Shown: piece by piece, positions 1 to 38,952 of the stretch | How positions within the stretch are numbered: the stretch's first letter is position 1 | Layout of the letters: each line of letters begins with the position of its first letter | Origin: Bacteroidota bacterium | Lineage (GTDB): Bacteria > Bacteroidota > Bacteroidia > Bacteroidales > WCHB1-69 | Length of the DNA: 38,952 nt | Assembly: GCA_029570835.1 (NCBI GenBank) | Contig: JAKPTX010000230.1 | Span: 1 to 38,952 of the forward strand | Direction of reading: 5' to 3' | Notes under the pieces: model-generated | Told to the model about the DNA's origin: nothing | Seen by the model: the letters and a program-made list of their open reading frames with translations, nothing else | Database searches by the model: none | Program-made: the position numbers and the translations under genes

Positions 1-134
1 AGTTCAGGTTGTATTTCTATAACTTTATCTACAAAAGCATCAATAAAGCGTACTGGATTGTCAGAGGAAACATACTCCTCAATACAAGATGGCATCATGA
101 ATTGATGGCGTGATTTTGGTTGTATATAGCTCAT
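1..134 (-). CDS. IS1182-like transposase, N-terminal 44 residues (partial)
   Basis: An open frame starts at an ATG whose first base is 134 and runs off the left edge. The translation begins MSYIQPKSRHQFMMPSCIEE and continues with DNPVRFIDAFVDK. The pattern of a short lead, a line of the form 'LPPSLEDLIPEDHPVR', then 'DAFVD' is typical of the N-terminal domain of IS1182-family (DDE) transposases. The frame has no stop over the visible 44 codons and a Bacteroidetes -7 box sits 22 bases upstream. Because only the N-terminus is visible, the catalytic DDE residues cannot be checked, and it is unknown whether the copy is intact. Function by family: cut-and-paste transposition of its own element. 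Confidence 0.72.
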   Translation of the reverse strand, partial: MSYIQPKSRHQFMMPSCIEEYVSSDNPVRFIDAFVDKVIEIQPE

Positions 135-155
135 TTTCAAATTGTTATTATACTT

Positions 156-163
156 CAAAAGTA
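156..163 (-). promoter_or_regulatory. -7 box of the transposase promoter
   Basis: The minus strand reads TACTTTTG, an exact match to the Bacteroidetes -7 consensus TAnnTTTG, 21 bases before the transposase ATG. No clear -33 TTTG was assigned. Confidence 0.55.
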
Positions 164-308
164 CAACTTTTTATCCATATATTCAAGAAATTAAAGAGCT
201 TTTGTTAACATTTTTTTGTTAATTTAACAATTTTTAATTTTTACACAGCCTGCCAAAGGAGGGGAACAATCAATATAAACAATGAATATGGCTGTAAAAA
301 TGGTCGTA

Positions 309-330
309 GAGACAGGGCATGCCCTGTCTC
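309..330. repeat. Perfect 22-nt palindrome, REP-like
   Basis: GAGACAGGGCA is followed directly by its reverse complement TGCCCTGTCTC, preceded by GTA. It belongs to the same family as the palindromes at 423-443, 33698-33717 and 33748-33771. No T-run follows on either strand, so a terminator role is not indicated. Confidence 0.8.
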
Positions 331-422
331 CATGATGTTATTATGCAATACATTAAAATTACAACAAATGTTTGATAATCATGAAATTATAAATCAGAAA
401 TTTTTATTAACCGCGATTGTAG

Positions 423-443
423 GGGCAGGGCTTGTCCCTGCCC
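423..443. repeat. REP-like inverted repeat
   Basis: GGGCAGGG and CCCTGCCC (8 bp, perfect) are separated by 5 bases and preceded by GTAG, as in the related palindrome at 309-330. It abuts copy A of the ~70-bp dispersed element. Confidence 0.75.
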
Positions 444-445
444 TT

Positions 446-512
446 TTCCAGAGTGGGGAGTTGAAATAGCAAAAGAGGGGCAAATGTCCTGCCCCCCTTT
501 TATTTTTATTTC
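446..512 (+). repeat. ~70-bp dispersed element, copy A
   Basis: TTCCAGAGTGGGG, then 29 bases, then CCTGCCCCCC followed by a T-rich tail ending TTATTTC. Four further copies (19884-19951, 22813-22872, 33103-33173, 33576-33643) keep the two GC blocks and the 29-30-base spacing. The middle is related but diverged, with an AATA..AAAAGrGG core. Confidence 0.8.
471..501 (-). terminator. Terminator hairpin inside element copy A, downstream of sod
   Basis: AAAAGAGGGGCA pairs with TGCCCCCCTTTT (12 positions, one mismatch) around a 7-base loop. On the minus strand the stem ends in CTTTT, 30 bases after the superoxide dismutase stop. It could also work on the plus strand. Confidence 0.6.
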
Positions 513-530
513 ATAATAATAAAGAAAAAA

Positions 531-1259
531 TTATTTCTTCATTGCGTTGGCGTATCTTTCATTCACTACATTCCAATTGATCATTTTTCTGTAGTTTTGA
601 ACAAAATCAGCTCTTTTGTTTTGGTACATTAAGTAGTAAGCGTGCTCCCATACGTCGATGTTGAAAAGAGGAATTCCTTTCACCTGGGCAATATCCATCA
701 GAGGATTGTCCTGGTTGGGAGTTTGAGTTACTTGCAACTCTCCCTTCTCATCAACAATTAACCAAGCCCAGCCACTGCCGAATTGGGTCATCGCTTTTTG
801 GTTGAATTGCTCGAAGAATTGATCTACCGATCCAAATGCTTTCTCAATCGCTTTCAACAGCTCGGGTGAAGGTGCGCCGGTTTCCTGAGGTGCCAAGGCT
901 TCCCAGAAAAGAACGTGGTTGTAATACCCACCGCCATTGTTTCGAACAGGATTGCCCAGCTCGGAAACGATGCTGAAAATAAACTCTATCGAGGCATTTT
1001 TGTAGGGAGTTTCTCCAATAAATTTCATGAACTGATTATAGTAATTCCTATGGTGTCTGTCATAGTGAATTTCCACAGTTAATGCGTCCATATGAGGCTC
1101 TAATCCATCATAAGCGTAAGGTAGGGGTTGAAAAATATGCTCAACCGGTTGTCCATTGTATTGTTTCATAGTTGTCATTGTTGTTTGGGCATCACTGACA
1201 CCATTTATGGTTGCGAATGAGGTCAGTAATGCAATGGTTAATAAATTATTTGTTTTCAT
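531..1259 (-). CDS. Secreted Mn-type superoxide dismutase
   Basis: Converts superoxide to hydrogen peroxide and oxygen. The 242-residue product carries all four metal ligands of the Fe/Mn family: H65 (EIHYDRHH), H115 (NHVLFW), D202 and H206 (DVWEHAYY). The GGGYYNHVLFW, FGSGWAWL and TPNQDNPLM stretches resemble Mn-type rather than Fe-type enzymes, but metal use cannot be settled from sequence. Residues 1-24 form a signal peptide with a likely cut after VSDA, so the enzyme should act in the periplasm or outside, not in the cytoplasm like most bacterial copies. It follows kbl by 18 bases on the same strand and probably shares its transcript. A hairpin downstream would end that transcript. Confidence 0.93.
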   Translation of the reverse strand: MKTNNLLTIALLTSFATINGVSDAQTTMTTMKQYNGQPVEHIFQPLPYAYDGLEPHMDALTVEIHYDRHHRNYYNQFMKFIGETPYKNASIEFIFSIVSELGNPVRNNGGGYYNHVLFWEALAPQETGAPSPELLKAIEKAFGSVDQFFEQFNQKAMTQFGSGWAWLIVDEKGELQVTQTPNQDNPLMDIAQVKGIPLFNIDVWEHAYYLMYQNKRADFVQNYRKMINWNVVNERYANAMKK

Positions 1260-1277
1260 CGTTTTGTTTTTGTTTGA

Positions 1278-2468
1278 TTAGGAAACAATTCCTAATTTTT
1301 TTCCGACTTTCACGAAAGCCTTGATCGCTTTGTCCAAATGCTCTTGTTTGTGTGCTGCGGAAAGTTGCACTCTGATTCTTGCTTGTCCTTTAGGTACAAC
1401 AGGATAGTAGAATCCGGTAACATAGATGCCCTCTTCTTGCAATAGCGCTGCCATCTCTTGTGATAATTTAGCATCATACAACATCACTGCGCAAATTGCT
1501 GATTGTGTGGGTTTTATATCAAATCCTGCGGCTTGCATTTGAGAAACAAAATACTCGGTATTATAGTGCAATTGATCTTGTAACAAGTTGGATTGCTCCA
1601 TAATGTCAATCATCTTGCTTCCTGCTGCAGCTACCAATGGAGGAATGGAGTTGGAGAACAAGTAAGGTCTGGAACGCTGACGAAGCATATCAATAATCTC
1701 TTTTTTACCGGTTGTAAATCCACCGATAGCACCACCAAAAGCTTTGCCCAATGTTCCGGTGATAATTTCTACCTGTCCTTTTTTATTGTACAATTCAGTT
1801 ACTCCTCTTCCTGTTTTTCCTACAACTCCCGCAGAGTGTGACTCATCCAACATCACCATAGCGTCATATTTCTCTGCTAATTCCATGATTTTATCGAGTG
1901 GAGCTACGTTGCCGTCCATGGAGAATACGCCGTCGGAAACAATTAATCTAAAACGTTGTGCCTGAGCAGCTTGTAATTGTTTTTCAAGATCTTCCATATC
2001 CGCATTGGCGTAACGGTAACGAACTGCTTTACATAAACGAACTCCATCGATAATAGAAGCGTGGTTCAATGAGTCAGAAATCACCGCATCCTGGTCAGTA
2101 AGAAGAGGTTCAAAAAGTCCACCGTTGGCATCAAAACATGCAGCATAGAGAATGGTATCCTCAGTGCCGAAGAAATGAGCGATTTTTTGTTCCAACTCTT
2201 TGTGCAAATCTCCTGTTCCACAGATAAAACGCACGGAAGCCATACCGTAGCCATGGGTTTCCAATGCTTCTTTCGCAGCAGCAATCAACTCAGGACTGTT
2301 AGCCAGACCCAAATAGTTGTTAGCACAGAAGTTGAGCAATTTTGTTCCATCCTCAAGAACAATTTCTGCTCCCTGAGGTGAAGCGATCACTCTTTCATTT
2401 TTATATAATCCCGCTTCTTCGATAGCGGCTAATTCATCTTTTAAAAATTGTTGAAATTTGTCGTACAT
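1278..2468 (-). CDS. kbl: Glycine C-acetyltransferase (2-amino-3-ketobutyrate CoA ligase)
   Basis: PLP enzyme that cleaves 2-amino-3-oxobutyrate with CoA to glycine and acetyl-CoA, the second step of threonine breakdown. The 396 residues match the usual length. Seen directly: the PLP lysine K242 in GTLGKAFGG, D208 and H211 in LDESHSAG, and H136 in LNHAS. The threonine dehydrogenase gene lies 7 bases upstream on the same strand, so substrate and enzyme are made together. The start is supported by an AGGAG that overlaps the upstream stop codon. Close relatives are 8-amino-7-oxononanoate synthase and serine palmitoyltransferase; the neighbour and the high similarity to Kbl favour this call. Confidence 0.95.
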   Translation of the reverse strand: MYDKFQQFLKDELAAIEEAGLYKNERVIASPQGAEIVLEDGTKLLNFCANNYLGLANSPELIAAAKEALETHGYGMASVRFICGTGDLHKELEQKIAHFFGTEDTILYAACFDANGGLFEPLLTDQDAVISDSLNHASIIDGVRLCKAVRYRYANADMEDLEKQLQAAQAQRFRLIVSDGVFSMDGNVAPLDKIMELAEKYDAMVMLDESHSAGVVGKTGRGVTELYNKKGQVEIITGTLGKAFGGAIGGFTTGKKEIIDMLRQRSRPYLFSNSIPPLVAAAGSKMIDIMEQSNLLQDQLHYNTEYFVSQMQAAGFDIKPTQSAICAVMLYDAKLSQEMAALLQEEGIYVTGFYYPVVPKGQARIRVQLSAAHKQEHLDKAIKAFVKVGKKLGIVS

Positions 2469-2472
2469 TTTT

Positions 2473-2477
2473 CTCCT
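2473..2477 (-). promoter_or_regulatory. Shine-Dalgarno site for kbl
   Basis: AGGAG lies 4 bases before the kbl ATG and overlaps the TAG stop of the upstream dehydrogenase gene. Such sites are uncommon in this phylum and suggest coupled translation. Confidence 0.6.
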
Positions 2478-3426
2478 ATTTTAATTTTTTTATTAATACT
2501 TGAATCATATCTTTGGTCATACTTTCGAGGTCATACTTTGGATTCCATCCCCATTCTTTTCTTGCCACGGAGTCATCCAAGCTATTTGGCCACGATTCTG
2601 CAATACTCTGTTTTAGCGGATCAATATCATAAGATATTGTAAAGTCCGGAATATGCTTTTTAATTTCGTTTGCAATAATTTCGGGAGAAACGCTCATACC
2701 GGTAACGTTAAAAGAGTTTCTGTGAATTAAACGATCCGGATCGATCTCCATTAAGTTGATGGCTGCTTCAATCGCGTCCGGCATATAGAGCATATCCATG
2801 TAAGTATCTGATTTTATGGGACATGTAAAGTGCCCATCTTTAATCGCTGCGTAATAGATTTCAACAGCGTAATCGGTTGTTCCTCCGCCGGGTAGAGCCA
2901 CGTTAGAGATGAGTCCGGGATATCTCACGGAACGGGTATCCACTCCAAAGCGTTTGTGGTAGTAATCGCCCAACAATTCGCCGGCAACCTTAGTGATACC
3001 ATAAATGGTTTTGGGTCGCTGAATAGTATCTTGTGGGGTTTTATCGTTGGGGGTTTCGGGACCAAATGCTCCGATGGAACTAGGCGTAAAGAGTGCTGTT
3101 TTAAACTCTCTTGAAAGTTCCAGACAGTTCATCAAAACACCCATTCCTATATTCCATCCCAACAATGGTTTAGCTTCGGCGGTAGCAGACAAAATAGCTA
3201 CCAGATTATAGATTGTGTCAATATTGTATTTTTTGATTACTTCCGCGATCTGATCTGCTTGTGTCGCATCAATTCTACAAGAGGGACCCTCATCAGCCCA
3301 ATCAGTTTTCAAAGGATACTGAATGTCAGAAGCAACAACATGATCATTTCCGTATCTTTTTCTTAATGCGGGTACCAATTCCGATCCTATTTGACCACTC
3401 GAACCTAATACTAAAATATTTTTCAT
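2476..3426 (-). CDS. L-threonine 3-dehydrogenase, short-chain (epimerase-like) type
   Basis: NAD-dependent oxidation of threonine to 2-amino-3-oxobutyrate, the substrate of Kbl. The 316-residue protein starts with a Rossmann motif, GSSGQIG (8-14), and has the extended-SDR catalytic pair Y142 and K146 (YGITK) with serines at PSS (116-118). It resembles the UDP-galactose-epimerase-like threonine dehydrogenases known from Flavobacterium and Trypanosoma, not the zinc enzyme of E. coli. Family similarity alone would allow another sugar-nucleotide epimerase; the tight pairing with kbl is the main argument for the threonine role. A -7 box lies just upstream, so transcription of tdh-kbl-sod probably begins here. 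Confidence 0.88.
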   Translation of the reverse strand: MKNILVLGSSGQIGSELVPALRKRYGNDHVVASDIQYPLKTDWADEGPSCRIDATQADQIAEVIKKYNIDTIYNLVAILSATAEAKPLLGWNIGMGVLMNCLELSREFKTALFTPSSIGAFGPETPNDKTPQDTIQRPKTIYGITKVAGELLGDYYHKRFGVDTRSVRYPGLISNVALPGGGTTDYAVEIYYAAIKDGHFTCPIKSDTYMDMLYMPDAIEAAINLMEIDPDRLIHRNSFNVTGMSVSPEIIANEIKKHIPDFTISYDIDPLKQSIAESWPNSLDDSVARKEWGWNPKYDLESMTKDMIQVLIKKLK

Positions 3427-3449
3427 TAATTACTCTATTTAAAGTTTTG

Positions 3450-3457
3450 CAAATTTA
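3450..3457 (-). promoter_or_regulatory. -7 box for the tdh-kbl-sod transcript
   Basis: The minus strand reads TAAATTTG (TAnnTTTG), 23 bases before the dehydrogenase ATG. Confidence 0.55.
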
Positions 3458-3505
3458 TATATTAAAAATAAAACAAAGCTAACTATTTAGCTAAATAATT
3501 TATAT

Positions 3506-4273
3506 CTATACCATTGAGTCTATCAATGAGACATTTTCTATCAAGATAGTCCTTGACGGAAACTCATTAATCATCGGGAAATCATGAGTCGCTATCAGAA
3601 TCGTTGTGCCTTTTTTATTGATATCGAGGAACAATTTAAAAATATCCTGAGAAGTGATAGGATCCAGGTTCCCGGTAGGTTCATCTGCCAGAATCACCTC
3701 AGGATCATTTAACAATGCCCGGGCAATACATACTCTTTGTTGTTCTCCTCCTGAAAGTTGATGGGGATATTTGAATCCTTTTGTTGACAAATCAACCGAC
3801 TCCAACACATCTTGTATCCGTTGCATCATATCATCCTTTTTTCTCCATCCGGTAGCTCTCAACATTTCCTGTAGATTTTCAGTTACTGTTCTGTCGGACA
3901 GCAACTTATAATCCTGGAATACAACTCCTAATTTTCTTCTCAAATAGGGAACTTCTCTTTTCTTGATTGTTTTCAAATCATATCCCGCTATCCGCGCTAC
4001 TTCACCCTCTGCCCTTTCATCAGCCAGAAGCAGCTTCAGAATAGAGGATTTTCCCGTACCCGACTTCCCGATCAAATAAACCAATTCCCCTTTTCGGACG
4101 GTCATATTCACTTTAGGGAGAATCAACATCTTTCTCTGGTAAATATTCACCTCTTTCAGCAAGATTACAGGCTCTTCCGAGGGCTGTTCCTTTTCCAACA
4201 ATTGAGAAAATTCAGGATGTTCCGGTTGTTCTAATAGTTCATCTCCCGTGGAAATTTCCAAATTATCATTCAT
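3506..4273 (-). CDS. ftsE: Cell-division ABC transporter ATPase FtsE
   Basis: ATPase that, with membrane partner FtsX, controls septal peptidoglycan hydrolases. The 255-residue protein has Walker A GKSGTGKS (69-76), Q-loop Q119, signature LSGGE (172-176), Walker B VILADEP (192-198) and a switch histidine in THD. Residues 1-38 are an acidic, proline-containing extension not needed for the ATPase fold. FtsE assignment rests on overall similarity ([26 protein letters not shown]); the closest alternative is a LolD-type ATPase. ftsX is not beside it. It follows gyrB by 11 bases and is probably co-transcribed with it. Confidence 0.87.
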
Positions 4274-4284
4274 AACAGCATTAT

Positions 4285-6267
4285 TTAAGAATCAATATTA
4301 GCATATTGAGCATTTTGTTCTATAAATTCACGACGTGGAGGCACCTCATCACCCATCAGCATAGAGAATACCCTATCCGCCTCAGTTACGTTGTCAATAG
4401 TAATCTGTCTTAAGGTTCTTCTTTCAGGGTCCATGGTTGTACTCCACAACTGTTCTGCGTTCATCTCTCCCAAACCTTTGTATCTTTGCACATGAAGACC
4501 AGATTCACTTTTTCCACCCTCTGTCAGTTCATTAATCGCTGCATCTCTCTCCTCTTCATTCCACACATATATTTCCTGCTTTCCTTTTTTAATTAAATAT
4601 AATGGGGGGGTTGCGATATAGACATGACCTAACTCAATCAGTTCTTTCATATATCTAAAGAAAAATGTGAGTATCAGAGTGGCAATGTGGCTTCCGTCCA
4701 CGTCAGCATCCGTCATAATAATCACTTTCCCATAGCGTAACTTCTCTAAATTCAATGCTTTAGAATCCTCTTCCGTGCCGATGGTTACTCCCAATGCAGT
4801 ATAGATATTTCTAATCTCTTCGCTATCAAAAATCCGGTGCTGCATTGCTTTTTCCACGTTCAAAATTTTACCTCTCAAGGGTAAAATCGCCTGGTATCGG
4901 CTATCTCTTCCTTGTTTTGCGGTACCTCCCGCAGAATCCCCTTCGACGATATACAATTCACATTCTTCGCTATTTTTAGAAGAGCAATCGGATAGTTTTC
5001 CCGGCAATCCGCTCGAAGTAAAGATATTCTTTCTTTGCACCAGTTCACGTGCTTTCCGGGCAGCATGTCGTGCTGTGGCAGCCAAAACAACTTTGTTGAC
5101 AATCTCCTTGGCATCACGAGGATTTTCTTCCAAAAAGTTCCTCAACATCTCTCCTACCATCTGATCCACAATCCCCATTACTTCAGTATTTCCCAACTTG
5201 GTTTTGGTTTGTCCCTCAAACTGAGGTTCCTGTACTTTCACTGAAATAATTGCTGTTAACCCTTCTCTAAAGTCATCCCCTGAAATCTCAATTTTTGATT
5301 TCTCTAATTTTTCCAACATACCGGAATCATCGGCATACTTCTTCAAAGTCCGGGTTAAAGCACGTCTAAATCCGGCTAAGTGAGTTCCCCCCTCTATTGT
5401 ATTGATATTATTCACATAAGTGTGAATATTTTCAGTAAAGGAGGTATTATATTGCATCACTAATTCTACAGGAACATTGTCTCTTTCTCCTTCCATGTAG
5501 ATTGGTGTGTCCATGATTTTTTCACGTCCTCTATCCAAATATTTGATAAAATCCTTTAATCCTTCTTCCGAATAGAATGAATCTGATACAAAATTCCCTT
5601 TTTCATCCACTTCTCTTTCATCCACAATATCTAGTCTGATTCCTTTATTTAGAAATGCCAGTTCTTTTAATCTTGTAGCCAGGATAGAGTATTTGTATTC
5701 TGTTATAACAAAAATCGTATCATCCGGTTTAAACCAGATTTCCGTACCTCTTTTTTCTGTTGTTCCAATCTCTTTCACCGGATAGAGTGGCGTTCCACGC
5801 TCCAGTTCCTGGATAAAATGCTTGCCTTCTCTATATACTTGTGCTTTAAAGGAGCTCGATAATGCATTAACACATGAAACTCCCACACCATGTAATCCTC
5901 CGGAAACCTTATAGGATTCTTTATTAAATTTTCCACCGGCGTGCAGGACAGTCAGTACTACTTCCAGCGCAGATTTTTGTTCTTTTTCGTGGAAATCCGT
6001 TGGGATACCTCTTCCGTTGTCAATAACGGTAATAGAATTGTCCTTATGAATTATTACCTTTATATAATCGCAATGTCCTGCTAATGCTTCGTCAATTGAG
6101 TTATCCACTACTTCATACACGAGATGATGCAGCCCTCTTTCTCCCACATCACCGATATACATGGCAGGTCTTTTTCTAATCGCTTCCAAGCCTTCCAAGA
6201 CCTGAATATTCTCCGCACTATATAAGTGTTCCTCTTCAAAACCGTTCTCTTTATCACTCATTCTCAT
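4285..6267 (-). CDS. gyrB: DNA gyrase subunit B
   Basis: ATPase subunit of the type II topoisomerase that introduces negative supercoils, partner of GyrA. The 660-residue product has the GHKL ATP site (NSIDEALAG at 56-64, DNGRGIPTD at 83-91, GGLHGVGV at 123-130), a TOPRIM domain with EGDSAGG (about 440) and DADVDGSH (about 518), and the C-terminal RYKGLGEMN motif that contacts GyrA. Length and motif order are complete. ParE is the main paralogue to exclude; the IQVLEGLEAIRKRPAMYIG start and the DADVDGSHI region suit GyrB. A second ATG two codons in could also be the start. It has its own -7 box and is shielded from trxB by a terminator. Confidence 0.95.
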   Translation of the reverse strand: MRMSDKENGFEEEHLYSAENIQVLEGLEAIRKRPAMYIGDVGERGLHHLVYEVVDNSIDEALAGHCDYIKVIIHKDNSITVIDNGRGIPTDFHEKEQKSALEVVLTVLHAGGKFNKESYKVSGGLHGVGVSCVNALSSSFKAQVYREGKHFIQELERGTPLYPVKEIGTTEKRGTEIWFKPDDTIFVITEYKYSILATRLKELAFLNKGIRLDIVDEREVDEKGNFVSDSFYSEEGLKDFIKYLDRGREKIMDTPIYMEGERDNVPVELVMQYNTSFTENIHTYVNNINTIEGGTHLAGFRRALTRTLKKYADDSGMLEKLEKSKIEISGDDFREGLTAIISVKVQEPQFEGQTKTKLGNTEVMGIVDQMVGEMLRNFLEENPRDAKEIVNKVVLAATARHAARKARELVQRKNIFTSSGLPGKLSDCSSKNSEECELYIVEGDSAGGTAKQGRDSRYQAILPLRGKILNVEKAMQHRIFDSEEIRNIYTALGVTIGTEEDSKALNLEKLRYGKVIIMTDADVDGSHIATLILTFFFRYMKELIELGHVYIATPPLYLIKKGKQEIYVWNEEERDAAINELTEGGKSESGLHVQRYKGLGEMNAEQLWSTTMDPERRTLRQITIDNVTEADRVFSMLMGDEVPPRREFIEQNAQYANIDS

Positions 6268-6294
6268 TCTAATATATTTTTAAAAATCAACCTG

Positions 6295-6302
6295 CAAATA
6301 TA
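6295..6302 (-). promoter_or_regulatory. -7 box of the gyrB promoter
   Basis: The minus strand reads TATATTTG (TAnnTTTG), 27 bases before the gyrB ATG and just downstream of the trxB terminator. Confidence 0.6.
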
Positions 6303-6304
6303 CA

Positions 6305-6336
6305 AAAAAAAACGACATCAGAAATGTCGTTTTTTA
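6305..6336 (-). terminator. Intrinsic terminator after trxB
   Basis: ACGACAT pairs with ATGTCGT around a 5-base loop, flanked by A- and T-runs on both sides, 18 bases past the trxB stop. Confidence 0.85.
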
Positions 6337-6354
6337 ATGATTTTATAACAATTT

Positions 6355-7290
6355 TTATTGATTTAAAAATCTTTCAGCTTCGATTGCAGCCTTACATCCC
6401 GAAGCGGCGGCAGTAATCGCTTGTCTATAGATTGGGTCTTGAATATCACCGGCAGCAAACACGCCCGGAACGTTGGTTAATGGGCGAACTCCATCGGTTT
6501 TAATATAACCTTGTGCATCCAATTCCAACTGACCTTTAAAGAGATCACTCATAGGTATAACCCCAATCGCAATAAATACGCCATCCAAATCAACCTTCTT
6601 TTCGCTTTGATCTTTAGTATTAGTCAATAAAAGTCCATTCACTTGCTTAATAAATCCTTTTTGTTCTCCCAATATCTCTTTGGGAACATAATTTAATAGC
6701 AACTCAATATTAGGCATTTGAGTCACTTTATCTTGCATTGCCTGAGAAGCTCTAAACTGATCTCTTCTGTGAACCAAATAAACTTTGGAACATAGCTTAG
6801 CAAGGTAGGATGCTTCTTCCAAAGCGGTATCTCCCCCACCAATCACAGCAACTACTTTATTTTTGAAAAAAGTTCCATCACAAGTTGCGCAAGCTGACAC
6901 GCCAAAACCTCTATAGGTCTTCTCACTCTCTATACCTAACCATCTTGCTGTTGCACCTGTTGCTACAATCACCGTTTCAGCTTCAATTTGGTGATCATAA
7001 TCAACCACACAACGGAAAGGTCTGTTAGAAAAATCCACTTCTGTTATCTCGCCTGATCTGATATCAGCACCTACGTTAAGAGCTTGTTGTTTAATTTGCT
7101 CCATAATAACCGGTCCTTGCTCTCCTTCAGGATAACCCGGAAAATTTTCCACATCAGTAGTAATAGTTAGTTGTCCCCCCGGTTGTGAACCTTCATACAA
7201 TATAGGCTCCAATCCGGATCTGGTTGCATAAATTGCTGCTGTATATCCCGCAACTCCCCCACCTATAATTAAGCATTTTGTTTTTTCCAT
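6355..7290 (-). CDS. trxB: Thioredoxin-disulfide reductase
   Basis: Flavoenzyme that reduces thioredoxin with NADPH in the cytoplasm. The 311-residue product has an N-terminal FAD-binding GGGVAG (10-15), the redox pair C134/C137 in CATC, an NADPH-binding GGGDTA motif near 152 and the C-terminal FAD motif AAGDIQD. Length is normal for the low-molecular-weight bacterial form. It follows the response regulator gene by 39 bases on the same strand and ends in a strong terminator, so it may be the last gene of that operon. Its place behind an RprY-like regulator is interesting because P. gingivalis RprY has been linked to oxidative-stress genes; a functional link here is inference. Confidence 0.95.
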   Translation of the reverse strand: MEKTKCLIIGGGVAGYTAAIYATRSGLEPILYEGSQPGGQLTITTDVENFPGYPEGEQGPVIMEQIKQQALNVGADIRSGEITEVDFSNRPFRCVVDYDHQIEAETVIVATGATARWLGIESEKTYRGFGVSACATCDGTFFKNKVVAVIGGGDTALEEASYLAKLCSKVYLVHRRDQFRASQAMQDKVTQMPNIELLLNYVPKEILGEQKGFIKQVNGLLLTNTKDQSEKKVDLDGVFIAIGVIPMSDLFKGQLELDAQGYIKTDGVRPLTNVPGVFAAGDIQDPIYRQAITAAASGCKAAIEAERFLNQ

Positions 7291-7329
7291 AGATTATAAT
7301 ATTGTTGTTTTTATGATTTGTTCCACAAA

Positions 7330-8016
7330 TTACATCACCAGTTTAAATCCAATACCATGAACATTGATAATTTGCACGGATGGGTCGGGAGCAAACAGCT
7401 TCCTTAGCTTAGTGATGTATACATCCATACTTCTGGCATTGTAGTAGCTATCATCTCCCCATATTTTTTTCAAAGCATACCCACGATCGAGAACATCATT
7501 CTTTTTATTAATTAACATCAATAAAAGTTCCGTTTCTCTGGTTGTTAACTTTTTCTCTTCTCCATTGATGATTAAACTTTGATGGGCCACATTAAATGTT
7601 ATGGAACCCATTTGAATAGGTTGGGTTTCAGCTTCTTCATCACCATAGGTTCTCCTTAACAGTGCTTCTATACGAGCTAAAAGAACCTCCATAGAAAAAG
7701 GTTTTGTGATATAATCATCACCGCCTAACGATAATCCATACACCATATCTTGTGGTAAACTTTTAGCCGTCAAGAAAATAATCGGAACTTTTTTATCCAA
7801 TTTTCTAATCTCTTTAGCTAAAGTAAAACCATCTTTTAATGGCATCATAACGTCGAGGATACAAATATCAATCTCTGAAGTACAAAACAACTCATAAGCT
7901 GATTCACCATTGGTAGCATGTTTCACCTGGTAACCTTTAGCTTCTAAGTATGTTGTCAATACTTTTCCAAGATTCATATCATCTTCGGCCAATAAAACTT
8001 TATTACTTGCACTCAT
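7330..8016 (-). CDS. rprY: OmpR-family response regulator, RprY-like
   Basis: DNA-binding output protein of the two-component pair with the upstream kinase. It has a receiver domain with acidic pocket EDD and phosphorylatable D55 (ILDVMMP), a conserved TAK motif, and a C-terminal winged helix (LTTRETELL, NARSMDVYITKLRK). Its sequence is close to what I recall of Bacteroides RprY, including DGFTLA, DDYITKPFSME and NARSMDVYITKLRK. I chose the ATG five bases after the kinase stop, giving 228 residues. A GTG at 8025 that overlaps the kinase TGA would add three residues. The overlap or near-overlap indicates translational coupling with the kinase. Confidence 0.88.
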   Translation of the reverse strand: MSASNKVLLAEDDMNLGKVLTTYLEAKGYQVKHATNGESAYELFCTSEIDICILDVMMPLKDGFTLAKEIRKLDKKVPIIFLTAKSLPQDMVYGLSLGGDDYITKPFSMEVLLARIEALLRRTYGDEEAETQPIQMGSITFNVAHQSLIINGEEKKLTTRETELLLMLINKKNDVLDRGYALKKIWGDDSYYNARSMDVYITKLRKLFAPDPSVQIINVHGIGFKLVM

Positions 8017-8021
8017 AATTA

Positions 8022-9551
8022 TCACTTTTTATAAGGGATTGATATAACAAATTCTGCACCTTTCATCGGTTCACTATTCACATAAATAGAACCTTTATGA
8101 AGTTCAATGATTTTTTTCACATAGACTAGACCCAAACCATGTCCTTTCGTGTCATGAATATTCCCAAAAGAAACACGATAAAAGTCTTGAAAAATACGCT
8201 TATGATTCTTCTTTGCAATCCCAATACCGTTGTCAGCCACCTTAATGATCAGGTTGCGTTTATCACTCTCTGTTCGAATCACAATATTCGGATTTTCAGG
8301 AGAATATTTTATGCCATTTTCTATCAAATTCACGATCACATTATGTATATGAGAACCATCTGCAAAGATAATAGGATTTTTGGCATAAAGATACTGCGAA
8401 ATTTTTCCATTTTTTGATTCAATTTGAAGTGAAAAATCCAAGCATATTGAAGATATAAGTTTGTGAATATCAATATCTTCCTCAAATATTTTCAACTGTC
8501 CTTTTTTCAATTGTGCTAATTCAAGGATATTACTCACCATTTTTTTTAGTCGATTATTTTCGTCATTTATGATAGAAAGATAGGAATCTCTCAGTTGAGC
8601 TCCCGAAACAATATCGGGATCTGACAGCGCCTCACAGGCCAATGCAATGGTTGATATCGGAGTTTTAAATTCATGAGTCATATTGTTGATGAAATCATTC
8701 TTAATATCCGATATTTTTTTCATTCTGTATAAGTAAAAGAGTGTGTAGATATTCAACAAAGAAATAATTCCAATGAAAGCCAAAATGAAGGTACTGATAG
8801 TTCCCATCCTTTGAAATAAAATGAGACGTTGGTCTTTGAAGTAAATAATTAAGTAGTGTGGAGCTGCAAATCGCTCGGAAGGTTTTAAACTAAAAACAAA
8901 CTCACTATTCAAAATCGTTGCCGGATCCACTTTCTGAGGTTTGACTACAAACTGTGTAGTGTAATAATTATACAACGCAAAATCAAAATCAGCAGTAATA
9001 TTATTCTCCAATAAGGCTTCTTTGATAATTCTATGCAAATAGTCTACATTCAACAATTGTTGGGTAGAGCTATCCATCTCTATCAGGTTTACATTTTCAA
9101 GTGCTCCAATTTTTTCTACTTCAGTTGATAGGTTTTTTTCATCAATTGCGTACTGATCAGGAGAAAAAAACTTCAAATAGGTTGTATCAAAAAACACAGT
9201 ATCATTATGCGTTAACACCACATCATTTTTGTAATAATTAATACTGGTTCTGATCACTCCAATCGGAGTTACCATGGAAGGATCCAACAAAAAACGTTTA
9301 CCTTGCTTTGTATATAGTAAATTGGAAAGAGTATCTGTAGGCTCAGGTGTTACTACGCGCACAATAGTATCTCCTTTAAGCAAAGCATCTATCCTATTGA
9401 TCACATCTGACCCGGCTGAAACTATTTCACGTGTTAAAATACTCTTTTGTACCTTTTCAGCATCCTTGTACAACTGAAAAATGGAAAGTATCAGGAAAAA
9501 GGAGGATATTACCAGAATAGTCGCTATAGAAATAATAAATATTTTTTTCAT
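8022..9551 (-). CDS. rprX: Membrane sensor histidine kinase, RprX-like
   Basis: Senses an unknown periplasmic signal and phosphorylates the adjacent regulator. The 509-residue protein has a membrane segment at about 3-25, a periplasmic region of about 220 residues (26-246) with no recognisable domain, a second membrane segment at about 250-275, then a kinase core: phosphoacceptor H293 in MTHEFKTP, N-box NLIENGIKYSP, G1 DNGIGI and G2 GHGLGL. Size and layout fit Bacteroides RprX. Its start overlaps the acyl-CoA reductase stop by four bases and its stop lies at the regulator's start, so all three are probably translated in series. Confidence 0.9.
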   Translation of the reverse strand: MKKIFIISIATILVISSFFLILSIFQLYKDAEKVQKSILTREIVSAGSDVINRIDALLKGDTIVRVVTPEPTDTLSNLLYTKQGKRFLLDPSMVTPIGVIRTSINYYKNDVVLTHNDTVFFDTTYLKFFSPDQYAIDEKNLSTEVEKIGALENVNLIEMDSSTQQLLNVDYLHRIIKEALLENNITADFDFALYNYYTTQFVVKPQKVDPATILNSEFVFSLKPSERFAAPHYLIIYFKDQRLILFQRMGTISTFILAFIGIISLLNIYTLFYLYRMKKISDIKNDFINNMTHEFKTPISTIALACEALSDPDIVSGAQLRDSYLSIINDENNRLKKMVSNILELAQLKKGQLKIFEEDIDIHKLISSICLDFSLQIESKNGKISQYLYAKNPIIFADGSHIHNVIVNLIENGIKYSPENPNIVIRTESDKRNLIIKVADNGIGIAKKNHKRIFQDFYRVSFGNIHDTKGHGLGLVYVKKIIELHKGSIYVNSEPMKGAEFVISIPYKK

Positions 9552-10660
9552 AAATTACAAAATTGAATAATATCTACTCCGTCAGGATAACTTAAAATGT
9601 CAGGAACTTGAGTTTTCCCAAAAGGAACTGCCCAACGTGATTGAAAACCGTTAATTCTCTCTCTCATCGACACATTGTTTGTAGAGACTGCTTGAATTTG
9701 ATCTTTATTATCAAAAAGATGCGTTAGTAATTGGTCCACATCTTCATAGAACTCAAAGTGTAAAACTGATATCGGCGAAGAGAAAGAACTGTTTTCAACT
9801 AAAATAAATGGACCTGCATCATAAAAAGGAGATCTATTCATTAAATAAACGGTTTTTTGATACTCTAAATTGTTCAAATAGGAATGATGATCGGAAATAG
9901 GATCAATCCCCGGCAGTAGCCCCTCTATCAGACAAGAAATCGGATATCCAACAGGAATATAAATCTTAGATACAGAACGACATCCCAACCCAAAATAGGT
10001 AAAAACATCTTTTGATAATGCAAGTAAATCATCCAAACTCTCCTCTCCATCTATGATGGCAACACTGTTTCTATTCTTTCTCAACAACAGAGGATAAGCA
10101 CCGAAATAATAATTAAAATAGCGTGCACTATTGTTACTCCCGGTGGCAATCACTTTATTTAATGCCAGTTTTCCATCACCCGTTTTATAACCGTTAATCG
10201 ATTCAACAAAAGTTATTCTATCTTTAAAATAGGGATCTAACTCTATAATACGAGACGCTAAAACAGGCAAAAGCAGATGATCTTCAGATGAAAGTTTTCC
10301 GACATAACGATTACCGGAGACCAACACTGAAAAGAAATCATGAAATGCGGCTAATGGAATATTACCGGCTGAAATAACCAATACTTTTTCATCTTTTCCT
10401 GAATATTCATTATTCAGATCAGGATAGGCAGAAAGAAGCTGATCCATCCCTGAATGATCCAGCATTTCTACAATCGCCTCCAAAGATCGAAGGATAAAAA
10501 TAGGTATAAACCACTTATTTTCTATCGATTGTTGCTTGATTGCATTGGATAATCGAAAATAAAATAAGTTATTTTCGTCCACATTAGGATAAGAGACCAG
10601 AAACTCTCTAATCTCATCTCTCAATGTTTCAAATAGTTGCAATCTTTTTTTTAAGTTCAT
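9548..10660 (-). CDS. LuxC-type acyl-CoA reductase
   Basis: The LuxC family reduces fatty acyl-CoA or acyl-enzyme to aldehyde with NADPH. The 370-residue protein has a nucleotide-binding region (ISAGNIPLAAFHDFF, about 96-110; ATGSNNSARYF, about 172-182) and the catalytic cysteine C227 in GLGCRSVSKIY. No luciferase genes are present, so bioluminescence is not suggested; many Bacteroidetes carry this family with an unproved lipid role. It is the first gene of a transcript, with a -7 box 23 bases upstream, and overlaps the kinase gene by four bases (ATGA). That tight link suggests that aldehyde or fatty-acid metabolism and the two-component system may be related, which is inference. Confidence 0.85.
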   Translation of the reverse strand: MNLKKRLQLFETLRDEIREFLVSYPNVDENNLFYFRLSNAIKQQSIENKWFIPIFILRSLEAIVEMLDHSGMDQLLSAYPDLNNEYSGKDEKVLVISAGNIPLAAFHDFFSVLVSGNRYVGKLSSEDHLLLPVLASRIIELDPYFKDRITFVESINGYKTGDGKLALNKVIATGSNNSARYFNYYFGAYPLLLRKNRNSVAIIDGEESLDDLLALSKDVFTYFGLGCRSVSKIYIPVGYPISCLIEGLLPGIDPISDHHSYLNNLEYQKTVYLMNRSPFYDAGPFILVENSSFSSPISVLHFEFYEDVDQLLTHLFDNKDQIQAVSTNNVSMRERINGFQSRWAVPFGKTQVPDILSYPDGVDIIQFCNL

Positions 10661-10682
10661 CGACTAAAAATATAATATCGTG

Positions 10683-10690
10683 CAAAGATA
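10683..10690 (-). promoter_or_regulatory. -7 box for the acyl-CoA reductase/two-component operon
   Basis: The minus strand reads TATCTTTG (TAnnTTTG), 22 bases before the reductase ATG. It faces away from the tRNA-Pro promoter. Confidence 0.6.
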
Positions 10691-10737
10691 CAAAATAAAA
10701 AAAACTTTTTTTAACAATTTTGTATTAAATTTTTTTG

Positions 10738-10745
10738 TACTTTTG
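10738..10745 (+). promoter_or_regulatory. -7 box of the tRNA-Pro promoter
   Basis: TACTTTTG matches TAnnTTTG exactly and lies 17 bases before the tRNA 5' end. An ATTTTG at 10717-10722 could be a -33 element, but the spacing is short. Confidence 0.6.
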
Positions 10746-10762
10746 CACCCTCAATCTCAAAA

Positions 10763-10837
10763 CGGGATATAGCGTAGTCTGGTTATCGCGCCTGCTTTGG
10801 GAGCAGGAGGTCGCAAGTTCGAATCTTGCTATCCCGA
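10763..10837 (+). tRNA. tRNA-Pro(TGG)
   Basis: A 75-nt cloverleaf: acceptor CGGGATA pairs with TATCCCG, anticodon stem CCTGC/GCAGG closes loop TTTGGGA with anticodon TGG, and the T arm GCAAG-TTCGAAT-CTTGC is complete. CCA is not encoded. Confidence 0.97.
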
Positions 10838-10843
10838 CACTTC

Positions 10844-10875
10844 AAAAACCGCTCTGTAATGAGCGGTTTTTTTTT
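10844..10875 (+). terminator. Terminator after tRNA-Pro
   Basis: AAAAACCGCTC pairs with GAGCGGTTTTT around a 6-base loop and runs into a T-tract. It starts 7 bases after the tRNA. Confidence 0.88.
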
Positions 10876-10876
10876 A

Positions 10877-10884
10877 TACTTTTG
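10877..10884 (+). promoter_or_regulatory. -7 box of the ygiQ promoter
   Basis: TACTTTTG (TAnnTTTG) lies directly behind the tRNA terminator and 15 bases before the ATG. It supports the downstream start and rules out a longer frame that reads through the tRNA. Confidence 0.6.
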
Positions 10885-10899
10885 TACGACTATTTTTCA

Positions 10900-12795
10900 A
10901 TGATGACACAGCCTCAATTTTTGCCTACTACTAAAAAAGAGATGGAACTCAGAGGATGGGATCAGGCTGATGTGATCCTTATTACCGGCGATGCCTATAT
11001 TGACCATCCCTCTTTTGGAGCGGCAGTCATTGGAAGAATGATTGAACAACAAGGGTATAAAGTTGCCATTTTACCTCAACCCAATTGGCGTGATGACCTG
11101 CGGGATTTTAAAAAATTGGGAGCCCCAAAACTTTTCTTTGGAATCACAGCAGGGAATATGGACTCTATGGTCAACCATTATACCGCGTTAAAACGAATTC
11201 GCACAGATGATGCCTACACTCCGGGCAATGTTGCCGGATTCAGACCGGATGACGCCACCATCCAATATACTCGCATTGTCAAAGAACTATTCCCTGACAC
11301 GCCCGTCATTATTGGAGGAGTTGAAGCTTCCATGAGAAGACTCTCTCACTACGATTATTGGAGAGACCAATTCAGACCTTCCATTCTCATTGACTCTAAA
11401 GCGGATCTGTTGATTTACGGAATGGGAGAAAAGCCTATTATCGAAGTTTTAAAGGCGTTTCAAACCGATTCCCCGGTAGAGGAATCTAAAAAAATCTATC
11501 AAGTTGCCTATTTAACCCCAAAAATCGATAAAACAAAACTACCTGAAGATCAATTTCTGGTACTGCAATCTTTTCAAAAAGAACTCTCCGATAAACGGGT
11601 TTATGGCGAAAATTTTGTTGCTTTCGAAACAGAGAGCAATAAAATGAAACAAAGAACGATCATCCAACCCTACGGCAAAGAAGATTTAGTCATTAATCCT
11701 CCTTTTGCTCCCCTCACAACCGATGAGATGGATCAGTTAGCGCTTTTTAAGGTGATGACCAATCAGCCTCATCCGAAATATGAGAAACGAGGGCCCATTC
11801 CCGCTTTTGAGATGATCAAAAACTCCATCACGATCCATCGGGGATGTTTTGGCGGATGCTCATTCTGTGCTATTGCCGCACATCAGGGGAAGTTTATTTC
11901 ATCCAGATCCGAAAACTCGATTTTAGAAGAGGTGGAACATCTATCCAACAGATCTTACTTCAAAGGACACATCAGTGACTTGGGCGGTCCCTCCGCCAAT
12001 ATGTACCGAATGGGCGGCATCTCACGAGAAATTTGTGAGAAATGCCAACGTCCATCCTGCATTTTCCCGACTGTTTGTAAGAATCTCAACATAGACCACC
12101 ATCCGTTGATCGATTTGTATGATCGCAGTAGTTCCTGTCCGGGAGTCAACAAAATTACGATTGGAAGCGGTATCCGATATGATATGCTCGTCACCGACAA
12201 TCAGGAACTGGATAAAAAGTTCGGATTGACCCTTTACATGGAGAAGGTGATCCAAAACCATGTCAGTGGGAGATTAAAAGTGGCACCCGAACATACTGAG
12301 ACTACCGTTCTCAAAACGATGAGAAAGCCCCCCTTTAATTCTTTTATTCAATTCTATAAAAAATTCATCCAAATTAACAATAGGTTTAGGAAGAATCAAC
12401 AGCTGATTCCCTATTTTATCTCATCTCATCCGGAATGCTCTAACGTTGAGATGGCGCAGCTTGCCATTGAGATCAAAAAGAGTAAAGAGTACCCTTTTTT
12501 ATCTGACCAAAATGTTCCGATGAGTTTGCCCTCCGACCATGTGCAGGACTTTACGCCTACACCGATGACTTATTCCACTGCCATGTTCTATCTGGGTTTT
12601 GATCCGTACAGTATGAAAAAAATAACTGTAGCGCGAACCATGCAGGAAAAGAGGGATCAAAACATCTTTTTCTTCTATTTTAAAAAAGAAAACAGAGAGA
12701 AAATCCGTCAAATATTACAGCGGAATGGAAGGATCGATCTCTATCATTCTTTATATCAGCATTATTTAGAAAATAAAAAAAAGGGGGGGAGGTAA
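10900..12795 (+). CDS. YgiQ-family radical SAM protein
   Basis: Radical S-adenosylmethionine protein of the YgiQ family (UPF0313); the reaction is unknown. The 631-residue product opens with FLPTTKKEMELRGWD and TGDAYIDHPSFG, both hallmarks of the family. It has the iron-sulfur cysteines C316, C320 and C323 in CFGGCSFC, plus a later cysteine group (CEKCQRPSC) that could bind a second metal site. A conserved C-terminal DQNVPMSLPSDHVQDFTP-type region is also present. I chose the first of two adjacent ATGs behind the -7 box; the open frame extends upstream through tRNA-Pro and that part is not coding. It converges on the next gene with only seven bases between stops. Confidence 0.92.
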   Translation: MMTQPQFLPTTKKEMELRGWDQADVILITGDAYIDHPSFGAAVIGRMIEQQGYKVAILPQPNWRDDLRDFKKLGAPKLFFGITAGNMDSMVNHYTALKRIRTDDAYTPGNVAGFRPDDATIQYTRIVKELFPDTPVIIGGVEASMRRLSHYDYWRDQFRPSILIDSKADLLIYGMGEKPIIEVLKAFQTDSPVEESKKIYQVAYLTPKIDKTKLPEDQFLVLQSFQKELSDKRVYGENFVAFETESNKMKQRTIIQPYGKEDLVINPPFAPLTTDEMDQLALFKVMTNQPHPKYEKRGPIPAFEMIKNSITIHRGCFGGCSFCAIAAHQGKFISSRSENSILEEVEHLSNRSYFKGHISDLGGPSANMYRMGGISREICEKCQRPSCIFPTVCKNLNIDHHPLIDLYDRSSSCPGVNKITIGSGIRYDMLVTDNQELDKKFGLTLYMEKVIQNHVSGRLKVAPEHTETTVLKTMRKPPFNSFIQFYKKFIQINNRFRKNQQLIPYFISSHPECSNVEMAQLAIEIKKSKEYPFLSDQNVPMSLPSDHVQDFTPTPMTYSTAMFYLGFDPYSMKKITVARTMQEKRDQNIFFFYFKKENREKIRQILQRNGRIDLYHSLYQHYLENKKKGGR

Positions 12796-12809
12796 AGCGT
12801 AGCTACCTC
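12789..12809. terminator. Hairpin spanning two convergent stop codons
   Basis: GAGGTA pairs with TACCTC, with an inner GC/GC pair, and covers the stop codons of both convergent genes. There is no clean T-run, so terminator activity is uncertain. Confidence 0.35.
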
Positions 12810-14695
12810 GCCAATATCAAGGTTCCATGTAAGTTCTTTTCAGTTCTAACATTCCCCGACTTGTTCTCTACATAAAAAATAGCCCAATAATATTGTCCTT
12901 CCGGTGCGGGAGATCCTCCAATCTTACCATCCCAGCCCGTTTTGAACTCCTCCGTTTGAAATACTTTTTTCCCCCATCGATTATATATCGTTAGAATCAG
13001 TGTATCAATTCCCTGGGTTTCGGGATAAAAGTAATCATTAATTTGATCCCCGTTGGGTGTAAAAATATTAGGAACCGTAATTTCTGAACACTCCATAAAT
13101 TCGATTGTATCTAAAACTACACAACCCTGATTATCAACGAGTACCCAATAGATTCCGGGTTCAGTGATTAACAACGTAGAAGTAACATCATCCGTACTCC
13201 ATAAAAACTCTCCATCCAAAGAGTCTATATTAAGTAGTACCTCTTCACCCTCACATAGAAAATCATCAACACCAAGAAAAAGAGTTTGATAGGGCACCAC
13301 CTCTATCTCTATTTCAGCAGTATCCAGACACCCATCCGCATTAGCAATTACGGAATAAGTGGTGGTAGAAAAAGGTCTGACTTCAATGTGATCCCCTATC
13401 TCTCCATTACTCCAAATCAAAGCAACAGGAGTATTCGATTCAACGTAGAGACGAGTGAAATCTCCCTCACAAATCAAGGAATCAGTACATAGCAAATCAA
13501 TAAACGGCTGAGGTTTAAAAGAAACATGTATCGTATCCACAGCAACACAGTTTGAACTATTCCACCCTTGACACCAATAATCTCCCTCTGCGACAATCAT
13601 AATTGAAGGTGTGGTTGCTCCGGTACACCAATAGTAGCTATTATACTCTTCCATTGGTTGAATGATAATAAAATCTCCCTCACAAAGAATTGTATCATTA
13701 CCCAAATCCATTTGCGGATTTTCAACTATCACAGATACTGAATCAGTGCAAATTTTTAGTTCTGAGAAAAAAACATCATCAATAGCAAAGTCATTTCCTC
13801 CGGCACCCTGATTTTGATTTACTATAGAAATATTGGCATTTGTTGCGGTTCCGGAATTCCAAATAGTATAAAATTGATTCCAGAGACACAAGGTATCTGA
13901 ACAAGTAAAGACCGGTCCAATCAGGTTGTTATTAATTCTAAACTGAAGTTGTGCCTCATTACCTGAACACACGGTCTGAGCCCAACATGAAAAAATGTAG
14001 TCAGTATTAGGAACAATCTGCACTGCTTGTTGCCATATTGTAGTATTGGGTTGGATAGAACCATTGACAATCAGATAATTCCCTGTCCCTGTTGTATGAT
14101 CCGGACAAGGAGAAAAGCTGGAGTGATAAGTTTGCGGATTAGGTCCGACCATATAAGTCCCTTCATTCCACAAACTGGTATTGTTGTATATATATTGGCT
14201 AAAAAAACCTGTATTCCCAAGTTCAAAATCACCGTTAAATATCAGATTGGGACCCGGAGTAGTAATATCACAATAATAGGTTACATTGGTATCCGTTGTT
14301 ACAGAGGTAAAGTGATTTGTTAAATGGGACAAGCCCTCTTCGGGATACCATTGATAAAACATCCCTCCTGATGCATTAAAAAATGCAGTTTCTCCGGCAC
14401 AAATGGTGTCATTTTCTCCGGCATCAACACTTAAAACATAAACAATCGACGAGTCCACAATAGGCTCCCCGGGAACAAAAATTTGAACAGTATAAGTTGT
14501 GGTTGTGGTTGGTGATACTGTAATGGATGATGTAGTTGCTCCATTAGACCACAAGTAGCCCGTTGCAATAAGCATATCAGCTTCAATCGTAACCGTCTCC
14601 CCTTCACAAATAGTAATAATACCACCTACATACCAATTTTGTGAAAAAAGATGGTTGACAACAAGTACTAATATGAAAGACAGCACAAATCTCAT
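12803..14695 (-). CDS. Secreted Ig-like protein with CHU_C (gliding motility-type) C-terminal domain
   Basis: Surface or secreted protein, 630 residues, of unknown binding target. It has a signal peptide (1-18, MRFVLSFILVLVVNHLFSQ), several Ig-like repeats marked by WSNGATTSS and SPTTTTTYTV, GDFELGN and FSCWAQT stretches typical of a carbohydrate-binding-like beta-sandwich (about 150-310), and further Ig-like units. The last ~95 residues (VPNIFTPNGDQINDYF, LTIYNRWGKKVF, WDGKI) form the gliding-motility-associated C-terminal domain, a type-B sorting signal for type IX secretion. It has its own -7 box. Its role could be adhesion or polysaccharide contact; nothing in the neighbourhood narrows this. 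Confidence 0.9.
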   Translation of the reverse strand: MRFVLSFILVLVVNHLFSQNWYVGGIITICEGETVTIEADMLIATGYLWSNGATTSSITVSPTTTTTYTVQIFVPGEPIVDSSIVYVLSVDAGENDTICAGETAFFNASGGMFYQWYPEEGLSHLTNHFTSVTTDTNVTYYCDITTPGPNLIFNGDFELGNTGFFSQYIYNNTSLWNEGTYMVGPNPQTYHSSFSPCPDHTTGTGNYLIVNGSIQPNTTIWQQAVQIVPNTDYIFSCWAQTVCSGNEAQLQFRINNNLIGPVFTCSDTLCLWNQFYTIWNSGTATNANISIVNQNQGAGGNDFAIDDVFFSELKICTDSVSVIVENPQMDLGNDTILCEGDFIIIQPMEEYNSYYWCTGATTPSIMIVAEGDYWCQGWNSSNCVAVDTIHVSFKPQPFIDLLCTDSLICEGDFTRLYVESNTPVALIWSNGEIGDHIEVRPFSTTTYSVIANADGCLDTAEIEIEVVPYQTLFLGVDDFLCEGEEVLLNIDSLDGEFLWSTDDVTSTLLITEPGIYWVLVDNQGCVVLDTIEFMECSEITVPNIFTPNGDQINDYFYPETQGIDTLILTIYNRWGKKVFQTEEFKTGWDGKIGGSPAPEGQYYWAIFYVENKSGNVRTEKNLHGTLILAR

Positions 14696-14754
14696 TAAAA
14701 CAAATATTGGTCCGTAGACTGAAGATAAAAAGCAGATTCAGGGCTTTCAACATG

Positions 14755-14762
14755 CAAATATA
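14755..14762 (-). promoter_or_regulatory. -7 box of the CHU_C protein gene
   Basis: The minus strand reads TATATTTG (TAnnTTTG), 59 bases before the ATG. The remaining AT-rich sequence from 14763 to 14973 shows no gene or repeat that I can support. Confidence 0.55.
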
Positions 14763-14973
14763 CAAAAAGTTCCTCTAGAATTTGTTAATAAATCCTAATA
14801 AAACAAAAAAGGATTTATCCTGATATCAAGAAAAAATAGAATGAAACTGAAAACAAGAGTAGATTTCGGATCTTTTTCCCACTTTTTAACGCAAATGTAA
14901 CTCAAAAATCAAAAGGGAAACTAGAAACTTTATTCAACTTCTCAAATCGATCTATTCAGTTCAAAGCTGTAAA

Positions 14974-15023
14974 GCAAAAAAACAAAAGCGCCTAAACTGT
15001 TTATTTTTAACAACTTAGGCGCT
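14974..15023 (-). terminator. Terminator after tRNA-Ser
   Basis: AGCGCCTAA pairs with TTAGGCGCT over 9 bp with a 19-base loop. On the minus strand the stem is followed by TTTGTTTTTTT. It starts 3 bases past the tRNA. Confidence 0.8.
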
Positions 15024-15026
15024 CTG

Positions 15027-15111
15027 CGGAGAGAGAGGGATTCGAACCCCCGGGGGCTCGCACCCCAACGGTTTTCAAGACCGCCGCAATCGACCACTCT
15101 GCCATCTCTCC
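15027..15111 (-). tRNA. tRNA-Ser(TGA)
   Basis: An 85-nt class II tRNA: acceptor GGAGAGA/TCTCTCC, anticodon stem GCGGT/ACCGT around loop CTTGAAA (anticodon TGA), a long variable arm, and T loop TTCGAAT. CCA is not encoded. Confidence 0.96.
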
Positions 15112-15115
15112 GCCG

Positions 15116-15123
15116 CAAAAGTA
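15116..15123 (-). promoter_or_regulatory. -7 box of the tRNA-Ser promoter
   Basis: The minus strand reads TACTTTTG (TAnnTTTG), only 4 bases before the tRNA, so transcription should begin at or next to the mature 5' end. Confidence 0.6.
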
Positions 15124-15183
15124 CAAAAAAATCAATAATAAACTTCCTTTTTTACTTTTTTTGTTTATTTTTTTTGTTTTTGA

Positions 15184-15687
15184 TTATTCAACAGGAACAA
15201 ACATTCTGGTAGCCAAATCTTTATCTAATTTATACATCCCGTAACCATGATTACCGATCAATCGCACACTGTCAATCAATCCCAAAGCAGTTTCCTCCTC
15301 CTCAACTTGCTCATCAATGAACCAATTGAGCATAGATTGAGTTGCAAAATCACGTTCATCTATCGCTAGCTGATAAATATCATTAATGAGTCCGGTTACA
15401 ATCTGTTCATGCTTATAGGTATCTTCAAACATGGCGAGAACTGAGTCCCATTCTGTTTGTACCTCATCAATAGGTTTTAGAATCACCCTTCCTCCACGGG
15501 AAATAAGATAATTTTTGAACTTAATAGCATGGGCCTGCTCCTCTTGAAACTGAATCTCAAACCAATTGGCTATTCCGGGTAACCCTTTTTCCTGACAATC
15601 CATTGCCATAGATAAATAAAGATATGCAGACCAAAATTCAGCATTGATCTGATTGTTTATTGCTTCTTCAATTTTTTTACTTAACAT
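15184..15687 (-). CDS. ftnA: Bacterial ferritin (FtnA type)
   Basis: Cytoplasmic iron store that oxidises Fe(II) and holds Fe(III) in a 24-subunit shell. The 167-residue product has every ferroxidase residue of E. coli FtnA at the same numbers: E17, E50, H53, E94, Q127 and E130. No heme-ligand methionine or bacterioferritin pattern is apparent. The four-helix segments occupy about residues 5-135 and the short fifth helix about 138-160. The gene stands alone with its own -7 box, between tRNA-Ser and divergent pckA. No Fur-like operator was recognised. Confidence 0.96.
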   Translation of the reverse strand: MLSKKIEEAINNQINAEFWSAYLYLSMAMDCQEKGLPGIANWFEIQFQEEQAHAIKFKNYLISRGGRVILKPIDEVQTEWDSVLAMFEDTYKHEQIVTGLINDIYQLAIDERDFATQSMLNWFIDEQVEEEETALGLIDSVRLIGNHGYGMYKLDKDLATRMFVPVE

Positions 15688-15735
15688 AACTTAATAATTT
15701 AATGATTTGACAAATAAAATGAAAATTTTTCCCCG

Positions 15736-15743
15736 CAAAAGTA
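15736..15743 (-). promoter_or_regulatory. -7 box of the ferritin promoter
   Basis: The minus strand reads TACTTTTG (TAnnTTTG), 48 bases before the ferritin ATG. Confidence 0.6.
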
Positions 15744-15833
15744 AGAAAAAAAAACAACTTCTTCGAAAAAATCTAATATTTCTTAAAAAAACTTAAATTT
15801 CTAATTTTTAGGGTTTTATATTAAAATGTTCAT

Positions 15834-15841
15834 TAATTTTG
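15834..15841 (+). promoter_or_regulatory. -7 box of the pckA promoter
   Basis: TAATTTTG matches TAnnTTTG and lies 88 bases before the ATG, giving a long, A-rich leader. Confidence 0.6.
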
Positions 15842-15895
15842 CAGTTTTCCATTTAACACAAAATAACCACTCAATTTTTTGTTTATCCTTTTGAA

Positions 15896-15929
15896 AAACA
15901 AAACAAAACATAACAAAACATAATAAAAC
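15896..15929 (+). repeat. A-rich direct repeats in the pckA leader
   Basis: AACAAAACATA occurs in imperfect tandem (about three units) right up to the ATG. It keeps the start unstructured; no other role is evident. Confidence 0.6.
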
Positions 15930-17555
15930 ATGAGTCGAATAAAAGAAGAACTAAAGGCTTTAGGGATTACTAATCCCGGTACGATTTATCTAAACATTTC
16001 TTATGATGAACTGTACAAACATGAAACAATGCCTGATTTGGAAGGGTACGAGAAAGCTTATCACACAAAATCAGGAGCTTTATCAGTGGATACCGGTGTA
16101 TTTACCGGACGTTCTCCAAAAGACAAATATGTTGTCATGGATGACCAAACCAAAAACACTGTTTGGTGGCATGATCCTAACAAAAAAGGATCAGACAATA
16201 AAGCTATCTCTAAAGAAATTTGGAATCATCTTAAACAGATTGGTATCAATCAACTTAACGGAAAGGATATCTACGTTATGGACCTATATGCGGGTGCCAA
16301 TGAGGATACCAGATTAAAAATCAGATTCATTTCCGAGGTTGCATGGCAGGCTCACTTTGTGAAAAATATGTTTATCAGACCTTCACAAGAGGAATTGGAA
16401 AACTTTGAACCTGATTTTATTCTTATCAACAGTTGTAAAGCTACCAATCCGCAATGGAAAGAACAAGGATTGAACAGTGAAGTATTTGTAGCCTTCAACA
16501 TCACTGAGAAAATGGGTGTTATAGGTGGTTCATGGTATGGTGGAGAAATGAAAAAGGGAATCTTCTCCATGATGAACTATTTCCTACCTTTGAAAAACAT
16601 TGCAGCTATGCACTGCTCTGCCAACCAAGGAAAAGATGGTAGAACTGCGATCTTCTTCGGTCTTTCAGGAACAGGTAAAACAACCTTATCTACAGACCCT
16701 GAAAGAGCATTAATCGGAGATGATGAACATGGTTGGGATGATCATGGTATTTTCAACTTCGAGGGTGGTTGCTATGCAAAATGTATTAACCTGTCTAAAG
16801 AAAATGAACCCGATATATATAATGCCATCAAAAGAGATGCGCTATTGGAGAACTTAGTCATTGATGAAGAAGGAAATATCGACTTTTCTTCAGATGCCAA
16901 GACTGAAAATACACGGGTTTCTTATCCTATTTACCACATCGAGAACATAGTAAAACCTAAATCAAAAGGGACTCACCCAAGCCATGTGATATTCTTGACC
17001 GCCGACGCTTTTGGTGTCCTCCCCCCTGTTTCTATTTTGTCAAAAGAACAAATGATGTATTATTTCCTCAGTGGATATACCGCTAAATTAGCGGGAACAG
17101 AACGTGGAATTGTTACCCCAACTCCTACTTTCTCCTCTTGCTTCGGAGCAGCATTCCTAACTTTACATCCTACCAAATATGCTGAAGTATTCGGAGCTAA
17201 AGTAGAAGAGCATAAAGCCACAGCTTATTTGGTGAATACGGGATGGATTGGTGGAGGATACGATTCAGGCGGAAAGAGAATTTCGATTAAAGATACCCGC
17301 AGAATCATCAATGCTATTTTGAATGATGAATTGATCGATGTAGAAACTGAAGTGGTTAGACCTTTCAATCTGACTATTCCTAAAGCAGTTAACGGAGTAA
17401 ATCCTGAAATATTAAATCCAATGAATAGTTGGAAAGATAAAGAAGCATTCAAAGAAACTGCAAATAAATTGGCTGCTTCTTTCATCAAAAACTTCGAAAC
17501 ATTTACAGACCAGGAAGATGGGCAAAAATTAGTTCCATTCGGACCTACTCTTTAA
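15930..17555 (+). CDS. pckA: Phosphoenolpyruvate carboxykinase (ATP)
   Basis: Reversible conversion of oxaloacetate and ATP to phosphoenolpyruvate, CO2 and ADP. In fermenting Bacteroidetes it often runs toward oxaloacetate and conserves ATP. The 541-residue protein has the substrate-binding arginine R61 in GRSPKDK, the kinase P-loop GLSGTGKTT (244-252), the metal-binding DDEHGWD (264-270) and a C-terminal nucleotide-binding NTGWIGG. Length is normal. It is a single-gene unit with its own -7 box and a strong downstream terminator. Succinate-propionate genes elsewhere in the window (the methylmalonyl-CoA decarboxylase cluster) suit a role in feeding C4 acids. Confidence 0.97.
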
Positions 17556-17570
17556 TCCGATACTTGGATA

Positions 17571-17602
17571 AAAAAAAGGGCTGCGTTGGCAGCCCTTTTT
17601 TT
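17571..17602. terminator. Bidirectional terminator between pckA and rpsA
   Basis: GGGCTGC pairs with GCAGCCC around a 4-base loop, with an A-run before and a T-run after. It serves both convergent genes. Confidence 0.92.
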
Positions 17603-17616
17603 ATTGATGAACTATT

Positions 17617-19707
17617 TTATTGTTCACTTTTTTCGAGATCTTCTTTTAAGTTTTGAAGAACATCTAAATCACCTAATGTTGTTTTTTCTACACTTTCATT
17701 CAACTTAGAGATTTCACTTTTTCTTCTTTTCTCTTCTGCTACATTCTTTTTCTCATCCTCGTCTCTTTCATCTTGCCAGATTTTTGAGTGAGAAAGTGTA
17801 ATCTTCTTAGCTTCTTTTGAAAATTCGATCACTTTGAACAACATTACTTCTTCCAACTTAGGATTGGATTTATCCTCTTTCATCATTCCACGGTTGAAAG
17901 CGAAACCTTCGATTCCATAAGGTAAAGCAATCACATAACCTTTATCATTTTGGCTGATTACTGTACCTTCGTGTACTGAATCAATAGTAAATACGGTTTC
18001 AAATACATCCCATGGATTTTCTTCCAATTGTTTATGTCCTAAACTTAAACGACGATTTTCTACATCCACTTCCAATACCACAACATCAATGGGGTCTCCA
18101 ATTTTTGTAAATTCAGCAGGGTGTTTGATCTTTTTAGACCAGGAAAGGTCTGAAATGTGGATTAACCCGTCAACTCCCTCTTCCATTTCAACAAAAATAC
18201 CAAAATTGGTGAAATTTCTAACTGTTGCTGTATATTTAGAATTCACAGGATATTTTTCAGTGATATTTTCCCATGGATCAGGAATCATCTGTTTCATACC
18301 CAACGACATCTTTCTTTCCTCTCTGTCAAGAGTTAACACAACTACTTCGACCTCATCCCCTACTTTAAGGAAGTCATGAGCTGTACGTAGGTGTTGTGAC
18401 CATGACATTTCTGAAACGTGTAATAATCCTTCAACACCCGGAAGAAGTTCAATAAATGCACCATAATCGGCAATCACTACAACTTTACCTTTTACTTTAT
18501 CACCCACTTTAAGGTTAGGATCCAAAGCGTCCCATGGATGTGGAAGTAATTGTTTTAGACCCAATGCAATACGTTTTTTGTTTTCATCAAAGTCCAAAAT
18601 AACAACATTGATCTTTTCATCCAATTGAACAATTTCGTCAGGGTGAATAATTCTTCCCCATGAAAGGTCGGTAATGTGGATCAAACCGTCAACTCCACCT
18701 AAATCGATAAACACACCGTAGCTGGTGATGTTCTTAACGGTACCTTCAAGAATTTGTCCTTTTTCAAGACGTGCAATAATATCTGCCTTTTGTGCTTCAA
18801 GCTCATCTTCGATTAAAGCTTTATGAGAAACTACCACGTTTTTATATTCGTGATTGATTTTCACCACTTTAAACTCCATGGTTTTATTCACATAGATATC
18901 ATAATCTCTGATCGGTTTCACATCAATTTGAGAACCGGGTAAGAATGCTTCAATACCGAATACATCAACTATCAAACCACCTTTAGTTCTGCACTTAACA
19001 TAACCGGTAATAATCTCTTGGTTATCATATGCCTGATTAACACGATTCCAGGATTGTAACAAGCGCGCTTTTTTATGAGAAAGTTGAAGTTGTCCTGATG
19101 CATCTTCTTGATTTTCAACATAAACTTCAATTTGATCTCCCACTTTCAGATCGGGGTTGTAACGCAACTCATTGGCAGAAATAACACCATCCGATTTGAA
19201 TCCGATATTCACAACAATCTCTCTTGAGTTAATGGAAACCACGGTTCCGTTTATCACTTCATTCTCATCAACCGATTTGAATGATCTGGTATATAACTCT
19301 TGATATCTTTCTTGTTCTTCAGCTGAATATTTGCTTCCTTTCTTTTCGATTGAATCCCAACTGAACTCATCTAGCGAAGGATAAGCACTTTCGAAAACTC
19401 TTTTTGGTCTTTCAGTAGTTGGTTGTTCAACTTCAGGTAGTTCTTCAGCTACTACTTCACTTACTGCTTCAGGTTCTTGTGGTTTCACTTCTTCCTGAAC
19501 TTCAGCTAGTACTTCTTGAACTTCACCTGCTACTTCCGGAGTTTCTTCCTTTACTTCAGGTGTTTCTACTACCACCTCTTGAATTTCTTCAACCGCTTCC
19601 GGTGTTTCTTGTACTGTTTCCGGAGTCTCACTTACCACTTCCGGTGTTTCATTTACTGCTTCCGGAGTAGGTTCTCCTTCACTGTTTTTTAATATTTCTT
19701 CTGACAT
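17617..19707 (-). CDS. rpsA: Ribosomal protein S1 with acidic heptapeptide extension
   Basis: RNA-binding protein that helps mRNA bind the 30S subunit. Six S1 (OB-fold) domains can be followed at about residues 150-215, 233-297, 318-386, 403-473, 490-560 and 577-645; the third to fifth carry the classic GVFIDLGGVDGLIHITDLSW-type core. At 696 residues it is roughly 100 longer than common Bacteroidetes S1. The excess is an N-terminal acidic region (1-95) with nine TPEVVxE heptads. The -7 box lies ~100 bases upstream and a small hairpin sits just before the ATG, which could be an autoregulation site. Confidence 0.95.
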   Translation of the reverse strand: MSEEILKNSEGEPTPEAVNETPEVVSETPETVQETPEAVEEIQEVVVETPEVKEETPEVAGEVQEVLAEVQEEVKPQEPEAVSEVVAEELPEVEQPTTERPKRVFESAYPSLDEFSWDSIEKKGSKYSAEEQERYQELYTRSFKSVDENEVINGTVVSINSREIVVNIGFKSDGVISANELRYNPDLKVGDQIEVYVENQEDASGQLQLSHKKARLLQSWNRVNQAYDNQEIITGYVKCRTKGGLIVDVFGIEAFLPGSQIDVKPIRDYDIYVNKTMEFKVVKINHEYKNVVVSHKALIEDELEAQKADIIARLEKGQILEGTVKNITSYGVFIDLGGVDGLIHITDLSWGRIIHPDEIVQLDEKINVVILDFDENKKRIALGLKQLLPHPWDALDPNLKVGDKVKGKVVVIADYGAFIELLPGVEGLLHVSEMSWSQHLRTAHDFLKVGDEVEVVVLTLDREERKMSLGMKQMIPDPWENITEKYPVNSKYTATVRNFTNFGIFVEMEEGVDGLIHISDLSWSKKIKHPAEFTKIGDPIDVVVLEVDVENRRLSLGHKQLEENPWDVFETVFTIDSVHEGTVISQNDKGYVIALPYGIEGFAFNRGMMKEDKSNPKLEEVMLFKVIEFSKEAKKITLSHSKIWQDERDEDEKKNVAEEKRRKSEISKLNESVEKTTLGDLDVLQNLKEDLEKSEQ
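19480..19668 (-). repeat. Nine 21-bp repeats encoding TPEVVxE heptapeptides in rpsA
   Basis: Codons 14-76 encode an unbroken run of nine 7-residue units: TPEAVNE, TPEVVSE, TPETVQE, TPEAVEE, IQEVVVE, TPEVKEE, TPEVAGE, VQEVLAE, VQEEVKP. The pattern is P at 2, E at 3, hydrophobic at 5 and usually E at 7. Confidence 0.9.
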
Positions 19708-19715
19708 TTTTTACT

Positions 19716-19731
19716 GATTTGCGAGCAAATC
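19716..19731 (-). promoter_or_regulatory. Hairpin directly before the rpsA start
   Basis: GATTTG pairs with CAAATC around a 4-base loop and ends 8 bases before the ATG. It covers the position where a ribosome-binding site would lie. A regulatory role, for example S1 autoregulation, is inference. Confidence 0.4.
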
Positions 19732-19806
19732 ATAATTTTTAATAGGTTTAACATGAGGTTAACTTTCTGAATATCAAACCAAAGAGCCTCATTTGATTTG
19801 AGCCTG

Positions 19807-19814
19807 CAAAATTA
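19807..19814 (-). promoter_or_regulatory. -7 box of the rpsA promoter
   Basis: The minus strand reads TAATTTTG (TAnnTTTG), about 100 bases before the ATG. Confidence 0.55.
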
Positions 19815-19883
19815 CATAAAAATCTAATACAACCCTACACTTTTTTGATAAATTGTTAGTAATTTTATTTTTTTCTCTTTTTT

Positions 19884-19951
19884 GAAATAAAAATAAAAGG
19901 GGGGCAGAATTTGAGGTGTCTCTTTTATTATTCCATCACCCCACTCTGGAA
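19884..19951 (-). repeat. ~70-bp dispersed element, copy C
   Basis: Read on the minus strand it has TTCCAGAGTGGGG, a 30-base middle, TCTGCCCCCC and a tail TTTTATTTTTATTTC identical to copy A. AATAAAAG and CTTTTATT can pair, so it may end the transcript of the upstream FN3 gene. Confidence 0.8.
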
Positions 19952-19980
19952 TATGATAGCTTTTTACCTATGCAGGATCA

Positions 19981-20015
19981 ATTACGAATTAAGAATTACG
20001 AATTACGAATTACGA
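19981..20015. repeat. 7-bp tandem array ATTACGA, five units
   Basis: Four ATTACGA units and one ATTAAGA run to within five bases of the FN3 gene stop. Phased as GAATTAC the unit begins with GAA, as in the other heptamer arrays. Confidence 0.9.
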
Positions 20016-20019
20016 AACG

Positions 20020-22725
20020 CTACTGTTTCACAAAACGCTTAGATATCTGCCCTTGTTCAGTAGTTAAGCGCACAAGATAAACACCTGATGCAAAATGACT
20101 TACATCAATAGTTGTGATCTCTTCTTCAATAGACAATACCCGCATTAATCTGCCATACATATCATAAATATGACACTCGGTTGCTCCCAAGAAATCCCTA
20201 TCTATCTTCAAATCAATAAGATACTGAGTTGGATTGGGATAAAGTGTCACATATTTTGACAATTCATTCTCATCAATAACTACAGTTGCAAAAGGGATAG
20301 GTGTAGTAAACCAACTCTCTCCCGATGAACAGATTGCTTTGACCCTCACATGATAGTGAGAACCACTTTGTAATCCGGTCATCGTATATGAGTTTGTATC
20401 AACTGTTACAGTTGTCCAGTTCGTTGCAGAAACCAACTTATAGGCCACTTGCCATGAAGTTTCAGTTCCTCCGGCTGTCCAAGTAGCGGTTGCAGACCGA
20501 TCTGTTATATTAGTCACTTGCAAATCAGTAGGTAGCAAGCAACTTTGATTCGCAGTAATGTTGTCAATGGCTGCAGGGGGTTGACGAACCGTATAATAAT
20601 CATTTTTCCAGCAGAAGTAAAGTCTCTTCGTTTGACCGGAATAATCAGCTGCCGGTAGAATATAAGATTCACTTTGCCATGAAGTCTGAGCACCCATAAT
20701 CGTAGCCAATGCTGTAGCAGTATAATTAGGCGGGTTGACTATACCTGTACAATTAGCAACAGGCATAACTGGATTACCAATATATACGTTAAAATAGTCA
20801 TAATAGGTATTAAGATAAACTTCACCATTAGACTTCCAATCAAAGCTTAAAACATAATCTGATGTAGAAGGAGTGAAATAAATATCTTTAAACGCCCAAA
20901 CTACAGCTGAACTGCCACCATACGAATTTGTAACTCCATTGTCAATGGATATATACAATCCATTACTTCCACCGGGTGTATTATTCACTCCCGCTGCATT
21001 ACCAATATACCAATTGGAACCGGAAGGATTATTTGCAAAAGTAAATCCCGATGGTGTCTCAAAGTCAATAGTAAATGGTACGTCTACAGGAATTTGAACC
21101 GTACAGAAAGTTTGTTTTAGAGACCAGTTACTTGTCTCTCCTGAAGCACAAATGGTTCTAACATAAAAGTCATAACAAGTCGATCCGGTTAATCCGGTAA
21201 GTGTAACGGAATGAGTAGTCAGTGGGAGAATCGTTCCGGTACCTTGAACAAAGCCTGTTTCTCCGTATTCTATTTCCCAGGTATTACCTGACGAAGAACC
21301 GACCCAATCGATATCAGCTGTAGTAGTAGTAACGTTAGAATAACTAATTCCGACAGGGGGTACACACCCTGATGTTCCAATAATGGAAACGTTATCAAGA
21401 TACCATGCGTCGATATAACTATGTTCTCCATCAATTACCCATGCAAAATAGAGTGAGTCCGCCAAAGGTGCAAACTGAAACGTTTGCGTTGTGGGAGCAA
21501 TATAACCACCTGTATGAGAGAATGGAAGATCTGTCCATGTTAGTAAGTCCGGACTACATTGTACCTTGATCAAAGTTCCTGGTATATTAATGCTATACAA
21601 GTGTTTAAAAGATAAAGTAGCCACTGCGACGTTATCAAAACGAATTAATGGAGAGATGAGACGCGATACTGCCGGGTCCATTCCTCCCCCTCCTCCTACC
21701 ATCTCCCCGGCACTTCCACCGGCTTGATAACCATTGGGAGAGTGATACCATACTCCTACTGACGATCCTCCCGAATAGGTTTGTGTCCAACAATAAGGTA
21801 AAGGTGAAGTTGTAAAATTTTCCGAATAGGGTAATGTACATGTTGCACAAGGAGTACCAAAACCGGCTCTAAAGGACCACATACTGCTGTCACTAACATC
21901 ACACATAGCTCTCACACGAACCTCGTAGGCTGTAGCAGGATTAAGACCGGTCAATGTAAATGGATTAGTAGATGCCTGCACTACAGTACCTGTAGTAAAT
22001 CCGGGAACACCATACTCTACCTCCCAATCTGTCACTTCATTGTCAGAACCCCATGCTATAGTAGCAGTTGAGGAACTAACAGAGAGTAAATGGACGTTAC
22101 TTGGCTGAGGACAACTTTCACGAAAATAGATCTGTACATTAGGCAAAGTAGAAACCAGCAATCCGGGGAAAGGGTTAACCGGATTAGGAATAGGATTACC
22201 TTGATTTGTAGATAATCCCCTATTTGTTCCTACATCAGTTGATGTAAAATAGACGGAAGAACTCCATCCTTCCGTTACTTCATTGACAGCTATAACTAAA
22301 TTATCCACTCCATTATACCCGAATGGTTGATCTAACCGAACCTCAATCCACCCGCCACTGGTTGGAACAAAAATATCCCCATCAAAAACTTCGGTTAAAT
22401 CAGCTAAAGCAACCCAATCAGTAGCACTTGAAAAAACTGTTTTGGATGTGTTCCCTATATAGATTTTCCAATGCGTTGCAGATGATAAACTTGTATTCCA
22501 CTCCCTATGCCAGCACAATTTAGTAATGGAATCGTACGTACTATTCCAACCTCCACTCTCCAGCTCAGACTTTAAGACAATATGCTGAGTATAGGAATAG
22601 GCATGAAATGTACTAAACGGGATCGTAGATTGTATGGTTGTTCCATGGGTCGTTTGAACCATTTGCGCATTAACAAAACCAAAGTACAATAAGGCAACTA
22701 AGAAAAAAAACAATCGTTTTTTCAT
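20020..22725 (-). CDS. Secreted fibronectin-III protein with type IX secretion tail
   Basis: A 901-residue surface or secreted protein; no catalytic motif is visible. It starts with a signal peptide (MKKRLFFFLVALLYFGFVNA), has three fibronectin-III domains (begins CPQPSNVHLL, CVPPVGISYS and CLLPTDLQVT) separated by two jelly-roll or MAM-like segments (YCWTQTYSGGS; DFETPSGFTFANNPSG), and ends in a type-A sorting domain (LYPNPTQYLIDLKI, YDMYGRLMRV, GVYLVRLTT, KRFVKQ). I chose the internal ATG because the upstream in-frame ATG (22779) precedes the -7 box and codes for no signal peptide. Likely roles are adhesion or substrate binding, exported through the type IX pathway. Confidence 0.9.
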   Translation of the reverse strand: MKKRLFFFLVALLYFGFVNAQMVQTTHGTTIQSTIPFSTFHAYSYTQHIVLKSELESGGWNSTYDSITKLCWHREWNTSLSSATHWKIYIGNTSKTVFSSATDWVALADLTEVFDGDIFVPTSGGWIEVRLDQPFGYNGVDNLVIAVNEVTEGWSSSVYFTSTDVGTNRGLSTNQGNPIPNPVNPFPGLLVSTLPNVQIYFRESCPQPSNVHLLSVSSSTATIAWGSDNEVTDWEVEYGVPGFTTGTVVQASTNPFTLTGLNPATAYEVRVRAMCDVSDSSMWSFRAGFGTPCATCTLPYSENFTTSPLPYCWTQTYSGGSSVGVWYHSPNGYQAGGSAGEMVGGGGGMDPAVSRLISPLIRFDNVAVATLSFKHLYSINIPGTLIKVQCSPDLLTWTDLPFSHTGGYIAPTTQTFQFAPLADSLYFAWVIDGEHSYIDAWYLDNVSIIGTSGCVPPVGISYSNVTTTTADIDWVGSSSGNTWEIEYGETGFVQGTGTILPLTTHSVTLTGLTGSTCYDFYVRTICASGETSNWSLKQTFCTVQIPVDVPFTIDFETPSGFTFANNPSGSNWYIGNAAGVNNTPGGSNGLYISIDNGVTNSYGGSSAVVWAFKDIYFTPSTSDYVLSFDWKSNGEVYLNTYYDYFNVYIGNPVMPVANCTGIVNPPNYTATALATIMGAQTSWQSESYILPAADYSGQTKRLYFCWKNDYYTVRQPPAAIDNITANQSCLLPTDLQVTNITDRSATATWTAGGTETSWQVAYKLVSATNWTTVTVDTNSYTMTGLQSGSHYHVRVKAICSSGESWFTTPIPFATVVIDENELSKYVTLYPNPTQYLIDLKIDRDFLGATECHIYDMYGRLMRVLSIEEEITTIDVSHFASGVYLVRLTTEQGQISKRFVKQ

Positions 22726-22753
22726 ATTGAACAGGGCTTTTGTTTTACAATTG

Positions 22754-22761
22754 CAAATGTA
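22754..22761 (-). promoter_or_regulatory. -7 box of the FN3 protein gene
   Basis: The minus strand reads TACATTTG (TAnnTTTG), 28 bases before the chosen ATG and inside the longer possible reading frame, which supports the shorter start. Confidence 0.6.
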
Positions 22762-22812
22762 TAGTTTTTTTGTTAACAATCAACACACAACCGAATTCCA
22801 AAAGGAATAATA

Positions 22813-22872
22813 TTACCGAGTGGGGTGATAGATTTGGGTAAAAGGTAAGTCTTGTCTGCCCCCCTTTTTTTT
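22813..22872 (+). repeat. ~70-bp dispersed element, copy D
   Basis: TTACCGAGTGGGG, 29 bases, TCTGCCCCCC and a T-run. The 5' block differs slightly (ACCGAG for CCAGAG). AAAAGG and CCTTTT can pair. A heptamer array follows ten bases later. Confidence 0.75.
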
Positions 22873-22881
22873 AAAAAATCA

Positions 22882-22909
22882 GAAATAAGAAATTAGAAAT
22901 AAGAAATTA
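22882..22909. repeat. 7-bp tandem array GAAATAA/GAAATTA, four units
   Basis: GAAATAA and GAAATTA alternate twice, giving 28 bases with a strict 7-bp period. The following 22910-22996 stretch is AT-rich without a supported gene. Confidence 0.85.
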
Positions 22910-22996
22910 GATATGTAGATCATAACATCCTGTAAATCAATTATATCAAGAAAGAATAACGTTCTAAAAAACTGAATAATTCTAAGTTTATCACCC

Positions 22997-23017
22997 CGTA
23001 ATTCGTAATTCGTAATT
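22997..23017. repeat. 7-bp tandem array CGTAATT, three units
   Basis: Three perfect CGTAATT units. On the other strand this is the same GAATTAC heptamer as at 19981-20015 and 33183-33203. Confidence 0.85.
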
Positions 23018-23024
23018 GAAAAAT

Positions 23025-23052
23025 TTCCGCCTTCCGCCTTCAACCTTCCGCC
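23025..23052. repeat. 7-bp tandem array TTCCGCC, four units
   Basis: TTCCGCC, TTCCGCC, TTCAACC, TTCCGCC. The period is again seven, and the reverse strand phases as GAAGGCG. It lies 7 bases after the CGTAATT array. Confidence 0.85.
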
Positions 23053-23055
23053 TTC

Positions 23056-23092
23056 AAAAAAGGGCTATCTCGAAATGAAACAGCCCCTTTTA
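23056..23092 (-). terminator. Terminator after the four-gene oxidoreductase operon
   Basis: On the minus strand AAAAGGGGCT and AGCCCTTTTTT pair (one bulge), extended weakly through GTTTC/GAGAT. It lies 20 bases past the last stop. Confidence 0.8.
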
Positions 23093-23111
23093 AACTTAAT
23101 TTATACTCATG

Positions 23112-23663
23112 TTACAGTACATGAATGGGAACAAGAATCTCCTTTCCAACTTCTACTGCCTTTTCATTATCAGGAATCAATTTATGGTGTCTTTCCGGTA
23201 AAGATTTTTCCAATCCTTTTCTTAAAAACTCGGGATTAATAACCGGTTTAAGTTTTAAGAAACCGCCCAACATAATCATATTAGACAATCTTGCATTACC
23301 CAATTCTAAAGATTTATCTGTACCGGCAACCTGATAGATGCTGATATCTTTCCGTGTGGGATGTGCACTGATTCCATTGGGATCATAAATTAACAAACCA
23401 CCCGGTTTAACACTATTTTCAAATTTATCCATCGATTGTTGATTCAGGATAATCGCTGTATCAAACTGGTTTAACGTTGGAGAGTTAATTCTTTCATCAC
23501 TGATGATTACAGTAACGTTAGAAGTACCGCCTCTCATTTCTGGTCCGTAAGATGGCATCCAACTCACCTCTTTATTTTGCATTGCTCCGGAGTATGCGAG
23601 AATTTTGCCCATAGACAATACACCTTGTCCTCCAAACCCTGCTATAATTATTTCTTCAGTCAT
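23112..23663 (-). CDS. 2-oxoacid:ferredoxin oxidoreductase, gamma subunit
   Basis: Gamma subunit of an enzyme that converts a 2-oxoacid and CoA to acyl-CoA, CO2 and reduced ferredoxin. The 183-residue product has the family's GFGGQGVLSMG (9-19) and the SYGPEMRGGTSNVTV motif (about 38-52). Its gene is the last of a ferredoxin-alpha-beta-gamma series transcribed on the minus strand and is followed by a terminator. Substrate cannot be read from this subunit; 2-oxoglutarate and branched-chain 2-oxoacids are the usual candidates for this gene order. Confidence 0.93.
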   Translation of the reverse strand: MTEEIIIAGFGGQGVLSMGKILAYSGAMQNKEVSWMPSYGPEMRGGTSNVTVIISDERINSPTLNQFDTAIILNQQSMDKFENSVKPGGLLIYDPNGISAHPTRKDISIYQVAGTDKSLELGNARLSNMIMLGGFLKLKPVINPEFLRKGLEKSLPERHHKLIPDNEKAVEVGKEILVPIHVL

Positions 23664-23725
23664 ATTATTTTATTTTTTAAATTATACAATAGTTATAAGA
23701 TTCAATTAATCACTCGTGTATTAAT

Positions 23726-24496
23726 CTATTCTTTTTCTGGAACTTTAAGATCACCTAAAGGATAGAATGGCAACATATTTTCCTCTAACCATTCGTTAGC
23801 TTTAACAGGTGACATTTTCCATCCTGAGTTACAGTTGGAGACAATCTCAACGAATGAAACTCCTTTGTTCAATTTTTGATATTCAAAAGCTTGACGAATC
23901 GCTCTTTTAGCTTTACGAACCAAAGCAGGAGTATAAACAGCTTGTCTGGTTACATAATAAGTTCCGGGTAATTGAGCCACCAATTCAGTAATTTTCAATG
24001 GGTGTCCATTAAACTGTTGTTCTCTTCCGTATGGTGAAGTAGAGGTAACCATTCCTTCAAGAGTGGTAGGAGCCATTTGTCCTCCGGTCATACCATAAAT
24101 TCCGTTATTAACGAAAATAATGGTAATATTTTCACCTCTGTTACAAGCATGAATTGTTTCACCGGTACCAATCGCTGCCAAGTCACCATCACCTTGGTAA
24201 GTAAATACAAATTTCTCAGGTCTTAAACGTTTCATTGCAGTAGCTAATGCAGGAGCTCTTCCGTGAGCAGCCTCAACGATGTCCACGTCAAAATAATTGT
24301 AAGCCAATACTGCACAACCAACAGGAGCTACACCCAAAGTTTCACTCTGAATCCCCATCTCTTCAATTACCTCAGCTACCAGTTTATGAGTAGTCCCGTG
24401 ACCACAACCTGGACAAAAGTGCATAACTGTATCAGTCAAAACTTTCGTTTTTTTATACACTAAATTTTCGGGTTTTATAATTTCTTCTCTAGTCAT
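23726..24496 (-). CDS. 2-oxoacid:ferredoxin oxidoreductase, beta (TPP-binding) subunit
   Basis: Binds thiamine diphosphate and one [4Fe-4S] cluster and carries out the decarboxylation step. In the 256 residues I see candidate cluster ligands C28 and C31 (CPGCGHG), C61 (PVGCAV) and C222 (SNCNSGW). The TPP/Mg motif is GDGDLAAIG (102-110) ending in NN (130-131). The short beta type, with a separate ferredoxin gene and separate gamma gene, marks the four-subunit KGOR/VOR layout. It is flanked by the alpha gene 28 bases upstream and the gamma gene 62 bases downstream. Confidence 0.94.
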   Translation of the reverse strand: MTREEIIKPENLVYKKTKVLTDTVMHFCPGCGHGTTHKLVAEVIEEMGIQSETLGVAPVGCAVLAYNYFDVDIVEAAHGRAPALATAMKRLRPEKFVFTYQGDGDLAAIGTGETIHACNRGENITIIFVNNGIYGMTGGQMAPTTLEGMVTSTSPYGREQQFNGHPLKITELVAQLPGTYYVTRQAVYTPALVRKAKRAIRQAFEYQKLNKGVSFVEIVSNCNSGWKMSPVKANEWLEENMLPFYPLGDLKVPEKE

Positions 24497-24524
24497 ATTA
24501 TTTTTTATTTTTTATGATTAACAA

Positions 24525-25598
24525 TTATAAAGTTTTTAATACTTCAAAAATTTCTGTTGGAGTTGGAATCATTCCACCATATCTACCATAATGTTGAACA
24601 GGAACTCTGCACTCTACCGCCAATTTCACGTCTTCGATCATTTGTCCGGCACTCATTTCTACCGTTAAGATAGATTTAACTTGTTTGCTTAGTTCCAATA
24701 ATGGTTTTTTAGGGAATGGCCATAAAGTGATAGGACGTAATAATCCCACTTTAATACCTGCTTCTCTTCCCAACTGAACTACTTTTTGACAAATACGAGC
24801 TGAAGATCCGTAAGCTACTAAAAGTATTTCAGCATCTTCTGTTTGGAAAGTCTCGTAACGAACTTCATTCTCTTCACAAACTTTATATTTTGCTTGTAAT
24901 TTATGATTTACTTTCTCTTGTACAACAGGATCCAATTGAAGAGAAGTAATAATGTTATGACCTCTTGACTCAGGTTTTCCTACTAAAGCCCATGGGTGAT
25001 TTTTAGCGATATATTCATTGGTCCATCTGGGTTTATAATCACCCACTTCCACTTTTTCCATCACCTGACCAATCACTCCGTCAGATAAAAGCATCACAGG
25101 ATTTCTATATTTGAAAGCCAGGTCGAAACCTAATTCAACAAAATCATACATTTCTTGTACGGAAGCAGGAGCCAATGTGATCAATTTGTAATCCCCATGT
25201 CCACCACCTTTTACAGTTTGGAAGTAGTCTGCTTGAGAAGGCTGAATAGTACCTAAGCCGGGACCGCCACGTACTACGTTTACAACCAAAGCGGGTAACT
25301 CTGCACCGGCGATATAAGATAATCCTTCCTGCATCAAACTAATCCCGGGGCTGGACGATGTTGTCATCACCCTTTTACCGCAGGCTGCACCACCATATAC
25401 CATGTTGATAGAAGCTGTTTCACTTTCTGCCTGAAGAACTACCATTCCTGTTTTAGGATATGGGTTTTCTAAAGTTAAATGTTCAAGAATTTCAGACTGT
25501 GGCGTAATAGGATATCCAAAATAACCGTCACATCCACAACGAATAGCTCCTTCTGCTATCGCTTCATTCCCTTTCATCAATTTTATTTCTTTTGCCAT
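24525..25598 (-). CDS. vorB: 2-oxoacid:ferredoxin oxidoreductase, alpha subunit (VorB/KorA type)
   Basis: Alpha subunit of the four-subunit enzyme. The 357-residue product begins LMKGNEAIAEGAIRCGCDGY and has the conserved GYPITPQSEI (33-42), a TTTSSPGISLMQEG-like stretch (TSSSPGISLMQEG) and the C-terminal GRYGG.IPTP motif. Database practice labels close relatives 3-methyl-2-oxobutanoate dehydrogenase VorB, though biochemical proof of the substrate is usually missing; a 2-oxoglutarate role is equally open. It follows the ferredoxin gene by 56 bases. A second, two-gene oxidoreductase of a different architecture lies about 5 kb away on the other strand. Confidence 0.92.
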   Translation of the reverse strand: MAKEIKLMKGNEAIAEGAIRCGCDGYFGYPITPQSEILEHLTLENPYPKTGMVVLQAESETASINMVYGGAACGKRVMTTSSSPGISLMQEGLSYIAGAELPALVVNVVRGGPGLGTIQPSQADYFQTVKGGGHGDYKLITLAPASVQEMYDFVELGFDLAFKYRNPVMLLSDGVIGQVMEKVEVGDYKPRWTNEYIAKNHPWALVGKPESRGHNIITSLQLDPVVQEKVNHKLQAKYKVCEENEVRYETFQTEDAEILLVAYGSSARICQKVVQLGREAGIKVGLLRPITLWPFPKKPLLELSKQVKSILTVEMSAGQMIEDVKLAVECRVPVQHYGRYGGMIPTPTEIFEVLKTL

Positions 25599-25654
25599 AT
25601 TGATATTTTTAAATAAATTAATAATTATAGTTCATTGAAGTATTGAAGTTTCTG

Positions 25655-25873
25655 TTAAACCTTAACTTTGTAAACTTCAATCACTCCGTCAGGACATAAA
25701 ATCGCGCAGTTTGCACATCCGATACAAGTATCCGCGATAATCTCTAAGTGATTATATCCTTTTTTGTTCGCTTTTTTGCCAAGCGCAATACATTTCTGTG
25801 GACATCCTGTAACACAGACTCCACAACCTTTGCACTTTTCAGTGTCAATTACAATTGTGCCTTTAAATGCCAT
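25655..25873 (-). CDS. 2[4Fe-4S] ferredoxin, delta subunit of the oxidoreductase
   Basis: Electron carrier subunit that passes electrons from the TPP-bound intermediate to free ferredoxin. The 72-residue protein holds two complete clusters: C14, C17, C20, C24 (CKGCGVCVTGCP) and C50, C53, C56, C60 (CIGCANCAILCP). It heads the ferredoxin-alpha-beta-gamma operon. No -7 box was found in the 118-base gap upstream, but a stable hairpin lies there. Confidence 0.93.
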   Translation of the reverse strand: MAFKGTIVIDTEKCKGCGVCVTGCPQKCIALGKKANKKGYNHLEIIADTCIGCANCAILCPDGVIEVYKVKV

Positions 25874-25922
25874 ACTTATTTTTTTTAGTTGATTAGAATA
25901 TTTGTTCTTTTTTAGAGAATTT

Positions 25923-25942
25923 ACCCTCTTCTCTAAGAGGGT
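25923..25942 (-). promoter_or_regulatory. 8-bp hairpin upstream of the ferredoxin gene
   Basis: ACCCTCTT pairs with AAGAGGGT around CTCT. No T-run follows directly on the minus strand, so it is either a weak terminator for the nitroreductase operon or a leader structure of the oxidoreductase operon. Confidence 0.4.
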
Positions 25943-25991
25943 GCTAAATTACTATTTTTTTCGTTACGAATAGTACTTTTTTTATTTTTTA

Positions 25992-26744
25992 TTACAAAAA
26001 TCCCTGTTTTTTTAATACTTGATTGATTACAGTAGTGAAATAAAGATTATCCTCCTTCTTGTATCTTTTTTCAGTAATAATACGGGCTAAGTTGGGCAAT
26101 TGGTTCTCTTCAAGTAGTTGCAAAGTCTGAGGATGACTCTCCACCTCCTTATACAATTCATTGATTGATTGTTCATTATAATCCTGATACTCCTCATAAT
26201 GCACCAAAGCGTCAAGAGGCAACTTATAAGGTCTCTCCGGATTTTCGGCCGGATATCCGACAGTAATGGAAACTAAGGGAACAACACCTGCGGGTAGTTT
26301 TAAATAATCGACAAATTTGTCAGCATTATAAATTACTGTTCCCAACCAGCAAATTCCCATTCCCAATGACTCGGCAGCAACACACGCATTTTGAGTTGCA
26401 ATCATGGCATCCATAATAGCCCAGTGATAGGCTTGAATATTGTTGTATGCTGTAGTCTCCGCATCACGAAACGAACAATATTTGTTGAATCGGTTAAAAT
26501 CAGCACAAAAAGTCAAAATTAACGGGGATTGTGTCGCCATCGGTTGATTGAAATGGAAAGGAGCCATCTCTTTCATTTTTTCCTTATCCCGAGTTACAAC
26601 TATGCTAAATAATTGCATACCTCCCATGGTTGAACCACTGGCAGCTGCTTTCAGAATCAGTTCCAAATCCTGATCCGAAATAGGTTGATCACTATATTTG
26701 CGAATTGTTCTGTGTTGTAGTAATGTTTTTAGTGTTTCGTTCAT
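25992..26744 (-). CDS. NfsA-like FMN nitroreductase
   Basis: NAD(P)H-dependent flavoprotein of the nitroreductase superfamily; natural substrate unknown. The 250-residue product has the FMN-binding start HRTIRKYSD (11-19), a GGMQLFSIVV stretch (about 41-50), GMGICWLG and the late TVGYPAE motif. Size and the long C-terminal arm (DALVHYEEY..., about 190-250) resemble NfsA/Frp-type enzymes. It lies 21 bases after the acyltransferase gene and is probably the last gene of that transcript, without a functional link that I can see. Confidence 0.9.
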   Translation of the reverse strand: MNETLKTLLQHRTIRKYSDQPISDQDLELILKAAASGSTMGGMQLFSIVVTRDKEKMKEMAPFHFNQPMATQSPLILTFCADFNRFNKYCSFRDAETTAYNNIQAYHWAIMDAMIATQNACVAAESLGMGICWLGTVIYNADKFVDYLKLPAGVVPLVSITVGYPAENPERPYKLPLDALVHYEEYQDYNEQSINELYKEVESHPQTLQLLEENQLPNLARIITEKRYKKEDNLYFTTVINQVLKKQGFL

Positions 26745-26765
26745 ATTATTGTGCTTTAAGTCTAA

Positions 26766-27644
26766 TTAATTACTCTGCTTTTTTCTATTTTTCCATCTTT
26801 TATGACTCCATAACCATTGGGGGGGGGAGATTCTAATCGTTTCTTCCAACAACGACACATATTGCTCTATTATCCCTCCATAGGGAACTGAGTGGGGCTC
26901 CTCAGTTATTAATGTCAGTTCAACCTCGTAATACCCTCTTTTAACCTGGTTAACCTGATAATAAACAACCGGAATATTGTACTTTTTGGCAAAATATTCA
27001 GGACCGTAGATCATCGCAGACTCCTGATTTAAGAACTGAGTATAGTATGCTTTTTTCAGATTATTAGGAGATTGATCACTCATCATCATGTAAACTATCG
27101 GTATCTGATGCTTTTCATAATACTCAAAACGTTCCCGTATCCTATCCTGAAATACAACCTCAGTCCCGTACCTTGTCCTGGCACGATTGATCAGTTTTTC
27201 AAAATTTTTATCGGTATTGGGCTTCCCTACCCCAACCCCGTGATGTTCAAACAGCATATCCAAAGCCAACACCATCCACTCCCAATTGTTGTAATGCCCG
27301 GACACCAAAATCACACTCCTCCCCTGTTTATAAAACTGTGAAATCAACTCCGGATTAACACAGTAATATCTCTTTAACAAAGAGTTTTTACTGATGGTTA
27401 ACATCTTCAACATTTCCACAACCAACTGTATTAAATGACGTTGAAACTGCTTGTATAACTTCAATATTTCAGCTTCATTCAGCTCCGGAAAAGAGTGTCT
27501 TATGTTAGAAATAGTTACTTTTTTTCTATAGGGAAAAACATAAGTAATCAACAGATAAAATGGGTAAAAAATAATGTTCAAAACCCACAATGGAAGCCAT
27601 GATAAGGGGTAAAAAACAGCATAGAATAAAATCTTTATTCCCAT
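26766..27644 (-). CDS. LpxL/HtrB-like lysophospholipid or lipid A acyltransferase
   Basis: Transfers a fatty acyl chain, by family to lipid A. The 292-residue membrane-bound protein has an N-terminal hydrophobic anchor (about 5-37) and the HX4E catalytic motif H117-YNNW-E122 in SGHYNNWEW. RTRYGTEV and a MMSDQSP box also match the LpxL/LpxM family. Its ATG follows the phosphatase stop codon with no base between, a sign of translational coupling. Together with GmhB it suggests an envelope lipopolysaccharide role. Position-specific acyl selectivity cannot be told from sequence. Confidence 0.88.
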   Translation of the reverse strand: MGIKILFYAVFYPLSWLPLWVLNIIFYPFYLLITYVFPYRKKVTISNIRHSFPELNEAEILKLYKQFQRHLIQLVVEMLKMLTISKNSLLKRYYCVNPELISQFYKQGRSVILVSGHYNNWEWMVLALDMLFEHHGVGVGKPNTDKNFEKLINRARTRYGTEVVFQDRIRERFEYYEKHQIPIVYMMMSDQSPNNLKKAYYTQFLNQESAMIYGPEYFAKKYNIPVVYYQVNQVKRGYYEVELTLITEEPHSVPYGGIIEQYVSLLEETIRISPPQWLWSHKRWKNRKKQSN

Positions 27645-28223
27645 TTATTTTGATTTGAATAATTGAGCAAATTCATATAAATTTTCGAAAGAAAAATCAG
27701 CTAATTCCACAATCTGATCCCTATTGAGTACTTCTTTTTCTCCAACATAAATTGTTGTCATTCCCAGAGAGTGTCCAAATTGAATGTCCGTAATCATATC
27801 CCCAACCATAATAGAGTGTTTAAAGTCTATTTCAGGAAACATTTTTTGGGCCTCAAAAGCCATACCCGTTTTAGGTTTTCTGCACTCACAACCATCTTCC
27901 GCTTTATGGGGACAAAAGAAAAAATGATCAACAGCTATATTCTCTTTTTGCAGTTCTTTATTTAATTGATTGTGAATTTGAACCACCTCATCGTATTGAC
28001 AAAGTCCCTTTCCGACAGATTGTTGATTTGAAACAACAACAATCTTGTAAAACTTCCCTTTTAAAAGATGGAGTGCCTCTTTTACAAACGGCAATATTTT
28101 TAACTCATCATAATGAAGCACATATCCACCCACAATTCTTTCATTGATCACTCCGTCACGATCCAAAAAAAGTGTCCATTGAGGTGCTGATAAAACATCA
28201 TTCACTAAATCGGTTAGCTTCAT
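27645..28223 (-). CDS. gmhB: HAD phosphatase, D-glycero-manno-heptose-1,7-bisphosphatase-like
   Basis: Removes the 7-phosphate in LPS heptose synthesis, if the GmhB assignment holds. The 192-residue HAD protein has DRD (21-23) with nucleophile D21, the threonine/serine motif VVSNQQSVG, K118 in RKPKTG, and late acidic VGDMITD. A zinc-binding set, C104, H106, C112, C114 (CPHKAEDGCEC), is the GmhB signature. Its first 26 bases overlap the 3' end of the DUF4296 gene. Histidinol-phosphate phosphatase is the nearest alternative; the neighbouring acyltransferase favours LPS. Confidence 0.88.
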   Translation of the reverse strand: MKLTDLVNDVLSAPQWTLFLDRDGVINERIVGGYVLHYDELKILPFVKEALHLLKGKFYKIVVVSNQQSVGKGLCQYDEVVQIHNQLNKELQKENIAVDHFFFCPHKAEDGCECRKPKTGMAFEAQKMFPEIDFKHSIMVGDMITDIQFGHSLGMTTIYVGEKEVLNRDQIVELADFSFENLYEFAQLFKSK

Positions 28224-28587
28224 CTTCGGGAATTAATTTACTTTTCGTTTCATTTATTTTTTCCGTAACATCCCTCAACAATTGTTCTGCCCTACTTTTT
28301 TCTGCCAAATAATAATTAATCGAAGAAATATACTGCTCTTTTGTTATACCATATTGATTGAAAAGATCTGCGTATAGTGCACGAGTAACGGACAATCTGT
28401 CGGAATCAGGTGGGGTGTAATAGACGATACTTTCAACGATAAATGTTTTCTCTAAAATTACCACCATAGAGTCATAAGGAATCAAATCCGGGGGAGGAGG
28501 CACGACTTTCTTTTTCTGACATCCATTCATAAACAGGAAAGGAATAAGCAAAAAAACAAGCCCTATTTTCAATTTTCCGGCACTCAT
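28198..28587 (-). CDS. DUF4296 lipoprotein
   Basis: Small lipoprotein of unknown function, 129 residues. A signal sequence ends in the lipobox FMNGC (lipidated C23), followed by charged KKK and PPPP. The later part, with an amphipathic YADLFNQYGITKEQYISSI region and a possible coiled coil near the C-terminus (EQLLRDVTEKINETKSKL), fits the DUF4296 family found in Bacteroidetes. It overlaps gmhB by 26 bases, so the two are co-translated. It lies behind the tRNA-His terminator and has no recognised promoter of its own. Confidence 0.85.
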   Translation of the reverse strand: MSAGKLKIGLVFLLIPFLFMNGCQKKKVVPPPPDLIPYDSMVVILEKTFIVESIVYYTPPDSDRLSVTRALYADLFNQYGITKEQYISSINYYLAEKSRAEQLLRDVTEKINETKSKLIPEDEANRFSE

Positions 28588-28604
28588 ACCTCTGATTTTT
28601 TATT

Positions 28605-28634
28605 AAAAAAGCAGCCATAGAGCTGCTTTTTTTT
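28605..28634 (-). terminator. Terminator after tRNA-His
   Basis: GCAGC pairs with GCTGC, extended by A/T-runs on each side, with a 6-base loop, 7 bases after the tRNA. Confidence 0.82.
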
Positions 28635-28640
28635 ATGTCG

Positions 28641-28715
28641 GGCGACCAATGGGATTCGAACCCACGACCTTCGGAACCACAATCCGGCACTCTAACCAGC
28701 TGAGCTATGATCGCC
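28641..28715 (-). tRNA. tRNA-His(GTG)
   Basis: A 75-nt cloverleaf with the histidine hallmark, an encoded extra G at -1 opposite C73. Acceptor GCGATCA/TGGTCGC includes one G-T pair. Anticodon loop TTGTGGT gives GTG. The first anticodon-stem pair (C27-A43) is a mismatch. CCA is not encoded. Confidence 0.96.
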
Positions 28716-28729
28716 ATAAATTGGAAATG

Positions 28730-28737
28730 CAAAAATA
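28730..28737 (-). promoter_or_regulatory. -7 box of the tRNA-His promoter
   Basis: The minus strand reads TATTTTTG (TAnnTTTG), 14 bases before the tRNA. Confidence 0.55.
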
Positions 28738-28840
28738 CAACTTTTTTGATTATAAAAATCGTTTTTTACAAAAAAAATAAACTTTCTATTTTTATTAGAA
28801 TTAGAGCAAATAATAAATAGATTTTGCGGATTATTTTATG

Positions 28841-28848
28841 TACCTTTG
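28841..28848 (+). promoter_or_regulatory. -7 box of the M28 peptidase promoter
   Basis: TACCTTTG (TAnnTTTG), followed by CGG, 19 bases before the chosen ATG. It overlaps an upstream in-frame ATG, which therefore cannot be the start. Confidence 0.65.
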
Positions 28849-28867
28849 CGGTTTAAAAAAATACAAA

Positions 28868-30091
28868 ATGCATCGAAAGCTAATTATATTGATTATCAGC
28901 GTTTTAACCCTTTTTCAAGTTAAAGGTCAAACGCCGGAAGAGTTCCAATCTATCCTAAATCAGTTCAATGCTGACTCGATTAGCAGAACTGTTCATGACT
29001 TAGCGGCTTTTCAAAACCGCTTCTGCAACAATACACCTCAAGGTAACAGGGCAGTAGCAGAATATTTAGTGCAACGATTGAGAGAATACGGAATAGAAAA
29101 TGCACATGTTGATTCTTTCCAATACGTTGGAAACACTTGGGCCACAGGTCAAATAGATCGCTATTTTTATAATGTAAAGGGAGAAATTCTCGGTAATAGT
29201 AATTCTCTTGATCAATATATCATTGGAGCACATTTAGATGCCATTTCCATAAATGATTATTGGATGCTCACTCCTACTGCTCCCGGTGCTGATGACAATG
29301 CATCCGGTTGTGCAGTTTTTGTCGAAATTGCGCGTATTTTTCATGAAAACAACCTTCAACCCGCACATAAAATTATCTTTATGGGTTGGGATGCTGAAGA
29401 GATCGGCTTAGTTGGATCTTATAACGACGCCGCAATTAGAAACGGTTTGGGTGAATCTTCCTATACAACTGTACTCAATAATGATATGGTTGCCAATCAG
29501 CCTGATAATCTCCCATATAAGATAGACCTATACCAATATGATAATGCTATTGAGTTACACGAAGTGGGTACCGATATTCTTGAACAATACACTACAATAA
29601 CCCCTAATTTTCCTGATGATAATAACACTATGAGAGAGCGCTCTGACAGCTGGGCGTATAGTCAGGCGGGTTGTAAAGCTATTTTTGCCATTGAACACTA
29701 TTTTACAGGCTATTACCACACTGAACAAGACCTTCCGCAATATCTGAACTATGATTTCGCCAAAGAGGTTGCAAAATATAATTTTGCCCTCCTTTTCCAC
29801 TACTGTATTGCTGATCTTAATACACTAGGCGAGCATCTGCCGGAACTATCGGAATCAATTCAACTCTATCCAAATCCTGTTCACTCTCAATGCTATATCC
29901 GCTCCTCTACTGATAATTCTATACAAAACGTTACTATTCTTGACCTTTCAGGAAAAGTTATTTTTCAATCCACAGATAATGAATTCGAAACAGTACACCC
30001 TCTTGATCTATCATTTTTACCTCATGGACTTTTCATGATAAAAATTGACACCAATCAAGGGACTGTATATAAAAAAATTATTAAACAATAA
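28868..30091 (+). CDS. Secreted M28 zinc peptidase with type IX secretion tail
   Basis: Aminopeptidase-type di-zinc hydrolase exported through the type IX system. The 407-residue product has a signal peptide (1-20, cut before QTPEE). The full metal set is H122 (GAHLD), bridging D142 (GADDNASG), catalytic E177 and ligand E178 (WDAEEIGLVGS), D206 (NNDM) and H284 (YYHTEQD). The last ~75 residues (IQLYPNPVHSQCYI, LDLSGKVIF, IKIDTNQGTVYKKIIKQ) form the type-A sorting domain. I chose the second ATG because the first overlaps the -7 box. Its stop lies ten bases before the korA-type gene, so it may share a transcript. Confidence 0.93.
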   Translation: MHRKLIILIISVLTLFQVKGQTPEEFQSILNQFNADSISRTVHDLAAFQNRFCNNTPQGNRAVAEYLVQRLREYGIENAHVDSFQYVGNTWATGQIDRYFYNVKGEILGNSNSLDQYIIGAHLDAISINDYWMLTPTAPGADDNASGCAVFVEIARIFHENNLQPAHKIIFMGWDAEEIGLVGSYNDAAIRNGLGESSYTTVLNNDMVANQPDNLPYKIDLYQYDNAIELHEVGTDILEQYTTITPNFPDDNNTMRERSDSWAYSQAGCKAIFAIEHYFTGYYHTEQDLPQYLNYDFAKEVAKYNFALLFHYCIADLNTLGEHLPELSESIQLYPNPVHSQCYIRSSTDNSIQNVTILDLSGKVIFQSTDNEFETVHPLDLSFLPHGLFMIKIDTNQGTVYKKIIKQ

Positions 30092-30101
30092 ATAAAAATT
30101 T

Positions 30102-31937
30102 ATGTCAACAAGTAAGCAAATTATTGAAAGAGACAGTGTTGTCGTAAAGTTTGTAGGAGATTCCGGAGACGGAATGCAACTTTCAGGTACTCTTTTTTCT
30201 GATGCAGCAGCTTTAGCGGGCAATGACATTGCCACATTCCCTGATTATCCTGCTGAAATTCGTGCTCCACACAATACCATTGCCGGAGTATCAGGATTTC
30301 AAGTGCACATTGGCAAAGAAACCAAAATTATCGGTGACAAATGTGATGTACTCGTAGCCATGAATCCGGCTTCCCTCAAAGCGAACCTTAAATGGATCGA
30401 CAAAGGAGCTACTATCATCACCGATGGCGATGCCTATGACGAAAAAGCATTAGAGAAAGCAGGCTACGAAAGTAACCCCCTAACTGATGGATCTTTAAGC
30501 TCTTACAATGTAATTGCTCCCCCCATTTCTACTTTAGCTCAAGAAACAGCCAGCCAATATGGCATGGATACAAAAAATGCTGCCAGAACAAAAAATATGT
30601 TCTGCTTGGGCATGGTTTATTATATTTTCAATTTTGAACTAAACACTCCGGGTACACTCATAGATAGACGTTTTAAAAAGAAACCCGAAGTTGCTGAAGT
30701 AAACAAAAAGGTTTTGGAAGCCGGCTATAATTTTGCAGAAACTATTGAAGCCTTTGAATCCAGATTCCAAATCTCTAACGTACAACTTCCAAAAGGAAGA
30801 TATCGTAATATTACCGGTAATATTGCAACAGCATGGGGATTACTGGCAGCTTCCGAACGTTCCGGAAGAGATCTTTTCTTAGGTTCCTATCCTATCACTC
30901 CTGCTACCGAAATTTTAATTGAGATTGCTCAGCACAAATCATTAGGAGCTAAAGTTTTCCAGGCAGAAGATGAAATCGCAGGAATCTGTTCCGCTATTGG
31001 TGCATCCTTCGCCGGTTCATTGGCTGTAACTACTACATCCGGTCCGGGACTTTCATTAAAGACTGAGGCTGTTGGATTAGCAGTTATGACTGAACTTCCC
31101 ATTGTAATTGTAGATGTCCAGCGTGCAGGTCCTTCCACAGGTATGCCCACTAAATCTGAACAAGCCGATTTGAATATGGCACTCTACGGTAGAAATGGTG
31201 AAGCTCCTTGTATAGTAATAGCTGCTTCCTCATCAAGCGATTGTTTCTACGCTGCTTATAATGCTGCAAAATATGCCTTGGAAACCATGACTCCGGTTAT
31301 TTTATTAACCGATGGTAAAATTGGACAAGGAAGTGAATTGTTCAGGATTCCTAAAGTAGCTGATCTTCCTGCTATCAATCCTCCTATTGTTCAACCTAAT
31401 GATCCCGATTTCAAACCTTATCGCAGAGATCCGGAAACTCTGGTTCGTGGATGGGCTATCCCCGGAACAGAAGGATTACAACACAGAGTTGGTGGACTGG
31501 AAAAGACCGATATCTTTGGAGCAGTTTCTACTGATCCTTTAAACCATGAAAAAATGATTAACAACAGGTATGAAAAAGTCATGAGACTGGCTAACCGTAT
31601 TCCTAAACAAGAAGTTACCGGTTGTGTGGATGCCGATACTTTGGTTGTAAGTTGGGGTGGAACAAAAGGAAGCATTGAAACTGCCGTGAAAGAGGTGAAC
31701 AAATCAGGTAAAAAAGTAGCACATGCTCACTTCTCTTACATCATGCCACTACCTTCCAATACTGCGGAAATCTTTGCAAGGTATAAAAAAATACTGGTAT
31801 GTGAATTAAACACCGGACAGTTCGTTGGCTATTTGAGAGCAACACTTCCGGATTTCAAATACCTACAATATAATAAAGTTCAAGGATTACCTTTTACTGT
31901 AGGTGAATTAGTAACAGTTATAAACAATACATTATAG
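30102..31937 (+). CDS. korA: 2-oxoacid:ferredoxin oxidoreductase, fused gamma-alpha subunit
   Basis: Large subunit of a two-gene enzyme that interconverts a 2-oxoacid (2-oxoglutarate in the best-known KorAB) and acyl-CoA using ferredoxin. The 611-residue protein joins a gamma domain (about 10-200; VGDSGDGMQLSG, FPDYPAEIRAP) to an alpha domain (about 220-611; GSYPITPATEI, TTTSGPGLSLKTEA). No ferredoxin domain is included. The beta gene follows after nine bases. No promoter was seen between it and the secreted peptidase, so transcription from the peptidase promoter or an unrecognised internal start is possible. The gamma-alpha fusion separates it from the four-gene system at 23112-25873. Confidence 0.94.
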   Translation: MSTSKQIIERDSVVVKFVGDSGDGMQLSGTLFSDAAALAGNDIATFPDYPAEIRAPHNTIAGVSGFQVHIGKETKIIGDKCDVLVAMNPASLKANLKWIDKGATIITDGDAYDEKALEKAGYESNPLTDGSLSSYNVIAPPISTLAQETASQYGMDTKNAARTKNMFCLGMVYYIFNFELNTPGTLIDRRFKKKPEVAEVNKKVLEAGYNFAETIEAFESRFQISNVQLPKGRYRNITGNIATAWGLLAASERSGRDLFLGSYPITPATEILIEIAQHKSLGAKVFQAEDEIAGICSAIGASFAGSLAVTTTSGPGLSLKTEAVGLAVMTELPIVIVDVQRAGPSTGMPTKSEQADLNMALYGRNGEAPCIVIAASSSSDCFYAAYNAAKYALETMTPVILLTDGKIGQGSELFRIPKVADLPAINPPIVQPNDPDFKPYRRDPETLVRGWAIPGTEGLQHRVGGLEKTDIFGAVSTDPLNHEKMINNRYEKVMRLANRIPKQEVTGCVDADTLVVSWGGTKGSIETAVKEVNKSGKKVAHAHFSYIMPLPSNTAEIFARYKKILVCELNTGQFVGYLRATLPDFKYLQYNKVQGLPFTVGELVTVINNTL

Positions 31938-31941
31938 GAGG
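31936..31941 (+). promoter_or_regulatory. Strong Shine-Dalgarno site for the beta-subunit gene
   Basis: AGGAGG overlaps the TAG stop of the upstream gene and lies five bases before the ATG. It is a full-strength site in a phylum that rarely uses them. Confidence 0.7.
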
Positions 31942-31946
31942 CTATT

Positions 31947-32975
31947 ATGGGAAACAAACAAATACAACAATCACCTGTTTTAACACACGAAGATTTTAAA
32001 AGTGACCAAATGGTTAAATGGTGTCCCGGTTGTGGAAACCATGCAATATTGAATGCTGTAACCAAAGTTTTTCCTTTGGTAGGACATAAAAAAGAAAATT
32101 ATGTAGTAGTATCCGGAATTGGTTGTTCCTCCAGATTCCCCTACTATGTGAGCACTTACGGATTTCATAGTATCCATGGTCGGGCGAATGCCGTTGCAAC
32201 CGGTGTTCGTATTGCCAATCCAAAACTAAGTGTTTGGATTCCAACCGGCGATGGTGACTCATTAGCCATCGGTGGAAATCACTTCATTCATATTATCCGT
32301 AGAAACCTTGACGTTAATATTATATTGTTTAACAATAAAATTTATGGATTAACTAAAGGACAATATTCCCCAACATCTGAAATGGGATCAGTAACAAAAA
32401 CTTCACCTTTTGGAACTATAGAACATCCTTTCAAAGTGGGAGAACTGGTTATTGGAGCCCAGGGAACATTCTTTGGTCGTGCAGTAGACACCAATCCAAA
32501 ATTCATTACTGAAGTGATGGAGGAAGCTGCAAAACATGACGGAACATCAGTGGTTGAAATGCTTCAAAATTGTGTGATTTTCAATGATGGAACACACAAA
32601 ATTATTACCGATAGAGAAACCAAAGATGATATGCAGTTGATTTTGAGACATGGTGAAAAAATGATCTTTGGAAAAGAACGCAATAAGGGTATTGCACTTG
32701 ACATTAACGGATTAAAAGTGATTACTTTTGATCCGAATGGTCCTATTCCCGATGAAATTTTAGTACACGATATGTACAATCCATCTCCCGGAGTTCACTT
32801 GATGTTAGCCAAAATGTATCCTCCTCAATTCCCTATTGCACTGGGTGTTATTCGTTCAGTTCCTGCCAATACCTACTGTCGATTGTTAGCCAATAGCATA
32901 ACTGAAGCCAAAGCTAGTCAAAAGATTAAATGTGTTGATGATTTATTGAACAGTGGAGATACCTGGGAAATCTAA
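31947..32975 (+). CDS. korB: 2-oxoacid:ferredoxin oxidoreductase, beta subunit
   Basis: TPP and [4Fe-4S] subunit, partner of the fused gamma-alpha protein. The 342-residue product has candidate cluster ligands C26 and C29 (CPGCGNH), C60 (GIGCSSR) and C209 (LQNCVIF), and the TPP/Mg motif GDGDSLAIGG (101-110) ending in FNN (128-130). The HGRANAVATG stretch is also conserved. The extra C-terminal ~80 residues relative to the 256-residue beta protein of the other operon are usual for the two-gene type. Translation is set by an unusually good AGGAGG. A candidate terminator lies in the repeat copy about 130 bases downstream. Confidence 0.95.
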   Translation: MGNKQIQQSPVLTHEDFKSDQMVKWCPGCGNHAILNAVTKVFPLVGHKKENYVVVSGIGCSSRFPYYVSTYGFHSIHGRANAVATGVRIANPKLSVWIPTGDGDSLAIGGNHFIHIIRRNLDVNIILFNNKIYGLTKGQYSPTSEMGSVTKTSPFGTIEHPFKVGELVIGAQGTFFGRAVDTNPKFITEVMEEAAKHDGTSVVEMLQNCVIFNDGTHKIITDRETKDDMQLILRHGEKMIFGKERNKGIALDINGLKVITFDPNGPIPDEILVHDMYNPSPGVHLMLAKMYPPQFPIALGVIRSVPANTYCRLLANSITEAKASQKIKCVDDLLNSGDTWEI

Positions 32976-32993
32976 GAAATTTCGGATTCTTTT

Positions 32994-33021
32994 GAAGTAA
33001 GAAGTAAGAAGTAAGAAGTAA
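32994..33021. repeat. 7-bp tandem array GAAGTAA, four units
   Basis: Four perfect GAAGTAA units, 19 bases past the korB-type stop. This begins a gene-free stretch to 33814 filled with repeats. Confidence 0.92.
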
Positions 33022-33072
33022 GAAATACACTGTTTGGAAATATATCTCCTTGAAAATCTATATTATAAACAA

Positions 33073-33100
33073 TTTCTAATTTCTTATTTCGTATTTCTAA
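33073..33100. repeat. 7-bp tandem array TTTCTAA-like, four units
   Basis: TTTCTAA, TTTCTTA, TTTCGTA, TTTCTAA; the reverse strand phases as GAAATTA, GAAATAC, GAAATAA. It abuts element copy E, as the GAAATAA array adjoins copy D. Confidence 0.85.
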
Positions 33101-33102
33101 AT

Positions 33103-33173
33103 TAAAAAAAAGGGGGCAGATCAATGTCCCCTTTTTAGTTATTGCATTTCCCCACTCGGAAATGACTCTGGAA
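33103..33173 (-). repeat. ~70-bp dispersed element, copy E
   Basis: Minus-strand order: TTCCAGAG, TCATTTCC, GAGTGGGG, 29 bases, TCTGCCCCC and a T-run. AAAAAGGGG and CCCCTTTTT pair perfectly (33106-33136), so it can terminate transcription from either side, including korB. Confidence 0.78.
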
Positions 33174-33182
33174 TTATTTCCA

Positions 33183-33203
33183 ATTACGAATTACGAATTA
33201 CGA
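33183..33203. repeat. 7-bp tandem array ATTACGA, three units
   Basis: Three perfect ATTACGA units, the same heptamer as at 19981-20015 and 22997-23017. Confidence 0.88.
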
Positions 33204-33210
33204 GATCGTA

Positions 33211-33238
33211 AATTTAGAATTTAGAGTTTAGAATTTAG
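33211..33238. repeat. 7-bp tandem array AATTTAG, four units
   Basis: AATTTAG, AATTTAG, AGTTTAG, AATTTAG; phased as GAATTTA the unit begins with GAA. Confidence 0.88.
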
Positions 33239-33276
33239 AATTGAAATTTTGTTATAGTGTTGTATTTTGCAGCATA

Positions 33277-33297
33277 ACCCCGAAGGGGTGTCATTAT
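33277..33297 (+). repeat. CCCCGAAGGGG element, copy 1
   Basis: The palindrome CCCCGAAGGGG is followed by TGTCATTAT. Copies 2 and 3 follow in the same orientation at 33331 and 33444. Confidence 0.75.
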
Positions 33298-33330
33298 TAT
33301 AGCGCAAAGTTGACCCCAAGAGCCAAATAA

Positions 33331-33351
33331 ACCCCGTAGGGGTGACATTAT
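33331..33351 (+). repeat. CCCCGTAGGGG element, copy 2
   Basis: CCCCGTAGGGG followed by TGACATTAT; same layout as copy 1. Confidence 0.75.
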
Positions 33352-33385
33352 GAAGTGTGAAATATGAAGTTAGAAATTTGAAATA
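33351..33385. repeat. Degenerate 7-bp array TGAARTN, five units
   Basis: TGAAGTG, TGAAATA, TGAAGTT, AGAAATT, TGAAATA keep a 7-bp period with GAA at the same place in each unit. Confidence 0.65.
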
Positions 33386-33443
33386 AGTTTTTTTATAATA
33401 TAACATCCTGATAATCTGGTTTATAGATCCAAAATCAAAATTA

Positions 33444-33464
33444 TCCCAAAAGGGTGACATTATA
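33444..33464 (+). repeat. CCCAAAAGGG element, copy 3
   Basis: TCCCAAAAGGG followed by TGACATTAT. The stem is weaker than in copies 1 and 2 but the tail is identical to copy 2. Confidence 0.65.
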
Positions 33465-33472
33465 GTAAATTT

Positions 33473-33484
33473 GGGCTAAAGCCC
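33473..33484. repeat. GGGCTAAAGCCC inverted repeat
   Basis: GGGCT and AGCCC flank AA. It is a short palindrome of a type I recall as frequent in Bacteroidetes gaps. Confidence 0.6.
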
Positions 33485-33510
33485 TTTGTTTCAGGGGGAT
33501 AATTCCTATC

Positions 33511-33528
33511 CGTGCCCTAAAGGACACG
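33511..33528. repeat. CGTGCCCTAAAGGACACG imperfect palindrome
   Basis: CGTG and CACG, then CCT and AGG, pair around AA with one mismatch. It is followed by GATAATTCGTAATTG, linking it to the heptamer and ~70-bp elements. Confidence 0.55.
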
Positions 33529-33575
33529 ACTATTGATAATTCGTAATTGATCCTGCATATCTAAGAAGGTATAAA

Positions 33576-33643
33576 TTCCAGAGTGGGGTAAAAGGATATC
33601 TATAGCGTATTGGACGTTCTGCCCCCCAATATTTTTTATTTCC
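33576..33643 (+). repeat. ~70-bp dispersed element, copy B
   Basis: TTCCAGAGTGGGG, 29 bases, TCTGCCCCCC and a tail ending TTATTTCC. Upstream, ATTCGTAATTGATCCTGCAT is shared with copy C (minus strand), showing that the repeated unit is longer than the GC-block core. Confidence 0.8.
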
Positions 33644-33697
33644 AAAAAAACAGAAAGAAGAAATTAAAGAGCCAAAAATTTTAAATAGACGCAGTAG

Positions 33698-33717
33698 GGA
33701 CAGGTCGCGACCTGTCC
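33698..33717. repeat. Perfect 20-nt palindrome, REP-like
   Basis: GGACAGGTCG is followed by CGACCTGTCC and preceded by GTAG, as in the copies near the left end of the window. Confidence 0.8.
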
Positions 33718-33740
33718 TCCGACAATAATTTTCCCAAATA

Positions 33741-33771
33741 AACAAAAAGAGACGCGGCAAGCCACGTCTCT
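33741..33771 (-). terminator. REP-like hairpin acting as terminator of the decarboxylase operon
   Basis: AGAGACG and CGTCTCT pair, followed inside by GGC/GCC with one mismatch and a 2-base loop. On the minus strand the stem runs into TTTTTGTTT, 44 bases past the mmdB stop. Confidence 0.7.
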
Positions 33772-33814
33772 GTAATGATATAATTAATATTTCGAAATCC
33801 CGAAATTGTTAGTC

Positions 33815-34966
33815 TTAGTACAAGAACCCTAATAAAATTCCGGCTGCAACAGCACTACCGATTACACCCGCTACGTTAGGACCCATAGCATGCATTAAAA
33901 GATAGTTCTTTTTGTCATACTTTAGACCTTCAACAAGAGATACACGAGCAGCATCAGGAACTGCAGATACACCGGAGTTTCCAATTAAAGGATTGATCTT
34001 GTTTCCTTCTTTTAGGAACAGATTTAAAAACTTAACAAATCCCACGCCTGCTGCAGTAGCAAAAATAAATGATAAGGCTCCCAAACCAAAAATCAAAACA
34101 GAATCGGTTGTTAAAAAGTTAGTTGCTTGCGTAGATGCTCCCACTGTAAGTCCAATTAGAATGGTTACTATATCAATAAGAGGACCATTTGCAGTATTTG
34201 CCAACCGTCTTGTAACCGTACTCTCTTTCAACAAATTTCCAAAAAAGAGCATTCCAAGAAGTGGAAGTGCACTAGGAACTAAAAAAGTAGTTAATAAAAT
34301 ACCCAATATAGGGAAGAAAACTTTTTCACGATGTGAAACCGCTCTGGGTGGCCTCATTTTAATTAATCTTTCACGATCACTCGTCAGAAGTCTCATGATA
34401 GGAGGTTGAATAACAGGTACTAAGGCCATATAAGAGTAGGCTGATACCGCAATAGCTCCCATCATTCCCGGAGCCAGTTTTGAAGCCAGGAAGATCGCAG
34501 TTGGACCATCCGCACCGCCGATAATACCGATAGCTCCCGCCTCCATTGCCGAAAAGCCTATTAAAAGCGCAGATATATAAGCTGCAAAAATACCAAACTG
34601 TGCAGCTGCACCAATTAAAATCAGTTTAGGGTTAGAAATTAGGGCTGAAAAGTCTGTCATCGCTCCAATCCCAAGAAATATCAATGGCGGATAGACCCCT
34701 TTAATAACTCCAAAATAAAGATAATTCAAAACCGAGCCGCTTTCATACACCCCCACCTGTAAACCTCCGATAAAGGGAATATTCCCTACTATCATTCCAA
34801 AACCAATAGGAATCAATAATAGAGGTTCATACTCTTTAATTATACCCAAAGCTATGAAAAAAATTCCGATAGCAATCATTATCAAATGCCCCCAGGTTAC
34901 ATTGGCAAACCCGGTATATTGATAAAATTGCGCTATTCCAAATTTAAAAAATTCTAAAAATTCCAT
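33815..34966 (-). CDS. mmdB: Sodium-pumping decarboxylase, beta subunit
   Basis: Membrane subunit that releases CO2 from carboxybiotin and exports sodium. The 383-residue protein is almost wholly hydrophobic with many membrane segments. It has the sodium-site motif GGADGPT (150-156) with D153, the loop VGASTQATNFLT and the late NPLIGNSGVSAVPDAARV. Members serve oxaloacetate, methylmalonyl-CoA or glutaconyl-CoA decarboxylases alike; the carboxyltransferase in the same operon favours methylmalonyl-CoA. It is the last gene of the operon and is followed by a hairpin with a T-run. Confidence 0.93.
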   Translation of the reverse strand: MEFLEFFKFGIAQFYQYTGFANVTWGHLIMIAIGIFFIALGIIKEYEPLLLIPIGFGMIVGNIPFIGGLQVGVYESGSVLNYLYFGVIKGVYPPLIFLGIGAMTDFSALISNPKLILIGAAAQFGIFAAYISALLIGFSAMEAGAIGIIGGADGPTAIFLASKLAPGMMGAIAVSAYSYMALVPVIQPPIMRLLTSDRERLIKMRPPRAVSHREKVFFPILGILLTTFLVPSALPLLGMLFFGNLLKESTVTRRLANTANGPLIDIVTILIGLTVGASTQATNFLTTDSVLIFGLGALSFIFATAAGVGFVKFLNLFLKEGNKINPLIGNSGVSAVPDAARVSLVEGLKYDKKNYLLMHAMGPNVAGVIGSAVAAGILLGFLY

Positions 34967-34991
34967 TTTAAATACATTTAAGATTATCGAG

Positions 34992-35432
34992 TTATCCTAT
35001 AACTACTAAAACATCACCTTCCATAACGGAATCACCTTTATCAACTTTGATCTCTTTGATCACACCCTCTTTGTCTGAATCGATATTGTTTTCCATTTTC
35101 ATGGCCTCCAATAACAAGAGATGATCTCCGGGTTTTACGTGATCACCAACTTTTACAAAGATGTCCAAAATTACTCCGGGTAGTGGAGATTTAAGAGGTC
35201 TTACATCAGATGCGGCAGCCGGTGCTTGCGCAACTGTTGTGCCGGCAGCTCCGGCTCTGGGAGCAGCAGGTGCTGCTACTTTAATGACGGTTTTAGGTTG
35301 AACAATCTTCTCCATCTCCATTTCAACTTTATAAGGAGTTCCATTCACCTCCACCTGAGCAACATTGCCTTCAACATCGACAATATCAACCGAGTATTTA
35401 TTTCCGTTTATTGTAAATTTATAATTTTTCAT
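34992..35432 (-). CDS. mmdC: Biotin carboxyl carrier protein of the decarboxylase
   Basis: Swinging arm that carries CO2 from the carboxyltransferase to the membrane subunit. The 146 residues comprise an N-terminal beta region (1-42), an Ala/Pro-rich linker (about 53-77) and a C-terminal biotinyl domain with the biotinylated lysine K112 in EAMKMEN. The chain resembles acetyl-CoA or pyruvate carboxylase carriers too; its place between the gamma and beta genes fixes it as part of this complex. It lies 25 bases before the beta gene and 29 bases after the gamma gene. Confidence 0.93.
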   Translation of the reverse strand: MKNYKFTINGNKYSVDIVDVEGNVAQVEVNGTPYKVEMEMEKIVQPKTVIKVAAPAAPRAGAAGTTVAQAPAAASDVRPLKSPLPGVILDIFVKVGDHVKPGDHLLLLEAMKMENNIDSDKEGVIKEIKVDKGDSVMEGDVLVVIG

Positions 35433-35461
35433 TTTTATTTATTTTTTAATCAAACAAAATC

Positions 35462-36439
35462 TTATTTTCTTCTTGGAATTCTTCTATGAATCAACTGTTT
35501 TTGAGCCCAGGGAGAAGCGTGAACTTTAGGAGTTTCTATCGTTATGATCTCACTCTCATAATCGTGATTCTTATTAAAATGAAGATGGATAGCCATGCCA
35601 ATAGCTGCTAACTCTTCTCCGGAATCAGCCTTTGTCGGATCAATAACCTTTTTCATTGCCACCTCGGAGGAGATGCCCTGTTTTTTATCTTGATATTTTT
35701 TAATCCACACCGGAACAAGTAAATTAAGACGAGCGGATAATTTTAGTAAAACATAGATAATAAATAGTGCTGAAAACACAACGGTCATAGAAATAATGGT
35801 AAGAATAATCCCATATTGATCTTGTGCCTGTACTAATTCAGACTTGGTAGCCTCATCAATAGGATAGTTTTGAGCTCCGGGTGTAAAATAGTCCAGGGTA
35901 TCTTTATTTTTAACTAAAACCCCGGCTATCTCAACAGAGTCAAGACCATAATCCTTTTTATAACCATAGGAGTGGGTTGCGGTCCTTAAGGAAGGAGGAA
36001 ATTCAAAAAAATCAATAATTGTTTTGCCACTTGAAGAAATCAAAGCAATATAATTACTTGACGTTGAATCCGATGGATCAAAGTTAGTATGAAATACACC
36101 ATAAGTAGGTAAATTATCCAGATAAAAAACAAGAAATCCCCTTGTTGGAATTAATGTTTTGGGGTCTCCTTTTGGAATCCTATACCATCTTGAAGGGTCT
36201 CCTGCGGCAAAACCTGTGGTATCATTAGTTAAATAACACTCTTCAATATTTACGCTATTGTAAGAGGTATTAAAAATTTCAACCCAAGGAACATTTTTAC
36301 CATACTCATCTACTAAATTATCAACATTATTGATCATCAACTCATTAATTCTCAGGTCACTCTGTGATTGAGCACCCACAGAAAGAGGGATCAATAAGGA
36401 GAATAAAAAGATAAAATATTTATAATTTATTTTCATCAT
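35462..36439 (-). CDS. Decarboxylase gamma subunit (OadG) fused to a periplasmic lamin-tail domain
   Basis: The C-terminal half is an OadG subunit, which anchors the cytoplasmic parts to the membrane pump: one membrane helix (about 210-233, GIILTIISMTVVFSALFIIY), then a tail with EELAAIGMAIHLH (275-287) and SPWAQKQ (309-315). Before it stands a signal peptide (about 1-23, ending VGA) and a ~165-residue lamin-tail domain (28-190; LRINELMINN, PWVEIFNTS, DYFTPGAQN). Usual OadG proteins are under 100 residues; this one has 325. The extra domain would lie outside the inner membrane. Function of the fusion is unknown; an attachment or ligand role is inference. Confidence 0.87.
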   Translation of the reverse strand: MMKINYKYFIFLFSLLIPLSVGAQSQSDLRINELMINNVDNLVDEYGKNVPWVEIFNTSYNSVNIEECYLTNDTTGFAAGDPSRWYRIPKGDPKTLIPTRGFLVFYLDNLPTYGVFHTNFDPSDSTSSNYIALISSSGKTIIDFFEFPPSLRTATHSYGYKKDYGLDSVEIAGVLVKNKDTLDYFTPGAQNYPIDEATKSELVQAQDQYGIILTIISMTVVFSALFIIYVLLKLSARLNLLVPVWIKKYQDKKQGISSEVAMKKVIDPTKADSGEELAAIGMAIHLHFNKNHDYESEIITIETPKVHASPWAQKQLIHRRIPRRK

Positions 36440-36454
36440 TGTTCTATTTAAAAA

Positions 36455-38014
36455 TTACATAGGACAGTTATCATGTTTTTTAGCAGGATTTTCGAGACGT
36501 TTATTTTTAGTAGATTCCAACGCTCTAATCACTCTAAATCGAGTATTACGAGGTTCAATCACATCATCGATATATCCATATTTAGCTGCTACATAAGGAT
36601 TGGCAAATGCTTCTCTGTACTCATTTTCCATTTCAGCAACAAATTCAGCTTGTTTTTCCGGATCTTCAATAGCGGCAATCTCTTTACCTCTTAAGATCTC
36701 AATTGCTCCCTTGCCTCCCATAACAGCAATTTCAGCGGTTGGCCATGCGTAGTTGATATCACCTCTCAAGTGTTTTGAACTCATTACACAGTAAGCACCA
36801 CCATAATTCTTTCTTAAGATAACTGTAATTTTTGGAACAGTAGCTTCACCATAAGCGTACAACAATTTTGCTCCATGAACAATTAACCCGCCGTACTCTT
36901 GTCCTGTTCCGGGTAAGAATCCGGGAACATCAACCAAAGTAACCAAAGGAATATTAAACGCGTCACAAAAACGGATAAAACGTGCTGCTTTTCTTGAAGC
37001 ATTGATGTCAAGCACACCGGCTAAATATTTAGGCTGATTGGCAACGATACCAACAGATCTTCCGTTAAATCTAGCATATCCGATACAAATATTAGGAGCA
37101 AAGTTGGGTTGAATTTCTAAAAACTCACCATTGTCCACAATACCATGAATTACCTCTTTAACGTCATACGGTTTATTTGGATTATCCGGAATAATTGCAT
37201 TTAAAGCTTCATCCAAACGATTGATCGGATCATCATTCGGTATAATGGGAGCCTCTTCCATATTATTTGAAGGCAAATAACTCAAGAGTTGTCTAATGGT
37301 TTGAATACCTATTTCTTCATTATCTACGGCAAAATGTGCTACACCCGATTTTGTTGAGTGAATCGATGCACCGCCCAAATCTTCAACTGTCACATCCTCA
37401 TTGGTTACAGTTTTTACTACTTTTGGACCGGTTACAAACATGTAACTGGTATTCTTAGCCATCATAATAAAGTCTGTCAACGCGGGCGAATACACTGCAC
37501 CACCGGCACAAGGTCCAAAAATTACTGAAATTTGAGGAACTACACCGGAAGCCAGGATATTTCTTTGGAAAATCTCAGCATAACCTGCCAAACTGTTTAC
37601 TCCCTCCTGAATTCTCGCACCACCGGAGTCATTAAAGCCCACAACGGGAGCCCCCATTTTCATGGCTTGGTCTAAAACCTTACAAATTTTATTTGATTGA
37701 GTTTCTGATAATGAACCTCCAAAGATTGTAAAATCTTGAGAATAAACGAAAACAAGTCTACCCTCTACAGTTCCATAACCGGTTACAACCCCATCAGATA
37801 AATACTTTTCTTTTTCGAGACCAAAGTTTGTACAACGGTGAGTTACAAACATGTCAAACTCTTCAAAGCTTCCTTCATCGAGCAACATCAATATTCTCTC
37901 TCTTGCCGTGAATTTCCCTTGAGAGTGTTGCCTGTCAATTCTCTTCTGCCCCCCACCCAAGCGTGCCTCTTCTCTCAACTTAAGTAGTTGATTAATCTTT
38001 TCTTGCATTGTCAT
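36455..38014 (-). CDS. mmdA: Methylmalonyl-CoA decarboxylase alpha subunit / acyl-CoA carboxyltransferase
   Basis: Transfers the carboxyl group of methylmalonyl-CoA to biotin in the cytoplasm. The 519-residue protein is a complete carboxyltransferase with both crotonase-like halves: [15 protein letters not shown] and [16 protein letters not shown] in the first, [16 protein letters not shown] and [15 protein letters not shown] in the second. The sequence is equally close to propionyl-CoA carboxylase beta (PccB). The operon with membrane beta, biotin carrier and OadG subunits favours the decarboxylase direction, linked to propionate formation and sodium export. It is the first gene of the operon. 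Confidence 0.92.
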
Positions 38015-38069
38015 AATAACATGATATTTAATTGGTTAACCATTTAACGTTAGTGTAAATTTTAATCAG

Positions 38070-38077
38070 CGAAGATA
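38070..38077 (-). promoter_or_regulatory. Candidate -7 box of the decarboxylase operon
   Basis: The minus strand reads TATCTTCG, one base off TAnnTTTG, 55 bases before the mmdA ATG. Otherwise nothing was recognised between 38015 and 38205. Confidence 0.4.
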
Positions 38078-38205
38078 CTATTAATTTTCCACTTAAATGC
38101 AAAAAAAAAGAAAATAAATTATTCTTATTTCTTTTTTCTAAAAAGGGTCCAAAACATCAGTAAAAATGAGAGTAATTTAATTGCTATCCAAAAGAAATTA
38201 AAGGG

Positions 38206-38952
38206 CTACTCAACAGATACGGATTTGGCTAAATTTCTTGGTTTATCTACGTCACAACCCCGTGCTACAGCGATATAATAGGCTAATAGTTGCAATGGAA
38301 TAACAGAAATAAGGGGGGAGAGCAATTCATCGGTTTTAGGAACTTCAATGCAATAATCCGACATTCCTTTCACTATAGTGTCGCCTTCAGTAACTATTGA
38401 AATAATAATTCCCTTACGTGTTTTTACTTCCTGAATATTACTCACCACTTTTTCGTAGGTTTCCTGCGCAGTAGCTACAACAAAAACCGGCATATTTTCA
38501 TCTATCAATGCAATAGGCCCATGCTTCATTTCAGCTGCAGGATAGCCCTCTGCATGAATATAGGATATCTCTTTTAATTTTAATGCTCCCTCTAACGCGA
38601 CCGGGAAGTTAATTCCTCTTCCCAGATAGATTGCATTGGAAGAATTGACAAACTTCGAGGCTATCTGCTTGATCTCCTCATCTTTTTGCAATACTTTTTC
38701 TATTTTATCGGAAATAGTCTCCAATTCAGAAATATAATGATGATAAGCTGATCGGGAGATCACTCCTTTTTTTTGTGCTAAACTCAAAGCCATCAAGAAG
38801 AGAACCGTTACTTGAGAAGTAAATGCTTTGGTGGAAGCAACACCTATTTCCGGTCCGGCATGAATGTAGGAGCCTGCATGAGTTGCACGCGCAATAGAGG
38901 AGCCAACTACATTACAAATTCCGATCACAGTTGCATTTTTTTGTTTTGCCAG
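38206..38952 (-). CDS. glmS: Glucosamine-fructose-6-phosphate aminotransferase, C-terminal part (partial)
   Basis: Makes glucosamine-6-phosphate for the cell wall and LPS. The frame is open to the right edge of the window (249 codons and a stop visible); the N-terminal glutaminase domain lies outside. Seen here are LAKQKNATVIGICNVVGSS, the sugar-binding GPEIGVASTKAFTSQ, the LGRGINFPVALEGALKLKE segment of the second SIS domain, HAEGYPAAEMKHGPIALID, and the family's C-terminal DKPRNLAKSVSVE. The GTG at 38928 is an internal valine, not a start. No glmS ribozyme is expected in this phylum, and its position lies outside the window. Confidence 0.96.
   Translation of the reverse strand: MAKQKNATVIGICNVVGSSIARATHAGSYIHAGPEIGVASTKAFTSQVTVLFLMALSLAQKKGVISRSAYHHYISELETISDKIEKVLQKDEEIKQIASKFVNSSNAIYLGRGINFPVALEGALKLKEISYIHAEGYPAAEMKHGPIALIDENMPVFVVATAQETYEKVVSNIQEVKTRKGIIISIVTEGDTIVKGMSDYCIEVPKTDELLSPLISVIPLQLLAYYIAVARGCDVDKPRNLAKSVSVE

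Follow-up and report, generated by a model that had tools for sequence, protein, structure and literature searches.

Tandem arrays with a period of exactly seven bases are present in this Bacteroidota genome far above chance, and the repeated unit of nearly all of them contains the trinucleotide GAA or, read on the other strand, TTC. The account that we prefer, and to which we give about an even chance of being correct, is that these arrays are heptanucleotide simple sequence repeats (SSRs) with a lineage-specific GAA bias, expanded by seven nucleotides at a time and reshuffled as modules. The excess itself is real, but a function of GAA is a candidate only, proposed from the letters of the genomes compared.

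The arrays were noticed in a stretch of 38,952 nucleotides, the whole of which is called the window here. Five of them lie within one 839-bp intergenic region with convergent genes on either side. The window also holds copies of a dispersed element 45-47 bp in length, GAGTGGGG-N(~30)-TGCCCCC, which we call the core. The features needed below are listed by window position and strand, together with what corresponds to some of them in the sister species.

451-496, plus strand: core element
19900-19946, minus strand: core element
19986-20016, plus strand: GAATTAA/GAATTAC array; no sister counterpart
22818-22863, plus strand: core element
22882-22905, plus strand: GAAATAA/GAAATTA array; no sister counterpart
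22997-23017, minus strand: GAATTAC array
23025-23055, minus strand: GAAGGCG array including one GAAGGTT unit; in the sister with one substitution
31947-32975, plus strand: TPP enzyme domain gene (oxidoreductase beta-type subunit), left neighbour of the 839-bp region
32994-33024, plus strand: GAAGTAA array of 4.4 copies with five in-phase GAA; no sister counterpart
33071-33100, minus strand: GAAATAC/GAAATAA/GAAATTA array; no sister counterpart
33112-33157, minus strand: core element; the sister has a similar core at the corresponding place
33182-33203, plus strand: GAATTAC array with just two in-phase GAA
33211-33242, plus strand: GAATTTA array including one GAGTTTA unit
33349-33385, plus strand: degenerate array GAAGTGT GAAATAT GAAGTTA GAAATTT GAA; no sister counterpart
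33581-33626, plus strand: second core, inverted with respect to the first and 423 bp from it; the sister has a core there with a different interior
33815-34966, minus strand: Na+-transporting oxaloacetate decarboxylase beta family gene, right neighbour of the 839-bp region

All five arrays that the sequence-only reading had described in the 839-bp region are present with period 7, and similar arrays that it had reported elsewhere in the window were found at the four positions between 19986 and 23055 listed above. Its statement that every unit can be phased as GAA plus four bases goes slightly too far: CAATTAC, GAGATCG and GAGTTTA also occur, and the array at 33182-33203 has CAATTAC as its first unit and GAGATCG as the unit after it. 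Matches to GAANNNNGAANNNNGAA number 17 in the window, whereas 100 dinucleotide shuffles averaged 0.68 and never exceeded 3. Several arrays lie close to the end of a gene or to a core: the one at 32994-33024 starts 18 bp past the stop of the gene at 31947-32975, that at 19986-20016 is immediately past the stop codon of a minus-strand gene with fn3 and sorting domains (20020-22779), and those at 33071-33100 and 22882-22905 are each on the 3' side of a core (33112-33157 on the minus strand and 22818-22863, respectively).

The genome sample comprised 798,821 bases, window included, which covers about 27% of an assembly of 2.92 Mb in 277 contigs. The genome-wide scan for period-7 arrays that had been proposed on the basis of the window gave, for at least three exact copies, 70 arrays at period 7, one at period 6 and none at each period from 8 to 21; the 70 against 0 at periods 8-21 makes these 7-bp tandem arrays longer than chance, as heptanucleotide SSRs are. 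The control against neighbouring periods agreed: 140 arrays with a lag-matched run of at least 10 were found for period 7, compared with 9 and 3 for periods 6 and 8, and approximate segments numbering 168 at lag 7 and between 1 and 9 at lags 5, 6 and 8-11. The predicted excess of GAA over other heptamers was likewise found: 131 of 140 units contain it on either strand, where shuffling the letters within each unit gives an expectation of 47.0 and a maximum of 63 in 2000 shuffles. Counting each unit type once, GAA is in 16 of 24 distinct units against 8.0 expected, and 16 was never reached in 5000 shuffles. The units vary widely in base composition, the commonest being GAATTAC (32), GAAGGCG (24), GAAAGTC (17), GAAATCC (13), GAATTTA (10) and GAAGGTA (9).

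Runs of in-phase GAA are short. The whole genome has 77 matches to five in-phase GAA, overlaps counted; in the sample 23 runs have five GAA, two have six and none is longer, and longer runs are present outside the sample on contigs 41, 42, 208 and 210. These lengths may be under-read, the assembly being fragmented and some arrays lying near contig ends. The four-base parts differ in 47 of the 67 runs of at least four GAA, and runs of other triplets are also mixed (AAG 30 of 39, AGA 30 of 33, GGA 25 of 33).

Like heptanucleotide SSRs, the arrays are mainly intergenic: of 139 runs with three or more GAA in phase, 119 are noncoding and 20 coding, and in the first sample, where called ORFs cover about 92% of the sequence, runs of at least four GAA were noncoding in 22 of 23. 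They are also concentrated between convergent genes, with GAA runs in 17 of 32 convergent regions and in 33 of 196 other intergenic regions (Fisher p 2.5e-5; regions of at least 60 bp with all lengths pooled, genes from a simple ORF rule). In gaps between tandem genes GAA is sense in 21 and antisense in 24 of 45 runs. In convergent regions 28 of 42 runs have GAA pointing inward, and over all contexts inward outnumbers outward by 69 to 36, a lean for which the arrangement of core elements can account. The suggestion that the repeat is linked to replication found no support in strand, which did not differ significantly between contigs (p 0.08); the lack of strand bias in tandem gaps and between contigs counts against a signal acting at the RNA level or directed by replication. 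The idea that the arrays are two arms of one hairpin was also dropped, the arm units seldom matching in the cases examined.

The association of arrays with the core is oriented. A same-strand GAA run lies within 120 bp downstream in 23 of 47 cores and an opposite-strand run lies upstream in 12, while the other two orientations account for 3 and 5 of the 47 (p 4e-5); 35 of the 67 runs of at least four GAA are within 150 bp of a core. All six pairs of cores less than 500 bp apart in the stretches examined are inverted. At window 19898-23034 the inverted cores at 19900 and 22818 flank a 2.8-kb gene encoding fn3 domains and a secretion sorting tail; at the equivalent place in the sister only 197 bp separate the two cores, the arrays are weaker and there is no fn3/sorting-domain gene. 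This genome carries 125 cores and the sister 154; a third congener has none and each of 57 other relatives at most one, with one match in total among the 58 relatives beyond the sister. In named genomes, the matches listed were, apart from those in UBA5429, single ones in unrelated taxa. Since the third congener has GAA arrays and no core at all, the core is unnecessary for arrays. Two identities for the core were tried and found no support. Against a REP mobilised by a RAYT, PF01797 (Y1_Tnp) gives 0 matches in the sister despite 154 cores there, with 2 matches in this genome and 3 in the core-less third congener. For a structured RNA, there is no covariation beyond letters set by the search pattern, and RNAalifold on 52 distinct cores pairs just four G with four C, all of them demanded by that pattern; cores folded singly are somewhat more stable than mononucleotide shuffles.

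Array modules reappear in different combinations, and many of them consist of four units plus GAA. The 31-mer GAAGGCG GAAGGTT GAAGGCG GAAGGCG GAA is found at 7 genome places, including window 23025-23055, and among 13 GAAATCC arrays 6 share a left flank and 6 a right flank with another, by a threshold that is lax since the flanks themselves contain other arrays. Two four-unit modules, written by their four-base parts, are GGCG-ATCG-GGCG-GGCG and GGTA-ATAA-GGWA-GGWA; in both, the second unit carries AT in place of the GG seen in the other three, as though the four had changed in concert. This shared unit-2 slot pattern points to the copying of old modules rather than to fresh slippage.

Collinear DNA of the sister species was compared over the window plus 68 kb from the start of contig 150, which together hold 11 noncoding runs of at least three GAA in aligned blocks that are 86-98% identical. 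Six runs have no aligned counterpart, three are aligned but altered (contig 150 at 66852 and 66923, window 38122) and two are kept (contig 150 at 232, identical, and window 23025-23055, one base changed). The arrays thus show partial turnover between sister species, and complete turnover is rejected by the two runs kept and three altered of the 11. In the sister, the sequence that follows the oxidoreductase gene on its downstream side carries a core at each of the two matching places and no run of three GAA, and corresponding core sites in the two species can have different interiors. Around 66850 of contig 150 the flanks are 96-98% alike and the arrays span equal endpoints, most units between them differ, and the right end has GAAAGTC-type repeats in both species.

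The sequence-only reading had held that the period and the GAA are kept while the other four bases are free. Its first half accords with the strong excess of GAA among units, but no clear constraint on GAA was seen within arrays. We took 323 pairs of neighbouring units from approximate lag-7 segments that were found without a GAA requirement and retained when GAA was in half or more of their units. The mismatch was 8.7, 5.0 and 12.1% for G, A and A, compared with 13.0, 8.7, 15.2 and 6.5% for the four remaining positions; pooled, 83/969 for GAA against 140/1292 for the other four (p = 0.075), counts that are back-calculated from the percentages and include their rounding. In a set of 17 positions for which a flanking core, and not GAA, served as the anchor, G was non-modal in 13 of 51 units against 36 of 153 at positions 5-7; position 4 was the freest (22 of 51 non-modal) and the two A were the most stable. 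It is these two A that drive the pooled difference in that set, 21 of 153 non-modal for G, A and A against 58 of 204 for the other four positions (p 0.001).

Individual loci point both ways. At 66852 of contig 150 GAAGGTA units in the sister replace GAAGGCG/GAAGGGT in register, with 15 of 15 GAA letters equal, all five GAA retained and 8 of 16 free bases changed; such retention is as a constraint or an in-register module swap would give, and the pattern may reflect either conserved spacing or the exchange of one module for another. At window 23025-23055 the sole substitution between the species falls in a GAA. As far as these data go, GAA mostly marks the units that became arrays, and degenerate copies lost their G about as easily as other letters. 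The presence of GAA in units, with G poorly kept in degenerate copies, fits a filter at birth; purifying selection for a binding site, if strong, would be expected to give more protection of GAA than was observed.

GAA-bearing period-7 arrays are found beyond this genome, unevenly. In stretches of its two congeners GAA was borne by 7 of 9 and 4 of 7 period-7 arrays, and the congener without the core has 129 five-GAA matches (reversed control 82) compared with 77 (62) here; the reversed (AAG) control is contaminated, because GAAG units such as GAAGGCG and GAAGTAA fit both readings. Runs phased as GAAH number 22 in this genome against 16 reversed. Over 296 Bacteroidota genomes, our own left out and 150 of them having GAA matches, GAAH was ahead of its reverse in 115, behind in 52 and tied in 3, with zero for both in the others, and the sums were 2863 against 1714; across the phylum the GAAH excess is a lean, not a rule. 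Stretches of two further genera in the family had arrays of which 11 of 19 (G029) and 3 of 10 (G025) contain GAA. A GAA constant across the phylum is rejected by a set of 20 other genomes, in whose 710,663 bases one of the 8 period-7 arrays had GAA; in this set, the first-listed genome of each of 20 families with five giving less than 5 kb each from a short first contig, period 7 (8 arrays) was no commoner than period 9 (8) or period 12 (10). Stretches of 11 relatives had 42 period-7 arrays against 10 of period 8, a set biased in that the contigs of five genomes were chosen from lists of GAA matches. Period-7 arrays are patchy in the phylum.

Short tandemly repeated repetitive (STRR) heptanucleotides are a cyanobacterial repeat class in which, as here, different heptanucleotide units coexist in one genome; three heptanucleotides are mentioned for Calothrix (PMC4692102). 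Most prokaryotic genomes rich in repeats favour units of seven, and their distribution over species is scattered (Mrazek et al. 2007, via PMC4679880), and polymerase slippage with a 7-nt contact has been proposed for heptanucleotide repeats (PMC4679880; PMC4692102). The present arrays differ from heptanucleotide LSSRs, as described there, in that one trinucleotide runs through 16 unit types and in being short and mosaic with a dispersed core. The closest resemblance in setting is to the assemblages of MacGregor (2015), in which several heptamer repeats occur together in single Bacteroidetes intergenic regions, the regions in close relatives lack obvious repeats and have a smaller length, and a role in rearrangement was suggested (PMC4679880); there as here, different heptamers coexist in one gap and are missing in close relatives. 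Its focus, TAACTGA, has no GAA and is absent from the 24 distinct units seen in 27% of our genome, and a trinucleotide common to its other heptamers is not described in the part of the paper available to us (PMC4679880). The GGGAATC and GGGGA(C/T)T heptads of Xanthomonas and Nostoc, with nearly two hundred arrays per Xanthomonas genome, have partly free positions, and their length and sequence vary widely between close species (PMC4692102); they are G-rich and quadruplex-capable, whereas the units here have no such G-runs. In the repeat literature covered, which lay mostly outside subscription journals and was available in part, no trinucleotide common to nearly all heptamers of a genome was found.

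Under the SSR account short arrays of 2-5 units would arise and re-expand by exactly seven bases, through strand slippage or tandem duplication, and their birth in this genome would proceed almost solely from heptamers with GAA/TTC. Finished arrays would then spread by copying and be shuffled as modules between repeat-crowded intergenic regions, often joined to an end of the 45-47-bp core, and would persist where they are least harmful, above all between convergent genes, with many turning over between sister species. The GAA filter would act mainly at birth or copying and little afterwards. We infer slippage as the birth step, GAA as its requirement and recombinational shuffling; the period, the GAA excess, the location, the core association and the partial turnover from which they are drawn were seen directly. 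Plain slippage fits in part only: it should homogenise units, so the 47 mixed runs of 67 argue against it, and it does not predict that runs in the sample rarely exceed five GAA. Slippage alone also leaves the GAA preference unexplained, and a reason in polymerase or repair was not found.

Protein-binding heptads had been offered as conceivable from the window; a small DNA-binding protein would set one protomer on each GAANNNN and fill at least four units cooperatively. The model would be the Omega/ParB dimer of plasmid pSM19035, a ribbon-helix-helix protein on WATCACW heptads. There 7-bp repeats also stand in either orientation and Omega needs at least four contiguous heptads (PMC9499535), an analogy of working only. 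Omega has one consensus at six plasmid sites, where we find many units at scores of chromosomal places and 16 GAA-bearing unit types in place of a single conserved consensus heptad. A binding protein might explain why the period is exactly 7, why GAAGGCG, GAATTAC, GAAAGTC and GAAATCC have one trinucleotide in common and why so many modules have four units plus GAA; it would lead one to expect free bases and either orientation, as in the absence of a transcription-direction bias, and at 66852 of contig 150 every GAA was indeed retained with half the free bases different. We nevertheless consider it quite unlikely, as GAA has no clear excess conservation inside arrays, the array best kept in the sister has its sole change in a GAA, 6 of 11 runs lack a sister counterpart and another genus of the same family favours a different triplet. 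It is also unlikely, if less than strongly so, that the arrays form the variable termini of the core, taken as a small mobile element that codes for no protein, with GAA inherited from one founder. The confinement of high core numbers to this species and its sister, the oriented core/array association, the inversion of all six close pairs and the enclosure of the fn3/sorting-domain gene by the 19900/22818 pair, where the sister cores are 197 bp apart, are what such an element would leave; but just 35 of 67 runs of at least four GAA are less than 150 bp from a core, the core-less congener has more five-GAA matches than this genome, flanks are shared by 6 of 13 GAAATCC arrays on either side even at a lax threshold, and a single founder would hardly leave three fixed and four free positions over 16 unit types.

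Two regulatory readings fare less well. The pyrimidine strand, UUCNNNNUUC, would place evenly spaced YC steps in a G-poor RNA, both being features of rut sites, and might form a candidate Rho utilisation site that protects convergent genes. Convergent regions are enriched as this would require, and in their 28 inward runs of 42 a read-through RNA would meet UUC last; with UUC on the sense strand in 24 of the 45 tandem-gene runs and on the antisense strand in 21, and no Rfam family except tRNA in the window at gathering score, we regard a Rho site as improbable. Phase-variation (contingency) repeats, in which a change of copy number would switch neighbouring genes, are highly improbable here. 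The 7-bp tandem repeats linked to phase variation of the Haemophilus HMW adhesins lie upstream of the adhesin genes, but the regions most enriched here are the convergent ones, which have no promoter side of any gene, and the five proteins scanned in the window (POR/TPP oxidoreductase subunits, Na+-transporting oxaloacetate decarboxylase beta and the fn3 protein) are of metabolic or surface type. The data lean, not decisively, to a birth-step filter over a binding site. A broader proposal, which we put forward tentatively and think rather unlikely, is that this lineage would have a 7-nt machinery of its own that recognises GAA/TTC. It would be either a protein binding about four heptads or an amplification in which the polymerase realigns on GAA at a 7-nt jump and can expand any heptamer with that trinucleotide; other genera would have a trinucleotide of their own.

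Why seven is the favoured tandem unit in bacteria is an open question, for which contact with the polymerase has been a guess with little data in the work available to us (PMC4679880; PMC4692102). With GAA in 131 of its 140 heptamer arrays, and a sister in which most of the arrays compared are missing or altered, this genome is a good test case: if a filter acts at the birth step, GAA should be confined to young arrays, and if GAA is a binding site, it should be protected in old ones.

Other repeats share the 839-bp region. A pair of palindromic repeats, CCCCGAAGGGGTGTCATTAT and CCCCGTAGGGGTGACATTAT, lies at window 33278-33297 and 33332-33351 on the plus strand; their consensus, CCCCG(A/T)AGGGGTG(A/T)CATTAT, has 22 copies in this genome, several of them in pairs spaced 54 bp, with 21 in the sister and 0 in the other 19 relatives searched. 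In the same gap, window 33690-33772 holds a perfect palindrome, GGACAGGTCGCGACCTGTCC, and a near-perfect one, AGACGCGGCAAGCCACGTCT; the corresponding gap of the sister has the palindrome AGACGCAATGCATTGCGTCT near 31905-31930 of its contig 1, and these three palindromes probably represent other dispersed repeat families.
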